Assembly (NCBI RefSeq): GCF_002868845.1
Contig: NZ_PKUB01000048.1
Coordinates: forward strand, 102,247 to 152,171
Reading direction: 5' to 3'
Source of the DNA: Desulfuromonas sp.
Lineage (GTDB): Bacteria; Desulfobacterota; Desulfuromonadia; Desulfuromonadales; BM501
DNA: 49,925 nucleotides
A program made the position numbers and the translations under genes. Shown here piece by piece: positions 1 to 49,925 of the stretch (positions within the stretch are counted from its first letter, which is position 1; each line of letters starts with the position of its first letter). The notes beneath the pieces are model-generated. The model had not been told where the DNA came from. It was given only the letters and a program-made list of their open reading frames with translations, and did no database searches.

Positions 1-291
1 GAGGGGTTGCCGCTGATGGAGGCGGTCACCGGGGCGGCCAGGCAGCGGCTCATCCCCGTCCTGGCTACGGCCGTGACCGACGCCGTCGGCTTTCTGCCCA
101 TGGCCATCTCGCTAGGGGTCGGCGCCGAAGTGCAGCGTCCGCTGGCGACCGTGGTGGTCTGCGGGGTGCTGACTTCGACCCTCCTCACGCTGTTCGTCCT
201 CCCTGCGCTCTATGTGCTGGTGGGCCAGGGTGAGCGAAGGACCAACGCCCGAATTCGTTCAACGGAGAAAGGAAAAACCGAATGCGGCTAA
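1..291 (+). CDS. Heavy-metal RND efflux pump inner-membrane subunit, C-terminal end (partial)
   Basis: The gene enters from the left edge, so only about the last 96 residues are visible. They hold the ending typical of CzcA/CusA-type (HME) RND transporters: a cytoplasmic stretch with RLIPVLATA, then two membrane segments containing FLPMAISLGVGAEVQRPLAT and TLFVLPALYVL, then a short charged tail. The family uses proton-motive force to pump metal ions from periplasm or cytoplasm out through a tripartite complex with a periplasmic adaptor and an outer-membrane channel. Those partner genes are not in the window and probably lie upstream. The stop overlaps the next gene by 10 bases, which suggests one operon. 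Metal specificity cannot be judged from this fragment. Confidence 0.85.
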   Translation, partial: EGLPLMEAVTGAARQRLIPVLATAVTDAVGFLPMAISLGVGAEVQRPLATVVVCGVLTSTLLTLFVLPALYVLVGQGERRTNARIRSTEKGKTECG

Positions 292-698
292 AGATGTTTT
301 TGGCAGTCACGATGGTTGCGTTGGGCGGGTTGTGCGACCTGGGGGGCAAGGCGCGGGCGATGGAACCGCTGCTTCTGGAGATCGTTCCGACGTCTGTGGC
401 CTCGGTTTCCGAAGCGACGGTGGTGCAGGATGGCGAGGGGCTGCTGGTCAAGGGGGCGGTCCGGAAATTCCACAGGTTTTATCTGCCGGGCCATGTCGAT
501 GTCATTATTCTGGACGCGGGCGGAAACCCTCTCGGCCGGGCCAAGGCCCCGCTTTCGGGGTATGCGTCAAGGAGAGGGGGCGTGAAAGAGGCGCGGTTTG
601 CGGCTCGTTTTGAGTGTTCGGCGCCGCAGGGGGCAACCGTGAAGGTCAGGTATCACGCTGCCGGCTCCGACGCGAAAGAGGTGGAAAACTGTTCCTAG
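282..698 (+). CDS. Small exported protein of unknown function, co-transcribed with RND pump
   Basis: This 138-residue protein has an N-terminal signal peptide (basic MRLKMF, hydrophobic core, cleavage near residue 26 after KARA), so it is probably periplasmic. No family is recognised with confidence. The remaining ~110 residues alternate hydrophobic and polar positions (VVQDGEGLLVKGAVRK, VDVIILDAGGNPL, ATVKVRYH) as expected of a beta-sandwich. A purine-rich ribosome-binding site (ggagaaagg, near 264-272) precedes the ATG. The start lies inside the end of the RND gene and a strong terminator follows, so it is the last gene of the efflux operon. A role as accessory periplasmic protein of the pump is inference from position only. 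Confidence 0.6.
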   Translation: MRLKMFLAVTMVALGGLCDLGGKARAMEPLLLEIVPTSVASVSEATVVQDGEGLLVKGAVRKFHRFYLPGHVDVIILDAGGNPLGRAKAPLSGYASRRGGVKEARFAARFECSAPQGATVKVRYHAAGSDAKEVENCS

Positions 699-734
699 TG
701 TCCTGTGCGGTTCATCACGTCGGTTAATTCAATC

Positions 735-766
735 GGGGCGGCCAACAGGCCGCCCCTTGTTTTTTC
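735..766 (+). terminator. Rho-independent terminator of the RND operon
   Basis: A perfect 9-bp GC stem (735-743 with 748-756) closes a 4-base AACA loop and is followed by ttgtttttt on the plus strand. It sits 37 bases after the stop of the preceding gene. Confidence 0.9.
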
Positions 767-824
767 AGGAGGGGGGTGCGCCAGGGGGATCGCGTTCGAA
801 CGTTTTGGGTTCCCGCAGGGGAGG

Positions 825-2393
825 TCATCCCGGTCCGCCCCGGCGGAAACGTTTCGTATCGATCCCCAGCTTGCGCATCCGGCCGCGCAGGGTGTTGGGG
901 TTGATCCCCAGCAGGCGGGCCGCCCCGTAGGTGCCCTCCACCCGTCCCCGGCAGCGATCGAGGGCGGCCTCGATGTGCCGGGACATGGCTTTGTCGAGGG
1001 TCGCGAAGGGGCGATCGGGGGCGCCGGGGGCGGGGCGGGACTCCACCGCCTCTCCCGCCCCCGAGGAGAGGGTCAGGTCGGTGCCGAGGGCCTGGGCGAC
1101 TTCGAGCCGCCGCCCGCTGCCGAGGATCGCCGCCCGCTCCATGACCGCCGAGAGTTCCCGGACGTTTCCCGGCCAGGGGTAGGCGGCGAGCAGGCTGTTG
1201 TCTTCCGGGGTCGGCACCAGGGGCGGGTTGCCGAGGCGCCGCGCCGCCCGAAGGGCGAAGTGGGAGGAGAGGGCGGGGATGTCCGCCAGCCGCTCGCGCA
1301 GCGGCGGGATGCGTACGGGGAAGATCGCGATGCGGTACCAGAGATCCTCGCGGAAGGAGCCCGCGGCCACCATGGCCTTCAGGTCGCGGTGAGTGGCGGC
1401 CACTACGCGAACGTTGACCTTCATCGGCCGCTGGCCGCCGACTCGTTCGAAGGAGCCGTCCTGAAGGATGCGCAGGAAGCGGACCTGGGCGGCGGGGGTC
1501 AGTTCTCCGATCTCGTCGAGGAGCAGGGTCCCCCCGTCGGCCCGCTCGAACCACCCCTTGCGTGTGTCGGTCGCCCCGGTGAAGCTCCCCCGCTCGTGGC
1601 CGAAGAGCTGCGAATCGAGAAGCTCCGGCGGGATCGCCCCGCAGTTGACCCGCACAAAGGGCCCGGAGGCCCGCCGCGAGCTCTGGTGGATGGCCCGGGC
1701 CACGACCTCCTTGCCCGACCCCGTCTCTCCGAGGATCAGCACCGGGGCGTCGGATTGGGCAACCAGTTCGATCCTTTCCACCACCCTGGCGAGTCCGCTC
1801 TCCGCCCCGACGATGGTGTCGCTGATGTCCTGGCGGCCGAGGCGGGAGAGGAGGGAGCGGTTGTCGGCTTCGACCGCTTCCTTGAGACTGCTCAGCTCGC
1901 GGTGGCGGCGGTCGTTCTCCAGGGCCGCCGCGAGGGGGTCGAGGAGCGCCCGGAAGAGGGGCTCGTGCTGCGGGGCGAAGCGCCCCGGCGCGGCGCTGAG
2001 GACCAGCAGGCCCACCGGCTCCGTCTCCCGGTGCAGGGGGCCGGCCAGGACCTGTCCGCTCATCCCCTCGGGGAGGAGCCCCGGGAGGGTGCGGGCCACC
2101 TCGCGCGAATCGGCGCGCACGATGCGCGTGGGCTGGCACCAGGCGAGCAGCCCCTCCATCTCGTCCTGCCGGCAGTCGCTGCGTTTCAGCAGCGGCGGGA
2201 CAATTTCATTTGCAGGCCCCGCCGCCACGGTCTCCACCCGGCAGGCGCTCCGGTCGAACTGGCGGACCAGGACCAGGTCGGCGGGGAGGCGGCTGCAGAG
2301 GAGGGGGGTGATGCGGGCGAGGGCCTCGGGGAGTTCGACGTGCCGGCAGGCGGTGGTCCAGATTTCGAGCAACAGGGGAAGAAAGGCGTCCAT
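825..2393 (-). CDS. Sigma-54-dependent transcriptional activator (GAF-AAA+-Fis HTH)
   Basis: This 522-residue protein has the NorR/FhlA-like layout. A GAF-like sensory region occupies about residues 1-165. The AAA+ domain spans about 195-430, with Walker A GETGSGKE at 222-229, the sigma-54-contacting loop as GSFTGA at 269-274 (consensus GAFTGA), and Walker B LLLDEIGE at 290-297. A C-terminal Fis-type helix-turn-helix contains GAARLLGINPNTLRGRM. It lacks a receiver domain, so activity is probably controlled by a ligand or redox signal on the GAF domain rather than by phosphorylation. It is divergent from the TauE/SafE permease, and the shared intergenic region holds a -24/-12 promoter reading toward the permease, so that gene is the likely target. 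The ligand is unknown. Confidence 0.92.
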   Translation of the reverse strand: MDAFLPLLLEIWTTACRHVELPEALARITPLLCSRLPADLVLVRQFDRSACRVETVAAGPANEIVPPLLKRSDCRQDEMEGLLAWCQPTRIVRADSREVARTLPGLLPEGMSGQVLAGPLHRETEPVGLLVLSAAPGRFAPQHEPLFRALLDPLAAALENDRRHRELSSLKEAVEADNRSLLSRLGRQDISDTIVGAESGLARVVERIELVAQSDAPVLILGETGSGKEVVARAIHQSSRRASGPFVRVNCGAIPPELLDSQLFGHERGSFTGATDTRKGWFERADGGTLLLDEIGELTPAAQVRFLRILQDGSFERVGGQRPMKVNVRVVAATHRDLKAMVAAGSFREDLWYRIAIFPVRIPPLRERLADIPALSSHFALRAARRLGNPPLVPTPEDNSLLAAYPWPGNVRELSAVMERAAILGSGRRLEVAQALGTDLTLSSGAGEAVESRPAPGAPDRPFATLDKAMSRHIEAALDRCRGRVEGTYGAARLLGINPNTLRGRMRKLGIDTKRFRRGGPG

Positions 2394-2451
2394 GGTAAAT
2401 CCGTCAAATAGAAATGAAAAAATACTGTATTTAACGAAATTTGTATCTTAT

Positions 2452-2467
2452 TTGACAGATATGTCAA
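2452..2467. promoter_or_regulatory. Inverted repeat, candidate activator-binding site
   Basis: TTGACA-GATA-TGTCAA is a perfect 6-bp inverted repeat with a 4-base spacer. It lies about 65-80 bases upstream of the -24 element at 2530 and 59 bases upstream of the activator's start codon. That is the usual distance for an enhancer-binding site of a sigma-54 activator. TTGACA also matches a -35 hexamer, so it could partly serve the activator's own promoter. Assignment as operator is inference. Confidence 0.55.
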
Positions 2468-2529
2468 GGGGCCTCCGGGGGAGGTTTGCAAGTGACCGAA
2501 AATGCACTAATTTTCTGGTTCTGTCCGAA

Positions 2530-2545
2530 TGGTGCGGAGGTTGCT
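2530..2545 (+). promoter_or_regulatory. Sigma-54 (-24/-12) promoter for the TauE/SafE permease
   Basis: TGGTGCGGAGGTTGCT fits the consensus TGGYRCRN4TTGCW at every position, with GG (2531-2532) and GC (2543-2544) separated by 10 bases. Transcription would begin near 2556, leaving a leader of about 42 bases before the permease ATG. A sigma-54 activator gene lies divergently next to it. An in-frame ATG at 2529 would overlap this promoter, which argues for the downstream start of the permease. Confidence 0.8.
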
Positions 2546-2597
2546 CTATGTTCTGAGTAAAGAGCTGGGACAACACCCAAAGAAAAAGGAGAGAGCC

Positions 2598-3506
2598 ATG
2601 GGCAAGGCGTTGTTCGACAGGGTGCGGGCGATTTCGAGGGTGGGGCGGGTCCGGTTCTGGGCCCTGGCGGTTCTGGCGGTGACGATCCCGCTCGGGATCC
2701 AGGCGACCTGGCCCGGGCGGCAGCTGTTCCTTCCGTTTTCCGGAGACCTCGGTGCCGGGGTCTTCCTGGCGATCTTCCTTGCGGCCCTGGCCTGCGAGTA
2801 CGTCGACTCGAGCCTGGGGATGGGGTACGGGACGACCTTGACCCCGATCCTCCTGCTGGCGGGCTTCGAGCCGCTCCAGGTCGTACCCTGCGTGCTTCTG
2901 AGCGAACTGGCGACCGGGTTCGCCGCCACGGTCATGCACCAGAGGGACGGCAACGTCGACCTGTTGAGGGACGGGCAGGCGCGGCAGACCGCTCTGCTGC
3001 TGTCGGCCCTGAGCGTGGTCGGCGCCCTGGCGGCGGTGACCCTGGCGCTGCGGGTTCCCAAGGCATGGCTTTCGACCATCATTGCCGTCATCATCCTCTC
3101 GGTCGGCGTGACGATTCTCGCCACCCTGCGGCGCCGCCTGACCTACCGGCGCCGCAACATCATCGTCATCGGGGCGATCGCCGCCTTCAACAAGGGGCTG
3201 AGCGGCGGCGGCTATGGGCCTCTGACCACCTCGGGGCAGGTCTTCTCCGGCGTGTCGCCCAGGCAGGCGGTGGCCATCACCTCCCTCGCCGAAGCGCTGA
3301 CCTGCTTCGTCGGGCTCGGCGCCTACCTGCTGATGCACGGCCGGTTCGACGGCCGCCTCGCCGTCCCCCTCGTCATGGGCGCTCTCTTCTCGGTCCCCGT
3401 GGCGACCCTGACCGTGCGCTGTCTTCCCGAGTCGTGGATGCGCGCCGGCGTGGGGTTCTTTACCTGTCTGCTTGGGCTCCTCATGGTCGGAAAGCTCCTC
3501 CTTTGA
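2598..3506 (+). CDS. TauE/SafE-family membrane permease (sulfite/organosulfonate exporter family)
   Basis: This 302-residue integral membrane protein has about eight hydrophobic segments. It matches the TauE/SafE family in the motifs YVDSSLGMGYGTTLTPILLL near the N-terminus and FNKGLSGGGYGPLTTSGQVFSG in the second half, which form the family's internal repeat. Members move sulfite, sulfoacetate or related small anions across the inner membrane; the actual substrate here is unknown. The ATG at 2598 is preceded by ggagag. Longer in-frame starts would run through the -24/-12 promoter at 2530-2545. Expression therefore probably depends on RpoN and the adjacent activator, which is unusual for this family and suggests a condition-specific stress or sulfur response. 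Confidence 0.88.
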   Translation: MGKALFDRVRAISRVGRVRFWALAVLAVTIPLGIQATWPGRQLFLPFSGDLGAGVFLAIFLAALACEYVDSSLGMGYGTTLTPILLLAGFEPLQVVPCVLLSELATGFAATVMHQRDGNVDLLRDGQARQTALLLSALSVVGALAAVTLALRVPKAWLSTIIAVIILSVGVTILATLRRRLTYRRRNIIVIGAIAAFNKGLSGGGYGPLTTSGQVFSGVSPRQAVAITSLAEALTCFVGLGAYLLMHGRFDGRLAVPLVMGALFSVPVATLTVRCLPESWMRAGVGFFTCLLGLLMVGKLLL

Positions 3507-3596
3507 CCGCCGGGCTCCCCCGGCCCCCGAATTAGCCCTTCTCAAACCGCCCCCGTTGGGTTAATCTACGCCGACCAAACGAAGGGGGACGGGGGT

Positions 3597-4463
3597 TTGG
3601 GTACCTTCCAGGATCTATTGCAATTTGTCTTTTCGGGCCTGACCAGCGGGGCCATATACGCCCTCATCGCCCTGGGGTTCTGCGTGGTGCACAACACCAT
3701 GGGCATCGTCAACTTCGTGCAGGTCGATTTCGTCTCCCTGGGGGGGATGCTCCTCTTCAGCGCCCTCTTCGCCCTGGGGCTGGCCATGCCCCTGGCGCTT
3801 CTCGCTGCGGTGGCGGGAGTGACCCTGACGGCGATGCTCGTGGAGCGCTTCGGGGTCCGGCCCTCCCGCTCCGACAACCACCTGGTGCTGATCTTCCTCA
3901 CCATTGGCCTCTCCATCATCCTGCGGGGGATCATGGCGCTCGTGTGGGGCAAGAACCGCATGGCCGTCCCCCCCCTGTCCGGGGAGGAGCCGATCGTACT
4001 GTTCGGCGCCACTCTCCTGCCCCAGGCTGTGTGGATCCTCGTCTTGACCGCGGCGGCCATCGCGGGGCTGGTTTTCTTCTTTCGCCACACCTCCCTGGGA
4101 TTGGCCATGCGCGCCGTCGCCTCCAACCCGGCTGCGGCGGCCGTGGTGGGGCTGAACACCGGGCGGGTCAAGGCGATCAGCTTCGGCCTGGCCGGCGCCC
4201 TCGGCGGCCTGGCGGGGGTGCTGGTCACCCCCATCACCACCCTCAGCCACGACGTCGGCGTCCTTCTCGGGCTCAAGGGGTTCGCCGCCGCCATCCTCGG
4301 CGGCTTCGGCTCCTTTCCCGGGGCGATCATCGGCGGGGTGGGGCTGGGTCTGATGGAATCGCTCTCGGCGGGCTACCTGAGCAGCGCCTACAAGGACGTC
4401 ATCGCCTTCGTGGTTCTGCTGCTGGTCCTTTTCGTGCGCCCGAAGGGGTTGATGGGGAAATAG
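3597..4463 (+). CDS. livH: Branched-chain amino acid-type ABC transporter permease LivH
   Basis: This 288-residue protein has about eight membrane segments and the LivH family signatures: GAIYALIALGFCVVHNTMGIVNF near the N-terminus and the ABC-contacting loop around FAAAILGGFGSFPGAIIGG near residue 225-245. It pairs with LivM (7188) in the inner membrane and is energised by LivG and LivF. The start is a TTG at 3597 after a G-rich ribosome-binding site; no better ATG exists upstream. It is the first gene of the block and is separated from livM by iorAB, an arrangement that ties the importer to arylpyruvate oxidation. Substrates could be branched-chain or aromatic amino acids or aromatic acids. 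Confidence 0.93.
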   Translation: MGTFQDLLQFVFSGLTSGAIYALIALGFCVVHNTMGIVNFVQVDFVSLGGMLLFSALFALGLAMPLALLAAVAGVTLTAMLVERFGVRPSRSDNHLVLIFLTIGLSIILRGIMALVWGKNRMAVPPLSGEEPIVLFGATLLPQAVWILVLTAAAIAGLVFFFRHTSLGLAMRAVASNPAAAAVVGLNTGRVKAISFGLAGALGGLAGVLVTPITTLSHDVGVLLGLKGFAAAILGGFGSFPGAIIGGVGLGLMESLSAGYLSSAYKDVIAFVVLLLVLFVRPKGLMGK

Positions 4464-4466
4464 TTT

Positions 4467-4507
4467 AAAGCTGTAAGTTGTAATTTTTAGCTTCAAGTTG
4501 ATTGTAT
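4467..4507. repeat. Dispersed AT-rich intergenic repeat, copy 1
   Basis: The stretch agctgtaagttgtaattttt followed by tttttagct and ttgtat is repeated in related form at 8935-8974 and 11107-11161. Each copy lies between genes of the liv/ior block and is much more AT-rich than the flanking genes. Confidence 0.6.
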
Positions 4508-4537
4508 CTGTGCCTTCGTGGCAAAAGGATTTTTTCC

Positions 4538-6382
4538 ATGAACGATAATCGCAATGTCAAACTCCTCATGGGCAACGAGGCTATTGCCCGTGGGCTGATC
4601 GAGGCGGGGTGCACCCTCGCCGCGGCCTATCCCGGCACCCCCTCCACCGAGGTTCTCTCGGCGGTGGTCGGCTTTTTGAAGAAGGAGCCGACCGGGATGT
4701 ACGTCGAGTGGTCGGTGAACGAGAAGATCGCCTATGAGGTCGCCCTCGCTTCAAGCTACACCGGCAAGCGCTCGGCGGTGGTGATGAAGCAGGTCGGGCT
4801 CAACGTGGCCGCCGACCCTTTCATGCGCTCGGCCTATCTCGGGGTCAAGGGCGGCCTGGTGGTCATCGTCGCCGACGACCCCGGGCCCCACAGCTCCCAG
4901 AACGAGCAGGACACCCGGCTTTTCGCGCACCTGGCCAAGGTGCCGGTCCTCGACCCCTCCAGCCCCGCCGAGGCGCGGGACATGGTGGCCGAGGCCTTCG
5001 ATCTCTCCGAGAAGTACCAGGTTCCCGTCATCCTTCGGCCGACCACGCGCATCTGCCACTCCCGCCAGAACGTGGCCTTCGAAAAGACGGTCGACCTGGG
5101 ACGCAAGGCCGATTTCGAAAAGGATCCGGCGCGCTGGGTGGCGACCCCCGCCTTTCTCCCCGCTCTGCACCGGGAGCTGAACGGGAAAATGGCCGGCATC
5201 GCCGCCGAGGAGTCGTTGCGGCCGGCGCTGACTCCCGGCGACGGCACCTACCCCGGGCGTTGCGTCGTCGCCTCGGGGATCGCCTACGCCAACGCCTACG
5301 ACCTGCTCGAGGGGATGGGCCTGCTCGGGAAGGTCGACCTCTACCAGGTGCGGTGTCCCTTCCCTCTTCACGAGGGGTTCATCGGCGATATGCGCTCGCG
5401 TTATGAGCAGGTGCTGGTCCTCGAGGAGACCTATTCGGTGGTGGAACTCCAGTTGGCCCACCCCGGGGCGGAGGGGCGCGCCTCGGGCGCCGTCCCCGGC
5501 TTCGGGGAGCTGACCCCCGACCTGATCGGCGAGGCGCTGACCCGGTTTCTCGGACTGCCCGCCGAGGGCGCAGGGACCGCATCCTCCCCGGGGCGGGGCA
5601 AACGCCCCTCCCTCTGCGCAGGCTGTCCCCACCGGGCCGCCTTTTACAGCATCAAGAAGAGTTTCCCGAAGGGGATCTTCCCCTCGGACATCGGTTGCTA
5701 CACCCTCGGCATGAACCTCGGCGCCGTCGATACGGTGCACTGCATGGGGGCCTGCATCAGCCAGGGGGCCGGCTTTTACCACGCTTACGCCCAGGACGGC
5801 GGCGAGGTGCCGACCGTGGTCGTCACCATCGGCGACTCGACCTTCTTCCATGCCGGCATCCCGGCCCTGGTCAACGCCGTGGTCCAGGATGCGCGGATCA
5901 TCGTCGTCATTCTCGACAACGCCACAACCGCCATGACCGGTCATCAGCCGGTCCCCCACATGGGGCTCAAGGCCGACGGCTCGCCGACCCGGGCGGTGCC
6001 GATCCCCGAACTGGTGAAGGCCTGCGGGGTCGACTATCTCGCCGAGTGCGACCCCTACGACACGGGCCGCTTCGAGGAGTTGCTGCGGGAGGCGGACGGC
6101 TACTGCCGCTCCCCGGAGGGCGGGCCGGCTGTGATCCTGTCGAAGCACCCCTGCCTCATGGACAAGAGGGCGACCCTCGATCAGGAGCGTTTCGAAATCG
6201 AGGTCCTCGACAGCTGCATCGGCTGCCGCAAGTGCATCGACCAGTTCGAGTGCCCGGCTATCGAATTCGACGAAACGAGCAAGAAGGCGGTCATCAGCGC
6301 CGACCTCTGCACCGGGTGCGGGGTCTGCGAGCCGGTCTGCCCGGTGCAGGCGATCGTCAAGAGGGGAGGGGAGGGCAAATGA
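4538..6382 (+). CDS. iorA: Indolepyruvate:ferredoxin oxidoreductase, alpha subunit
   Basis: This 614-residue protein oxidatively decarboxylates arylpyruvates (indolepyruvate, phenylpyruvate) to the arylacetyl-CoA, passing electrons to ferredoxin. The N-terminal pyrimidine-binding domain contains MGNEAIARGLIEAGCTLAAA and AYPGTPSTE. The thiamine diphosphate-binding domain follows (CPHRAAFY, GDSTFFHAGIPALVN). The C-terminal ferredoxin domain has two clusters: CIGCRKCIDQFECP, where the usual third spacing is altered, and a canonical CTGCGVCEPVCP. Start 4538 was chosen because aaaagga lies 8 bases upstream, whereas a TTG at 4502 falls in a dispersed repeat. iorB follows with an ATGA overlap. Position inside the liv cluster beside paaK supports a catabolic role in aromatic amino acid breakdown. 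Confidence 0.96.
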   Translation: MNDNRNVKLLMGNEAIARGLIEAGCTLAAAYPGTPSTEVLSAVVGFLKKEPTGMYVEWSVNEKIAYEVALASSYTGKRSAVVMKQVGLNVAADPFMRSAYLGVKGGLVVIVADDPGPHSSQNEQDTRLFAHLAKVPVLDPSSPAEARDMVAEAFDLSEKYQVPVILRPTTRICHSRQNVAFEKTVDLGRKADFEKDPARWVATPAFLPALHRELNGKMAGIAAEESLRPALTPGDGTYPGRCVVASGIAYANAYDLLEGMGLLGKVDLYQVRCPFPLHEGFIGDMRSRYEQVLVLEETYSVVELQLAHPGAEGRASGAVPGFGELTPDLIGEALTRFLGLPAEGAGTASSPGRGKRPSLCAGCPHRAAFYSIKKSFPKGIFPSDIGCYTLGMNLGAVDTVHCMGACISQGAGFYHAYAQDGGEVPTVVVTIGDSTFFHAGIPALVNAVVQDARIIVVILDNATTAMTGHQPVPHMGLKADGSPTRAVPIPELVKACGVDYLAECDPYDTGRFEELLREADGYCRSPEGGPAVILSKHPCLMDKRATLDQERFEIEVLDSCIGCRKCIDQFECPAIEFDETSKKAVISADLCTGCGVCEPVCPVQAIVKRGGEGK

Positions 6383-6879
6383 AGCAGCAGATCATCGTCA
6401 GCGGCCTCGGGGGGCAGGGCGTCCTCTTTCTGACCCGGGTCATCGCCGAGGCGGCGGTCCGCGCCGGGCTAGAGATCCTCACCTCCGAAACCCACGGCAT
6501 GGCCCAGCGCGGCGGCAGCGTCCTCTCCACGATCAAGGTCGGTTCCTTCAAGAGCCCCCTGATCCGGCGGGGGCAGGCCGACGCCGGCCTCTTTCTCCAC
6601 TCGGGCAACCTCGACGTTCACGGGCATCTGATGGCCGGGGACGGCCGGCTTGTCGTCAACGCACCGGAGGGGAACGATTTTCTCCGCGTCGACGCCTCCG
6701 GCATGGCTCGCGCCATGGGGGCGCCGGTGCTGGCCAACCTGATCCTTCTCGGCCGGGCGGTGGCCGCAGGGACGCTCTTCTGCGACCGGCAAGGGTGCGA
6801 GGAGGCAATCCGGGCCCTGTCCAACCCCAAGTTCGTCGAGGCCAACCTGGAGGGCTTCCGGGCCGGGCTGGAAAGCTGA
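6379..6879 (+). CDS. iorB: Indolepyruvate:ferredoxin oxidoreductase, beta subunit
   Basis: This 166-residue protein is the gamma-domain (catalytic partner) subunit of the IorAB complex. It carries the family signatures IIVSGLGGQGVLFLTRVIAEAA at the N-terminus and ETHGMAQRGGSV near residues 38-49, which help form the CoA and thiamine diphosphate site with IorA. The ATG overlaps the iorA stop (ATGA), so the subunits are translationally coupled. Length is slightly short of the ~190 residues common in the family, with no missing core motif. The gene is followed by a 308-base non-coding stretch of repeats rather than directly by livM. Confidence 0.95.
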   Translation: MKQQIIVSGLGGQGVLFLTRVIAEAAVRAGLEILTSETHGMAQRGGSVLSTIKVGSFKSPLIRRGQADAGLFLHSGNLDVHGHLMAGDGRLVVNAPEGNDFLRVDASGMARAMGAPVLANLILLGRAVAAGTLFCDRQGCEEAIRALSNPKFVEANLEGFRAGLES

Positions 6880-6885
6880 ATCTGC

Positions 6886-6917
6886 CACGGAGACACGGAG
6901 ACACGGAGACACAGAGA
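6886..6917. repeat. Short tandem repeat, four 8-bp units
   Basis: Four consecutive units, three of cacggaga and a fourth cacagaga, begin seven bases after the iorB stop. This is a simple-sequence repeat in a non-coding spacer and has no coding sense. Confidence 0.85.
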
Positions 6918-6968
6918 AAGACGATGCCAGTCGGCTTTTGTCCCCCTTTGCCGTCGCCGGAGCGCAGT

Positions 6969-7036
6969 GGACGGTTTGGGAAAGAGTCGGGCAAATGTCT
7001 GAGCGAAGCGAGTTTTTGCCCGCCCCCGAAACGTCC
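6969..7036. repeat. Imperfect palindromic element (REP/MITE-like)
   Basis: The left arm ggacggtttggg...gtcgggcaaa pairs imperfectly with the right arm tttgcccgcccccgaaacgtcc, leaving a loop containing gagcgaagcgag. It is in the 308-base gap between iorB and livM (6880-7187), where I see no convincing gene. The remainder of the gap is GC-rich spacer with runs like gcggagcggagg. A mobile non-autonomous element is possible but no flanking target duplication is evident. Confidence 0.5.
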
Positions 7037-7093
7037 GCGGAGCGGAGGGGACCCGCCGCAGGCGGGCGGTGGCAATGGGGGCGCCCTTTTGAT

Positions 7094-7121
7094 CCAAACT
7101 TTTGGGCGGTCAAAAGGTTGG
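7094..7121. repeat. 11-bp inverted repeat / hairpin
   Basis: ccaaacttttg (7094-7104) and caaaaggttgg (7111-7121) form a stem with one mismatch around a ggcggt loop, 66 bases before livM. No T-run follows directly, so it is not an obvious terminator. It may modulate livM expression or be part of the repeat cluster. Confidence 0.5.
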
Positions 7122-7187
7122 TCGCCGTCAGGGGGCGAGACCCCTGGCCTGAGATTGATCATTTTTTTAAAGTGAAAAAGTGAGAGC

Positions 7188-8189
7188 ATGACCCTCAAGG
7201 AGAAGATCCTCTACTTCCTCTACCTCCACCGCACCGGCCTGACGGTGTTGGCGCTTTCGGTCGCGCTCGGCCTTTTTCCCCTCGTCCAGGACAACCCCTA
7301 CATCCTCGGCCTGACCAACCTGATCGCCATCTACACGATCGTTGTTCTCGGCCTGAACCTCTTTATCGGCTATGCGGGGCAGATCTCCCTCGGACACGCC
7401 GCCTTCTTCGGGCTGGGGGCCTACGGTTCCGCCCTGCTGACGGTGGAGGCCGGGGTGCCGTCCTGGCCGGCCATGGTCCTCGTGGCTGCAATCGTGTCCC
7501 TTGTCGCCCTCGTCATCGGTCTGGCCGCTCTGCGCCTGGCGGGGCACTATCTGGCCATGGCCACTCTGGGCTTCAACATCGTCGTCTACACGGTCCTGGT
7601 GCAGTGGGACGAGGTGACCGGGGGGCCGAGCGGGTTCGCCGGCATTCCCTCCCTTTCCGTCGCCGGGGTCGGGATCGACGACGAGATCAAGCTGCACTAC
7701 GTGGTCTGGGGCATCGCCCTTCTCTGCCTGACCCTCGGGCTCAACCTGGTGCGCAGCGGGGTGGGGCGTGGCCTGGCCGCCCTGGCCGGGGACGAGACCG
7801 CCGCCGGCGCCCTCGGGGTCGATACCCGGCGGGCCAAGATCAAGGTCTTAGTCCTTTCGGCGGCCTTCGCCTCGGTGGCCGGAAGCCTCTACGCTCACAC
7901 CTTCAACTTCGTCAACCCCGACACCTTCGGCATCTTCGCCTCTGTCGATTTCGTCATCATGGTCGTGGTGGGGGGGCTCGGTTCGATCTGGGGGAGCCTC
8001 TTCGGGGCGGCCATCATCACCTGGCTCCCCGAACTGATCGATGTTTTCGAGGCCTATAAGGAGATCATCCACGGCCTGGTCCTGGTCCTTGTCCTGATGT
8101 TCCTCCCCCAGGGCCTGGTTTCGGGGATCGTGGACGTCGCTCGGGTCCGGATCGCCCGCTGGAAGGGACGGCATGCTTCGGCTGGCTGA
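7188..8189 (+). CDS. livM: Branched-chain amino acid-type ABC transporter permease LivM
   Basis: This 333-residue inner-membrane protein is the second permease of the importer. Recognisable LivM features include GYAGQISLGHAAFFGLGAYGSA (about residues 62-83), TLGFNIVVYTVLVQWDEVTGGPSG in the middle, and the coupling loop around VVVGGLGSIWGSLFGAAIIT near residues 260-280. About ten hydrophobic segments are visible. It should dimerise with LivH (3597). The start ATG at 7188 follows a weak gtgagag. The 3' end overlaps livG by 17 bases, so livM and livG are coupled, while the 308-base repeat-filled spacer upstream could allow separate transcription from iorB. Confidence 0.94.
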   Translation: MTLKEKILYFLYLHRTGLTVLALSVALGLFPLVQDNPYILGLTNLIAIYTIVVLGLNLFIGYAGQISLGHAAFFGLGAYGSALLTVEAGVPSWPAMVLVAAIVSLVALVIGLAALRLAGHYLAMATLGFNIVVYTVLVQWDEVTGGPSGFAGIPSLSVAGVGIDDEIKLHYVVWGIALLCLTLGLNLVRSGVGRGLAALAGDETAAGALGVDTRRAKIKVLVLSAAFASVAGSLYAHTFNFVNPDTFGIFASVDFVIMVVVGGLGSIWGSLFGAAIITWLPELIDVFEAYKEIIHGLVLVLVLMFLPQGLVSGIVDVARVRIARWKGRHASAG

Positions 8190-8937
8190 GATTGGCAAGC
8201 GTTTCGGCGGTCTGCCGGCCCTCGACGGGGTCTCTTTCGAAGTGGCCCGGGGGAGCGTCACCGCCCTGATCGGACCGAACGGCGCCGGCAAGTCGACCCT
8301 GATCAACGCGGTCAGCGGGGTCTGCCCGCCCGATACCGGCTCGGTCCTCTTCGCCGGGGAGGAGATCGCCGGCCGCCCCCCCCATGAGATCGCCCGGCTG
8401 GGGATCGCCCGCACCTTCCAGAACCTGCGGCTCTTTCCCCGCATGTCGGTCCTCGACAACGTCCTTTGCGGGCTGACCCCCCAGGGGGGGCGCTCCTTCG
8501 TCGGGGCCCTGCTGCGCCTTCCCGCGACCCGCAACCGGGAGCGGCGCCTCAAACTCCTCGCCATGGAGTCCCTCGACGCCTTCGGCCTTTCCTCCCTCTC
8601 GGACTGGCCGGTGGCGGTCCTGCCCTACGGGGACAGGAAGCGGGTGGAACTGGCCCGGGCCTTCGTCTCGGAGCCGCGCCTGGTCCTGCTCGACGAGCCG
8701 GTGGCCGGGCTCAACCCCGAGGAGACCTCCGAGATCGCCGCCCAGATCATGCGCCTCAAGGCCCAGGGGCACACCATGCTCCTGGTGGAGCACGACATGG
8801 ACTTGGTGATGGGGGTCGCCGACCGGGTTGTGGTCCTCGACAGCGGAAAGTGCATCGCCCGGGGCACCCCTGACGAGATCCGCGTCAACCCCCTGGTGCT
8901 GGAGGCGTACCTGGGGCGGATGAGCGCGACGGCTTAA
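8173..8937 (+). CDS. livG: Branched-chain amino acid-type ABC transporter ATPase LivG
   Basis: This 254-residue ATP-binding subunit has Walker A GPNGAGKS near residue 37, the LivG-type insert with ARTFQNLRLFPRMSVLDNVLCG, and Walker B LVLLDEPVAGLNP near residue 175. The ABC signature region reads VLPYGDRKRVELARA. In place of the usual LSYGxQR it has LPYGDRKR, a variant common in LivG proteins. It should form a heterodimer with the LivF domain encoded next. The start lies inside the end of livM. A dispersed repeat and 79 bases separate it from the livF::paaK frame. Confidence 0.94.
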   Translation: MLRLAEIGKRFGGLPALDGVSFEVARGSVTALIGPNGAGKSTLINAVSGVCPPDTGSVLFAGEEIAGRPPHEIARLGIARTFQNLRLFPRMSVLDNVLCGLTPQGGRSFVGALLRLPATRNRERRLKLLAMESLDAFGLSSLSDWPVAVLPYGDRKRVELARAFVSEPRLVLLDEPVAGLNPEETSEIAAQIMRLKAQGHTMLLVEHDMDLVMGVADRVVVLDSGKCIARGTPDEIRVNPLVLEAYLGRMSATA

Positions 8938-8974
8938 AAGCAGCTGTAAGCTGCAAGTTTGAAGCTTGAAACTC
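8935..8974. repeat. Dispersed AT-rich intergenic repeat, copy 2
   Basis: The core agctgtaagctgcaagtttg aligns with the cores at 4467 and 11107. It lies immediately after the livG stop. Confidence 0.55.
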
Positions 8975-9016
8975 ACGGATCACGGCCTTTCCCGTATGCA
9001 AAGAGGTTGAAGTCTC

Positions 9017-11104
9017 ATGCTGAAGATCGAAAACCTCCAGGTTCACTACGGCGCCGCCCAGGCCCTGTTCGGCATCGACCTTCAGGTCGCCGCCGGGGAG
9101 ACCGTGGCCCTGGTCGGGGCCAACGGCGCCGGCAAGAGCACCTTGCTCAAGGCGGTCATGGGGCTGGTGCGGCCGAGCGGGGGCCGGATTCTCTTCGACG
9201 GGCGGGATGTGACCGGCTGCTCCCCGGCGCGGATGGTGAAGTTCGGCCTGGCCCTCTCCCCCGAGGGGCGGGAGATGTTCGGCGACCTGACCGTCCGCGA
9301 GAACCTGGAGCTCGGCACCCTTCCCCTGCGCCTCGGCCGGAGCGAGACGGACCGCCGCATGGAGGAGGTCTTCGAGCGCTTCCCCAAGCTTCGCCAGCGC
9401 CTCGAGCAGAAGACCGCCACCATGAGCGGCGGCGAGCAGCAGATGGTGGCCATGGGCCGGGCGCTGATGGCCCGCCCGCGCCTGCTGCTGCTCGACGAGC
9501 CCAGCCTGGGGCTTGCCCCCTTGGTCACGGACGAAATATTTGCTATCATTCACCAGCTTTCCCGCGCCGGCACCACCATCCTGCTCGTGGAGCAGAACGC
9601 CGCCCGCGCCCTGACCGCCTCGAGTTCGGCGTACCTGCTGGCCAACGGCCGCATCGTCGATTCGGGCGAGAGCGGCCAGCTCCTCGGCGACCCCGCCCTG
9701 CGAAGGGCCTTTCTCGGCGCCGCCTCGGAGCAGAGGCCGGAGGCGAGCCGCCTGGGGGGCGCCGGCCTGACCAATATCCGACTGGAGAAACCCCGCATGA
9801 CCCGGACTTTCATGCCCGACTTTAAAAGCCCAGAGGAACTGCACGCCCAGCAGCTGGCCGGCCTGCAGTGGACCGTCCGCCACGCCCACGAGGGCTCGAG
9901 CTTCTACCGGCAGAGCTTCGAAAAAGCCGGGGTGGGACCCGCCGACATCCGCTCCCTGGCCGACCTGGAAAAACTCCCCTTCACCACCGCCGACGACCTG
10001 CGCGACGGCTACCCCTTTCCCCTGAGGGCCGTCCCCTTCGAGCAGATCGCGCGGGTCCACGCCAGCAGCGGCACCACCGGCAAGCGCAAGGTGCTGGCCT
10101 ATACCCAGAAGGACCTCGACGACTGGACCGACTTCTTCGCCCGCTGCTACGAGATGGCCGGGGTGGGGCCGCTCGACCGGGTGCAGGTCGCCGTCGGCTA
10201 CGGCGTGTGGACCGCGGGGATGGGCTTTCAGCTCGGCTGCGAGAAGGTCGGCGCCATGGCGGTGCCGGCCGGGCCGGGCAACATCGACATGCAGATCCAG
10301 TTCCTGGTCGATTTCCAGTCGACGGTCTTCTGCTCCACCGCCTCCATGGCCCTGCTCATGGCCGAGGAAATCCACAAGCGCGGCCTCGCCGACAAGATCG
10401 CGATCAAGAAGATCATCTACGGCTCGGAACGCTCCAGCGTCTCCATGCGGCGCAAGATCTCCGAGCTCTTCGGCGGCGCCGAGCTCTTCGACATCACCGG
10501 TCTGACCGAGCTCTACGGTCCGGGCACGGGGATCGAGTGCTCCGACCACGACTGCATCCACTACTGGGGGGACTACTACATCCTCGAGATCGTCGATCCC
10601 GAGACCCTCTGCCCCGTCCCCGACGGCGAGTGGGGGGAGATGGTGGTGACCAGCCTGCGCAAGGAGGCCGCCCCCCTGATCCGCTACCGCACCCGGGACA
10701 TCACCCGGATCATCCCCGGGCCCTGCTCCTGCGGCTCGCTCCTTCCCCGCCACTCGCGCATCAAGGGGCGCTCGGACGACACCTTCAAGTTCCGCGGGGT
10801 CAACATCTACCCCAGCAGCGTCGACAACATCCTCTCGCAGGTTCCCGGGCTCGGCTCCGAGTACCAGGTGCACCTTTCCCGGGACGCCGGGTCGGGCCGC
10901 GACAGCATGAAGCTGGTCGTCGAGCGCGGCCAGGGGGTCGACAGGGGCCGGGTCCCCGACCTGCTCAAGGAGACGATTCACCAGATGAAGAAACAGCTGC
11001 TGGTTACCCCGGAGGTCGAGGTCGTGGAGTACGGAACCCTGCCCCGCTCCGAGCGCAAGAGTCAGAGGGTTTTTGACACCCGCATCGAGGACGACATCGT
11101 TTAG
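9017..11104 (+). CDS. LivF ABC ATPase fused in frame to phenylacetate-CoA ligase PaaK
   Basis: One uninterrupted 695-codon frame encodes two complete proteins. Residues 1-235 are LivF: Walker A GANGAGKS at 34-41, signature TMSGGEQQMVAMGRALM, Walker B LLLLDEPSLGLAP, H-loop LLVEQNA. After a ~25-residue linker, residues 261-695 are an arylacetate-CoA ligase of the PaaK family: the AMP-binding loop HASSGTTGKRK, an aromatic-rich GYGVWTAGMG segment, LTELYGPG, YRTRDIT, and a C-terminal AMP-binding domain with KGRSDDTFKFRGVNIYP. PaaK makes arylacetyl-CoA from arylacetate, ATP and CoA, the same product class as IorAB. Normally livF and paaK are separate genes. No stop separates them here, but an internal ATG at 9797 has its own ribosome-binding site, so PaaK may also be made alone. 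Confidence 0.85.
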   Translation: MLKIENLQVHYGAAQALFGIDLQVAAGETVALVGANGAGKSTLLKAVMGLVRPSGGRILFDGRDVTGCSPARMVKFGLALSPEGREMFGDLTVRENLELGTLPLRLGRSETDRRMEEVFERFPKLRQRLEQKTATMSGGEQQMVAMGRALMARPRLLLLDEPSLGLAPLVTDEIFAIIHQLSRAGTTILLVEQNAARALTASSSAYLLANGRIVDSGESGQLLGDPALRRAFLGAASEQRPEASRLGGAGLTNIRLEKPRMTRTFMPDFKSPEELHAQQLAGLQWTVRHAHEGSSFYRQSFEKAGVGPADIRSLADLEKLPFTTADDLRDGYPFPLRAVPFEQIARVHASSGTTGKRKVLAYTQKDLDDWTDFFARCYEMAGVGPLDRVQVAVGYGVWTAGMGFQLGCEKVGAMAVPAGPGNIDMQIQFLVDFQSTVFCSTASMALLMAEEIHKRGLADKIAIKKIIYGSERSSVSMRRKISELFGGAELFDITGLTELYGPGTGIECSDHDCIHYWGDYYILEIVDPETLCPVPDGEWGEMVVTSLRKEAAPLIRYRTRDITRIIPGPCSCGSLLPRHSRIKGRSDDTFKFRGVNIYPSSVDNILSQVPGLGSEYQVHLSRDAGSGRDSMKLVVERGQGVDRGRVPDLLKETIHQMKKQLLVTPEVEVVEYGTLPRSERKSQRVFDTRIEDDIV
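9784..9799 (+). promoter_or_regulatory. Internal ribosome-binding site and ATG that could start PaaK separately
   Basis: GGAG at 9784-9787 lies nine bases before an ATG at 9797 that is in frame with the fused reading frame. The protein from this ATG begins MTRTFMPDFKSPEEL and would be a full-length ~435-residue PaaK. This suggests the ancestral paaK start survives inside the fused frame. Confidence 0.55.
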
Positions 11105-11106
11105 GG

Positions 11107-11161
11107 CAGCTATAAGTTTTAAGTTTTAAGTTTTAAGTTTTTAGCTGATAGCTGGTTGTAT
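11107..11161. repeat. Dispersed AT-rich intergenic repeat, copy 3, with AAGTTTT tandem units
   Basis: Four successive AAGTTTT-type units (from 11114) follow agctat, then tttttagct and a ttgtat end that match copy 1 at 4467-4507. The element occupies almost all of the spacer between paaK and livK. Confidence 0.65.
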
Positions 11162-11184
11162 TCCCTTTTCCAAGGAGGAATGGC

Positions 11185-12348
11185 ATGAAAAAAGGATTGG
11201 TGTATCTCGCGGCGGCCCTGCTGGCCTTTGCCTTGGCGACCCCGGCAATAGCCAAGGACACGGTGAAGATCGGGGCCTTCTTCGATCTTTCCGGTCCCGC
11301 CAGCTTTATCGGCACCCCGACCAAGCTGGTCGCCGAGATGGTCGTCGACAAGATTAACAAGGAGGGGGGGGTTAACGGCAAGCCGATCGAACTGGTCATC
11401 GGCGACACCGAGGGCGACCCGGCCAAGGCGGCCAACATCGCCAAGAAGTTCATCTACAAGGACAAGGTGGCGGCGCTCATCGGCCCGACCCGTACCGGCA
11501 CCGGGATGAACGTCAAGGGGATCGTCGAGAAGGCGGGGATGCCGACTTTCATGACTGTCGGCGGCGACCCTGTCATCATGGGGGGCAAGTTCGGCCCCTA
11601 CACCTACGTCTTCAAGTCCCCGCAGCGTTCGGAGGTCGCCGTCCGCACCCTTTTCGGCTACCTCAAGGAAAAGGGGCTGACCAAGGTCGCCCTGCTCTCG
11701 GCCGCCGACGGCTTCGGCAAGGACGGCGCCCGCTGGATGGACAAGCTCGCCCCCGAGTTCGGCATCGAGCTGGTGGTCAAAGAGTCCTTCGGCCCGAAGG
11801 ACACCGACATGACCTCCCAGCTGACCAAGGCCAAGAACGCCGGGCCCCAGGCGATCATCAGCTGGACCATCGGCCCCGCCGGCTCCATCGTGGCCAAGAA
11901 CCGCGCCCAGCTCGGTATCAAGGCTCCCCTCTTCCAGTGTCACGGCCTGCCCGACCCCAAGTACATCGAGCTGGCCGGCGCCGCCTCCGAGGGGGATCGC
12001 ATGCCCGCCACCAAGCTGATGGTGGTCGAGGAACTGGCCGACAGCGACCCCCAGAAACCGGTGATCCGCGAGTTCGTGCGCCTCTACAGCGAGGTCTACG
12101 GCTACGACAAACAGTTCCCCATCAACACCCACTCGGGCTACGCCTGGGACGCCATCACCATCGTCGCCAACGCCATGAAGAAGGCCGGCACCGAGGCGAA
12201 GGCCCTGCGCGCCGCCATCGAGCAGACCAAGGGCTATGTCGGCGTCTCCGGGGTCTACAACCTCACCGCCGAGGACCACAACGGCCTCGGCCTCGATTCC
12301 ATGGTGATGCTCGAGGTCAGGGACGGCAAGTTCGTTCTGGCCAAGTAG
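11185..12348 (+). CDS. livK: ABC transporter periplasmic substrate-binding protein, LivK/LivJ family
   Basis: This 387-residue protein begins with a signal peptide (MKKGLVYLAAALLAFALA, cleavage after AIA near residue 24). The mature part is a type I periplasmic-binding fold with VKIGAFFDLSGPASFIG, the family's INKEGGVNGKPIELVIGDTE segment and VAALIGPTRTGTG. It delivers the ligand to LivHM-G-F. A strong aaggagg ribosome-binding site precedes the ATG, consistent with the high amounts needed of a binding protein. It is the last gene of the block and ends at a strong terminator. Aromatic ligands are plausible from the iorAB/paaK context but the sequence alone does not prove them. Confidence 0.93.
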   Translation: MKKGLVYLAAALLAFALATPAIAKDTVKIGAFFDLSGPASFIGTPTKLVAEMVVDKINKEGGVNGKPIELVIGDTEGDPAKAANIAKKFIYKDKVAALIGPTRTGTGMNVKGIVEKAGMPTFMTVGGDPVIMGGKFGPYTYVFKSPQRSEVAVRTLFGYLKEKGLTKVALLSAADGFGKDGARWMDKLAPEFGIELVVKESFGPKDTDMTSQLTKAKNAGPQAIISWTIGPAGSIVAKNRAQLGIKAPLFQCHGLPDPKYIELAGAASEGDRMPATKLMVVEELADSDPQKPVIREFVRLYSEVYGYDKQFPINTHSGYAWDAITIVANAMKKAGTEAKALRAAIEQTKGYVGVSGVYNLTAEDHNGLGLDSMVMLEVRDGKFVLAK

Positions 12349-12368
12349 GGCAGAGACGCTGACCAGCT

Positions 12369-12402
12369 GCGCCCGGCGGTAGCCCGCCGGGCGCTTTTTT
12401 TT
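12369..12402 (+). terminator. Rho-independent terminator of the liv/ior/paaK block
   Basis: A perfect 11-bp stem (gcgcccggcgg, 12369-12379, with 12384-12394) around a tagc loop is followed by eight T residues. It lies 20 bases after the livK stop. Confidence 0.95.
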
Positions 12403-12503
12403 CGGGGTTGGTGTAGGCCTGCCGATTCCCAGGGGAGGGCCCCGCTGGCGGCGCCCCGCGATTCGGTTACACTTAAGCACGACCCTGTCCCAGGAGAAAA
12501 CGG

Positions 12504-12995
12504 ATGCAACTCTACCTCATGCAACACGGCCAGGCTCTGGCCGAGGAACTCGATCCCGAGCAACCCCTCAGCCCCGAGGGGGTGGCGCAGATCAAGGCCT
12601 CGGCCCGGGCCATGAAGAGGATGGGAATCAATCTCGATCTCATCGTCTCCAGCCCCAAGAGGCGCTCCCACCAGACCGCCGCCCTGGTGGCCGAGGCGGT
12701 CAACTACCCCTACAGCGACATCGTCGAGACCGAGGCCGTCAAGCCTCTCGCCTCCGCCCGGGAGAGCCTCGATTTCCTGATGCGCCAGAAAGACTGCCGC
12801 TCCGTCCTTGTCGCCGGGCATCTGCCCTGCCTCGCCGAGATCGCCTCGGCCCTGCTCGCCGGCGATGGGAAGGTCTCGCTCGGGTTCGCCAACGGCGGGC
12901 TCTGCCTGCTCGAGGCTCCCAGTTTGGCAGGGGCCGACGCTGAGTTACGGTACTTCCTCTCCCCCCAACAGATGAGCCTCATCGCCACGGGCTGA
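12504..12995 (+). CDS. sixA: SixA-type phosphohistidine phosphatase (histidine phosphatase superfamily)
   Basis: This 163-residue cytosolic protein is the length and shape of SixA, a single-domain histidine phosphatase that removes phosphate from phosphohistidine proteins. The catalytic motif normally reads RHG; here it is QHG at residues 7-9 (MQLYLMQHGQA), keeping the catalytic histidine but replacing the phosphate-binding arginine. The second arginine/histidine sites are present in VSSPKRRSHQTA and VLVAGHLPCLAEI. An aggag ribosome-binding site precedes the ATG. It stands alone between two terminated units. The Q variant occurs in other SixA-like proteins to my knowledge, so activity is likely but possibly altered. 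Confidence 0.85.
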   Translation: MQLYLMQHGQALAEELDPEQPLSPEGVAQIKASARAMKRMGINLDLIVSSPKRRSHQTAALVAEAVNYPYSDIVETEAVKPLASARESLDFLMRQKDCRSVLVAGHLPCLAEIASALLAGDGKVSLGFANGGLCLLEAPSLAGADAELRYFLSPQQMSLIATG

Positions 12996-13225
12996 ATCTT
13001 CCGCTTGTTAAAGAAAACTGTTAAAAAAAGCTTGTTTTTCGGTGCTCTTTCATGTTAGTAGGGGGCAAGTTGAACAAGTTTGTGTAGACTTTTGTGGCCA
13101 GGCAGATTGACCGTCAGTTTGTTACCAAACCGCGCAGAACTGCCATACCGTGTGGTTTTCCTTTGGCAACACAACTTCCTGCACAAACAAGAAAGCTCCC
13201 CGCGGGGGAGGCAAAGGAGAAAAAC
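12996..13225 (+). other. Long 5' region of the cold-shock gene
   Basis: This 230-base stretch has no gene and is more AT-rich than its surroundings. It contains poly-A/T tracts near 13015-13040 and a short hairpin (ctcccc 13196-13201 with ggggag 13205-13210) just before the ribosome-binding site of cspA. Cold-shock genes often have long structured leaders that control translation with temperature; whether transcription starts this far upstream is not shown. No confident -35/-10 pair was found. Confidence 0.45.
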
Positions 13226-13426
13226 ATGGCTGAAGGTACAGTGAAGTGGTTCAATGAGTCCAAGGGATTTGGTTTCATCGAGCAGGACAATGGGCCTGAC
13301 GTGTTCGTGCATTTTTCCGCCATCCAGTCCGAAGGGTTCAAAACCCTGAATGAAGGCGACCGGGTTGAGTTCGACGTGACCGAGGGCCAGAAGGGCCCCC
13401 AGTCCGCCAACGTGCGCAAAATCTAA
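13226..13426 (+). CDS. cspA: Cold-shock domain protein, CspA family
   Basis: This 66-residue single-domain protein is an OB-fold nucleic-acid chaperone. Both RNA-binding motifs are visible: RNP1 as KGFGFI and RNP2 as VFVHFSAI, with the typical start [11 protein letters not shown] and end [10 protein letters not shown]. It melts RNA secondary structure in the cytoplasm during cold shock or rapid growth. The ATG at 13226 has aaaggaga eight bases upstream; upstream in-frame codons are leader. The gene is monocistronic, flanked by a long leader and a terminator. Confidence 0.97.
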
Positions 13427-13456
13427 CCGCGGCGCTCAAAAGAGGTTAAATCCAAA

Positions 13457-13487
13457 AGCTCCGCAGGAAACTGCGGGGCTTTTTTTC
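13457..13487 (+). terminator. Rho-independent terminator of cspA
   Basis: A 10-bp stem (13457-13466 with 13471-13480, one G-T pair) with a GAAA tetraloop is followed by a T-run. Confidence 0.93.
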
Positions 13488-13612
13488 TGTCCGGGGGCGT
13501 GCGCCGCTTTGCGCATAGCCGTTTGTCCCTTGCCATCAGCTTCACCGGGGCGTAGCATGTCCGGGTCTGGCACCTGGCACCGACTCCGTTTCCATTTTCG
13601 ATAAGTGTTTCC

Positions 13613-14281
13613 ATGGACCGTTCCTCTCGCAACCGGCTGAATGAAAGACTCCTGCCCCAGTTCCCCGGGGAGACCCTTTTCGACCGCGTCGCCCGGGCGG
13701 CCTGCCGTGCCGGCTGCCTGCCTCGCAAGGAGCTCTACGAAGCCTGGGAGGTGGCTCGCCGGGTGCGCCGCCGTTTCCGCGGGGGGCGGGTCGTCGATCT
13801 GGCCTGCGGGCACGGGCTGCTGGCCCAGCTCCTGGTGCTTCTCGACGACAGCTCCTCCGAAGCCTTGGCCGTGGACCGGAGCATTCCCGCCACCGCCGGC
13901 CGTCTCGCCTCGGTCCTGCAGGCCGACTGGCCCCGCCTTGGCGGGAGGGTGCGGCTGGTCGAAGCGGACCTGGAGGAGGTGGAACTGGAGGAAAACGACC
14001 TGGTCGTCTCCGTCCACACCTGCGGCGAATTGACGGATCTCGTGCTGGAGCGGGCCACATCCGCCGGCGCTCGCCTCGCCGTTCTGCCCTGCTGCCATGC
14101 TCTCGACGGGGCCGATCTCGGAGGCCTGCAGGGCTGGCTCGACGGCCCGCTGGCGATCGACGTGGTCCGTGTCCTTCGGTTGCGGAACCTCGGCTACCGG
14201 GTTTACACCGGGCAGATCCCCGGTGACATCACCCCAAAGAACCGCCTGCTGATCGCCGAGCCCGAGGGGCGCTGCCGATGA
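13613..14281 (+). CDS. SAM-dependent methyltransferase (Methyltransf_32-like)
   Basis: This 222-residue protein has a class I methyltransferase fold: motif I VVDLACGHGLLAQLL near residues 60-74, an acidic segment LVEADLEEVEL, and the pair VSVHTCGELTD and LAVLPCCHAL. That HxCGxLTD...PCCH combination is typical of the Methyltransf_32 group, which includes RNA methyltransferases. The substrate is not known. It overlaps truC by four bases (ATGA) and is therefore translationally coupled to a tRNA-modifying enzyme, which makes an RNA substrate plausible. That link is inference. The ATG at 13613 gives a complete N-terminus but has no strong ribosome-binding site. Confidence 0.8.
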   Translation: MDRSSRNRLNERLLPQFPGETLFDRVARAACRAGCLPRKELYEAWEVARRVRRRFRGGRVVDLACGHGLLAQLLVLLDDSSSEALAVDRSIPATAGRLASVLQADWPRLGGRVRLVEADLEEVELEENDLVVSVHTCGELTDLVLERATSAGARLAVLPCCHALDGADLGGLQGWLDGPLAIDVVRVLRLRNLGYRVYTGQIPGDITPKNRLLIAEPEGRCR

Positions 14282-15063
14282 CCGGGGAGGCCCTCGACAT
14301 CCTTTATTCCGACGAGCACCTGGTGGTGGTCGACAAGCCCGCCGGGCTCCTCGTCCACCGCAGCCCCATCGCCCGCCGCGAGACCCGTTTCGCCCTGCAA
14401 ATCGTGCGCGATCAGCTCGGCCGCCGCGTCTACCCCGCGCACCGCCTCGACAAGCCGACCTCCGGGGCGCTGTTGTTTGGCCTCTGCCCGGAGAGCGCCG
14501 CTCGGCTCTCCGGTCTGTTCGCCGGGGGAGAGGTTGAGAAGGCATACCTCGCGGTGGTGCGGGGGGTCGCCGCCGAGCACGGAGTGATCGATCACCCCCT
14601 GGCCGAGCGGCCCGAGAAGTTGCGCGACCCGCGGGAGGGGGAGCCCCGCCGGGCCATCACTGAATACCGCCGCCTCGCCGCAGTCGAGCTCCCCTTTGCC
14701 GTGGGGCGCTACCCCACCAGTCGCTACAGCCTCGTGGAGGCGCGCCCTCGCACCGGCCGCAGGCACCAGCTGCGGCGCCACTTCAAGCACGTCTTCCACC
14801 CCATCGTCGGCGATACCAAGTACGGCGAGGGCCGCCACAACCGCTTCTTCCGCGAGGACCTCGCCTCCTCCCGAATGCTCCTCGCCGCGGTCGAGATATC
14901 CTTCGACCATCCCTTCACCGGCCGGCGGGTAAGCGTTACGGCTCCTCTTTCGGCCGGCTTCCGCACCGTCATCGACCGGCTCGGCTGGAGCGGTTCGGTT
15001 CCCTCGCGCTGGTTGGCCAGGGGGGAATTCGGCGCTACAATCGATTCTGAAAACGGCCCCTGA
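14278..15063 (+). CDS. truC: tRNA pseudouridine(65) synthase TruC
   Basis: This 261-residue RluA-family enzyme isomerises uridine to pseudouridine. The catalytic motif HRLDKPTSG has the essential aspartate at residue 58. TruC, rather than RluA/C/D, is indicated by the single-domain length, LLVHRSPIARRETRFALQ, VRDQLGRRV, GRYPTSRYSLVE and RTGRRHQLRRHFKH, all close to the Escherichia coli TruC layout, and by the absence of an S4 domain. In E. coli the target is U65 of certain tRNAs. The start overlaps the preceding methyltransferase by ATGA. The C-terminus extends slightly beyond the catalytic domain (SVPSRWLARGEFG). Confidence 0.92.
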   Translation: MTGEALDILYSDEHLVVVDKPAGLLVHRSPIARRETRFALQIVRDQLGRRVYPAHRLDKPTSGALLFGLCPESAARLSGLFAGGEVEKAYLAVVRGVAAEHGVIDHPLAERPEKLRDPREGEPRRAITEYRRLAAVELPFAVGRYPTSRYSLVEARPRTGRRHQLRRHFKHVFHPIVGDTKYGEGRHNRFFREDLASSRMLLAAVEISFDHPFTGRRVSVTAPLSAGFRTVIDRLGWSGSVPSRWLARGEFGATIDSENGP

Positions 15064-15161
15064 CGTGGGCGAGAGCTCACGATTCAGCTGCACGGGCAGG
15101 AAGCAGAGAATTGCCCGGGATTTCCATATCATCGAAAATGATAGAAACCAGGAGGAACCGG

Positions 15162-15827
15162 ATGGAGACTGCAACGACTCTGGACGTGATCGAGGCGCGG
15201 GTGCTCGGATGTCTGGTGGAGAAGGAAATGGCCACCCCCGACTACTACCCCTTGTCCCTCAACGCCCTGACCAACGCCTGCAACCAGAAGAGCAACCGCA
15301 ACCCGGTGATGGCTCTCGAGGAGGCCGACGCGGCCCGGGCTCTGGAGCGGCTGCGCGCCGTCGGGCTCGCCGTCGCCGCGGCCAGCGGCGGGCGGGTTCC
15401 CAAGTACGGCCACAACCTGCGGGGCAAACTGATGCTCGACGAGGACGAGCTCGCCCTGCTCTGCATGCTGTTGCTGAGGGGGCCTCAGACCGTCGGCGAG
15501 TTGCGCGGCCGGACCGAGCGCATGCACCCCTTCGCCGAGCTGGCCGAAGTCGAAGCGGCGCTGCAGGTCCTGGCCGACAAGGAGCCTCCTCTGGCCGTCA
15601 AGCTTCCCCGGCAGCCCGGGCGCAAGGAAAACCGCTTCGCCCACCTCCTCTGCGGGGAACCCGAGACCGAGAGCGAGGGGAACGCCCCGCCGGCCGAGGC
15701 GGCGACCCTCCGGGTGCGGGCCGAGAACGAGCGCATCGCGGCCCTGGAGGAAGAGGTTGCAGCCCTGCGCGAGGAACTGGAAGGGCTCAAGACGGCGATG
15801 GCGGAGTTCAAGTCCCAGTTCGAGTAA
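15162..15827 (+). CDS. YceH/DUF480 family winged-helix protein
   Basis: This 221-residue protein matches the DUF480 (YceH) family: LDVIEARVLGCLVEKEMATPDYYPLSLNALTNACNQKSNR-type N-terminus with the invariant EARVLGCLVEKE, then PKYGHNLRGKL and ENRFAHLLCG. The fold is two tandem winged helices. A C-terminal coiled coil (about residues 185-218, heptads such as IAALEEEVAALREELEGL) is present. The family's function is not established. The ATG at 15162 has aggagg eight bases upstream, so a longer in-frame start at 15111 is unlikely. A bidirectional terminator follows. Confidence 0.9.
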   Translation: METATTLDVIEARVLGCLVEKEMATPDYYPLSLNALTNACNQKSNRNPVMALEEADAARALERLRAVGLAVAAASGGRVPKYGHNLRGKLMLDEDELALLCMLLLRGPQTVGELRGRTERMHPFAELAEVEAALQVLADKEPPLAVKLPRQPGRKENRFAHLLCGEPETESEGNAPPAEAATLRVRAENERIAALEEEVAALREELEGLKTAMAEFKSQFE

Positions 15828-15850
15828 GGGGACCGGCGACACGATGAAAG

Positions 15851-15892
15851 GAAAAGCCGCACAGGCCGGATGGCTGTGCGGCTTTTCTTTTT
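15851..15892. terminator. Strong hairpin terminator, probably bidirectional
   Basis: A 13-bp perfect stem (gaaaagccgcaca, 15851-15863, with 15875-15887) is followed by ttttt on the plus strand. The A-rich side on the left gives a T-rich tail for the convergent minus-strand lipoprotein gene. Confidence 0.93.
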
Positions 15893-15936
15893 CTGGCGCG
15901 AGATTTGAGGCGGCTCGCTCCGCCGGCCGTCAGTCG

Positions 15937-16407
15937 TCAGCGGATGATCATCCAGCTGCCGTCGGGCTGGCGGCAAGCGGTGCCGTACGCCTGCTGCTGC
16001 TGGCCGCCGACGGTGATGGCCTGCTGGTATTCGCGGCAGTACTGGCCCTGCCCGGTCTGGTAGGTCTCGATAGGGGTGATGGTGCCGTAGTTGCCCGTGT
16101 CCGGGTTGCGCCAGGTGGTGGTCGTGTTGGTCCGGGTGCTCTCCAGGGCGTACTGGGCGTTGCGCTGCATGTACAACTGGTCCGCTCTGTCCAGAGACTT
16201 GCCTGCCTCCTGGCCGAGGATGGCGCCGGCCAGGGTGCCGATGGCCACCGCCACCAGTTGCCCCCTGCCTTTTCCGATCTGAGCGCCGAGCAGGGCGCCC
16301 GACCCGGCCCCGATCACCGTGCTCGTCGATTCCTTCGGCCCCATGCCGGGTGTGCAGGCGGCCAGAAGAAAAGAGGTGATCATCACCGTCACCGTCAGCT
16401 TTTTCAT
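15937..16407 (-). CDS. Glycine-zipper lipoprotein (17 kDa surface antigen/SlyB-like)
   Basis: This 156-residue protein has a lipoprotein signal with lipobox LLAAC (Cys18), so it is lipid-anchored in the envelope. Residues ~32-70 form a glycine zipper (VIGAGSGALLGAQIGKG and AIGTLAGAILGQEAGKSLD) as in SlyB, OsmB and the rickettsial 17 kDa antigen. The C-terminal part, rich in Gln/Thr/Tyr (ETYQTGQGQYCREYQQ, ACRQPDGSW), corresponds to the surface-antigen tail and has two cysteines. Function is probably envelope integrity; this is family knowledge. It is monocistronic with a consensus sigma-70 promoter upstream and a terminator downstream. Confidence 0.88.
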   Translation of the reverse strand: MKKLTVTVMITSFLLAACTPGMGPKESTSTVIGAGSGALLGAQIGKGRGQLVAVAIGTLAGAILGQEAGKSLDRADQLYMQRNAQYALESTRTNTTTTWRNPDTGNYGTITPIETYQTGQGQYCREYQQAITVGGQQQQAYGTACRQPDGSWMIIR

Positions 16408-16469
16408 GGGTCACTCCTTCCCGTCGTGCGCCCGTTTCGAGCGGGGCAAGGTATCGTCTTTCTGTCCGG

Positions 16470-16497
16470 ATTATATCGGTGCCATGGGACGTGTCAA
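16470..16497 (-). promoter_or_regulatory. Consensus sigma-70 promoter of the glycine-zipper lipoprotein gene
   Basis: On the minus strand TTGACA (16497-16492) and TATAAT (16475-16470) are both perfect, separated by 16 bases. Transcription would start near 16463, about 55 bases before the ATG. Both hexamers perfect implies strong constitutive expression, as expected of an abundant envelope lipoprotein. Confidence 0.85.
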
Positions 16498-16564
16498 GGC
16501 GGGCCCCCAGGGGAAAAGGGGCTCCAGGGGGACGGGCGGGGGTTTGTTTTGTCCAATTAAGGAA

Positions 16565-16594
16565 TTGACAACCAGGGTGCACGAGCGGTATTCA
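16565..16594 (+). promoter_or_regulatory. Possible sigma-70 promoter of the iron-sulfur flavoprotein gene
   Basis: TTGACA at 16565-16570 is followed after 18 bases by TATTCA. The -35 is perfect but the -10 matches only half of the consensus, so this is tentative. Confidence 0.4.
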
Positions 16595-16670
16595 TCTTAG
16601 GCGGTTTCGGGCTTCTGGTTCAAGGAGGCCGAACCGTTGAATGTCAATGTCTGACGGGGGAGGTAGGATC

Positions 16671-17357
16671 ATGAAGATCGTCTGCGTTCTGGGGAGCCCG
16701 CACGGACTCAAGGGCAACACCTCGCGCCTGCTCGGCCACGTTCTCGAAGGGGCGGAAGCTCTCGGTGCCGAGGCTGAGATCGTTAGTCTTGAGCCGGGCA
16801 CTGTCCAGCCCTGTGACGCCTGCGATGCCTGCCACAAAATCGGCCGCTGCAAGCAGAAAGACGCCTTCGAGGCCATCTGCGAGCGCATCGCCGCCGCCGA
16901 CGGCCTGGTCCTCGCCAGTCCCAACTATATCCAGAGCGTCAGCGCCCAGATGAAGGCCTTCATGGACCGCTGCTGCGGGGTGGTGCACCGTCTCGGCTTC
17001 GAGGGCAAGTACGGCGCCTCGATCGTCACCTCCGGAGGGGGTGGCGACGATCCCATCATCGATTACATGAATCGCTTCCTGGTCATCACCGGGGTGCGCC
17101 CCGTCGGCGGCGTCCACGCCACCATGGGCGCCCTGCCCGAGGGCCAGTTCACCGACGGCCTCATCCGGAGCGCCCGCGAGCTGGGCGAGAAGCTCGTGAA
17201 GGCCTGGCGGGGCCAGCGTGTCGATCCCGAGACGGAGAGGGAGATGGAGGAGTTTCGCCAGCGGATGCGGCAACTCGTCACCTTCCGGCGGGATGAGTGG
17301 CTGTACGAGTATGCCTACTGGCAGGAGAAGGAGGGAGAGGGGTGTCGGCAGGTTTGA
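16671..17357 (+). CDS. Iron-sulfur flavoprotein (NADPH-dependent FMN reductase-like)
   Basis: This 228-residue flavodoxin-fold protein begins MKIVCVLGSPHGLKGNTSRLL, with the FMN phosphate loop SPHGLKGNTS, and contains SPNYIQSVSAQMKAFMDR, typical of the NADPH-dependent FMN reductase group. Four cysteines at 48, 51, 54 and 60 (PCDACDACHKIGRC, spacing CX2CX2CX5C) match the compact motif that binds a [4Fe-4S] cluster in archaeal-type iron-sulfur flavoproteins (ISF). Such proteins transfer electrons between ferredoxin and FMN. The C-terminal ~50 residues are charged and helical (ERMEEFRQRM-like). Start 16671 is preceded by ggaggtagg. It stands alone; no electron partner is adjacent. Confidence 0.82.
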   Translation: MKIVCVLGSPHGLKGNTSRLLGHVLEGAEALGAEAEIVSLEPGTVQPCDACDACHKIGRCKQKDAFEAICERIAAADGLVLASPNYIQSVSAQMKAFMDRCCGVVHRLGFEGKYGASIVTSGGGGDDPIIDYMNRFLVITGVRPVGGVHATMGALPEGQFTDGLIRSARELGEKLVKAWRGQRVDPETEREMEEFRQRMRQLVTFRRDEWLYEYAYWQEKEGEGCRQV

Positions 17358-17680
17358 ATAAAAGATGATATAAGGCGACTGCTATGACGGAAATGACATT
17401 GTGACACCGCGATTTTGGAAGAGAAGTGTGGCAGCGCAAGATCTGCCCCTGTTGGCTTTCTCGGCGGTCCCGGGTAAAGGCAGAAGGATCTGAAGTTGTG
17501 GGACTATCGTGTTTTGCGGCCGATGGGGAAGGGGCTTGGGTCGACGGGATCTCTGTTCGCAATCCCTGCTCGATACGGTTGATTAAAAAAATCCCTCTTG
17601 GTACATTTACGATCGGATTTCGGGGAGTCTGATGCAAGCAGGGGCGAGGCCGTTCCGATGGATTCACCGAAAACAATCCT
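17358..17680. other. Non-coding 323-base region, nothing recognised
   Basis: No gene, convincing promoter, terminator or structured RNA was recognised here. Composition is somewhat more AT-rich than the surrounding genes. A 68-codon plus-strand frame (17426-17632) has no recognisable features and no ribosome-binding site. Confidence 0.5.
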
Positions 17681-17701
17681 TTGACCTTTGAGGGGGCTGA
17701 A

Positions 17702-18508
17702 TTGGGTCTGCATTGGGAACCTGTAGCAGAGCGCCTTTATCGTGACAAGCCGGGTTTAATCCTCGTGCACATCCCGAAGACCGGCGGCAGTTCGGTGGCC
17801 TCGGCGATCCGCCGCCACTATCGCCTTTCCGATCTCAATATCCGTGCCGGGCAATCCTCCCGAGCCGCAGAGGCCTTGACGGGGATGTCCGGTTCGGACA
17901 GGGGTTTCGATGCCGCCGTCCAGTCGCTGCGTGCCTCCCTGGCGTTCTATGCCGCCGAACGGGGCGTCAAGTTCATCACCGGCCACCTGTGGTACGAACC
18001 GGCCATGAAAAATCTCGAAGGGCGCGGTTATCATTGCGTCAGCGTGATCAGGGAGCCCGTAGCCCGCTGGTATTCAGCTTACTTTTACCGCAGATTCAAA
18101 AGCGCCGGCCATGGGAAAATTGATCTGGACATCGAGGCTTTTCTCGATAGCGAACAGGGGCGCAGCCTGGGCAGCAGTTATGTGCGCTACCTGGGGGGGA
18201 CTCAGGCGGGGAAGGACTATTGCTCGCATCGGGCCGTGACCGTCGCCATCGAGCGAATGCGCGGCCTCGCCGTTATCGGTTGCCTGGAGGATCTGAAGGG
18301 GTTCCAGAATGCGATGTCGCAGCGTTTTGGCCTTCGCCTCGAGATCCCCCACAAGCGCAAAAGCCCCGTTCTCAATAACCCCGAGCATCTGGAGTTGATG
18401 AATAAGGCGAAGGGGTCGAATGAGTTGCGAAAGAGGATTGAAGAGATCTGCGCGCCGAACATGGTGATTTACGAGCATGTTCGATCTCGTGGGCTTGGAA
18501 CCGGGTAG
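17702..18508 (+). CDS. Sulfotransferase-family protein (Sulfotransfer_2-like)
   Basis: This ~268-residue protein carries the PAPS-binding signatures of sulfotransferases: the 5'-phosphosulfate loop VHIPKTGGSSVASAI near the N-terminus and the 3'-phosphate segment VIREPVARWYSAYFY near the middle. Such enzymes move sulfate from PAPS to carbohydrate or other acceptors. No polysaccharide genes adjoin, so the acceptor is unknown. A TTG at 17702 is preferred because agggggc lies six bases upstream; TTG at 17681 is the other in-frame option and lacks a ribosome-binding site. Its G+C content appears lower than that of neighbours and it stands alone, which fits acquisition by transfer, though that is inference. 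Confidence 0.75.
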   Translation: MGLHWEPVAERLYRDKPGLILVHIPKTGGSSVASAIRRHYRLSDLNIRAGQSSRAAEALTGMSGSDRGFDAAVQSLRASLAFYAAERGVKFITGHLWYEPAMKNLEGRGYHCVSVIREPVARWYSAYFYRRFKSAGHGKIDLDIEAFLDSEQGRSLGSSYVRYLGGTQAGKDYCSHRAVTVAIERMRGLAVIGCLEDLKGFQNAMSQRFGLRLEIPHKRKSPVLNNPEHLELMNKAKGSNELRKRIEEICAPNMVIYEHVRSRGLGTG

Positions 18509-18589
18509 CCGGCCGGAACAAGGATCGTTCCCGGGGACGGGTTTGCCTTGCTCCTTCCTGAAAATCTCATTATGTCCTTCACAACAAAG

Positions 18590-18617
18590 AAGCGGGGCCC
18601 CTGTCGGAGCCCCGCTT
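18590..18617. terminator. Hairpin terminator between convergent genes
   Basis: aagcggggc (18590-18598) pairs with gccccgctt (18609-18617) and is followed by ttgcatttttt on the plus strand; on the minus strand it is followed by ctttgttgtg. It lies between the ends of the sulfotransferase and a minus-strand membrane protein. Its sequence is almost identical to the hairpin at 19607-19630. Confidence 0.8.
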
Positions 18618-18665
18618 TTGCATTTTTTGCGACTTGGCCCCGGACGGGGGCATCGCCCATTGGGC

Positions 18666-19418
18666 TTATCTCCGCTCCCTGTCCCAGGGTTCGGTCTCCT
18701 CCCCGTGCAGGTGTTCCGCCACTTCCACCGGTTCGGAAACGGAAGGGTTCTCAGCGGTCGATGTCCTCTCATTCCAGGCGGGTTCGGGTTGATCTTCCGC
18801 CGGTTCGGGCACCAGGGCCGCCCGGGTACTCTTCTGGGCCCATTTTTTCATCGCGGCGATCTCGCCTTTGAGAAGGGGGCGTCCCGCTTCGCGGACCTGC
18901 CGGAAATAGGTTTCGAGCATCGGGTGCTTTGCGCAGAGCTCGACGACCCTGGAGTGGGCCTTTCTCTTCTCGGGTATCGGCTTGAGGGCCTGCAGGCCTT
19001 CCTGCGCCGTTCTCAGCAGATGGCCGATGGCCAGACAGGCGATCCCCAGCAGCAGTCCGCCGCCGACCCCGACGTAGACGGCCAGGGCGAGGTCGTTCCT
19101 CGTTGTCAGGATCCAGGTCGCCGCGGTCGTGCCCCCCAGAGCCACCAACAGGCAGGCGATCGCTCCCACCGCGGCCCGGGATCCCCCGAGCAACCGCGCC
19201 AGGAGGGCGAAGACCACCGTGCCTCCTCCGAGGGCGAGGGTCGTTCGCTGGTCGGCGAACTTCATCGTCCAGAGCAGGTAGATTGCGCCGGCCCAGAGGA
19301 GAGCCAGCAGCGAGGCGAAGGCGGCGGCTTTTTTCCGCCGCGACAGAAGTGTCGCGCGCTGCTTCTCGACGTCCTGTGATGACGGCGGTTTGAAATAGAT
19401 GTCAAATTCCATCAGCAT
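18666..19418 (-). CDS. Membrane protein of unknown function
   Basis: This 250-residue protein is not recognised as a named family. It begins MLMEFDIYFKPPSSQDVEKQRA and has four hydrophobic segments at about residues 30-50, 57-77, 82-102 and 113-133. A charged cytoplasmic C-terminal half follows (PIPEKRKAHSRVVELCAKHP, ETYFRQVREAGRPLLKGEI) and ends in an acidic, low-complexity tail (EVAEHLHGEETEPWDRERR). Start 19418 is chosen for the aggagagg ribosome-binding site six bases upstream; the longer in-frame start at 19475 is less likely. A possible promoter TTTCCG-N17-TATACT lies further upstream. Neighbours give no functional clue. Confidence 0.7.
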   Translation of the reverse strand: MLMEFDIYFKPPSSQDVEKQRATLLSRRKKAAAFASLLALLWAGAIYLLWTMKFADQRTTLALGGGTVVFALLARLLGGSRAAVGAIACLLVALGGTTAATWILTTRNDLALAVYVGVGGGLLLGIACLAIGHLLRTAQEGLQALKPIPEKRKAHSRVVELCAKHPMLETYFRQVREAGRPLLKGEIAAMKKWAQKSTRAALVPEPAEDQPEPAWNERTSTAENPSVSEPVEVAEHLHGEETEPWDRERR

Positions 19419-19606
19419 GGTCCTCTCCTGAATGCATTGCACTCTCCATGGGGCGTTTTTTAGGCGACGCTCCAATAAGGGGCGTTTAATTTTTCTAGCA
19501 CTCTTGAAGTATACAAAATTCTTCAGGAAACGGAAACACTAGATGGGCCGAATGGGGGCATGCATCTTTTTATCAGGAGTATCCACTCCCGGTAGCGAAA
19601 AATAAT

Positions 19607-19630
19607 GCGGGGCCCCTTTCGGAGCCCCGC
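19607..19630 (-). terminator. Hairpin terminator of the multihaem cytochrome gene
   Basis: gcggggc pairs with gccccgc around a ten-base loop, and the minus strand continues attattttt. It begins 28 bases after the cytochrome stop. The 24-base hairpin differs from the one at 18592-18615 by a single base. Confidence 0.8.
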
Positions 19631-19657
19631 ATAGGGATTCCAATGCCGGTCCCTCTC

Positions 19658-20707
19658 TTACATTTTGTGGAACCCTTTGGCGGACTTGGCCGCCCAGGCC
19701 TTGTCTCGGCTTCCGTGGCAGGCCAGGCAGGCATACTCGAGGGTCAGGTACCCCTGGGCGAAGGTCGAGGTCTTTTCTTTCTCCGTGACCGTCTTGAACA
19801 TCGCCGCCTTCGGATCGACGTTGATCTTGAAAAGGTGGGTGCGCACGTCCCCGGTGTAGCTGGCCACCGCGATGGCCGACTTGGTCGCCTTGGGCATGTG
19901 GCACTCTTTGCAGCCCAGGCCCGCCTTGCCGTGGATCGAGGCGGCGTAGGACTTGGCGGCGGCGGCGTGGCATTCGGCGCAGTTGTCCTTGGCGAGGATG
20001 GCCCGCTGGTGGGGGTTGTGGCAGTCGATGCAGGCCAGGCTCTTGTGGACGCCCGCCTTGAGCTCGTTGATCTGCTCGTGGTGGCGAATGAAGCCCCCTT
20101 TGGCCGGCGGCTCGGGTCCCATGCCGCCGCGCTGGTGGCACTTGCCGCAGGCCTCGGCGCCGCGGTCGATGGCGATGGTCTTCTTGGAGGGCTTTTTGAT
20201 GTGCTCCCCGCCCGGTCCGTTACATTCCTCGCAGCCGATGCCGTCCTCGGACCAGGTGCCGATCATCCCCACCATGCCGTCCTGGTGTCCGTCGGCGCTG
20301 TAGTTGGTCATATGGCAGGGGCCGCATTTGTAGGGCTTCTTCTCCCCCTTGTGGTAGAAGGACCAGGAGCCGTTCGCGAGATTGTATTGGGTCTTGGCTT
20401 CGCTGCCGTCCTTGGCGGTCGTGATGATGTAGCCCTTTTTGTCGATGAAGCGGGCTTTCTTTGTCGCTCCGCCGATGACGTAGGAGATGTCGTCCCAGCT
20501 GTAGCCGGGGGGCAGGGGGAGCTTGGCGTAGCGGGCCTTTTCGACCTTGCGCAGCTTCCAGGGGTGGCCGCTGGCCTGCCAGTCGTTGAACTGTTCGGCG
20601 TGACAGGTGAAGCACTTCTCCGAGCCAACGTAGTCGGCGGCCGTAGCCGGCAGGGCCAGCGCCGCGCAGAGCAGAATAGCCGCCAAAATCCCGAACGTCT
20701 TGATCAT
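19658..20707 (-). CDS. Periplasmic multihaem c-type cytochrome, seven CXXCH plus one CXXCN
   Basis: This 349-residue protein has a cleavable signal peptide (cleavage near ATAA, residue 24). Seven haem c sites are visible: CFTCH 32-36, CGPCH 128-132, CGKCH 187-191, CIDCH 226-230, CAECH 243-247, CKECH 266-270 and CLACH 327-331. An eighth site reads CEECN at 159-163, within GIGCEECNGPGGEH, where the family pattern is CEECHGPGGEH. The histidine ligand is thus replaced by Asn (codon AAC at 20221-20219, one base from CAC). The protein would carry electrons through the periplasm, for example toward extracellular or soluble acceptors. Ribosome-binding site ggaggtag precedes the ATG. An inverted repeat GGTAAA-N10-TTTACC lies upstream and may be an operator. 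Confidence 0.88.
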   Translation of the reverse strand: MIKTFGILAAILLCAALALPATAADYVGSEKCFTCHAEQFNDWQASGHPWKLRKVEKARYAKLPLPPGYSWDDISYVIGGATKKARFIDKKGYIITTAKDGSEAKTQYNLANGSWSFYHKGEKKPYKCGPCHMTNYSADGHQDGMVGMIGTWSEDGIGCEECNGPGGEHIKKPSKKTIAIDRGAEACGKCHQRGGMGPEPPAKGGFIRHHEQINELKAGVHKSLACIDCHNPHQRAILAKDNCAECHAAAAKSYAASIHGKAGLGCKECHMPKATKSAIAVASYTGDVRTHLFKINVDPKAAMFKTVTEKEKTSTFAQGYLTLEYACLACHGSRDKAWAAKSAKGFHKM

Positions 20708-20781
20708 TTCTACCTCCAGAGGAAAGGGTAAATTCTACTCATTTTACCAGGGGTGGGGCGGTGAGCAAGGAGTGGTGGGGG

Positions 20782-21482
20782 TCAGGCGGGGTTTCCCCCC
20801 TGTTCCTCCCCGTCGTCGGGAGTGAGGAGTTCGCCGATAAAGAGGCTTCCGTTGTGGACGAAGAAGCACGACGGCAGCCCCTCGGCCAGCTCGTTCAGAC
20901 GGCGGGAGTAGGTCTCCTCTTCGCCCTTCTCGGGCACGGCGAGGCCGAGAAGCACCAGGCCGCCGTTGCGCTGCAGGCCTCCCCACCAGATGTGGATGGT
21001 GCGCCGCACTCCCTCGCGGCTCGGGGCCAGGGGGCGGATCCGGCCGATGAGCAGCGACTGGTTGAGGCGCGCCAGGCGGCGGATGGCCCGCAGGAAGTGG
21101 ACCATGCGCTTCGGCTCGTCGGGCCAGCCGAGGATGACGGTGTTGCTTTCGATGCCGCCGATCTCCAGGCCGAGGCTCCGGGAAATGATGTAGTAGGCGC
21201 CGCCGACCCCGACCCGGGTGTTGGTGGCGACCGCCGAGAGGGCGAGGGCGGTGACGAGGGAGATGGCGTTGGCCAGCGCCACGATGAGCAGGGTGCGCCC
21301 CAGGCCGACCTGCCCGACGACCCAGCCGAAGCGCAGGTACATGATGACCCCGAGGATGGTCAGGATCGTGGGGGTGAAGACGCCCAGAAAGGTGCCGAGC
21401 TTGCCCGGTCCGGAGGGGCCCTTGGGGGCCTTCGCCCGGGGGAAAAGAGCCGAAGGCTTCTTTGCAGCAGTTCGTCGAGCAT
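20782..21482 (-). pseudogene. Remnant of SLC12-type (Na-K-Cl cotransporter-like) transporter: frameshift and internal deletions
   Basis: The frame carries pieces of the bacterial SLC12 family, whose members are usually 700 residues or longer. An N-terminal piece (KLGTFLGVFTPTILTILGV, then NTRVGVGGAYYIISRSLG, ending GLEIGG) covers only the first two or three membrane segments. It is joined directly to a cytoplasmic-tail piece (SNTVILGWPDEP, IHIWWGGLQRNGG), and this in turn to the extreme C-terminus (AVPEKGEEETYSRRLNELAE). Most transmembrane helices are gone. The well-placed start (ATG 21482-21480 with aaggagg upstream, giving MLDELLQRSLRLFSPG) is in another frame than the transporter piece, so a frameshift near 21440 is also needed. 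The product could not work as a transporter. Family comparison is from memory. Confidence 0.7.
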
Positions 21483-21605
21483 GGCCACCCTCCTTGGATC
21501 TCACCCATTTAAGCGCAACGGGGCTCGATTTGCCTTCTTTTTCCGCCTTCCGAAAGGAGCGCACGCGCCCCCGTTATCCTGCGGTATCGCTGGGAGTTAT
21601 CGCGG

Positions 21606-21634
21606 TTGCGGGCGAAGGAGATCCGGGGTAGAAT
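21606..21634 (+). promoter_or_regulatory. Sigma-70 promoter of serB-sfsA
   Basis: TTGCGG (21606-21611) and TAGAAT (21629-21634) are separated by 17 bases. Transcription would start near 21641, 22 bases before the serB ATG, which excludes the longer in-frame serB start at 21606. Confidence 0.6.
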
Positions 21635-21662
21635 GCCCCCACTTCCCACGACGAGGTTCGCA

Positions 21663-22859
21663 ATGGACAACCGTTTGATTCTCATCACCATGACCGGCCC
21701 CGACCGGCCGGGGATCATCGCCGCGGTCACCGGCCAGATCGCCGCGGCCGGGGCGCGCATCCGGGACATCGAACAGACGGTGACCCACACCCTCCTCTCC
21801 CTTTCGGTGATTATCGATTTTCCCGGCGGCGGCAGCGACCAGAAGCCGCTCATCAAGGAACTCCTTTTTTTGGCCAAGGAGCTGGGCCTCGACCTCGACT
21901 TTCAGGTCCTGGCCGAGGAGGAGTACCGGCGCAAGAGCGACCGCTGCGCCTTCGTGGTGACGGTCCTCGGCGGCGGAGTGAGCGCCGCGGCCCTGGCCCG
22001 CGTCTCCGGTATCCTGGCCGACCAGGAGGGGAACGTCGAGCGCATCTCCAAGCTCAACCAGGGGGAGTTGCGCTGCGTGGAGCTGCTCGTCACCACCCCG
22101 CCGAGGCCCGACTTGAGGGGCATGACCCGAGAGCTTCTGCAGGCCGGGTCCGAGATGGGGGTGGACATAGCGGTGCAGGAGGAAAGTCTTTACCGGCGGG
22201 CCAAGCGCCTGGTGGTCATGGACATGGACTCCACCCTGATTCAGATCGAGGTCATCGACGAACTGGCCCGCATCGCCGGGGTCGGGGAGCAGGTGGCGGA
22301 GATCACCGAACGGGCGATGAACGGCGAACTCGACTTCCAGGCCTCGCTGCGGGAGCGGGTGGCCCTGCTCAAGGGGCTGAAGGCCGAGGCCCTGGAAATG
22401 GTTTACCGCAGCGTTCCCTTCACCCCCGGGGCCAAGACCCTGGTGCGTACCCTGCGCCGCCTCGGCTTCAAGACCGCGGTCATCTCCGGAGGTTTCAAGT
22501 TCTTCACCGACAGGCTAAAGGCCGAACTCGGTCTCGATTACGCCTATGCCAACCAGCTCGAGATCGCCGACGGGGTCGTGACCGGCGGCCTGGTGGGCGA
22601 GATCGTCGACGGCGCCCGCAAGGCGCAGCTCCTGGAGGAGATCTCCGAGCGGGAGGGGATCACCCTCGACCAGGTCATTGCCATCGGCGACGGGGCCAAC
22701 GACCTGCCGATGCTCGGCCGGGCCGGTCTGGGGATCGCCTACAACGCCAAGGCCCGGGTCCGGGAGCAGGCCGACACCCATATCAGCCACCTCGGCCTCG
22801 ACTCCATCCTCTACCTGCTCGGCCTCTCCGAAAAGGAGATGGCGGAGATCGGCGGGTGA
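21663..22859 (+). CDS. serB: Phosphoserine phosphatase with N-terminal ACT domains
   Basis: This 398-residue enzyme performs the last step of serine synthesis, hydrolysing O-phosphoserine. Two ACT-like regulatory domains occupy about residues 1-80 and 95-170 (ITMTGPDRPGIIAAVTGQIA; VVTVLGGGVSAAALARVSGI). The HAD phosphatase domain follows: motif I DMDST with nucleophile Asp187 and Asp189, motif II VISGGF, motif III/IV GDGANDLPML. The ACT domains suggest feedback by serine or another amino acid. The start at 21663 agrees with the promoter. The stop overlaps the GTG start of sfsA. Confidence 0.96.
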   Translation: MDNRLILITMTGPDRPGIIAAVTGQIAAAGARIRDIEQTVTHTLLSLSVIIDFPGGGSDQKPLIKELLFLAKELGLDLDFQVLAEEEYRRKSDRCAFVVTVLGGGVSAAALARVSGILADQEGNVERISKLNQGELRCVELLVTTPPRPDLRGMTRELLQAGSEMGVDIAVQEESLYRRAKRLVVMDMDSTLIQIEVIDELARIAGVGEQVAEITERAMNGELDFQASLRERVALLKGLKAEALEMVYRSVPFTPGAKTLVRTLRRLGFKTAVISGGFKFFTDRLKAELGLDYAYANQLEIADGVVTGGLVGEIVDGARKAQLLEEISEREGITLDQVIAIGDGANDLPMLGRAGLGIAYNAKARVREQADTHISHLGLDSILYLLGLSEKEMAEIGG

Positions 22860-23551
22860 GGCTCCCCGCGCCCCTGCTCGCGGGGATCCTGGTGCGCCGC
22901 TACAAGCGCTTTTTCGCCGACGTCGAACTGGAGGACGGCAGGGTCGTCACCGCCCACACCCCGAACACCGGCAGCATGAAGCAGTGCGCCGTCCCCGGGC
23001 ACCGGGTGCTGATCTCCCGGGCCGACAACCCGGCCCGCAAGCTGGCCTACACCCTGGAGCTGATCCGGGTGAACGGGCACTGGGTCGACACCCACACCCA
23101 CCGGACCAACCGGGTGGTGGAGGAGGGGCTGCGCAGCGGGACGATCCCCGAGCTAGCCGGCTACGCCGTCACCCCCGAGTACCGCTACGGGGAGAGCCGC
23201 ATCGACTTCCTCCTCGAGGGGGATGATGAGAAGATCCTGGTCGAGGTGAAGAACGTCACTCTGTGCTGCTCCCCGGACGTCGCCGGCTTTCCCGACGCGG
23301 TGACGACCCGCGGACAGAAGCACCTGCGGGAGCTGATGGAGGCTCGCCGCCAGGGGCTGCGGGGGGTGATTTTCTTTCTCGTCCAGCGCGGCGAGGCGCA
23401 GGCTTTTTGTCCTGCCGACGCCATCGACCCCGAGTACGGGAGCCTTCTGCGCCAGGCCTCCGCAGAGGGGGTCGAGGCTCTCGCCTACCGTTCCGTCGTC
23501 TCAGCGGAGGAAAATCGCATCGGGACGCGCATTCCGGTGCTTTTGGATTAA
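22856..23551 (+). CDS. sfsA: Sugar fermentation stimulation protein SfsA homologue
   Basis: This 231-residue protein matches SfsA along its length: LVRRYKRFFADVELEDG, AHTPNTGSMKQC, SRIDFLLEG, ILVEVKNVTL, PDAVTTRGQKHLREL. The last motifs resemble a nuclease-like (restriction endonuclease) core with acidic residues D and ExK, and the N-terminal part is an OB fold. The biological role is unsettled; E. coli SfsA binds DNA and affects maltose metabolism. The GTG start (22856) overlaps the serB stop by four bases, so the two are co-translated. Confidence 0.95.
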   Translation: MRLPAPLLAGILVRRYKRFFADVELEDGRVVTAHTPNTGSMKQCAVPGHRVLISRADNPARKLAYTLELIRVNGHWVDTHTHRTNRVVEEGLRSGTIPELAGYAVTPEYRYGESRIDFLLEGDDEKILVEVKNVTLCCSPDVAGFPDAVTTRGQKHLRELMEARRQGLRGVIFFLVQRGEAQAFCPADAIDPEYGSLLRQASAEGVEALAYRSVVSAEENRIGTRIPVLLD

Positions 23552-23571
23552 CCCCCGAAGAGGAGATCGTT

Positions 23572-25629
23572 ATGCCCGGCACCCGAACCATCCGTTGGAC
23601 CCTTCTTGCAGTCCTGGCCCTTCTTGCTGCCGCCTGCTCCGACGGCGGAAATGGCACGCCGGACCCTCAGCCCCAGCCCCAGGCGGGGCTGCTGCGTTTT
23701 TCCGACTGTTCAGATCTCTCCGGTTACCTGAAGCAGACCCGGGACGCTGAGGCAGGCCTGTTCGGCAGCTTCGACATGGCCTGGGAGACGGCCAACGAGG
23801 TCATGACGCCCGAAGCCGACTCAGGCGCCTCGGCCGCCGACGACGGCGCCGAACGCGAGTACACCTCCACCAACGTGCAGGAGGCGGGGGTGGACGAGGC
23901 CGATTTCGTGAAGAGCGACGGCGACTTCCTTTACCTCGTGACCGGCGGCCACCTGCTGATCTTCGACGCCTGGCCCGCAGGGCAGACGGGCGAGCTGGCC
24001 CGCATGGAGCTGGAGGGAGACCCCTTCGCCCTTTTCGTCGAGGGGGACGTGGCGGCGGTCCTCGCCCGGGTCTGGGACCTGGAGGGCCTCGATGCGGGGT
24101 TCGCCCCCCAGTCCTGGGAGGTGGTCAAGCTGTCCCTCTTCGATCTCTCCGACCGCTCCGCGCCGACCCTGTTGCGGGAAAGCTACCTGGAGGGAAGCTA
24201 CGCCGACGCCCGCCTGGTGGAGGGCCGCCTTCACCTCGTGCTGACCACCGGAGTTCACAGCTACGGGGCGATGGGGATGGCCACCGACGACGTCACCGTC
24301 GCCCAACCGGGCGGGGAAGGCGGAACCTCCTCCGGAACGTCGGTCCCGGCCGCCCTGGCCGTCGGGATGGACGACTCCTTCCCGAGCTATCTCGACAAGG
24401 TCTATGTCGGCGGGGGGGCGGTGCCCCGGGTCGACCTTCTCTGTGCCTGCGAGAACGTCTACCGCCCCGCCGAGGAGAACGGCAGCGGCTTTCTGACCCT
24501 CCTCACCCTCAATCTGGACAATCCCCAGGGGGAGCTCGAGAGCGTCTCCCTGCTCGGCAACAGCGGCATCGTCTACGCCTCCACCGACAGCCTTTACGTC
24601 GCGGCCGCCAACAACGACGTCTGGTTGTGGTGGCCGGTGGCGGAGGGCGAGAGCAAGAAGCCGCGCTCGACCACGACCCTGCACCGCTTCGTTCTAGGCT
24701 CCGAGCCGGCCTACGCCGGAAGCGGGCAGGTCCCGGGCTGGGTGCTCAACCAGTTCTCCCTGAGCGAACACGAGGGCGTGCTGCGGGTGGCCACCACCGA
24801 GCCGGCCTGGGTGACGGGCAGCGGCCCAGAGAACAGGGTCTTCGCCCTCGGCCATGAGGGGGAGGCCCTGAAGGAGCTCGGCCGCCTGGAGGGGATCGGC
24901 AAGCCGGGCGAGTCGATCTTCGCGGTGCGCTTTCTCGGCTCCCGGGGCTTCGTGGTCACCTTCGAACGCATCGACCCCCTCTACGCCCTCGACCTTTCCG
25001 ATCCGACAGCCCCGAAGGTGGCGGGCGAACTCGAGGTGCCGGGCTTCTCCACCTACCTCCATCCCCTCGGGGAGGAGCGCCTGATCGCCGTCGGCCGCGA
25101 CCCGGAAAACAACAGCCTCAAGCTGAGCCTCTTCGACGTGGCCGATCTTGCCGACTCGAAGGAACTCGACAGCCTTCTCGTCGGCGCGGGGAGCTACTCG
25201 GACGCCGAGTACGACCACCACGCATTCACCTACTACTCCCCCGCGGGCGTTCTCGCCCTGCCGGTGACGGCCTGGGGCCAGGCTTCCGGCCCGGAGTTCT
25301 ACGGCGGCTGGGACGTCTTCGCCGGACTCCACCTCTACGACGTCGATCCGCAGGCGGGCTTTTCCCTGCGCGGCACCGTGGACCACGCCGAGTTCTTCCG
25401 CGACGACGCAAAGGGGGGATGGTACTCCCCGGAGGCGGTGCGCCGCAGCCTGTTCATCGGCGAAGAAGGAGCAGGGGACTTCCTTTACTCGGTCAGCCGA
25501 AGGGGGCTGAAGGTGACCGAACTGGCCGATCTTTCGAGCGACGTGGCGAAGGCCGAGCTGCCGGCCGAGGACCTGTGGTGGATCTACCCGATGATGGAAA
25601 TCGATGGAGAGCCTGCCGTCTCGGAGTAG
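23572..25629 (+). CDS. Beta-propeller domain lipoprotein (Beta_propel family)
   Basis: This 685-residue protein has a lipoprotein signal with Cys22 (LAAAC). After a Gln/Pro linker it contains the signature STNVQEAGVDEADFVKSDGDFLYLV, split here as TSTNVQEAGVDEAD and FVKSDGDFLYLV, which marks the family of secreted proteins with a C-terminal beta-propeller. Repeated blade-like segments (RVDLLCACENVYR, FVLGSEPAYAG, GFVVTFERIDPLYALDLSDP, DHHAFTYYSP) follow to the end. It should sit on the outer or inner membrane facing periplasm or exterior. Function is not known. The ATG at 23572 has agaggaga upstream; earlier in-frame codons overlap sfsA and are not used. Confidence 0.88.
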   Translation: MPGTRTIRWTLLAVLALLAAACSDGGNGTPDPQPQPQAGLLRFSDCSDLSGYLKQTRDAEAGLFGSFDMAWETANEVMTPEADSGASAADDGAEREYTSTNVQEAGVDEADFVKSDGDFLYLVTGGHLLIFDAWPAGQTGELARMELEGDPFALFVEGDVAAVLARVWDLEGLDAGFAPQSWEVVKLSLFDLSDRSAPTLLRESYLEGSYADARLVEGRLHLVLTTGVHSYGAMGMATDDVTVAQPGGEGGTSSGTSVPAALAVGMDDSFPSYLDKVYVGGGAVPRVDLLCACENVYRPAEENGSGFLTLLTLNLDNPQGELESVSLLGNSGIVYASTDSLYVAAANNDVWLWWPVAEGESKKPRSTTTLHRFVLGSEPAYAGSGQVPGWVLNQFSLSEHEGVLRVATTEPAWVTGSGPENRVFALGHEGEALKELGRLEGIGKPGESIFAVRFLGSRGFVVTFERIDPLYALDLSDPTAPKVAGELEVPGFSTYLHPLGEERLIAVGRDPENNSLKLSLFDVADLADSKELDSLLVGAGSYSDAEYDHHAFTYYSPAGVLALPVTAWGQASGPEFYGGWDVFAGLHLYDVDPQAGFSLRGTVDHAEFFRDDAKGGWYSPEAVRRSLFIGEEGAGDFLYSVSRRGLKVTELADLSSDVAKAELPAEDLWWIYPMMEIDGEPAVSE

Positions 25630-25681
25630 CTGTGGGGACTCGCGCGACAACCACCAAGCAGTTGTGTTCCACAGGGAAACT

Positions 25682-26935
25682 ATGCGCGCCGTCGGCCTGA
25701 TTACCGAGTACAACCCCTTCCACAACGGGCACCTTCACCACCTGCGGGAGAGTCGGAAGGCGGCCGGGGCAGAGGTGGCGGTGGCGGTGATGAGCGGCCA
25801 CTTCCTGCAGCGGGGCGAGCCGGCCCTGGTCGACAAGTGGACCCGGGCCGAGATGGCCCTGCGCGCCGGGGTCGACCTGGTGCTGGAGCTCCCCTTTCCC
25901 TGGGCCTGCAACAGCGCTCCCCACTTCGCCGCCGGTGCGGTGCGGGCCCTTGAGGCTCTCGGCGGGGTCGAGGCCCTCTGCTTCGGCTCGGAGGCGGGGG
26001 GGATCGGCCCCCTGCAGGACTGCGCCGAACTCCTGCAGGAGCGGGCGGAGCAGATCGGGGAGGAGACCGCCGCCCTGCTGCGCAGCGGCATGGGTTACCC
26101 CGCGGCCCGGCAGAGGGTCGTGGAGAGCCTGTCCGGGGCCGGGGAGGCCGGGGAGGTCCTGAAAACCCCCAATAACATCCTTGGCATCGCCTATCTGAAG
26201 GCTCTGCGCGAGGCCGGCAGTTCCATCCGGCCGTTGACGGTTCCCCGGGTCGGGGCGGGCTACCACGACGCCGAGGCGGTCGGGGGGATCGCCAGCGCCA
26301 CCGGCATCCGCCGCATGTTCGCCGAGGGGAGGGAGGTCGCGCCCTTCATCCCCGCCGCTGCCCGTTCCCCGCTGGAGCAGGCCCTGGCCTCCGGGCGGAG
26401 CCTCGAGCCCGACCACCTCTACCGCCTGCTGCTGGGGCGGATCTTTCGCGGCCCCTCCTCCCTGCGCTCGGTCTACCAGGTCGCCGACGGCATCGAGAAC
26501 CGCATCTGCGAGGCCGCCGAGACCGCCTCCGGCTACGAGGAGCTGGTCGATGCGGTCAAGTCGCGGCACTTCACCCGCACCCGCATCCAGCGCCTGCTCG
26601 CCTACATCCTCAACGAGGTCGGAGACGACGACATGTCGGCCTTCCTCGATGCCGGCCCCCTCTACCTGCATGTCCTCGGCTTTTCCGGGCGGGGGCGCTC
26701 CTTTCTCGCCGCCTGCCGCAAGTCGTTGCAGCTGCCCCTGGTCAAGAACTACTCCCGGGTCCACGCCATCCTGAAGCGCCATTACGGCCCGGATACGGAG
26801 CGCGGCCGCCTCGCCGAGCGGATGCTCGCCCTCGAGCTGCGCGCTACGCGCAACTACACCCTGCTGCTGCGGCAGTGGCCGGGGGGGGGGCGGGGTCTCG
26901 ACTTTTACAGGGAGGCGGTATTCGTGGAGGGGTAG
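25682..26935 (+). CDS. tmcAL: tRNA(Met) cytidine acetate ligase TmcAL (DUF795)
   Basis: This 417-residue protein has a nucleotidyltransferase-type N-terminus, GLITEYNPFHNGHLHHL with an HxGH-type motif (His14, His17), and AVMSGHFLQRGEPALVDKW, both hallmarks of TmcAL. The enzyme uses ATP and acetate to acetylate C34 of elongator tRNA(Met). Further family stretches are VLELPFPWACNSAPHFA, FGSEAG, NNILGIAYLKAL and a C-terminal helical tRNA-binding part (RIQRLLAYILNEV). The ATG at 25682 is preferred because the protein family starts at this residue; in-frame codons from 25604 overlap the upstream gene. It is the last gene of a plus-strand run and converges on the TPM gene at 26965. Confidence 0.92.
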   Translation: MRAVGLITEYNPFHNGHLHHLRESRKAAGAEVAVAVMSGHFLQRGEPALVDKWTRAEMALRAGVDLVLELPFPWACNSAPHFAAGAVRALEALGGVEALCFGSEAGGIGPLQDCAELLQERAEQIGEETAALLRSGMGYPAARQRVVESLSGAGEAGEVLKTPNNILGIAYLKALREAGSSIRPLTVPRVGAGYHDAEAVGGIASATGIRRMFAEGREVAPFIPAAARSPLEQALASGRSLEPDHLYRLLLGRIFRGPSSLRSVYQVADGIENRICEAAETASGYEELVDAVKSRHFTRTRIQRLLAYILNEVGDDDMSAFLDAGPLYLHVLGFSGRGRSFLAACRKSLQLPLVKNYSRVHAILKRHYGPDTERGRLAERMLALELRATRNYTLLLRQWPGGGRGLDFYREAVFVEG

Positions 26936-26964
26936 GGGGGACTGTCCGGACGGCAGGGTGGGGT

Positions 26965-27594
26965 CTATTCCACGATCAGGTTGGGCAGTTCGTTCGTATC
27001 GTCCTTTTTGACCGGGAAGTTCTTTTCGAGCAGTTCGCCGCAGCGGGCGACGGCGGCGCACAACGCCTCGCAGGTGCGCCCCTGGTGGATGCCCCTGGTG
27101 ACGATGTGGACGATCTCCTCCCAGGTGTGGGCGGGGACGGTTTCGTTGATGCCGCGGTCGGCCAGGACATAGACCCGCCGCTCGAACAGGGAGATGAGGA
27201 TGAGGATGCCGGTGGCGTCCCGGGTGTGATGCAGGTCCCGCTCCAGGAAGGAGACCAGGGCCTTCTCCTCCACTTCGGCGGCGATCTCCGCGGGGTTGAT
27301 CAGGCGCCGCTTGAGGGCGGGGAGGTTGCGGATGAGAAGCTTGAAGGGGAAGAAGGCCGCGGCGAAAAGCCACAGAAAGTGCCACAGGGATTCGCCGAAA
27401 AAGGCCCAGCTCAGGGAGGTCGCGGTGGCCAGGGAGAAGAGTCCGGCGCCGAGGATCTCGGCCCGGGGATAGTCGTAGGAGTCGTCGACCACCATCGGCA
27501 CGATCTCTCCGCTGGTGCGTGCCTCGGCCGCCTGAACCGCCGCCTCGATGCGCTCTTTTTCGGCGTCGTTGAAGAAGTCTTTCGCCCTTGTCAT
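26965..27594 (-). CDS. TPM-domain membrane protein
   Basis: This 209-residue protein lacks a signal peptide. It starts with an N-terminal helix (KDFFNDAEKERIEAAVQAAE) and the TPM hallmark ARTSGEIVPMVVDDS. A hydrophobic part follows (about residues 48-90, including WHFLWLFAAAFFPFKLL), then the second half of the TPM fold (ATGILILISLFERRVYVLADRGI). It is the third member of a minus-strand unit after lemA and another TPM gene, the combination often seen in bacteria. Roles suggested for the family include assembly or repair of membrane complexes; the precise activity is unknown. Confidence 0.85.
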   Translation of the reverse strand: MTRAKDFFNDAEKERIEAAVQAAEARTSGEIVPMVVDDSYDYPRAEILGAGLFSLATATSLSWAFFGESLWHFLWLFAAAFFPFKLLIRNLPALKRRLINPAEIAAEVEEKALVSFLERDLHHTRDATGILILISLFERRVYVLADRGINETVPAHTWEEIVHIVTRGIHQGRTCEALCAAVARCGELLEKNFPVKKDDTNELPNLIVE

Positions 27595-27710
27595 GTCAAT
27601 TCCTCGTTGTTCGGTCGCAGAGATACGGAGGTGCAGGACATTCTATCATATCCGGAGGTCTTAACGCCTTGAAACCGTTTGGCTTCGGCGTGCAGTTTGC
27701 GGATGCCTGT

Positions 27711-28430
27711 CTACCATCCCCCGGAGGCCCCGCCGCCGCCGAATCCTCCGCCTCCACCGCCAAAGCCCCCGCCTCCACCGCCGCCTCCGAATCCCCCCCC
27801 GAAGGGGCCGCCGATCCAGAAGCCGCCGCGCCGGTGATGGCTGCGCCCGCCGGTGAGGAACATCAGGCCCGGGCCGAGGAAGAGGAGGAGGGCGAGGGAT
27901 CCCAGGGGGTTGCGCTTTTTCTTTTTGCGGGCGCTCTGCCCGGTGCCCTGGTATTCGCCGCGTACCGCCTCGGCCATGGCGGCCACCCCGGCGACGACCC
28001 CGTTGTCGAAATCCCCGGCTTTGAACCGGGGGGTGATCTCGTTGTCGATGATCCGCCCGGAGAGCAGGTCGGTCAGGCGTCCCTCGAGGCCGTAGCCGAC
28101 CTCGATGCGCATTTTCCGGTCCTCTTTGGCGATTAGCAGAAGGGCTCCGTTGTCCTTCCCCTTCTGGCCGATCCCCCACGATTCGGCCACGCGCAGGGCG
28201 TACGCGTCCACCGCTTCCCCTTCGAGGGAGGCGATGGTGAGGACCACGATCTGGGTGGAGTCGCTGCGTTCGAAGCCACCCAGGAAGCGCTCCAGTTTGA
28301 GGATCGTCCCGGGGGCGAGCAGCCCGGCGTTGTCGTTGACGTAGCCGGAGAGCTTCGGTATGTCGAGGGCCCAGCTCTGCAGGGGCAGCAGCAGGAGGAG
28401 GGCCAGCAGGAGAAGACGGCGCACCGGCAT
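27711..28430 (-). CDS. TPM-domain (YgcG-like) exported protein with glycine-rich tail
   Basis: This 239-residue protein has a signal peptide (cleavage after SWA, residue 21). The TPM domain covers about residues 25-150: YVNDNAGLLAPGTILKLE, QIVVLTIASLEGEAVDAYA, GALLLIAKEDRKMRIEVGYGLEG. A hydrophobic anchor (LALLLFLGPGLMFLTGG) follows. The tail is almost pure Gly/Phe (GGGFGGGGG repeats) ending in GW, which is characteristic of this family. It starts 3 bases after the lemA stop and is co-transcribed with it. Confidence 0.92.
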   Translation of the reverse strand: MPVRRLLLLALLLLLPLQSWALDIPKLSGYVNDNAGLLAPGTILKLERFLGGFERSDSTQIVVLTIASLEGEAVDAYALRVAESWGIGQKGKDNGALLLIAKEDRKMRIEVGYGLEGRLTDLLSGRIIDNEITPRFKAGDFDNGVVAGVAAMAEAVRGEYQGTGQSARKKKKRNPLGSLALLLFLGPGLMFLTGGRSHHRRGGFWIGGPFGGGFGGGGGGGGFGGGGGGFGGGGASGGW

Positions 28431-28433
28431 GCT

Positions 28434-29024
28434 CTAGAACTGCACCCGGGGGGCCTTCTCGGCGCCGGCCTCGGCCTTGAAGGGCTCCTTGCGTTCCAGG
28501 TGGAGCAGGAACTTGTTGGTCAGGCTGTTGGGAAAGGTCCGGATGGAACTGTTGAAGGTCTGCACCGACTTGTTGTAGCGCTGGCGCGCGACGTTGATCC
28601 GGTTCTCCGTCCCCTCGAGCTGGTGCTGCAGGTCGAGGAAGTTCTGGCTCGCCTTGAGGTCGGGGTAGCGTTCGGCTACCAGGAGCAGGCGGGAGATGGC
28701 GCTGGAGAGTTGGCCCTGGGCGGCCTGGAATTTCTGCATCGCGGCCGGATCCGAAAGGGTGTCGGCGCTGATGTTGACCTGGCCCACCTTGGCCCGGGCG
28801 TTGGTGACGCTCTCCAGAGTCTCCCTTTCGTGGGAGGCGTAGGCCTTGACCGTCTCCACCAGGTTGGGGATCAGGTCGGCCCGTCTCTGGTAGGTGGCCT
28901 CCACGTCGGCCCATGCGGCAAAGACCCCTTCCTCGTTTTTCTGGATCTGGTTGTAGCCGCAACCGGAGAGGGAGGGGAGAATAATGAGGGCGGCGGTCAA
29001 GAGGAGCAACAGGCGTTTCAACAT
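28434..29024 (-). CDS. LemA-family membrane protein
   Basis: This 196-residue protein shows LemA hallmarks: a hydrophobic N-terminus with a lipobox-like LSGC at Cys22, then [32 protein letters not shown] in the conserved order ([19 protein letters not shown]), [10 protein letters not shown]-like [15 protein letters not shown], and the closing [12 protein letters not shown]. The fold is a four-helix bundle. LemA proteins are envelope proteins of unclear function that often accompany TPM proteins, as here. It is the first gene of the lemA-TPM-TPM unit. Confidence 0.93.
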
Positions 29025-29131
29025 GGCAGGGGCCTCCTTGAGGTGAACGGTCGTTTGGGGGTCCGGCGGCCGGGCCGGTACATGGAAGAAATATAGGCAC
29101 TCGGGCCGGGATTGTAAAGGGCGCGGGCCGA

Positions 29132-31573
29132 TTATTCGCCCAGATCGATGACCTGGTCGGTGATCTCGGTAAAGCTGACGTCGTGGCTGATCAGAAAGAG
29201 CTGATCGTACCAGTGTTCGCTGACCTCCTGCTGGCCCTGGTCGATGGCGCGGAAGGCCTGGGCCAGATTCTCCCGGCGACCGGCGTCGAGGTTGGAGGTC
29301 GGCTCGTCGAAAAAAGCCATCCGGGCCCCGAGGCTCTGGAGCAGGGCGAGGCGCAGGGCGACGACGGCGCTCATCATCTGTCCGCCGGAGAGCTGGTCGT
29401 CGCTTCGGGTGCGCACGTCCCCGTCGGAAAGGTCACGCAGGCAGACCTGGTAGTTCTCCCCCCAGTGAAGCTCCTCGTCGGCCTCGCTGATCGAGCGGTA
29501 GATGCGGTCGGCGCGGCGGCCGATCTCCTCCCGGAAGCGCTCGGAGAGGCGGGCGGAGACCTGTTTGAAGACCCGGTTGCGCAGTAAACGCACCAGTTCC
29601 TCTTGCTTGCGAAGAACCTTGATCTGCTCCTTCCGGGCCTTGAGTTCGACCTCCACCGCCTGCAGCCTTCCAACCTCCTCTTCGAGGCGCTCCCGGTTGC
29701 GGGCCAGGCCTTTCAGCTCCTGGTCGAGGGCCGCCGCCCGGGCGACAAGGCGGTCTTTTTCCGTTCGGGCAGCGGCGTGTTCCCCGGAGCGGTATCTTCC
29801 CTGGAGGTCCCGAAGGCCTGCGGCCCCGGCCGCCTGCTCCTTTTGCAGTCCCTCCAGGGCTTTTCCGTAGCGATCCAGGGTCTGCTGCCGCCCTTCCATC
29901 TCTCCGGCCGCCTGCAGATGGGCCTGGAAGGCGTCGCGTGCCGCCCGGTGGCGCTCGCACTCGGCTTCGGCAGAGGCGATGGCCTCCTCAATGCCCCGGT
30001 ATCCTTCCCGTTCCCGCCTGGCGGCGGCCAGATCCTCGGCCAGCCTCTCCTGCTCGGGGCGCAGCCGTTCGAGTGCCGCCCCCCTCTCCAGATTCCGGGC
30101 CTGGCGCTGTTGCAGGACGGTCTTCTGTTTTGTCAGTTCCTGCACCTGTACCCGCCGCGAGGCAAGTTCCTTCTCGGCCCCCTCGGCGGCTTCGAGTCGG
30201 GAGTCCTGTTTTGCGATGGCGGCTTCCAGGTGCCCGATGCGTCCGTCGAGCCCCTCGAGGCGGTCGGTGAAGACGTCCCGGGGGGGCTTGCCGCCGAGGT
30301 TCCGGCAGGGTTCGGCGAAGTAGGGACAGAGCCCCTCGGCGAGTTTTTCCCGCCCTTCGAGAAGGCCGGCGCGGCTGCCTTGCAGCTGGGAGCGGTCTGT
30401 CTTGGGACGGTCGTTCTCCTGCCGCAGCTCGGGAAGGGACGAGGCCAGGGCTCGAACTTCCCCCGGAGCCTCCAGGGCTCGAACCGTCTGTTCCAGGTTC
30501 CGCAGGTCCTCCTCGAGCTGGCGGGCGGTCTTGTCGATCTCCCCCTGCTCGAGGGCGATCTTCTGGCGCCCGGCGTCGTGGGCCTTGTCCAGGGCGAGTA
30601 GATTGCGCTCGGAGGCCTGGCGGGACTTCTCCCTTTCCCGCAGTTGTTTCAGCGTCTGTTCGGCCCTGTCGAAGGCTTCCTTGCCGGGACGGTTTTCAGC
30701 GACGAGTCCCTCTGCGAGGCGGGCTTCCCCGACCAGGGCCTTCTGGGTGGCCACATGCTCGCGGCCGGCAAGGATGCGCTCCTCCAGCCCCTTGAGCCTG
30801 GCGGTCGACTCATGGATGGTTCTCTCCAGGGCATCGAGGTCCCGAAGGCCTTCGGTCACCTGGGCCAGCGTCGTTTCCGCCTCTTTCAGGTCTCCTCGCC
30901 TCCCTGCTTCCTGCCCGGCCGTGTCCGCGAGTTCCGTTCTGCGCTCGGGCAGCAGGGCGATCTGGTCCCTTTTCCCCGCGACTTCGGCCTCGAGGGTCTG
31001 GATGCGTCCGGCGATCTCCTTCTGGAGGTCCCCCGTCCCCTCGAAGGTCTTGCGCCAGGAGTCGATGCCCAGGATTTCGTCGAAGGCCGTTTGGCGCCTG
31101 GTCGGCTGGCGGATGACGAAGGGCCCGAGGAAGTCGTTCTGGAAGGGGCCGATCACGAGCTTGAACTGGTCGGCGAGGGGGCGGCCGTTGTCGAGGCCGA
31201 GCAGGCGGGCGATGCGGGCCTCGGTTTCGGCTGCGCCGGCGTGCTCCTCGACCTCGAAGACCTCCCCGATCTTCTTGGCAAGCAGCCATTTGGCTCCGCC
31301 CCCGACGGTGCGGGTCGCCCGCCAGGTCAGGCCGTCGCCGGGGGCGAAGGTGACCGCCACTTCTCCCCTTGCAGCCCCGATGGTCAGGAAACGCTCGATT
31401 TTGGTGACGAAATCCCGGGCCTCGACCCCGAACAGTGCGTAGCCGATCGCTTCGAAAAGGGTGCTCTTGCCGACGCCGTTGGGGCCGGAGAGAACGTTGA
31501 TGCCGGGGGAGAAGTCGAACGCCGACTGGCGGTGGGACTTGATGTTCTTCAACTGGACGGAGAGGATGTGCAT
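29132..31573 (-). CDS. SbcC/Rad50-like AAA ATPase
   Basis: This 813-residue protein has split ABC-type ATPase halves joined by a long coiled coil. The N-terminal half begins [19 protein letters not shown] with Walker A GPNGVGKS at 30-37. The C-terminal half contains signature [20 protein letters not shown] and Walker [12 protein letters not shown]. Coiled-coil stretches of Glu/Arg/Lys/Gln/Leu fill residues ~190-700. Near residue 420 lies CPYFAEPC, at the position of the Rad50 zinc hook but spaced CX6C rather than CX2C. It would act on DNA ends with a nuclease (SbcD/Mre11), yet no nuclease gene adjoins. It is shorter than E. coli SbcC (about 1050 residues). Confidence 0.85.
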
Positions 31574-31683
31574 GCCCTGGTGTCTCGTGGGGAAAGTTGT
31601 TTCGGGCTCTTCCGGGGAGCCCGTGGGAGATGGGGGGGATGCCTTCCCTGGTCACCGAGGCGGAGGGTTGACCCCGCGGAGCC

Positions 31684-32274
31684 TCAGGGCCTCGTCCCCA
31701 CCAGGAAGGAATGGCAGGGCAGGACGGCGTGGCGGGTGACGCCGGTGAACCCGCTGGCCTCCATCTGGGCGGCCACGGTCGCCTCGGCGACCCGGGTGGC
31801 GAGGGGAGGGCCGTCGCCGGTCGGCTCCTTTTTCCAGTCGATGACCGCGAGGGTCCCGCCCGGCTTGAGGAGGCGATGGGCCTCTCTCAGCAGTTCTTCG
31901 GGCGCTTCCAGTTCGTGGTGGAGGTTGACCGTGAAGACCAGGTCGGCGGTGTTCTCCGGGAGGGGTACGGTGCTCTCCTCCATCTTCAGGGGGATCACTT
32001 TGCCGCGGCAGTCCGGGGGAAGGTGGTCTTTCATCCAGGCGAGCATGATCTCGGAGATGTCGCAGGCATAGACCTTGCCGCGGGGCAGTTTGCGGCTGAA
32101 GGGGACGGCGAAGAACCCGGTCCCGGCGCCGATGTCGACCAGGACCCGGGGATCCTTCAGGGCGAGGGTGTCCCAGATCAGGTCGGGGTTTTCCCTCTCC
32201 AGCCGCTTCGGGTCGATGAGCTTGGCCAGTTTCTTCGGGTCGAACTTCCTTGCGTCCACCGCCGAGCCGCTCAC
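31684..32274 (-). CDS. Class I SAM-dependent methyltransferase
   Basis: This 196-residue protein has motif I VLVDIGAGTGFFAVPFSRKL, the acidic end of strand 2 VYACDIS, TADLVFTVNLHHEL (motif IV region) and LLKPGGTLAVIDWKKE (post-motif), as in Methyltransf_11-type enzymes. The substrate is unknown. The N-terminus KFDPKKLAKLIDPKRLERENP is typical of a group of small methyltransferases in anaerobes. A GTG at 32274 overlaps the stop of the upstream hydrolase (GTGA), indicating coupling; longer in-frame codons belong to that hydrolase. Confidence 0.85.
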   Translation of the reverse strand: MSGSAVDARKFDPKKLAKLIDPKRLERENPDLIWDTLALKDPRVLVDIGAGTGFFAVPFSRKLPRGKVYACDISEIMLAWMKDHLPPDCRGKVIPLKMEESTVPLPENTADLVFTVNLHHELEAPEELLREAHRLLKPGGTLAVIDWKKEPTGDGPPLATRVAEATVAAQMEASGFTGVTRHAVLPCHSFLVGTRP

Positions 32275-33071
32275 TGCAGGCCCAGCCCGTCCAGGAATTC
32301 GACCAGGGCGGCGTTGAAGGCCTCGGGCTGCTCGAGGTTGACCATGTGGCCGCCTCCGGGAAGAAGGCGCAGGGTGCTGTCGGGCAGGCCTGCGGCCAGG
32401 GCCTCGGACTGATCCGGGGGGATGGCCCGGTCCTGCTCGGCGCCGATGACGAGGCAGGGCAGCCTGAAGGAGGGAAGGCTCGGGGCGTAGTCCTTGCGCT
32501 CGCGCATCGCCAGAAGTCACCCGGCCAGGCCCTGCGGGTCCGCGCTGGCCATCATCCCCTCCACCTCGGCCACGATTCCGGGCATCCGGGCGGGGGTCTG
32601 TTCGGCGAACAGGACCCCTCTGAAGGCCTCGCCGACGGCCTGGGGCCTGCCCCGGCGAACCTCGTCGGCCAGTGCCGTTCTCTTATTCTTGCCCGCCGGA
32701 TCGTCGGCGCCGGCCCGGGTGACCACGAACAGGGCCGCGGCAATGCGTCGGGGGTGGCGCTCCAGGAGGTTGAGCAGGACATAGCCGCCCATGGACATTC
32801 CGGCGACCGCGGCCTGTTCGATGCCGAGATGGTCGAGGAGTCCGGCCATGTCGTCGGCGAAGCGGTCCATGGAAAAGGGGGCGTCGCCCGATTCGCTGTC
32901 GCCGAAGCCTCGCAGGTCGGGGGCGATGACCCGGTAGCCGGCCTCCCGCAGGGCCTCGGCCTGGGGGCGCCACATGCGGCGGCACAGGGGATAGCCATGG
33001 ACCAGCAGGACGGCAGGTCCGCTGCCGGCGTCGTCATACGCGATGTTGATGCCGTTTATCTTCGCCTTCAA
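32271..33071 (-). pseudogene. Alpha/beta hydrolase interrupted by an in-frame TGA
   Basis: The reading frame encodes an alpha/beta-hydrolase: oxyanion loop LLVHGYPLCRRMW, APDLRGFGDSE, nucleophile elbow GMSMGGYVLL (serine near residue 94), then after the stop PCLVIGAEQDRAIPP with the acid and GGHMVNLEQP with the catalytic His. A single TGA at 32519-32517 interrupts it between DPQGLAG and LLAMRERKDYAP; both sides are in the same frame. Without the stop it would be a normal ~266-residue hydrolase. The TTG at 33071 is preferred for the ggaggag five bases upstream. The C-terminal fragment alone lacks the nucleophile, so as written the gene is broken. A sequence error or readthrough cannot be excluded. 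Confidence 0.75.
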
Positions 33072-33122
33072 GGGAACTCCTCCCGGTATTTGATGCACAA
33101 ATCGTCTGCCCGGAGAACCGGA

Positions 33123-34541
33123 TCAGTTGTCCAGAATATGGATGTAGATGTTGGCCCTGCGGTTTTTCGCTCTTCCTTCATCGGTCTCGTTGGTCTCGAT
33201 CGGCTCGCTTTCGCCCCGGCCCTCGATTGTCACCGTGTCGGGATCGAAACCCCCGTAGGTGACCAGGAAGTCGGCGACGGTCCGGGCGCGGCTGATGGAA
33301 AGCTTCTGGTTGTAGGCCTCGGAGCCCCTGCTGTCGGTATGCCCGACGATCCGCAATTTGAAGATGATTCCCAGCTCCCGGAGACGGTCGGCAAAGCCGG
33401 CAACCCTCTCCTGATTCTCCGTATCGAGGTTGGCCTTGTCGAAATCGAAGTTCAGCCAGGGGACCTGGTTGGTGTCGAAGGTCAGTATCGATGTCAACTC
33501 GCCCTTCTCGTCCGGCGGAAGGAGCGTGATCTCGGGTATGACCGGCGCGACCGCTTCCAGGACCTTCTCCATGCTCGGCGGTTCGACGGGCTCGGGGGCC
33601 GGGCAACCGTCCTCGTCGACCGGGGTGTCGGGCGGGGTGTCGGGGCAGATGTCGCGGTAGTCGGGCACCCGGTCTCCGTCGCTGTCGATGGAGCATCCTT
33701 CCTCGTCGACGGTGGCGCCGGCGGGGGTGTCCGTGCACCTGTCGAAGGTGTCGGGGACGCCGTCGCCGTCGGTGTCGATCGGACAGCCGACTTCGTCGAC
33801 CTCCACCCCTGACGGGGTGTCGGGGCACTTGTCGAGGTAGTCGGGGACGCCGTCGCCGTCGGTGTCGAGCGGGCAGCCGTCTTTGTCGACCTTCACCCCT
33901 GACGGGGTGTCGGGGCACTTGTCGAGAGGATCGAGCACCCCGTCGCCGTCGGTGTCGACGTCCTTGGGCGGTTTTTTCTTGCGCTCCTGGCCGAAGATGT
34001 AGCTCAGCCCGAGGGTGTATTCGTAACTGTCCCAGCCGAAGGTGTCGACCCACCGGACGTGCCTGGCTTCGGCCCTGGCGGCCAGGTAGTTCACGAGAGA
34101 GTACCTGGCTCCCAGGCCGTAGGCGACGATGGCTCCGCCTTCGGTGGTGTTGCCGTTGTCCTGGATGATGCCGCCGGCGCCGATGGTGAAGAATGGGGTG
34201 AGTTTTTTCTTGGGGAGAACCGGGAATATCGCATCGGCCCTGAACAGGTAGGCGCTTGCGCTGTTGCCATCCGTCTTGTTCTTGCTGCTGACGACGGAGA
34301 CGCCCGCCTCGAGTCCGAAGCTGTTGGAAAAGTTGGAACCGACCAGGTTGTAGCCGAGTCTCAGGCCGGAGATCGGACCGGCTTCCATGTTCAGATCGTT
34401 GTCGGGAGTGTATCCTCCGGCCACAACGGTCAGGGAGATGACCCCTTTGCGATCCTTGGCCAAAAGGGTCGAGGGGAGGGTGAGGCCAAGGAGGATGACG
34501 AGGGCGATAAAAGAGATCTTTTTCACGGCTGTCCACTGCAT
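33123..34541 (-). CDS. OmpA-family outer-membrane protein with thrombospondin type-3 repeats
   Basis: This ~472-residue protein has a signal peptide (MQWTAVKKISFIALVILLG). An eight-stranded beta-barrel follows (about residues 35-190; LTVVAGGYTPDNDLNMEAG, then AARAEARHVRWVDTF). Next come four acidic calcium-binding type-3 repeats of the form DTDGDGVxDxxDxCPDTP, each ending with VDxxGCP (about residues 195-315). A C-terminal OmpA domain (about 355-472) has WLNFDFDKANLD, HTDSRGSEAYNQKLS, SRARTV and the GRGESEP segment that binds peptidoglycan. It anchors outer membrane to cell wall and may bind calcium. The start could also be a GTG at 34526; neither start has a clear ribosome-binding site. Confidence 0.92.
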   Translation of the reverse strand: MQWTAVKKISFIALVILLGLTLPSTLLAKDRKGVISLTVVAGGYTPDNDLNMEAGPISGLRLGYNLVGSNFSNSFGLEAGVSVVSSKNKTDGNSASAYLFRADAIFPVLPKKKLTPFFTIGAGGIIQDNGNTTEGGAIVAYGLGARYSLVNYLAARAEARHVRWVDTFGWDSYEYTLGLSYIFGQERKKKPPKDVDTDGDGVLDPLDKCPDTPSGVKVDKDGCPLDTDGDGVPDYLDKCPDTPSGVEVDEVGCPIDTDGDGVPDTFDRCTDTPAGATVDEEGCSIDSDGDRVPDYRDICPDTPPDTPVDEDGCPAPEPVEPPSMEKVLEAVAPVIPEITLLPPDEKGELTSILTFDTNQVPWLNFDFDKANLDTENQERVAGFADRLRELGIIFKLRIVGHTDSRGSEAYNQKLSISRARTVADFLVTYGGFDPDTVTIEGRGESEPIETNETDEGRAKNRRANIYIHILDN

Positions 34542-34713
34542 CGGGGAAAAGGGGTTTGGGTTTTTGCGACTGCTCCTCCCTGTGGCGTACAGGGGGGCCG
34601 CCCTTCCCCGTTTCGAAGGGAGGGGGCGCGGGCAGGGCAAGGGACGATTAACGGGACGATCCTCCGGGTGGCAACATCCGCGGGGAGCGGCGCGAGGGCC
34701 GCGCAGGCTCCTG

Positions 34714-36084
34714 TTACAGAAATCCGAATTTTTTCATCCGGTACCGAAAGGCGTCAATGCCCAGGCGAAGCGTCTTGGCCGCTTTGGACTGGTTGCCCTG
34801 AGCCGATTCCAGAGCCTGGCGAATGAGTTCCCTCTCCACGTCCTCGATGTCCACACCCTCGGGAGGCAGACGGAAATTGAGCGGGCCGCCGGTTCCTCCG
34901 CCGGTCCTGGTGACGATCTCCTGGGGCAGATGCTCCAGAAGCAGGGTCTCCTCGCTCTCCAGGATGATGGCCCTTTCGAGGATGTTCCTCAGTTCGCGGG
35001 TATTGCCCGGCCAATTGTACTCGAGCAGAAATTTTTCCGCTATCTTGGATATCCCCTTGACGCTTTTGCCGAATTCCCGGTTGAAGTGCTCGATGAAATG
35101 CAGGGTCAGCGGGAGAATGTCCTCGGGGCGTTCCCGCAGGGGGGGGATGTGGATGGGAATGACCTGGATCCGGTAGTAGAGGTCGTTGCGGAAGGTCTTC
35201 TCATCGATGGCCTTGAGCAGGTCCTTGTTCGTGGCCGACACGATGCGCACGTCGACCTGGATGTCCTTGGTGCCGCCGATGCGGCGAAACGAGCGCTCCT
35301 CGAGGACGCGCAGCAGCTTGGCCTGCATCCCCAGTTCCATGTCCCCGATCTCGTCGAGAAAGACCGTCCCGCCGTGAGCTACCTCGAAGAGTCCCTTCTT
35401 CTGGGATTTGGCGTCGGTGAAGGAGCCCTTCTCATGACCCATGAGCTCGCTTTCGAGCAGGGTTTCGGGGACTGCGGCGCAGTTGATGGCCATGAACGGC
35501 TTTCCGGCCCGGGCGCTCTCGTAATGGATCGCCTTGGCGATGAGCTCCTTGCCCGTGCCGCTCTCGCCCTGGATGAGGACTGTGCTGGCGTCGCTTTTGG
35601 CGACCTTCTCGACCATGGAGAGGACGTTTTTCATGTGCTGGCTCTCGCCGACCATGTTGGCGATGCCAAACTGCCGGGACTGCTCCGAGCGCAGGTGGGC
35701 CACCTCCTGCTTCAGTTCACTCGTCTCCAGGGCCTTGCGGATGACGATGGCCAGTTCGTCCAGGTTGAAGGGCTTGTTGATGTAGTCGTAGGCGCCGAGG
35801 CGCATGGCTTTGACGGCGGTCTCCAGGACTCCGAGAGCCGTCACCATGATGACGATGATGTCTTCCTCGGTCTCCTTGACTTTGCGCAGGACGTCCATGC
35901 CGTTTATGCCCGGCAGCTGGACGTCGAGGAGCATCAGGTCCGGTGTCTCCTCCCGCAGCAGTTTGAGGGCCTCTTCCCCGGATGCGGCGGTGGACACTTC
36001 GTAGCCCTGCTTGCGGAGGTTCTGCTCCAGGGACCAGCGGATCAGATGTTCGTCATCGACTACCAGTATCCTATGCCTGGACAT
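34714..36084 (-). CDS. NtrC-type sigma-54-dependent response regulator
   Basis: This 456-residue protein has a receiver domain with phospho-acceptor Asp54 (LMLLDVQLPG) at residues ~1-120. An AAA+ domain has Walker A GESGTGKE at 173-180 and Walker B GTVFLDEIGD, and a C-terminal Fis-type HTH contains NQSKAAKTLRLGIDAFRYRM. The sigma-54-contacting loop is GSFTDA (220-225) instead of GAFTGA, with Asp for the second Gly. It overlaps the upstream kinase gene by 14 bases, so the two form a two-component operon. The target promoters are not seen in the window. Confidence 0.93.
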   Translation of the reverse strand: MSRHRILVVDDEHLIRWSLEQNLRKQGYEVSTAASGEEALKLLREETPDLMLLDVQLPGINGMDVLRKVKETEEDIIVIMVTALGVLETAVKAMRLGAYDYINKPFNLDELAIVIRKALETSELKQEVAHLRSEQSRQFGIANMVGESQHMKNVLSMVEKVAKSDASTVLIQGESGTGKELIAKAIHYESARAGKPFMAINCAAVPETLLESELMGHEKGSFTDAKSQKKGLFEVAHGGTVFLDEIGDMELGMQAKLLRVLEERSFRRIGGTKDIQVDVRIVSATNKDLLKAIDEKTFRNDLYYRIQVIPIHIPPLRERPEDILPLTLHFIEHFNREFGKSVKGISKIAEKFLLEYNWPGNTRELRNILERAIILESEETLLLEHLPQEIVTRTGGGTGGPLNFRLPPEGVDIEDVERELIRQALESAQGNQSKAAKTLRLGIDAFRYRMKKFGFL

Positions 36085-37606
36085 GGCTGCCCTCCTCGGG
36101 GCCCGGGGCCGGCCCGTTATCCACCGGCAGTTCGATGGCGAAGGTTGTTCCCTCGCCCACGCTGCTCTTCACCGAGATCGATCCTCCGTGCTGCTCGAGA
36201 AGCTGTCGGCAGATGGGTAGCCCGAGTCCGGTCCCCTGGGTCTTGGTGGTGTGGAAGGGGATGAAGATCTTCTCCAGTTCCTCCGGCGGGATGCCCTGGG
36301 CCGTGTCGGTGATAAAGACCCGAACGAATTCTTTGCCTTCCTTTTGTACCGAGTCGGTCCGTATGGTCAGGGTTCCGCCGCCCTTCATCGCCTGGATGGC
36401 ATTAATAATAACATTGAAAAGGACTTGTTGAATCTGTTTCTCGTCGACCCAGACCGAGGAAAGGTCGCGGGTCAGCTCCTGGACCCGGTGAATATTGCGG
36501 GCCTCGGGGTGCTGGGAGACGAAGAAGAGGGTCTTCTTCACCATGGCGTTGATGTCTGCGAAGGAAAATTCGGGCTTGCCCGGCCGGCCGAAGTGAAGCA
36601 GGTCGGTGGCGGTCTTGTCCAGGCGGGCGATCTGCTCCAGAACCTGGTGGACGATGGTCCGCCGCGGGTCGCTCTCGGGGAAATCGTTGGCCAGAACCGA
36701 GATGGCGCCGCTGATGCCGGCCAGGGGGTTCTTGATCTCGTGGGCGATGCCTGTGGACATCTCCCCGACCGAAGCGAGGCGGTCGGCGCGCTCCATCTGG
36801 CGATAGTGGTAGCGTTCCAGCTCCTGCTTGGCCTTCTCCAGGTTGTCAACCATGGAGTTGAAGCTGCGCATGAGGCTTCCCATCTCGTCGTCATTGCGGG
36901 GGTTCATGCGCACCGACAGGTCCCCTGCCTCCACCTCGGCCATGCGGGCGGCTATGGTGCTGATGGGGCTGCGAAGGAAGCGCAACAGGATGAAGGAGAC
37001 CCCCACAGAGAGCAGGACGATGATGAATACCGTGGAGATCATGAAGAACTGCGAGGAGTCCCGCAGTCTCCGGGTGGTGTCGGCCAGGGAGAAGTTGAGG
37101 TTCAAGACCCCGATGACCTTGCGGCCGATGCCGTGACAGAGGAAGCATCGCTCGTCGGAGACGATCGGCTTGACGATGCCCAGTACTTCCTCTCCGTTGA
37201 CGCGGAAGATTCCTTCGGCGCGCTGGTTCTGGAAGAGAGCGAGGTCGAAGGAGTCGACCGGGCCGCCGATCTCGTGGGGCCGGGCCGACTTGAGGATGGT
37301 TCCGTCAGGGTGGAAGATGCGGACGTTGGTGAGGCTGTGGCTGCGTCCCACCATTTCGAGGATCGCCTGCACGTCTTCGCTGTTGCCGACCCGCATGGAG
37401 TTGAAAATGGCCCGTTCCACGGTGGCCAGGAGCAACTCCGCGCTCTCCTTGGTCGCGCCGATGAGGTGGATCTGCTCCCGGCGGATGTGGAACAGGGTAA
37501 AGGTCCCGATGCCCACCGTCAGGAGCAGGATGTTGAGAATGATGACGCTACTGATGAGGCTTTTAAAAAACAACGCCACCCCTGATGAATGCGCGGCGCC
37601 GAACAA
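36071..37606 (-). CDS. Sensor histidine kinase with periplasmic haem-c motif
   Basis: This ~511-residue protein has a first membrane segment (about 11-41) and a periplasmic domain (42-186) with a PAS/Cache-like region (VRIFHPDGTILKSARPHEIGG). That domain carries a single c-type haem motif CFLCHG at 154-159, next to GRKVIGVLNLNFSL. A second membrane segment (187-209), HAMP, HisKA with phospho-His289 (GIAHEIKNPL) and HATPase_c (NVIINAIQA, GTGLGLPIC) follow. Haem-c periplasmic sensing suits detection of redox potential or gases. It reaches 14 bases into the regulator gene. The TTG at 37606 is the furthest start; GTG at 37579 or TTG at 37573 would remove a short N-terminal stretch. Confidence 0.9.
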   Translation of the reverse strand: MFGAAHSSGVALFFKSLISSVIILNILLLTVGIGTFTLFHIRREQIHLIGATKESAELLLATVERAIFNSMRVGNSEDVQAILEMVGRSHSLTNVRIFHPDGTILKSARPHEIGGPVDSFDLALFQNQRAEGIFRVNGEEVLGIVKPIVSDERCFLCHGIGRKVIGVLNLNFSLADTTRRLRDSSQFFMISTVFIIVLLSVGVSFILLRFLRSPISTIAARMAEVEAGDLSVRMNPRNDDEMGSLMRSFNSMVDNLEKAKQELERYHYRQMERADRLASVGEMSTGIAHEIKNPLAGISGAISVLANDFPESDPRRTIVHQVLEQIARLDKTATDLLHFGRPGKPEFSFADINAMVKKTLFFVSQHPEARNIHRVQELTRDLSSVWVDEKQIQQVLFNVIINAIQAMKGGGTLTIRTDSVQKEGKEFVRVFITDTAQGIPPEELEKIFIPFHTTKTQGTGLGLPICRQLLEQHGGSISVKSSVGEGTTFAIELPVDNGPAPGPEEGSHVQA

Positions 37607-37711
37607 AATGGCGCCGTTGGCGGATTCCCGGGGCCATAGCGTCCCCGGGTTCCTGAGAGACAGCCCCGGCCCGGCACGAAGCCGGGCTGGACCGTTGCTT
37701 GGTCAGTGGTT

Positions 37712-38650
37712 CTATTTTCTCCGCAGGACCCGCTCGGCGGCTTCCACCAGATTCGCGGGAGTCAGGTTGTAGTGGACCAGAAGGTCCTCCGCTGTTCCCG
37801 ACTGGCCGAACACGTCGCGCAGGCCGACCCGCTCTACCGGCACCGGGTACCCCTCGGCCAGGACCTCGCAGACGGCGCCGCCGAGGCCGCCGATGACCGA
37901 GTGCTCCTCAGCGGTGACGATGGCCCCGGTCTCCCGGGCGGCGCGCAGCACCAGGTCGACATCGAGGGGCTTGATGGAGCCGAGGTGGACGACGCGGGCG
38001 GAGACCTTTTCCTCCTCGAGAATCCGGGCGGCCTCGAGGGCCTGGGCGGTCATCAGGCCCGTGGTGACGAAGGTCAGGTCGGTCCCTTCCCTGGCCGTCT
38101 TGCCGCGGCCGACGGTGAAGCTGCAGTCCTCATCGAAGACCACCGGAACCTTGCCGCGGCCGAGGCGGACGAAGACCGGACCGTCCAGGGCCGCAGCGGC
38201 GCGGATGGCCGCCGTCGTTTCGGGTCCGTCGGCAGGGCACAGCACGGTCATGTTGGGCAGGGCCCGCATGATGGCCAGATCCTCTATCGACTGGTGGGAG
38301 CCGCCGTCCTCCCCCACGGTGATTCCTCCGTGGGTCGCCACCACCTTGACGTTCATGCTGGGATAGGCGAGGGATTGGCGAATCTGTTCGAAAGCTCTTC
38401 CGGCGGCGAAAACGGCGAAGGTGGAGGCGAAGGGGATCATCCCCCCGGCCGACAGCCCCGCCGCCATCCCGACCATGTTGGCCTCGGCGATCCCGGCGTT
38501 GAAGAAGCGCTCGGGGAATTCCTTGGCGAAGGCTGCCGTCTTGGTGGACCCGGAGAGGTCGGCGTCCAGGACCACCACCCGGGGGTTCTACCGGCCAAGT
38601 TCCACTAAAGTTTTGCCGTAGGCATCTCTGGTTGCGATCATCTCGCTCAC
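37712..38650 (-). pseudogene. Transketolase C-terminal subunit with in-frame amber codon
   Basis: The frame is a transketolase C-terminal (pyrimidine-binding plus TK_C) subunit: VVLDADLSGSTKTAAF, FNAGIAEANMVGMAAGLS, THGGITVGEDGGSHQSIED, GRGKVPVV, and AEEHSVIGGLGGAV in the C-terminal domain. From a GTG at 38650 with a gaaggga ribosome-binding site the reading is VSEMIATRDAYGKTLVELGR, then TAG (38590-38588), then NPRVVVLDAD. The family usually has Glu at this position (GRENP), so the stop could be a GAG-to-TAG change. The first ATG after the stop begins within VVVLDAD, removing about 20 residues of the conserved start. It may therefore be inactive, expressed by reinitiation, or a sequence error. 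The partner gene lies upstream at 38762. Confidence 0.75.
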
Positions 38651-38761
38651 TGTGTGTTTCCCTTCGGTAATTCGTGAATCATGAATCGATAGGCCGCAAA
38701 TGGCGTTGCCTGGAGCCGGTCGGCATCGGAAACGCCTCTTCACGGATGGGGCGTCTCTGGG

Positions 38762-39589
38762 TCAGGCGTGGCCCAACTCCTCCAGGCCGCGGTCGAGCTC
38801 TTCGTCGCTGGGCGGCACGCCGTGGTAGCTCGCCTTGTGCTCGAAGAAGGAAATGCCCTTGCCCTTGACCGTGCGGGCGATGATCATGGTGGGCTTGTCC
38901 TTCGTCTTTTCCGCGTCGGCCAGGGCCCGGCTGATGGCCTGGACGTCGTGGCCGTCCACTTCAAGGACGTGCCAGTTGTAGGAGAGGAACTTGGGCCCCA
39001 GGGGGCCGACGTTCATGACCTTGTCCACCTCGCCGTCGATCTGGAGGCCGTTCCAGTCGAGGAGGGCGCAGAGGTTGTCGAGCCGGTAATGGGCTGCGGC
39101 CATGGCCGCTTCCCAGATCTGCCCTTCCTGGACTTCGCCGTCGCCGAGGAGGGTGTAGACCCGGGAGCTTTTCCCCGCCAGACGCCCGGCCAGGGCGAGG
39201 CCGACGGCCTGGGAGAGGCCCTGGCCCAGGGAGCCGGTGCAGACTTCCACTCCCGGCGTTTTGTTCATGTCGGGGTGCCCCTGCAGGTGGCTGCCGAGTC
39301 GCCGCAGGGTCTTCAGGTCGTCGCGGGAGAAGTAGCCGGCCTTGGCGAGGCTGGCGTAGAGTGCGGGGGCGGCGTGCCCCTTGGACAGGACGAACCGGTC
39401 CCGGTCTTCCCAGGCGGGATTGCTCGGGTCGTGGCGCATCTTGTTGAAATAGAGCACGGTCAGGATGTCGATGGCCGAGAGGCTTCCCCCGGTGTGGCCC
39501 GACTTGGCCGTGTTGAGCATTTTGAGGATTTCCACGCGAAGCTGTCGGGCGGTCTGTTCAAGCTCCCGGACGGTCTGTTCTGTCAGCAT
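38762..39589 (-). CDS. Transketolase N-terminal (thiamine diphosphate-binding) subunit
   Basis: This 275-residue protein is the N-terminal half of a two-gene transketolase, which moves two-carbon ketol units between sugar phosphates in the pentose phosphate pathway. Signatures are AKSGHTGGSLSAIDILTVLYF, FVLSKGHAAPALYA, the TPP motif GDGEVQEGQIWEA (Asp-Gly...Asn at CALLDWNGLQ), and DGHDVQAI. The pyrimidine half is the downstream gene (37712-38650), which carries an amber codon, so the pair may be non-functional as sequenced. About 110 bases separate the genes. An aggaag ribosome-binding site precedes the ATG. Confidence 0.93.
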   Translation of the reverse strand: MLTEQTVRELEQTARQLRVEILKMLNTAKSGHTGGSLSAIDILTVLYFNKMRHDPSNPAWEDRDRFVLSKGHAAPALYASLAKAGYFSRDDLKTLRRLGSHLQGHPDMNKTPGVEVCTGSLGQGLSQAVGLALAGRLAGKSSRVYTLLGDGEVQEGQIWEAAMAAAHYRLDNLCALLDWNGLQIDGEVDKVMNVGPLGPKFLSYNWHVLEVDGHDVQAISRALADAEKTKDKPTMIIARTVKGKGISFFEHKASYHGVPPSDEELDRGLEELGHA

Positions 39590-39651
39590 GGGGCAGGTAC
39601 TTCCTTTCTGTTCTTCCCCTCGGCAGAGGGAGGCTTGGATGGGAAGGGGGG

Positions 39652-40149
39652 CTAGCGCCCGCTCCTCAGATAATCGAAAACCAACCGTTCAAGGCTGCTT
39701 CCCGGGGCGTTTTTCTCAGCCGGCCGTCCGGCGGCGGGCTTTGGGGCCGTTGCGGCAGGCGGTGCCTTGGTCGGGGGCGTAGCTTGAGGCGCGATCGGGG
39801 CCGGGGCCGGGGGCGGATCTGGGGCCGGGGCCGGCGCTGGAGGTGCGGCCGGGGGGCCGGGCTTGGAGGCCGGGCTTTTCTCTTCGGCCTGGTCCAGGGC
39901 GGTGTCGAACTCTCCGCTTTTCAGGCGCCGCAGCATGGTGCGATGCTGGTCTTTCATGCGCCCTTCGACGACTTCTTCCAGGTCGTCGGTCCCGAGGATG
40001 TCGTCGTAGGAGGCTTTCAGGGAGGCGATGATGATCCCCCCGCGGTAAAGAAGAGTGACGATGTGGGGACTCTTCAGGCCGCTGTCTTCGGTCTGGATGT
40101 GGACCAGGAAGTCCTTGTAACGGAAATTGTGGTTAAAGCCGACAACCAT
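39652..40149 (-). CDS. Conserved protein of unknown function with Pro/Ala-rich tail
   Basis: This 165-residue protein begins with a compact domain (residues 1-80): GFNHNFRYKDFLVHIQTEDSG, HIVTLLYRGGIIIASLKASY and EVVEGRMKDQHRTMLRRLKSG. I recall this N-terminal pattern (FNHN...QTEDSG...GG.I..S) from uncharacterised proteins of Myxococcota and Desulfuromonadia, but not a function. Residues ~88-150 are low-complexity Pro/Ala (PPAAPPAPAPAPDPPPAPAP), probably a flexible linker, and end in a short conserved-looking ERLVFDYLRSGR. The domain could be PilZ-like in size; that is a guess. It lies 62 bases upstream of the transketolase N gene on the same strand. Confidence 0.7.
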   Translation of the reverse strand: MVVGFNHNFRYKDFLVHIQTEDSGLKSPHIVTLLYRGGIIIASLKASYDDILGTDDLEEVVEGRMKDQHRTMLRRLKSGEFDTALDQAEEKSPASKPGPPAAPPAPAPAPDPPPAPAPIAPQATPPTKAPPAATAPKPAAGRPAEKNAPGSSLERLVFDYLRSGR

Positions 40150-40218
40150 GACGGGCCCCGGAACAAGGGAGAATCAAACTCGCCTATTGTTAGCACAGAC
40201 CGCTAAACGGTTCAAGAC

Positions 40219-42627
40219 TTAAGGCTTTTTCCCGCCGAGCAATTTCTTGATTTTGGCCACCGCCTCCAGGGCGTCCACGGCGTAGAGGTCGGCGCCGATG
40301 GTGTCGGCGTAGTCCTGCGTGACCACGGCGCCGCCGACCATGGTGAAGACCTCGATTCCGGCCGCCCGTAATTCGGCGATGGTTATTTCCATCTGGTTGA
40401 GGGTGGTGGTCATGAGGGCGGAGAGGCCGACCGCGTCCACCTCCAGGGCCCTGGCTTGCTCAACGATGCGCTCCGCCGGGACGTTTTTTCCCAGGTCGAC
40501 GACCTCGAAGCCGTAATTCTCCAGCAGGGTGCAGACGATGTTCTTGCCGATGTCGTGGATGTCCCCCTCGACGGTAGCCATGAGGATCTTGCCCAGGTCG
40601 GGCGCGTCCCCTTTGCGCATCTCCGGCTTGAGGCGGGCGAAGGCAGTCTGCATGGTCTCGGCGGAGAGCATGACCTGGGGGAGGAACATCTGCCCGCTTC
40701 CGAACCGGCGGCCGACCTCCTCGAGTCCGGGCAGCAGGCCCTCGCTGCTGATCGCCAGGGGGGCGATGCCCTCCGCCAGGGCCTTCTCCACCAGTTGTTC
40801 GATGCCCTCCCGGTCACCTTCAAGAACGGCGGCGGCCAGCGCCTCCCGTATTCCCAGGGGCTCCCCCCCGGTACGGGGGGACGCTTCGGGTGGCGGCGCC
40901 TGGCCGTAGATTTCCACGTAGGTCTCGGCGCGAAGATCCCGCCCCAGCAGGACCATGGCCGCCCGGTAGGCGTCCATCATCCGCTCGTCCTTGGGGTTGA
41001 TGATGGCGGCACAGAGGCCCGCCTCCAGGGCCATGGCGAAGAACGCCGAGGAGAGGACCGGGCGCCGGGGCAGGCCGAACGAGATGTTGCTCACCCCCAG
41101 AACGGTGGCCAGGCCAAGCTCTTGCCGCACCCGCCGCAGCGCCTCGAGGGTCTGCAACGCCTGGTCCTGCTCGGCGGAGACGGTCAGGGCGAGGCAGTCG
41201 ATGATCACGTCCTCTTTCGGCAGGCCCGCTTCGCGGGCCGCCTCGAGAATCGTGCGGGCGACCTGCAGGCGTCCCTCGGCGGTCTTGGGGATGCCCTTGC
41301 CGTCCAGGGCCAGGCCGATGACAGCGGCGCCGTACTTGCGGGCGAGGGGAAGGACGGCCCGCAGGCTCTTCTGCTCCCCGGAAACGGAATTGATCAGGAC
41401 CTTGCCGTCGGCCGCCTTGAGTCCCTCCTCCAGGGCCGCCGGATCGGAGGAGTCGAGCACCAGGGGGGCGGCCGTCGCCCCGGAGGCGGCGAAAACGGCC
41501 CGGCGCATGGCGGCGGGCTCGTCCACGCCCGGCGCTCCGCAGTTGACGTCGAGCAGGGCCGCCCCGGCGGCGGCCTGCTCCTGGGCCTCGCGGCGGACGT
41601 AGGCTGTCTTGCCCTCCCGCAACTCGGCGCTGTAGAGCTTCTTTCCGGTGGGATTGATGCGTTCTCCGATGACGGCGCAGGGCGCCTCGCCCCCGATCGG
41701 CACCACTGCGGTGCGGCTGGAGAGAATGCACCGGCGTGGCGGGGCCGTCCAGGAGAGATCTTTCCCCTCGAGGGCCCCGCGAATGGCGCGGATGTGGTCC
41801 GGCGTGGTGCCGCAGCAGCCGCCGATGACCCGTACCCCCAGGGCGAGCATCCGGTCGTGGTAGGCGGTCATCTCCTCCGGGGTTCCCGGGAAGACGGTCT
41901 GGCCGTCCCGCAGGGCCGGCAGGCCGGCGTTGGCCTGGGAGATCAGGGGGAGGGAGGTCACCGAGCGCATCCTCACCAGCAGTTCATAGATCCCCTCCAC
42001 GCCGAGGCCGCAGTTGGAGCCCACCAGGTCGATGCCGAGGGCCTCCAGGGTGACCGCCGCGGCTTCGGGCGGAGTTCCCAGCACGGAGCGGCCGCCGTCG
42101 TCGAAGGTCATCAGGGCCATGACCGGCAGAGCCGAGAACTCTTTGCAGGCCACCACGGCGGCCCGCAGTTCCCGAATGTCGAGGAAGGTTTCCAGGGTGA
42201 CCAGGTCCGCGCCGGCCTCGTTGAAGGCCCGGACCTGCTCGCCGAAGATCTCCACCATCTCGTCAAAACCCGCGTCTCCCACCGGCTCAAGGAACCGGCC
42301 GGTCGGCCCGACCGAGGCGGCCACGAAGGACGAGTCGCCCGCGGCCTTGCGGGCCAGTTCCACCGAGCGGGCGTTGATCTGCCGCACCCGGTCTTCCAGG
42401 CCGTAGTGGGCCAGCTTGACCCGGCTGCCGCCGAAGCTGTTGGTCACCAGGATGTCGGCGCCGGCCTCGCGGTACTCCCGGTGGATCGATTCCACCACCT
42501 CGGGAGAGGTGAGGTTCATCTCTTCGGGGCAACCGCCGGCCTTCAGGCCGCGCTCCTGGAGCATGGTACCCATGGCTCCGTCGAGGACGAGAACCTTTTC
42601 CCGTATCGCCTGTCGAAAATCAGCCAT
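40219..42627 (-). CDS. metH: Cobalamin-dependent methionine synthase lacking the reactivation domain
   Basis: This 802-residue enzyme methylates homocysteine from methyltetrahydrofolate via cobalamin. The homocysteine-binding domain (about 1-290) has LDGAMGTMLQERGL and the zinc cysteines Cys206 and Cys271-272 (IGGCCGTTPDHI). The pterin-binding domain (about 315-560) contains GERINPTGKKLY and DVNCGAPGVDE. The B12 cap and binding domains (about 595-802) contain GLEEVGRRFGSGQMFLPQV and the cobalamin ligand motif DIHDIGKN (His691). The C-terminal SAM-dependent reactivation domain of E. coli MetH is absent, as in many anaerobes. It starts 1 base after the GerMN gene and shares its operon with murI. 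Confidence 0.94.
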   Translation of the reverse strand: MADFRQAIREKVLVLDGAMGTMLQERGLKAGGCPEEMNLTSPEVVESIHREYREAGADILVTNSFGGSRVKLAHYGLEDRVRQINARSVELARKAAGDSSFVAASVGPTGRFLEPVGDAGFDEMVEIFGEQVRAFNEAGADLVTLETFLDIRELRAAVVACKEFSALPVMALMTFDDGGRSVLGTPPEAAAVTLEALGIDLVGSNCGLGVEGIYELLVRMRSVTSLPLISQANAGLPALRDGQTVFPGTPEEMTAYHDRMLALGVRVIGGCCGTTPDHIRAIRGALEGKDLSWTAPPRRCILSSRTAVVPIGGEAPCAVIGERINPTGKKLYSAELREGKTAYVRREAQEQAAAGAALLDVNCGAPGVDEPAAMRRAVFAASGATAAPLVLDSSDPAALEEGLKAADGKVLINSVSGEQKSLRAVLPLARKYGAAVIGLALDGKGIPKTAEGRLQVARTILEAAREAGLPKEDVIIDCLALTVSAEQDQALQTLEALRRVRQELGLATVLGVSNISFGLPRRPVLSSAFFAMALEAGLCAAIINPKDERMMDAYRAAMVLLGRDLRAETYVEIYGQAPPPEASPRTGGEPLGIREALAAAVLEGDREGIEQLVEKALAEGIAPLAISSEGLLPGLEEVGRRFGSGQMFLPQVMLSAETMQTAFARLKPEMRKGDAPDLGKILMATVEGDIHDIGKNIVCTLLENYGFEVVDLGKNVPAERIVEQARALEVDAVGLSALMTTTLNQMEITIAELRAAGIEVFTMVGGAVVTQDYADTIGADLYAVDALEAVAKIKKLLGGKKP

Positions 42628-42628
42628 T

Positions 42629-43264
42629 CTATTCGTCCCTTTCCGCAGATGCAGCCGGCGTATTCAGCCCCTCTTCGCCGAACCCGGGCGCCCAGCCCTC
42701 CGGCGGCCGGCTGAAGTCGAAATCGGCCGGAATGGGGGAGCGCAGATCGACATGCCCCTTGATCGTTTCGACGGCGGCCCCCTCGACCAGGATTTGAACC
42801 TGGCGGATGTGGGGGAAGTTGACCGCCAGGGTGTTGGCCAGCCCGTAGGTCGTCAGCAGTTCCGATCCACTTCCTCCGGGATGGGCCGAGATCAGTTCAC
42901 GGCCGAAGTCGACGGTGGCCGTGCCTTCCTCCACGCTCACTCCCCGCACAATCGCGTGGGAGGGGATCACCGGGACAAGGTCGCCCAGCGGTCCGTCGGC
43001 CAGGGCGCGGACGGTGCTGGCGATGCAGTCGGCTTCGTTCGGACAGTCCTCGATTTCCCGGGCCTCGGCCGCCAGGTAGCTGCCGCCGGGGTCGCCGAAG
43101 TAGAGGATCACCTCCCGCAGATTCCGGGGCTCTTCCATGGCCGGGGGCGGGGGCGCCGGCGGTGGGGTGGATACCATGAGCCTGCGGCCCATTACGATGC
43201 CGAGAACCACCAAGACGGTGATGACGGCCAGCAGGGTCAGGCGATCTTTGGTGAATATTTTCAT
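42629..43264 (-). CDS. GerMN-domain membrane-anchored protein
   Basis: This 211-residue protein has an N-terminal membrane anchor (LTLLAVITVLVVLGIVMG) and a Pro-rich linker (PPPAPPPPAMEEP). A GerMN domain follows: VILYFGDPGGSYLAAEAREI, the conserved stretch around IASTVRALADGPLGDLVPVIP, GTATVDFGRELI, GLANTLAVNFPHIRQVQILVEG. GerMN proteins in spore formers bind peptidoglycan or assist germination and sporulation; in Gram-negatives the role is unclear. The neighbour murI, upstream in the operon, makes D-glutamate for peptidoglycan, which fits a cell-wall link. The ATG at 43264 is preferred over a GTG at 43285 because aggggac lies upstream and the membrane anchor begins there. Confidence 0.85.
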   Translation of the reverse strand: MKIFTKDRLTLLAVITVLVVLGIVMGRRLMVSTPPPAPPPPAMEEPRNLREVILYFGDPGGSYLAAEAREIEDCPNEADCIASTVRALADGPLGDLVPVIPSHAIVRGVSVEEGTATVDFGRELISAHPGGSGSELLTTYGLANTLAVNFPHIRQVQILVEGAAVETIKGHVDLRSPIPADFDFSRPPEGWAPGFGEEGLNTPAASAERDE

Positions 43265-43300
43265 GGTCTTGGAGTCCCCTTGCACGCTGTGGCGGACGTT

Positions 43301-44137
43301 TCAGCCCGCGGTTCGGGCATCGGTCGCCGGGGGGAGGGTGTCGTCCAGTTCTACCTGCATCACATCCCGCAGGGGGGCGCCGAGGAAAGAGCCGCCCACC
43401 CTTTCGAAGCGGGTCGGGACGTCGGTTACGAAAAGCATAGACGGGTCAGGCGGGGTTCGGCGGCAGAGGCCTCGCCCGGTCAGGAGTTCGGAGACCCGCA
43501 GGGCGGTCTGCTCGGCCGAGTCGACCAGTTCGATCCCCTCGCCGAGGACTTGGTGCAGGGTGCTCTTGAGCAGAGGGTAGTGGGTGCAGCCGAGGACCAG
43601 GGTGTCGATGTCCCTCTCGAGGAGTGGGGCGAGATATTCGCTGGCGACAAGGCGGGCCACGGGGTGCTCCGCCCACCCTTCTTCGGTCAGGGGGACGAAC
43701 AGGGGGCAGGCGACGGCGTGGACCTCGATGCCTGGGTCCAGGGCGTGGATGGCTCGGGTGTAGGCTCCGCTCTTGATCGTCCCCTCGGTGCCGATGACCC
43801 CGACCCTGCGGTTGCGGGTGACAGCAGCGGCCCGCCGGGCGCCGGGCTCGATGACCCCCACGACGGGAAGGCTGAAGCGTTCCTCCAGTTCATCCAGGGC
43901 CACCGCCGAGGCGGTGTTGCAGGCGACCACCAGCAGTTTGACCCGCTGCCGGTCAAGGAATGCGGCGGCCTCCAGGGAGTAGCGCAGGACCGTGCGGGGG
44001 CTTTTGGTGCCGTAGGGCACCCGTGCTGTGTCGCCGAGGTAGATGAGTTGCTCGCCGGAAAGAAGGCGCCGGACCTCTTTGAAGACCGTCAGGCCGCCGA
44101 CTCCCGAGTCGAAAATGCCGATGGCACGCTCTGACAT
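43301..44137 (-). CDS. murI: Glutamate racemase MurI
   Basis: This 278-residue enzyme converts L- to D-glutamate for peptidoglycan. The two catalytic cysteines are visible: Cys73 in VVACNTASA and Cys184 in VLGCTHYPLL. The N-terminal GIFDSGVGGLTV gives the Asp10-Ser11 pair, and GDTARVPYGTKSP is the usual substrate loop. Length is typical (about 265-285). Start 44137 was chosen because tgggag lies six bases upstream; a GTG/ATG 12 bases earlier gives MGVC. It opens the murI-GerMN-metH operon. Two palindromes occur just upstream. Confidence 0.96.
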   Translation of the reverse strand: MSERAIGIFDSGVGGLTVFKEVRRLLSGEQLIYLGDTARVPYGTKSPRTVLRYSLEAAAFLDRQRVKLLVVACNTASAVALDELEERFSLPVVGVIEPGARRAAAVTRNRRVGVIGTEGTIKSGAYTRAIHALDPGIEVHAVACPLFVPLTEEGWAEHPVARLVASEYLAPLLERDIDTLVLGCTHYPLLKSTLHQVLGEGIELVDSAEQTALRVSELLTGRGLCRRTPPDPSMLFVTDVPTRFERVGGSFLGAPLRDVMQVELDDTLPPATDARTAG

Positions 44138-44149
44138 GCAAACTCCCAT

Positions 44150-44165
44150 TTTTCAGGCCTGAAAA
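44150..44165. promoter_or_regulatory. 16-bp perfect palindrome upstream of murI
   Basis: TTTTCAGG-CCTGAAAA is perfectly self-complementary and lies 13 bases upstream of the murI start codon. With no loop it is a better repressor-type operator than a hairpin. No regulator is known from the window. Confidence 0.5.
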
Positions 44166-44202
44166 GGAATTGATCATACTAGAGAATGTCGGCGGGGGAG
44201 TC

Positions 44203-44226
44203 AAGGACAAGAACCCTTTTGTCCTT
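44203..44226. promoter_or_regulatory. Inverted repeat AAGGACAA-N8-TTGTCCTT
   Basis: Two perfect 8-bp half sites, eight bases apart, lie in the 187-base region between the divergent murI and the plus-strand membrane gene. The right half site abuts a possible -35 element at 44226, so it may control the plus-strand unit. Confidence 0.5.
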
Positions 44227-44253
44227 TGCCTTTTAATGGAAAACTGTTATGTT
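44226..44253 (+). promoter_or_regulatory. Possible sigma-70 promoter of the HgdB/HgdC-like unit
   Basis: TTGCCT (44226-44231), 16 bases, TATGTT (44248-44253). Each hexamer matches consensus at four of six positions. It lies about 70 bases upstream of the first ATG of the unit. Confidence 0.4.
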
Positions 44254-44324
44254 GAGAAGATTGTATCGGCCTGCTCGGTAGACGGAGGAGCAAGGGCCGA
44301 AATCTTCCGGAGGGGGATTGTCCC

Positions 44325-44642
44325 ATGACCGAGTTTTTCCAGTTGTTCCAGACCGAACGGGTTCTGGGCTACATGCAGCAGTGGCAGATCGGGGACCTGA
44401 TCCGCAACCCGTGGTTTCTGGGCGGGATGGCCCTGCTGTGCCTGATCTCCCTGCTCCTGAAGTGGCGCATCCTGCTGGCCACGGTCGTCAGCGTTACCGG
44501 TTTCGTCGGGCTCGTCTCCTACACCCTCGGGCAGGAGACCAACCTCGAGAGCATGTCCAGCGACACCCTTCTGGTCTTCGTCGGCGGCGGGGTCGCCCTG
44601 GTCATGGTGGTCATCTACCTGCTGTTCATCAAGGCGGACTGA
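44325..44642 (+). CDS. Small two-helix membrane protein of unknown function
   Basis: This 105-residue protein is not recognised. It begins MTEFFQLFQTERVLGYMQQW, then shows two or three membrane spans (WFLGGMALLCLISLLLKW; ILLATVVSVTGFVGLVSYTL; TLLVFVGGGVALVMVVIYLLF). A good ggaggggg ribosome-binding site precedes the ATG. It is 37 bases before the HgdB-like gene and probably in the same transcript. A partnership with that gene is inference only. Confidence 0.7.
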   Translation: MTEFFQLFQTERVLGYMQQWQIGDLIRNPWFLGGMALLCLISLLLKWRILLATVVSVTGFVGLVSYTLGQETNLESMSSDTLLVFVGGGVALVMVVIYLLFIKAD

Positions 44643-44679
44643 CCCCCTTACGGCCCTTTCCCCTTTTCTCGCGTTGTCC

Positions 44680-45660
44680 ATGGTCGGTTTTACCACAACC
44701 ATTCCCATCGAAGTTCTGATCGCCGCCGGCCGCCGGCCGGTGGACCTCAATAATATTTTCATCACCGATCCCGAGCCCGGGCGGCTCATCGAGGAAGCGG
44801 AGGTCGCGGGGTTTCCCCGCAACATCTGCGGCTGGATCAAGGGGCTCTACGGGGTCACCCTGAGGCGCGGCATCCGCGAGCTGGTCGCTGTCACCGAGGG
44901 GGACTGCTCCAACACCCAGGCGCTGATGGAGGTGCTGAGTCTGCACGGCGTGAAAACCGTCCCCTTCGCTTTCCCCTATGACCGCTCGGCGGCGACCCTT
45001 TCCCACGAAATCGACAAGCTGGCCGGCGTTTTCGGCGCCTCCTCCGAGGGTGTCGAGGAGGCCCGGAGGCGCCTGCAGAAGGTGCGCAGCAAGGTCCACG
45101 AGGTTGACCGCCTGACCTGGGAGGAGGACCGGGTCACGGGAGAGGAGAACCACTACTACCAGGTCTGCACCTCGGACATGAACGGCGACCCCGACGCTTT
45201 CGAGGCCGAGGTTGACGCCTTTCTCGCCGAGGCCCGCCGGCGCCCTCCCATTCAGGATGCTCTGCGCCTGGCCTATATCGGGGTGCCCCCCATTGTCTCC
45301 GGCCTCTACGAAGCCCTCGAGTCCCTCGGGGCCCGGGTGGTTTTCAACGAAACCCAGCGCCAGTTCTCCATGCCCTACGCCACCGGGGACCTGGTCGAGC
45401 AGTACCGGCGCTACACCTATCCCTACGACATCTTCACTCGCCTGGAGGACATCGAGGAGGAGATCGCCAAGCGGCGGGTGGACGGCGTCGTGCACTACGT
45501 GCAGGCTTTTTGCTTTCGCCAGATCGAGGACATGATCGTGCGCCAGCGGTTGGGGGTGCCGGTGTTGACCCTCGAGGGGGACCGGCCCGGTCCCCTCGAC
45601 GCCCGGACCCGGATCCGCATCGAGGGCTTCGTGGAAATGCTTCGTGCGAGGAAGCCATGA
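44680..45660 (+). CDS. Single-subunit 2-hydroxyacyl-CoA dehydratase D-component-like (HgdB-like) protein
   Basis: This ~326-residue protein is related to the HgdB/FldC/BcrC family of iron-sulfur proteins: FTTTIPIEVLIAAGRRPVDLNN near the N-terminus, AVTEGDCSNTQALMEVL, and the C-terminal HYVQAFCFRQIEDM and LTLEGDRPGPLDARTRIRIEGF. Cysteines at 50, 76, 163 and 278 are candidate cluster ligands. Classical dehydratases need two different subunits plus an activator; here there is only one subunit gene followed by the activator, as in the double-cubane-cluster proteins (YjiM/DCCP type). It is shorter than those (~380-420 residues). Its stop overlaps the ATPase start (ATGA). The ATG at 44680 is used; no ribosome-binding site is obvious, so it may be translated by coupling to the upstream gene. 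Confidence 0.85.
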   Translation: MVGFTTTIPIEVLIAAGRRPVDLNNIFITDPEPGRLIEEAEVAGFPRNICGWIKGLYGVTLRRGIRELVAVTEGDCSNTQALMEVLSLHGVKTVPFAFPYDRSAATLSHEIDKLAGVFGASSEGVEEARRRLQKVRSKVHEVDRLTWEEDRVTGEENHYYQVCTSDMNGDPDAFEAEVDAFLAEARRRPPIQDALRLAYIGVPPIVSGLYEALESLGARVVFNETQRQFSMPYATGDLVEQYRRYTYPYDIFTRLEDIEEEIAKRRVDGVVHYVQAFCFRQIEDMIVRQRLGVPVLTLEGDRPGPLDARTRIRIEGFVEMLRARKP

Positions 45661-46430
45661 CCGGGCTCGGCATCGACCTGGGCAGCCGTCAGGCCAAGTT
45701 CGCCGCCCTGGAGGGCGGGGAGGTCCTTTGGCTGCGGGATTTCGAGACCATTCCCTTCTACAAGCGCTTCGCTTCGATGCGCGAGGGGGTGTTGAACCTC
45801 GATTTCGCGGCCATGGACCTGTTCGACGGGCCGCCTCCGGCCGCCCTTTCAATCGTCGTGACCGGCTACGGCCGCAACACCCTCGGGCTGGAGGGGGCGC
45901 GGGTGGTTCCGGAGATCCAGGCCCATGTGCAGGGGGTCCGGTTTCAGACCGGATTGACCACCTTCACCATGCTCGACCTGGGCGGCCAGGATTCCAAGGT
46001 GGCCCGGGTGGAGAACGGCATCCTGATGGACTTCGTCATGAACGACAAGTGCGCCGCTTCCTCCGGCCGCTACCTGGAGAACATGGCCAAGGTCCTCGAC
46101 CTCTCCCTCGAAGAGCTTTCCCGCCACCACCGCGACCCGGTCCCCCTCGACGCCACCTGCGGCATCTTCGGGGAGAGCGAGCTGATCGGCAAAATCATCG
46201 AGGGACACTCCCTGGAGCGGCTCTGCGCCGGGGTCAACAATACCCTTATCAAGCGGGTGGCCCCCATGCTGCACCGTTTTCCCCAGGACACAATCGTCCT
46301 TACCGGGGGGGTGGCCAAAAGCGCCGCCTTCCGGGAGCTCCTCCGGGAGTCGACCGGGGCCGGGATCGTCGTCCCGGAGCACCCCCAGCACAACGGCGCC
46401 CTCGGCTGCGCGGTCCTGGCCGGGAAATGA
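45657..46430 (+). CDS. HgdC/BadF-BadG-type ATPase activator
   Basis: This 257-residue protein is an ASKHA-fold ATPase that drives low-potential electron transfer into a dehydratase-type partner. Motifs: LGIDLGSRQAK (phosphate 1), VVTGYGRNTL, LDLGGQDSKVARV (phosphate 2), LTGGVAKSAAFRELL (adenosine). The bridging [4Fe-4S] cysteines are Cys132 (NDKCAASSGRYLE) and Cys168 (ATCGIFGESEL). In the homodimer these ligate one cluster between subunits. It overlaps the HgdB-like gene by four bases, so the two are partners. The reaction and electron donor (probably a ferredoxin) are not known. Confidence 0.92.
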   Translation: MTGLGIDLGSRQAKFAALEGGEVLWLRDFETIPFYKRFASMREGVLNLDFAAMDLFDGPPPAALSIVVTGYGRNTLGLEGARVVPEIQAHVQGVRFQTGLTTFTMLDLGGQDSKVARVENGILMDFVMNDKCAASSGRYLENMAKVLDLSLEELSRHHRDPVPLDATCGIFGESELIGKIIEGHSLERLCAGVNNTLIKRVAPMLHRFPQDTIVLTGGVAKSAAFRELLRESTGAGIVVPEHPQHNGALGCAVLAGK

Positions 46431-46467
46431 GGGGCCGTCCCCGCGACTTCAACGAAAGGTAAAAGGC

Positions 46468-46734
46468 ATGGCATTCAAAAAGCGCGACTGGATCTTTATC
46501 GTCCTTGTCCTCGGCGTCTTCGGCACCTTCTACGCCCTGACCGGCGAGGAGAAGACCTCCAAGGTCCCCTACGACGACATCCACGCCAAGTTCTACCCCA
46601 TCGTCAAGGATGAGGGGAAGAAGGCCGCGGAGAAGTTCTGCAAGGAGTGCCACGGTCCGGACGGAATCGCCTTCTCCGCGGAGCACCCCGACCCGATCCG
46701 CTGCCTCTTCTGCCACAAGCTGCTGCCGCGCTGA
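46468..46734 (+). CDS. Small membrane-anchored dihaem cytochrome c
   Basis: This 88-residue protein has a basic start (MAFKKRDW), one hydrophobic segment (IFIVLVLGVFGTFYALTG, residues 9-26) that probably anchors it, and a periplasmic part with two haem c sites: CKECH at 58-62 and CLFCH at 79-83. It is followed directly by a terminator, so it closes the unit that includes the HgdB/HgdC-like pair. Whether it takes part in electron transfer with that pair is unknown, since they would be on opposite sides of the membrane. Confidence 0.85.
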   Translation: MAFKKRDWIFIVLVLGVFGTFYALTGEEKTSKVPYDDIHAKFYPIVKDEGKKAAEKFCKECHGPDGIAFSAEHPDPIRCLFCHKLLPR

Positions 46735-46821
46735 TCCCGGCTGGCATCTTCCAGCCTTCCTGGCCCCCTGACACCCTCCCGCTCATCGGCGCCCCCGCAC
46801 CGTTTCCCATCGCCTGCCCGA

Positions 46822-46846
46822 AGCCCCCCCTCGGGGGGCTTTTTTC
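46822..46846 (+). terminator. Rho-independent terminator
   Basis: An 8-bp stem (agcccccc, 46822-46829, with ggggggct) around a ctc loop is followed by a run of T. It lies about 90 bases after the dihaem cytochrome stop. The 167 bases from here to the convergent cobalt transporter end hold nothing recognised. Confidence 0.88.
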
Positions 46847-47013
46847 CCGTTTTTTCCTCGCCAGAGGGCCGGACATGGCCTGCCTGTGGCTCTTGCGTTT
46901 TTCCCACTCAGGAAGGGACCGGTCTTTCTCGGCCGCGCGGGGATCCCATTGCAGGGGAACGGTTGTTGTTTCAGGGGAAGGAAAGGGGGCGGGGGGATTC
47001 GCCGAAGGCGGGG

Positions 47014-48036
47014 TCAGGAAGAGGCGGAGCGGCGCCGCAGCAGCAGGCCGGTGCCGACGGCCAGGGCGAGGGTCAGCAGGCCGCCCACGAGGCCGGAAAG
47101 GGTGGTGCCTGCATCGACGGCCGGCCAGGCGGCCTCTTCGGGGGGGACGGGTTCCGTTCCCTCGGGGGAGAATCCGTAGCCCGGAAGGAGGGCGACTTGC
47201 TCCTGCAGGTGGGCCAGAACGGGGTGAGGCCCCGAAGGCGGGGAGGGGAGCTGGCCGTCTTCGGCCATCTGCGAGATCGACCATTCCAGGCCGTCGGGGC
47301 GGGGCGATGCGAACCAGGAAAGGGCCCCGGCGGTCAGCGCCGTCGCCAGGACGAAGCCGACCAGTACCTTGCGGAGCGCGGGACCGCCCTGCCCGGGCGA
47401 GGCCGCGAACAGTTCAGGGCGAACCCTGCGGACCCAGGAGACGACCGAGGCGGTGATCACCCCTTCGGTCAGGCCGATGGCCAGGTGGATCGGCAGCATC
47501 ACCAGGGCGAAACCGGTCAGGGGCAGGGCGGAGATGCCCGAAAGGGAGGTCTGGAGCACCACCCCCAGGGCTCCGGTCTGGGATGCGACCAGGGCCGCAG
47601 TCACCGAGGCCGCCCAGAGCCGCCGCGGTGACGGGCGCGCTCCGGCGATGGTGCGGTAGACGAGTGGGTAGGCCACCAGGCACGGGAGCAGGCCGAGGTT
47701 GAACAGGTTGCAGCCGAGGGCCAGCAGGCCCCCGTCGGCGAAGAGCAGGGCCTGGACCAGAAGGATCGAGGCGACCACCAGGAAGGCGGCGTGGGGCCCG
47801 AGCAGGATCGCCAGCAGCAGGCCGCCGCCCAGGTGTCCGCTCGAGCCGGTGCCCGGGATGGCGAAGTTGATCATCTGGGCGGCGAAGATGAAGGCCCCCA
47901 GGACCCCCATCAGGGCAACCCGGCCGTCCTCCGGGGCGGTCTGCGCCCTGCGCGAGCAAAGGGCGAGGGTGCCGGCGGAGGCGGCCCACAGGGCGCCGCC
48001 GACGGCGGGCGAGAGAAGGGCGTCGGCCATGTGCAT
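47014..48036 (-). CDS. cbiM: Cobalt ECF transporter component, fused CbiM-CbiN
   Basis: This 340-residue protein starts MHMADALLSP, whose N-terminal Met-His loop in CbiM binds the metal. The CbiM part has seven or so membrane segments with AAQMINFAIPGTGSSGHLGGG and LALGCNLFNLGLLP. The C-terminal part (from about residue 230) resembles CbiN/PDGLE: FASPRPDGLEWSISQM, then a periplasmic segment and a final membrane helix (GLVGGLLTLALAVGTGLLL). Together this is the metal-capturing S-component pair of the cobalt ECF importer in a single chain. CbiQ and CbiO are not next to it. A good promoter lies upstream; no room exists for a cobalamin riboswitch. Confidence 0.9.
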   Translation of the reverse strand: MHMADALLSPAVGGALWAASAGTLALCSRRAQTAPEDGRVALMGVLGAFIFAAQMINFAIPGTGSSGHLGGGLLLAILLGPHAAFLVVASILLVQALLFADGGLLALGCNLFNLGLLPCLVAYPLVYRTIAGARPSPRRLWAASVTAALVASQTGALGVVLQTSLSGISALPLTGFALVMLPIHLAIGLTEGVITASVVSWVRRVRPELFAASPGQGGPALRKVLVGFVLATALTAGALSWFASPRPDGLEWSISQMAEDGQLPSPPSGPHPVLAHLQEQVALLPGYGFSPEGTEPVPPEEAAWPAVDAGTTLSGLVGGLLTLALAVGTGLLLRRRSASS

Positions 48037-48089
48037 GATGGTGCCTGCTCTGCGGTGTGAAGAATGGTGGAAACGTGTTACGCAAGGAA

Positions 48090-48116
48090 AGTATAACAGC
48101 TACGGCCGCCTGTCAA
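48090..48116 (-). promoter_or_regulatory. Sigma-70 promoter of the cobalt transporter gene
   Basis: On the minus strand TTGACA (48116-48111) is perfect and TATACT (48095-48090) matches five of six, preceded by an extended -10 TG. The spacer is 15 bases, two short of optimal. A transcript would have a leader of only about 47 bases. Confidence 0.65.
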
Positions 48117-48151
48117 TGCAGTCGCCGCGGCCGGGAGCGCTCGGGAAAGGG

Positions 48152-48847
48152 CTACAGGCCCCGGAGGGTCACCGTTCTGGCGTATCCCCGCGCCAGCTCG
48201 GCGAAGGCCTCGAGGCGTTGCGGAGGGTGGGGGTCGGTCTCGCGCGAGGTCTCGGCGAGGGCATGGCGGGGCTGGAACTGCTGGAGCACCCAGGTCCTCG
48301 CTCCGCAGACCAGGGCGCCGATGGCGTCGATGTCCGGCTCCTCGACGAAGCCGGGAACGCAGGTGGTGCGGATTTCGTAGTCCGGGGCCCGTTCCAGGAT
48401 CAGCCGGGCGCTCTTCTCCAGGGCGGACAGGTCCACCGGGGCGCTGTGCAGTTCCCCGTAGCGCTTCGGGTCGGTCTTCAGGTCGAGGGCCACGAAGTCG
48501 ACCAGGCCCTCGGTCAGGATCTCTTTCATCACCCGGGGTGCCAGGCCGTTGGTGTCCAGCTTGACCAGCAGGCCCAGCGCCCTGATCTTCCGCAGGAGGG
48601 GGATCAGTCCCGCATCGACGGTCGGCTCGCCTCCGGAGATGACCACCCCGTCGATGAAAGAACTCCGCTGCCTCAGTTCCTCCAGCAGGGCCTCCAGGGG
48701 GAAGTCGGGATACTGCTTCGGGTCCGTCACCAGGGTGGGGTTGTGGCAGAAGGGGCAGGTCAGGTTGCAGCCGCCGAAGAAGACGAGGGAGGCGATGCGG
48801 CCCGGGTAGTCGAGCAGACTGGTCCCTTGGAATCCCTTGACGTGCAT
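48152..48847 (-). CDS. nrdG: Anaerobic ribonucleotide reductase activating enzyme NrdG (radical SAM)
   Basis: This 231-residue radical SAM enzyme makes the glycyl radical in NrdD. The [4Fe-4S] motif CX3CX2C is at Cys27, 31 and 34 (GGCNLTCPFCHNP), preceded by the family's start GFQGTSLLDYPGRIASLVF. SAM-binding GGEP (VVISGGEPTVD), then LKTDPKRYGEL and a C-terminal WVLQQFQPRHAL follow. This is the NrdG2 type in which the protein is longer than E. coli NrdG. It starts immediately after the stop of the 48-residue NrdD-tail gene, completing an nrdD-tail-nrdG operon. Confidence 0.94.
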   Translation of the reverse strand: MHVKGFQGTSLLDYPGRIASLVFFGGCNLTCPFCHNPTLVTDPKQYPDFPLEALLEELRQRSSFIDGVVISGGEPTVDAGLIPLLRKIRALGLLVKLDTNGLAPRVMKEILTEGLVDFVALDLKTDPKRYGELHSAPVDLSALEKSARLILERAPDYEIRTTCVPGFVEEPDIDAIGALVCGARTWVLQQFQPRHALAETSRETDPHPPQRLEAFAELARGYARTVTLRGL

Positions 48848-48994
48848 CTATCCGGTCTTCTTCTTCGGTCCCACCTCGAATTCCCGGCGGTCCTTGAATT
48901 CCTCCTTCTTCCCCTTGTTCCACTGCTGGACGGGGCGGAAGAAGCCGCACACCCGGGAATAGACTTCCGTTTTCGCATCACATTTGGTCGCCAT
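48848..48994 (-). CDS. Separate C-terminal glycyl-radical segment of anaerobic ribonucleotide reductase
   Basis: This 48-residue protein (MATKCDAKTEVYSRVCGFF to GPKKKTG) aligns with the last residues of class III ribonucleotide reductases. The segment SRVCGFFRPVQQWNKGKKEEF corresponds to the glycyl-radical loop, with VCGFF in place of E. coli NrdD RVTGYL and Gly17 the probable radical site. In single-chain NrdD this segment follows the zinc cysteines of the main chain. Here it is its own gene with a gaggaggaa ribosome-binding site, 90 bases after the large nrdD gene ends and one base before nrdG. If the radical forms on this small chain, it must bind the large subunit. Confidence 0.8.
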   Translation of the reverse strand: MATKCDAKTEVYSRVCGFFRPVQQWNKGKKEEFKDRREFEVGPKKKTG

Positions 48995-49084
48995 CGATTC
49001 CTCCTCGTTCGATTTCAAGATCCAGGGGCAGAGGCCCGGGCTCGAGGTTCGTCTCTTGTTGCCGCTTGGAGCTGAGAGCTGCCT

Positions 49085-49925
49085 TTACGCCGCCTTCCCC
49101 TCGTGATGGTGGGGGCAGGAGAAGTGCTCCCCGGAAATGTATCCGTGTTCCGGGCAGATGGTGAAGGTCGGGCTGATGGTGAAGTAGGGCAGGTGGAAGT
49201 TCTCCGCGATGCGCCGCACCAGCAGGCGGGCGCTGCGCCAGTCCTCCAGCCTCTCGCCGAGGAAGCCGTGGAAGACCGTCCCGCCGGTGTACTGGGTTTG
49301 CATGGCGTCCTGGTGGGAAAGGGCCTGGAAGATGTCGTCGGTGCTCCCCACCGGAAGCTGGGTGGAGTTGGTGTAGTAGGGCTGGTCGGCGCCTGCGGTG
49401 ATGATGTCGGGATGCAGCTTGCGGTCCTGCTTGGCGAGGCGGAAGCTGGTCCCCTCCGCCGGTGTGGCTTCGAGGTTGTACAGGTGGCCGGTCTCCTCCT
49501 GGAAGGCCTCGAGCTGGTTGCGCATGAACTGCAGGGTCTTCACCGCCAGGACCTTCCCCTCGGGGGTGTCGACCCCCTGGCCGATGAGGTTGAGGCATGC
49601 CTCGTTCATGCCGATCAGGCCGATGGTGGAGAAGTGGTTGTTCCAGAAGTTGCCGCTGCGTTCGCGGATGGCCGAGAGGTAGAAGCGGGAGTAGGGGTAG
49701 AGGTTGTCCTCGGTAAAGCGCTCGAGCTGCTTGCGCTTGATCTCCAGGGATTCGGAGGCGAGCCGCATCAGCTCGGAGATCTGTGCGAAGAACTCGGTCA
49801 TGCCTTCGGCCCGGTAGGCCGCCCGTGGCAGGTTGAGGGTGACCACGCCGATGGAGCCGGTCAGGGGGTTGGAGCCGAAAAGGCCGCCGCCGCGGCGGCG
49901 CAACTCGCGGTTGTCGAGACGCAGC
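49085..49925 (-). CDS. nrdD: Anaerobic ribonucleoside-triphosphate reductase, large part (partial, runs off window)
   Basis: The gene continues past the right edge; the last ~280 residues are visible, reading LRLDNRELRRRGGGLFGSNP at the edge. They match class III NrdD: GSIGVVTLNLPRAAY, STIGLIGMNEACLNLIGQG, AEGTSFRLAKQDRK, YYTNSTQLPVG, and near the end TFTICPEHGYISGEHFSCPHHH, where zinc-type cysteines begin. It ends at EGKAA without the usual glycyl-radical tail, which is instead found as a separate small gene just downstream. Function is reduction of ribonucleoside triphosphates under anaerobiosis. Confidence 0.93.
   Translation of the reverse strand, partial: LRLDNRELRRRGGGLFGSNPLTGSIGVVTLNLPRAAYRAEGMTEFFAQISELMRLASESLEIKRKQLERFTEDNLYPYSRFYLSAIRERSGNFWNNHFSTIGLIGMNEACLNLIGQGVDTPEGKVLAVKTLQFMRNQLEAFQEETGHLYNLEATPAEGTSFRLAKQDRKLHPDIITAGADQPYYTNSTQLPVGSTDDIFQALSHQDAMQTQYTGGTVFHGFLGERLEDWRSARLLVRRIAENFHLPYFTISPTFTICPEHGYISGEHFSCPHHHEGKAA

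Follow-up and report, generated by a model that had tools for sequence, protein, structure and literature searches.

The window analysed here, a stretch of 49,925 nucleotides from Desulfuromonas sp., carries an HgdB-like gene and an HgdC-like gene whose products probably form a single-cluster, single-subunit variant within the BCR/HAD/DCCP superfamily, primed by ATP and acting on a small non-CoA substrate. At the window's site, the two genes are present or absent as one unit.

The gene pair and its flanking genes

The original prediction pointed to four genes, and all were borne out as plus-strand ORFs at the place it gave. With the gene that flanks the site on the other strand, the features are as follows.

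43301..44149, minus strand: flank of the site, a gene that we take to be MurI-like (glutamate racemase), named from its sequence rather than by a family search
44325..44642, plus strand: small membrane protein, 105 aa, with two to three hydrophobic segments in a simple hydropathy scan
44680..45660, plus strand: HgdB-type (HGD-D) protein, 326 aa, with invariant Cys50, Cys76 and Cys278
44827-44829, 44905-44907 and 45511-45513, plus strand: codons of Cys50, Cys76 and Cys278
45657..46430, plus strand: HgdC-type ATPase (activase), 257 aa, overlapping the HgdB-like ORF by 4 bases (ATGA)
46468..46734, plus strand: dihaem c-type protein, 88 aa, with CxxCH at residues 58 and 79 and one N-terminal hydrophobic segment

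Gene calls followed our own ORF rules rather than a gene finder; the 326 aa of the HgdB-like ORF are counted from the ATG, and an alternative TTG start is open at 44674. The HgdB-like protein scored 125.1 bits against Pfam HGD-D (PF06050; cut-off 28.4) over residues 6-321, and HGD-D and ATPgrasp_N were its only Pfam matches at E<=0.01; the family score gap rests on two members set against 25 other ORFs. The HgdC-like protein scored 109.9 bits against Pfam BcrAD_BadFG (cut-off 31.5) and 174.5 bits against TIGR00241 (cut-off 125.4), which identifies it as an HgdC-type activase. The proposal of a single HgdB-type gene directly overlapped by an HgdC-type activator was therefore correct.

Relatives of the HgdB-like protein were found at E<=1e-10 in 86 of 297 genomes of the host phylum, indicating that the gene pair is not a chance arrangement, and the gene is present in 40 of 117 genomes of the host class. 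Relatives also occur in Negativicutes and beyond, across several phyla of anaerobes, and strains of Geobacter, Geomonas, Pelosinus and Sporomusa carry the family (the genome scan took in 80 of 119 relatives). From the 86 positive genomes, 60 locus stretches were hand-picked. A search of open-licence PMC by title or abstract returned no literature on the HgdB-like family.

The membrane protein and the dihaem protein are conserved neighbours in the class. At ten of ten pair-less sites, picked among genomes with a dihaem-protein match, both of their genes were still there and exactly the HgdB-like and HgdC-like genes were missing. Because both neighbours remain where the pair is absent, we count neither as part of the unit, contrary to what had been suggested; a relative of the dihaem protein is moreover spread across the class (108 of 117 genomes, versus 40 of 117 for the HgdB-like gene). 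RNA and sulfur genes recur near the family, each set in one or two lineages only. Reading a mechanism from neighbouring genes was rejected, since each gene set is confined in this way. No acyl-CoA pathway genes recur beside the family in the loci read, apart from what is presumably an acyl-CoA synthetase-like gene in some of them. The neighbour context of these loci gave no hint of a CoA-ester substrate.

The flanks also raise the possibility that the pair serves to reactivate a corrinoid protein by reduction, the foremost candidate being the MetH-like protein of 802 aa encoded about 2 kb away. In the class, metH, gerM and murI flank the HgdB-like gene, metH and murI do so too in a locus of another class (L120), and MurI-like relatives adjoin the family in Bacillota as well. 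An activating enzyme with ATP-driven corrinoid reduction is known (PMC6739815, excerpt). However, 7 of the 10 pair-less loci also carry metH at this position, and the loci of Geomonas and Bacillota that were examined showed no metH-type gene beside the family. The persistence of metH at pair-less sites does not support the link, and we consider this explanation very unlikely.

Cysteine columns, fold and the predicted cluster

Translation of the HgdB-like ORF places cysteines at residues 50, 76, 163 and 278, the four singled out in the original prediction. Cys50, Cys76 and Cys278 are invariant in 95 of 95 distinct sequences, but Cys163 is conserved in only 31 of them, so that three of the four proposed positions are retained and the fourth is not. 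(The 95 sequences comprise 109 loci with a match, less nine that were set aside, six because the aligned stretch contains a stop, which in five cases falls among its last residues, and three as partial, and less six exact duplicates, plus the window.) Over all loci, the trio was found in 136 of 141; the other five are three truncated and two cysteine-free sequences.

Six cysteine columns are common to DCCP-type proteins and most other members of HGD-D; 18 of the 25 rows from outside the window family, with the DCCP of the same genome and YjiM among them, have all six filled. Cys50, Cys76 and Cys278 align with cysteines of the DCCP-type proteins, and the window family has this trio in 14 of 14 rows and a cysteine at the remaining three columns in none of the 14. 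The trio also aligns with the three-cysteine site of the catalytic cluster of 2-hydroxyacyl-CoA dehydratase and benzoyl-CoA reductase. Since 7 of the 25 other HGD-D rows likewise lack the full six, the three-cysteine set alone is not special to the window family. BzdN is described as using six thiolates for [8Fe-9S] (PMC11971306, excerpt); taken together with the alignment, this description suggests that DCCP ligates its cluster through the residues of these six columns.

These columns bear directly on the proposal that the window protein, like DCCP and YjiM, holds a double cubane. The shared fold, the single subunit and the protein's own activator are all consistent with it. However, the three further columns are without cysteine in all 14 members, and the protein scored 45.9 bits against the NCBIfam DCCP model (NF040772, double_cubane), below the cut-off of 350. 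As a positive control, a second HGD-D protein of the same genome (contig C16, 431 aa, with its own activator) scored 488.4 bits against this model; it is a separate DCCP system. On the empty columns and the score we reject double-cubane membership; the predicted likeness in cofactor is not supported, and the double-cubane reading is now scarcely credible.

The AF2 model of the HgdB-like protein (pLDDT 94.2) matched PDB structures over nearly its full length: BzdN with a Z of 32.2, DCCP 31.9, HadC 31.0 and BzdO 26.9, the BzdN and BzdO chains being told apart partly by length. In the model, a helix begins at or immediately after each of the three cysteines. With three cysteine columns lost and a confident model matching BzdN, DCCP and HadC, our best prediction is one three-cysteine [4Fe-4S] cluster per subunit. 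The C-terminal half of the model matched MetH cobalamin domains with a Z of about 6.5, in the middling range, and this match was given no weight.

Among known systems, DCCP/DCCP-R (PDB 6eno, 7yyl, 7yzm; NF040772; E. coli YjiM/YjiL) likewise combines one HGD-D subunit with a dedicated HgdC-type activator, and its fold is that of the window protein nearly throughout (Z 31-32, rmsd 2.1-2.2 A); in contrast, the window protein lacks three of the shared six cysteines, to which DCCP-type rows add still more, and its match starts at DCCP residue 70. HadBC (PDB 3o3m) with HgdC shares the fold, the putative three-cysteine cluster site and an ATPase partner with two conserved cysteines, but has two genes rather than one, with 373-401 residues rather than 326. 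The best structural match comes from the class I benzoyl-CoA reductases BzdNO/MbdNO (PDB 8s02, 9g87), in which BzdO carries a catalytic [4Fe-4S]-OH2 on three cysteines (PMC11971306, excerpt) and is our model for the active site proposed here. BzdNO differs in being a heterodimer with one [8Fe-9S], in its aromatic CoA substrate and in its identity to the window protein of only 13-21%.

The second subunit and linkage to the ATPase

Dehydratases and reductases of the superfamily have two different HGD-D subunits, whereas the unit in the window has one gene. Of 77 family-bearing genomes, 12 yielded no HGD-D protein but the HgdB-like one, the single match lying each time at the family's own gene; these include the one-contig genome G287. 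A second subunit, whether adjacent or elsewhere and co-inherited, is therefore not required, and the predicted pairing of one HGD-D subunit with a dedicated HgdC-type ATPase is supported by these genomes and by the calls of both ORFs. Three of the sole-HGD-D genomes (G063, G287, G154) have one HgdC each, and no DUF2229 protein was found in them. The DUF2229 proteins of more than 1000 aa that this search showed are presumably of the PlsA type. The plasmalogen synthase PlsA, a large multidomain protein unlike the window protein, has been placed in the BCR/HAD family (PMC12838417, excerpt).

The same 12 genomes weigh on a heterodimer in which the window protein would be the three-cysteine catalytic partner and DCCP, or another HGD-D protein, the electron store. 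The host genome encodes both the window protein and a DCCP, and BzdNO pairs an [8Fe-9S] subunit with a [4Fe-4S] subunit (PMC11971306, excerpt). Since those 12 genomes, G287 among them, yielded no other HGD-D protein, we strongly disfavour this arrangement.

Cys132 and Cys168 of the HgdC-like protein recur without exception in the 25 sequences aligned, its own included. Each activase monomer supplies two cysteines to the bridging cluster (PMC11574389, excerpt), and from the alignment these two residues are the likely candidates. A linked HgdC-type partner gene was found in 78 of 141 loci. In 57 of the 141, a tally in which L111 and L134 are one contig present twice, there was no HgdC match anywhere in the stretch examined; 53 of these 57 keep the cysteine trio, along with nearly all pocket residues, indicating that HgdC acts there in trans or that ATP is not needed, which speaks against a simple ATP-driven reading. 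We infer that another HgdC may serve the HgdB-like protein in trans in such lineages. We searched 80 of the 86 positive genomes for HgdC, and 67 of the 86 for the P0002-type HgdC, which at a score of at least 260 bits occurs in 13 of the 67 and adjoins the HgdB-like gene in all 13, the next best score being 198 bits. Some HgdC was found in all 80, but also in 73 of 80 genomes sampled from the 211 without the family (71 above the cut-off); the co-occurrence thus lends little weight to action in trans and was rejected as proof of it.

Three genomes of the same order that lack a linked HgdC have lost the three cysteines as well. Unlinked HgdB-like sequences are more diverse than linked ones, and residue 47 is arginine in 77 of 77 linked versus 22 of 53 unlinked sequences (counted without six contig-edge loci, two cysteine-free loci and rows with at least 40 gaps), as if a docking site had decayed in the latter, although the tree holds only two supported independent pairs for R47, too few to test.

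Another explanation is sulfur transfer. The open iron would hold one more sulfide ([4Fe-5S], a state known from TudS and HadC) and hand it on to, or accept it from, either a tRNA-thiolation enzyme or some small thiolated compound; priming of the cluster would be the only role of HgdC, so that many lineages could do without a linked HgdC. In 4 of the 141 loci (L119, L125, L127, L130), a PP-loop gene (PF01171), TtcA-like by our own reading, lies directly downstream at gaps of 3 to 15 bases. Genes that we take from their sequences to be Mrp-like and NifU-C-like follow the HgdB-like gene in L153, L159-L161 and L163. In four genomes of family f31 (G154, G127, G226 and G027), the genes grouped around an HgdC encode a DUF362 ferredoxin, a desulfurase-like aminotransferase-V, a ThiF and a ThiI/NFACT-R PP-loop protein, and in G154 this is the only HgdC. 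The desulfidase TudS (DUF523) has the proposed arrangement, a cluster on three cysteines with an open iron, and passes through a [4Fe-5S] state (PMC10611767, excerpt). However, none of these neighbourhoods extends beyond one or two related families, and the HgdC locus (L206) examined in another f31 genome, G288, is without the sulfur genes. It is also hard to see what an ATP-driven reductase partner, linked in 78 of 141 loci, would do in a non-redox transfer. TudS is moreover one domain of the superfamily (PMC11971306, excerpt), whereas the window protein is full-size and has no Pfam DUF523 match at E<=0.01. We regard sulfur transfer as unlikely. A joint reading, quite unlikely as a whole, would have a homodimeric single-cubane archerase-type enzyme released stepwise from ATP, elsewhere HgdC-free and engaged in sulfur chemistry (tRNA thiolation/persulfide), not CoA-ester reduction, with HgdC-dependent and HgdC-free lineages sharing a conserved pocket.

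Proposed mechanism and its implications

By a modest preference, we read the two genes as a simplified, single-cubane version of the pairs that inject electrons at the expense of ATP in the BCR/HAD/DCCP superfamily. An HgdC-type ATPase dimer, with one bridging [4Fe-4S] held by two cysteines per subunit, would take an electron, probably from ferredoxin, and dock onto an HgdB-like dimer, where ATP hydrolysis would force the low-potential electron onto the HgdB-like cluster. This cluster would be a single cubane bound by Cys50, Cys76 and Cys278, which would leave the fourth iron open. The space of DCCP's second cubane would be lined by the conserved polar residues T5, N24, N25, N223, E224, Q228, Y247, H272, Y273 and Q275, a pocket that may bind a small polar, probably non-CoA substrate to be reduced or dehydrated via a radical at the open iron.

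New activity has been described as arising through loss of a sub-cluster, and the published scheme of the superfamily comprises homodimers carrying two double cubanes, heterodimers carrying one or none, and the one-domain TudS (PMC11971306, excerpt); no full-size form that is encoded by one gene and has a single-cubane site appears in the excerpted text of that scheme. If our reading is true, the pair would represent a very simple form of ATP-primed enzyme, radical or reductive in its chemistry and possibly CoA-free. In the host class the pair is gained and lost together as a cassette, and the natural knock-outs, both pair-less sites and cysteine-free relics, make the function testable by comparing close species. 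Together, these genes represent a clear family of compact two-gene cassettes in anaerobic bacteria, the function of which is open to test.

The HGD-D pair and the extent of its family

We confirmed the four open reading frames of the original prediction in the sequence, with coordinates and cysteines as it gave them. The HgdB-like protein P0001 (326 aa) scored 125.1 bits against Pfam HGD-D, and P0002 (257 aa), the HgdC-like ATPase whose gene overlaps that of P0001 by 4 bases, scored 174.5 bits against the activase family TIGR00241. The genome encodes one further HGD-D protein, which has a separate activator and is a double-cubane cluster protein by NCBIfam (DCCP; 488.4 bits on NF040772 against a cut-off of 350); P0001 reached only 45.9 bits on the same model. 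By membership tests, P0001 belongs to HGD-D, but not to DCCP, 2-hydroxyacyl-CoA dehydratase (HAD) or benzoyl-CoA reductase (BCR).

A profile built from 57 family members gave 512.8 and 443.5 bits for the two family members in the test set and at most 41.9 bits for 25 other HGD-D ORFs, and from these scores the family looks well bounded. Matches occurred in 86 of 297 genomes of the phylum. A genome-contig scan, which retained 80 of 119 relatives as 80 loci, placed the family in Desulfuromonadia, Geobacteraceae, Negativicutes (Sporomusa, Pelosinus), other Bacillota and Syntrophorhabdaceae, as well as in bins labelled Planctomycetota and Poribacteria. In one member (L010, 2463-1501), a TAG codon interrupts the frame near residue 88, through either truncation or a sequencing fault.

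Independence from a second subunit and linkage to HgdC

The claim that P0001 is a single-subunit protein was borne out. When we searched 77 genomes carrying the family for HGD-D proteins, 12 (G063, G287, G154, G006, G027, G044, G059, G060, G110, G152, G214 and G265) contained no other HGD-D protein, and a repeat search with positions returned the family's own gene as the sole match in all 12. Therefore, a second HgdA/HgdB-type subunit and DCCP are both dispensable. G063, G287 (a single contig) and G154 have one HgdC each, and no DUF2229 protein was found in these three.

HgdC lies directly downstream of the HgdB-like gene in 78 of 141 loci; within the fetched stretches, 57 loci had none and 6 others end too early. 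HgdC of the P0002 type (at least 260 bits on its own profile, the next HgdC scoring 198) was present in 13 of 67 genomes, every time adjoining the HgdB-like gene. The tree shows 7 or more changes in adjacency. Some HgdC was encoded in 80/80 family genomes, including those without a linked copy, and also in 73/80 genomes without the family. R47 was present in 77/77 linked sequences vs 22/53 unlinked ones, and a few other positions were likewise relaxed where linked HgdC is absent; diversity is also higher among the unlinked sequences (mean identity 51% vs 59%), and the tree holds too few independent pairs to test residue relaxation against linkage. Unlinked members may use an HgdC in trans or none.

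Conserved cysteines and the predicted cofactor

The AlphaFold2 model of P0001 was confident (pLDDT 94.2, pTM 0.92). By VIA-align, it best matched the BCR subunit BzdN (Z 32.2, 2.3 A over 311 residues), followed by DCCP (31.9), HadC (31.0), MbdN (30.0) and then BzdO (26.9). Four cysteines had been pointed out; among 95 distinct full-length sequences, Cys50, Cys76 and Cys278 were invariant (95/95), and position 163 was a cysteine in only 31. We aligned 14 family members with 25 other HGD-D rows, including the DCCP of the same genome and E. coli YjiM. The columns of this trio held cysteine in 14/14 and 25/25 rows, respectively. All six cysteine columns were filled in 18 of the other rows, and 7 (two of which, L183 and L196, are one protein) lacked the full six; thus, the three-cysteine set is also found in some other HGD-D subunits. 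In the window family the remaining three columns were filled in 0/14 rows: T5 occupies one, a gap follows N223-E224-T225 at the second, and the third falls in the stretch before T246-Y247. DCCP-type rows have further cysteines beyond the six shared columns.

A published account describes an [8Fe-9S] cluster bound by six cysteine thiolates in BzdNO, and a catalytic [4Fe-4S]-OH2 bound by three cysteines in BzdO (PMC11971306). The empty columns and the NF040772 score speak against the suggested DCCP-like double-cubane cofactor; most simply, P0001 would hold a single site-differentiated cubane in the proximal position. Linked and unlinked members share 61 near-invariant positions, many of them polar and close to the lost cysteine columns, and to judge from their place in the sequence such residues may line the emptied cavity.

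Gene neighbourhoods and the preferred reading

The small membrane protein and dihaem protein had been counted in the same unit, an assignment that the neighbourhoods do not support. Within the window's class, the HgdB-like gene occurs in 40 of 117 genomes and a dihaem-protein relative (E<=1e-6) in 108. At ten sites, the membrane-protein gene adjoins the dihaem gene with exactly HgdB and HgdC absent (MurI is present at 8), and locus L226 has the pair without the dihaem gene. The linked HgdC is gone from G225, G267 and G297; their HgdB-like gene remains open (324-325 codons), and its product has no cysteine at any trio position, G267 and G297 (one genus) having one at position 49 rather than 50. 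Orthologues that lack all three trio cysteines, and that have no HgdC linked to them, occupy this site in:

L165 7001-7975, orthologue without the trio cysteines
L166 7001-7978, orthologue without the trio cysteines
L219 4934-5905, orthologue without the trio cysteines

L165 and L166 retain 32 and 34 of the 61 shared invariant residues, yet are still open reading frames (46% identical). These orthologues may be relics or may have taken on a different role. Even with the cysteine at position 49 in G267 and G297, the pattern of losses links the trio cysteines with HgdC within this lineage and sets the two apart from the membrane protein and the dihaem protein.

The window's pair has a conserved metH-gerM-murI flank, which includes:

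window 40219-42627, MetH-like protein, 802 aa

Judging by its length, this protein may lack the reactivation domain. The usual order in Negativicutes is thioesterase, MurI, membrane protein, F420-ligase-like protein, HgdB, HgdC, hydantoinase-A-like, histone-deacetylase-like, then RNase PH- and RdgB-like genes, where MurI, RNase PH and RdgB are what we take these genes to be from sequence. The F420-0:glutamate ligase-like protein just upstream of HgdB (L088 7252-7923) matches PF01996 in its N-terminal part only (41 bits); relatives occur at 21 of 81 loci, mostly in Negativicutes. In three genomes of one family (L113, L114, L115), the HgdB-like gene is preceded by what are presumably a radical-SAM-like and then a 369-389-aa HgdB-related (COG3580-type) protein.

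A rival reading, sulfur transfer, draws on neighbours in some families: a PP-loop gene (4 loci), and genes that we take to be Mrp- and NifU-like, or TsaD/KsgA/TldD-like. It also draws on four genomes of family f31, in which HgdC (the sole HgdC of G154) sits with genes for a DUF362 ferredoxin and for sulfur transfer: L202 (7186-13280) has aminotransferase-V, ThiF and a ThiI/NFACT-R PP-loop gene, L203, L204 and L205 share its order, and no HGD-D partner was seen within the locus. However, no such neighbourhood is common to several lineages; G288 is another f31 genome, and the HgdC locus retrieved from it is without this gene set.

The best-supported account is that P0001 is a single-subunit, single-cubane enzyme. 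ATP-driven HgdC would prime it along a predicted electron path, and the enzyme, with its predicted cluster and oligomer, would act on a putative small polar substrate. P0001 may work like the active site of HAD or BCR. Such a single-subunit, single-cubane HgdB-type form would be a new variant within the known HGD-D proteins.
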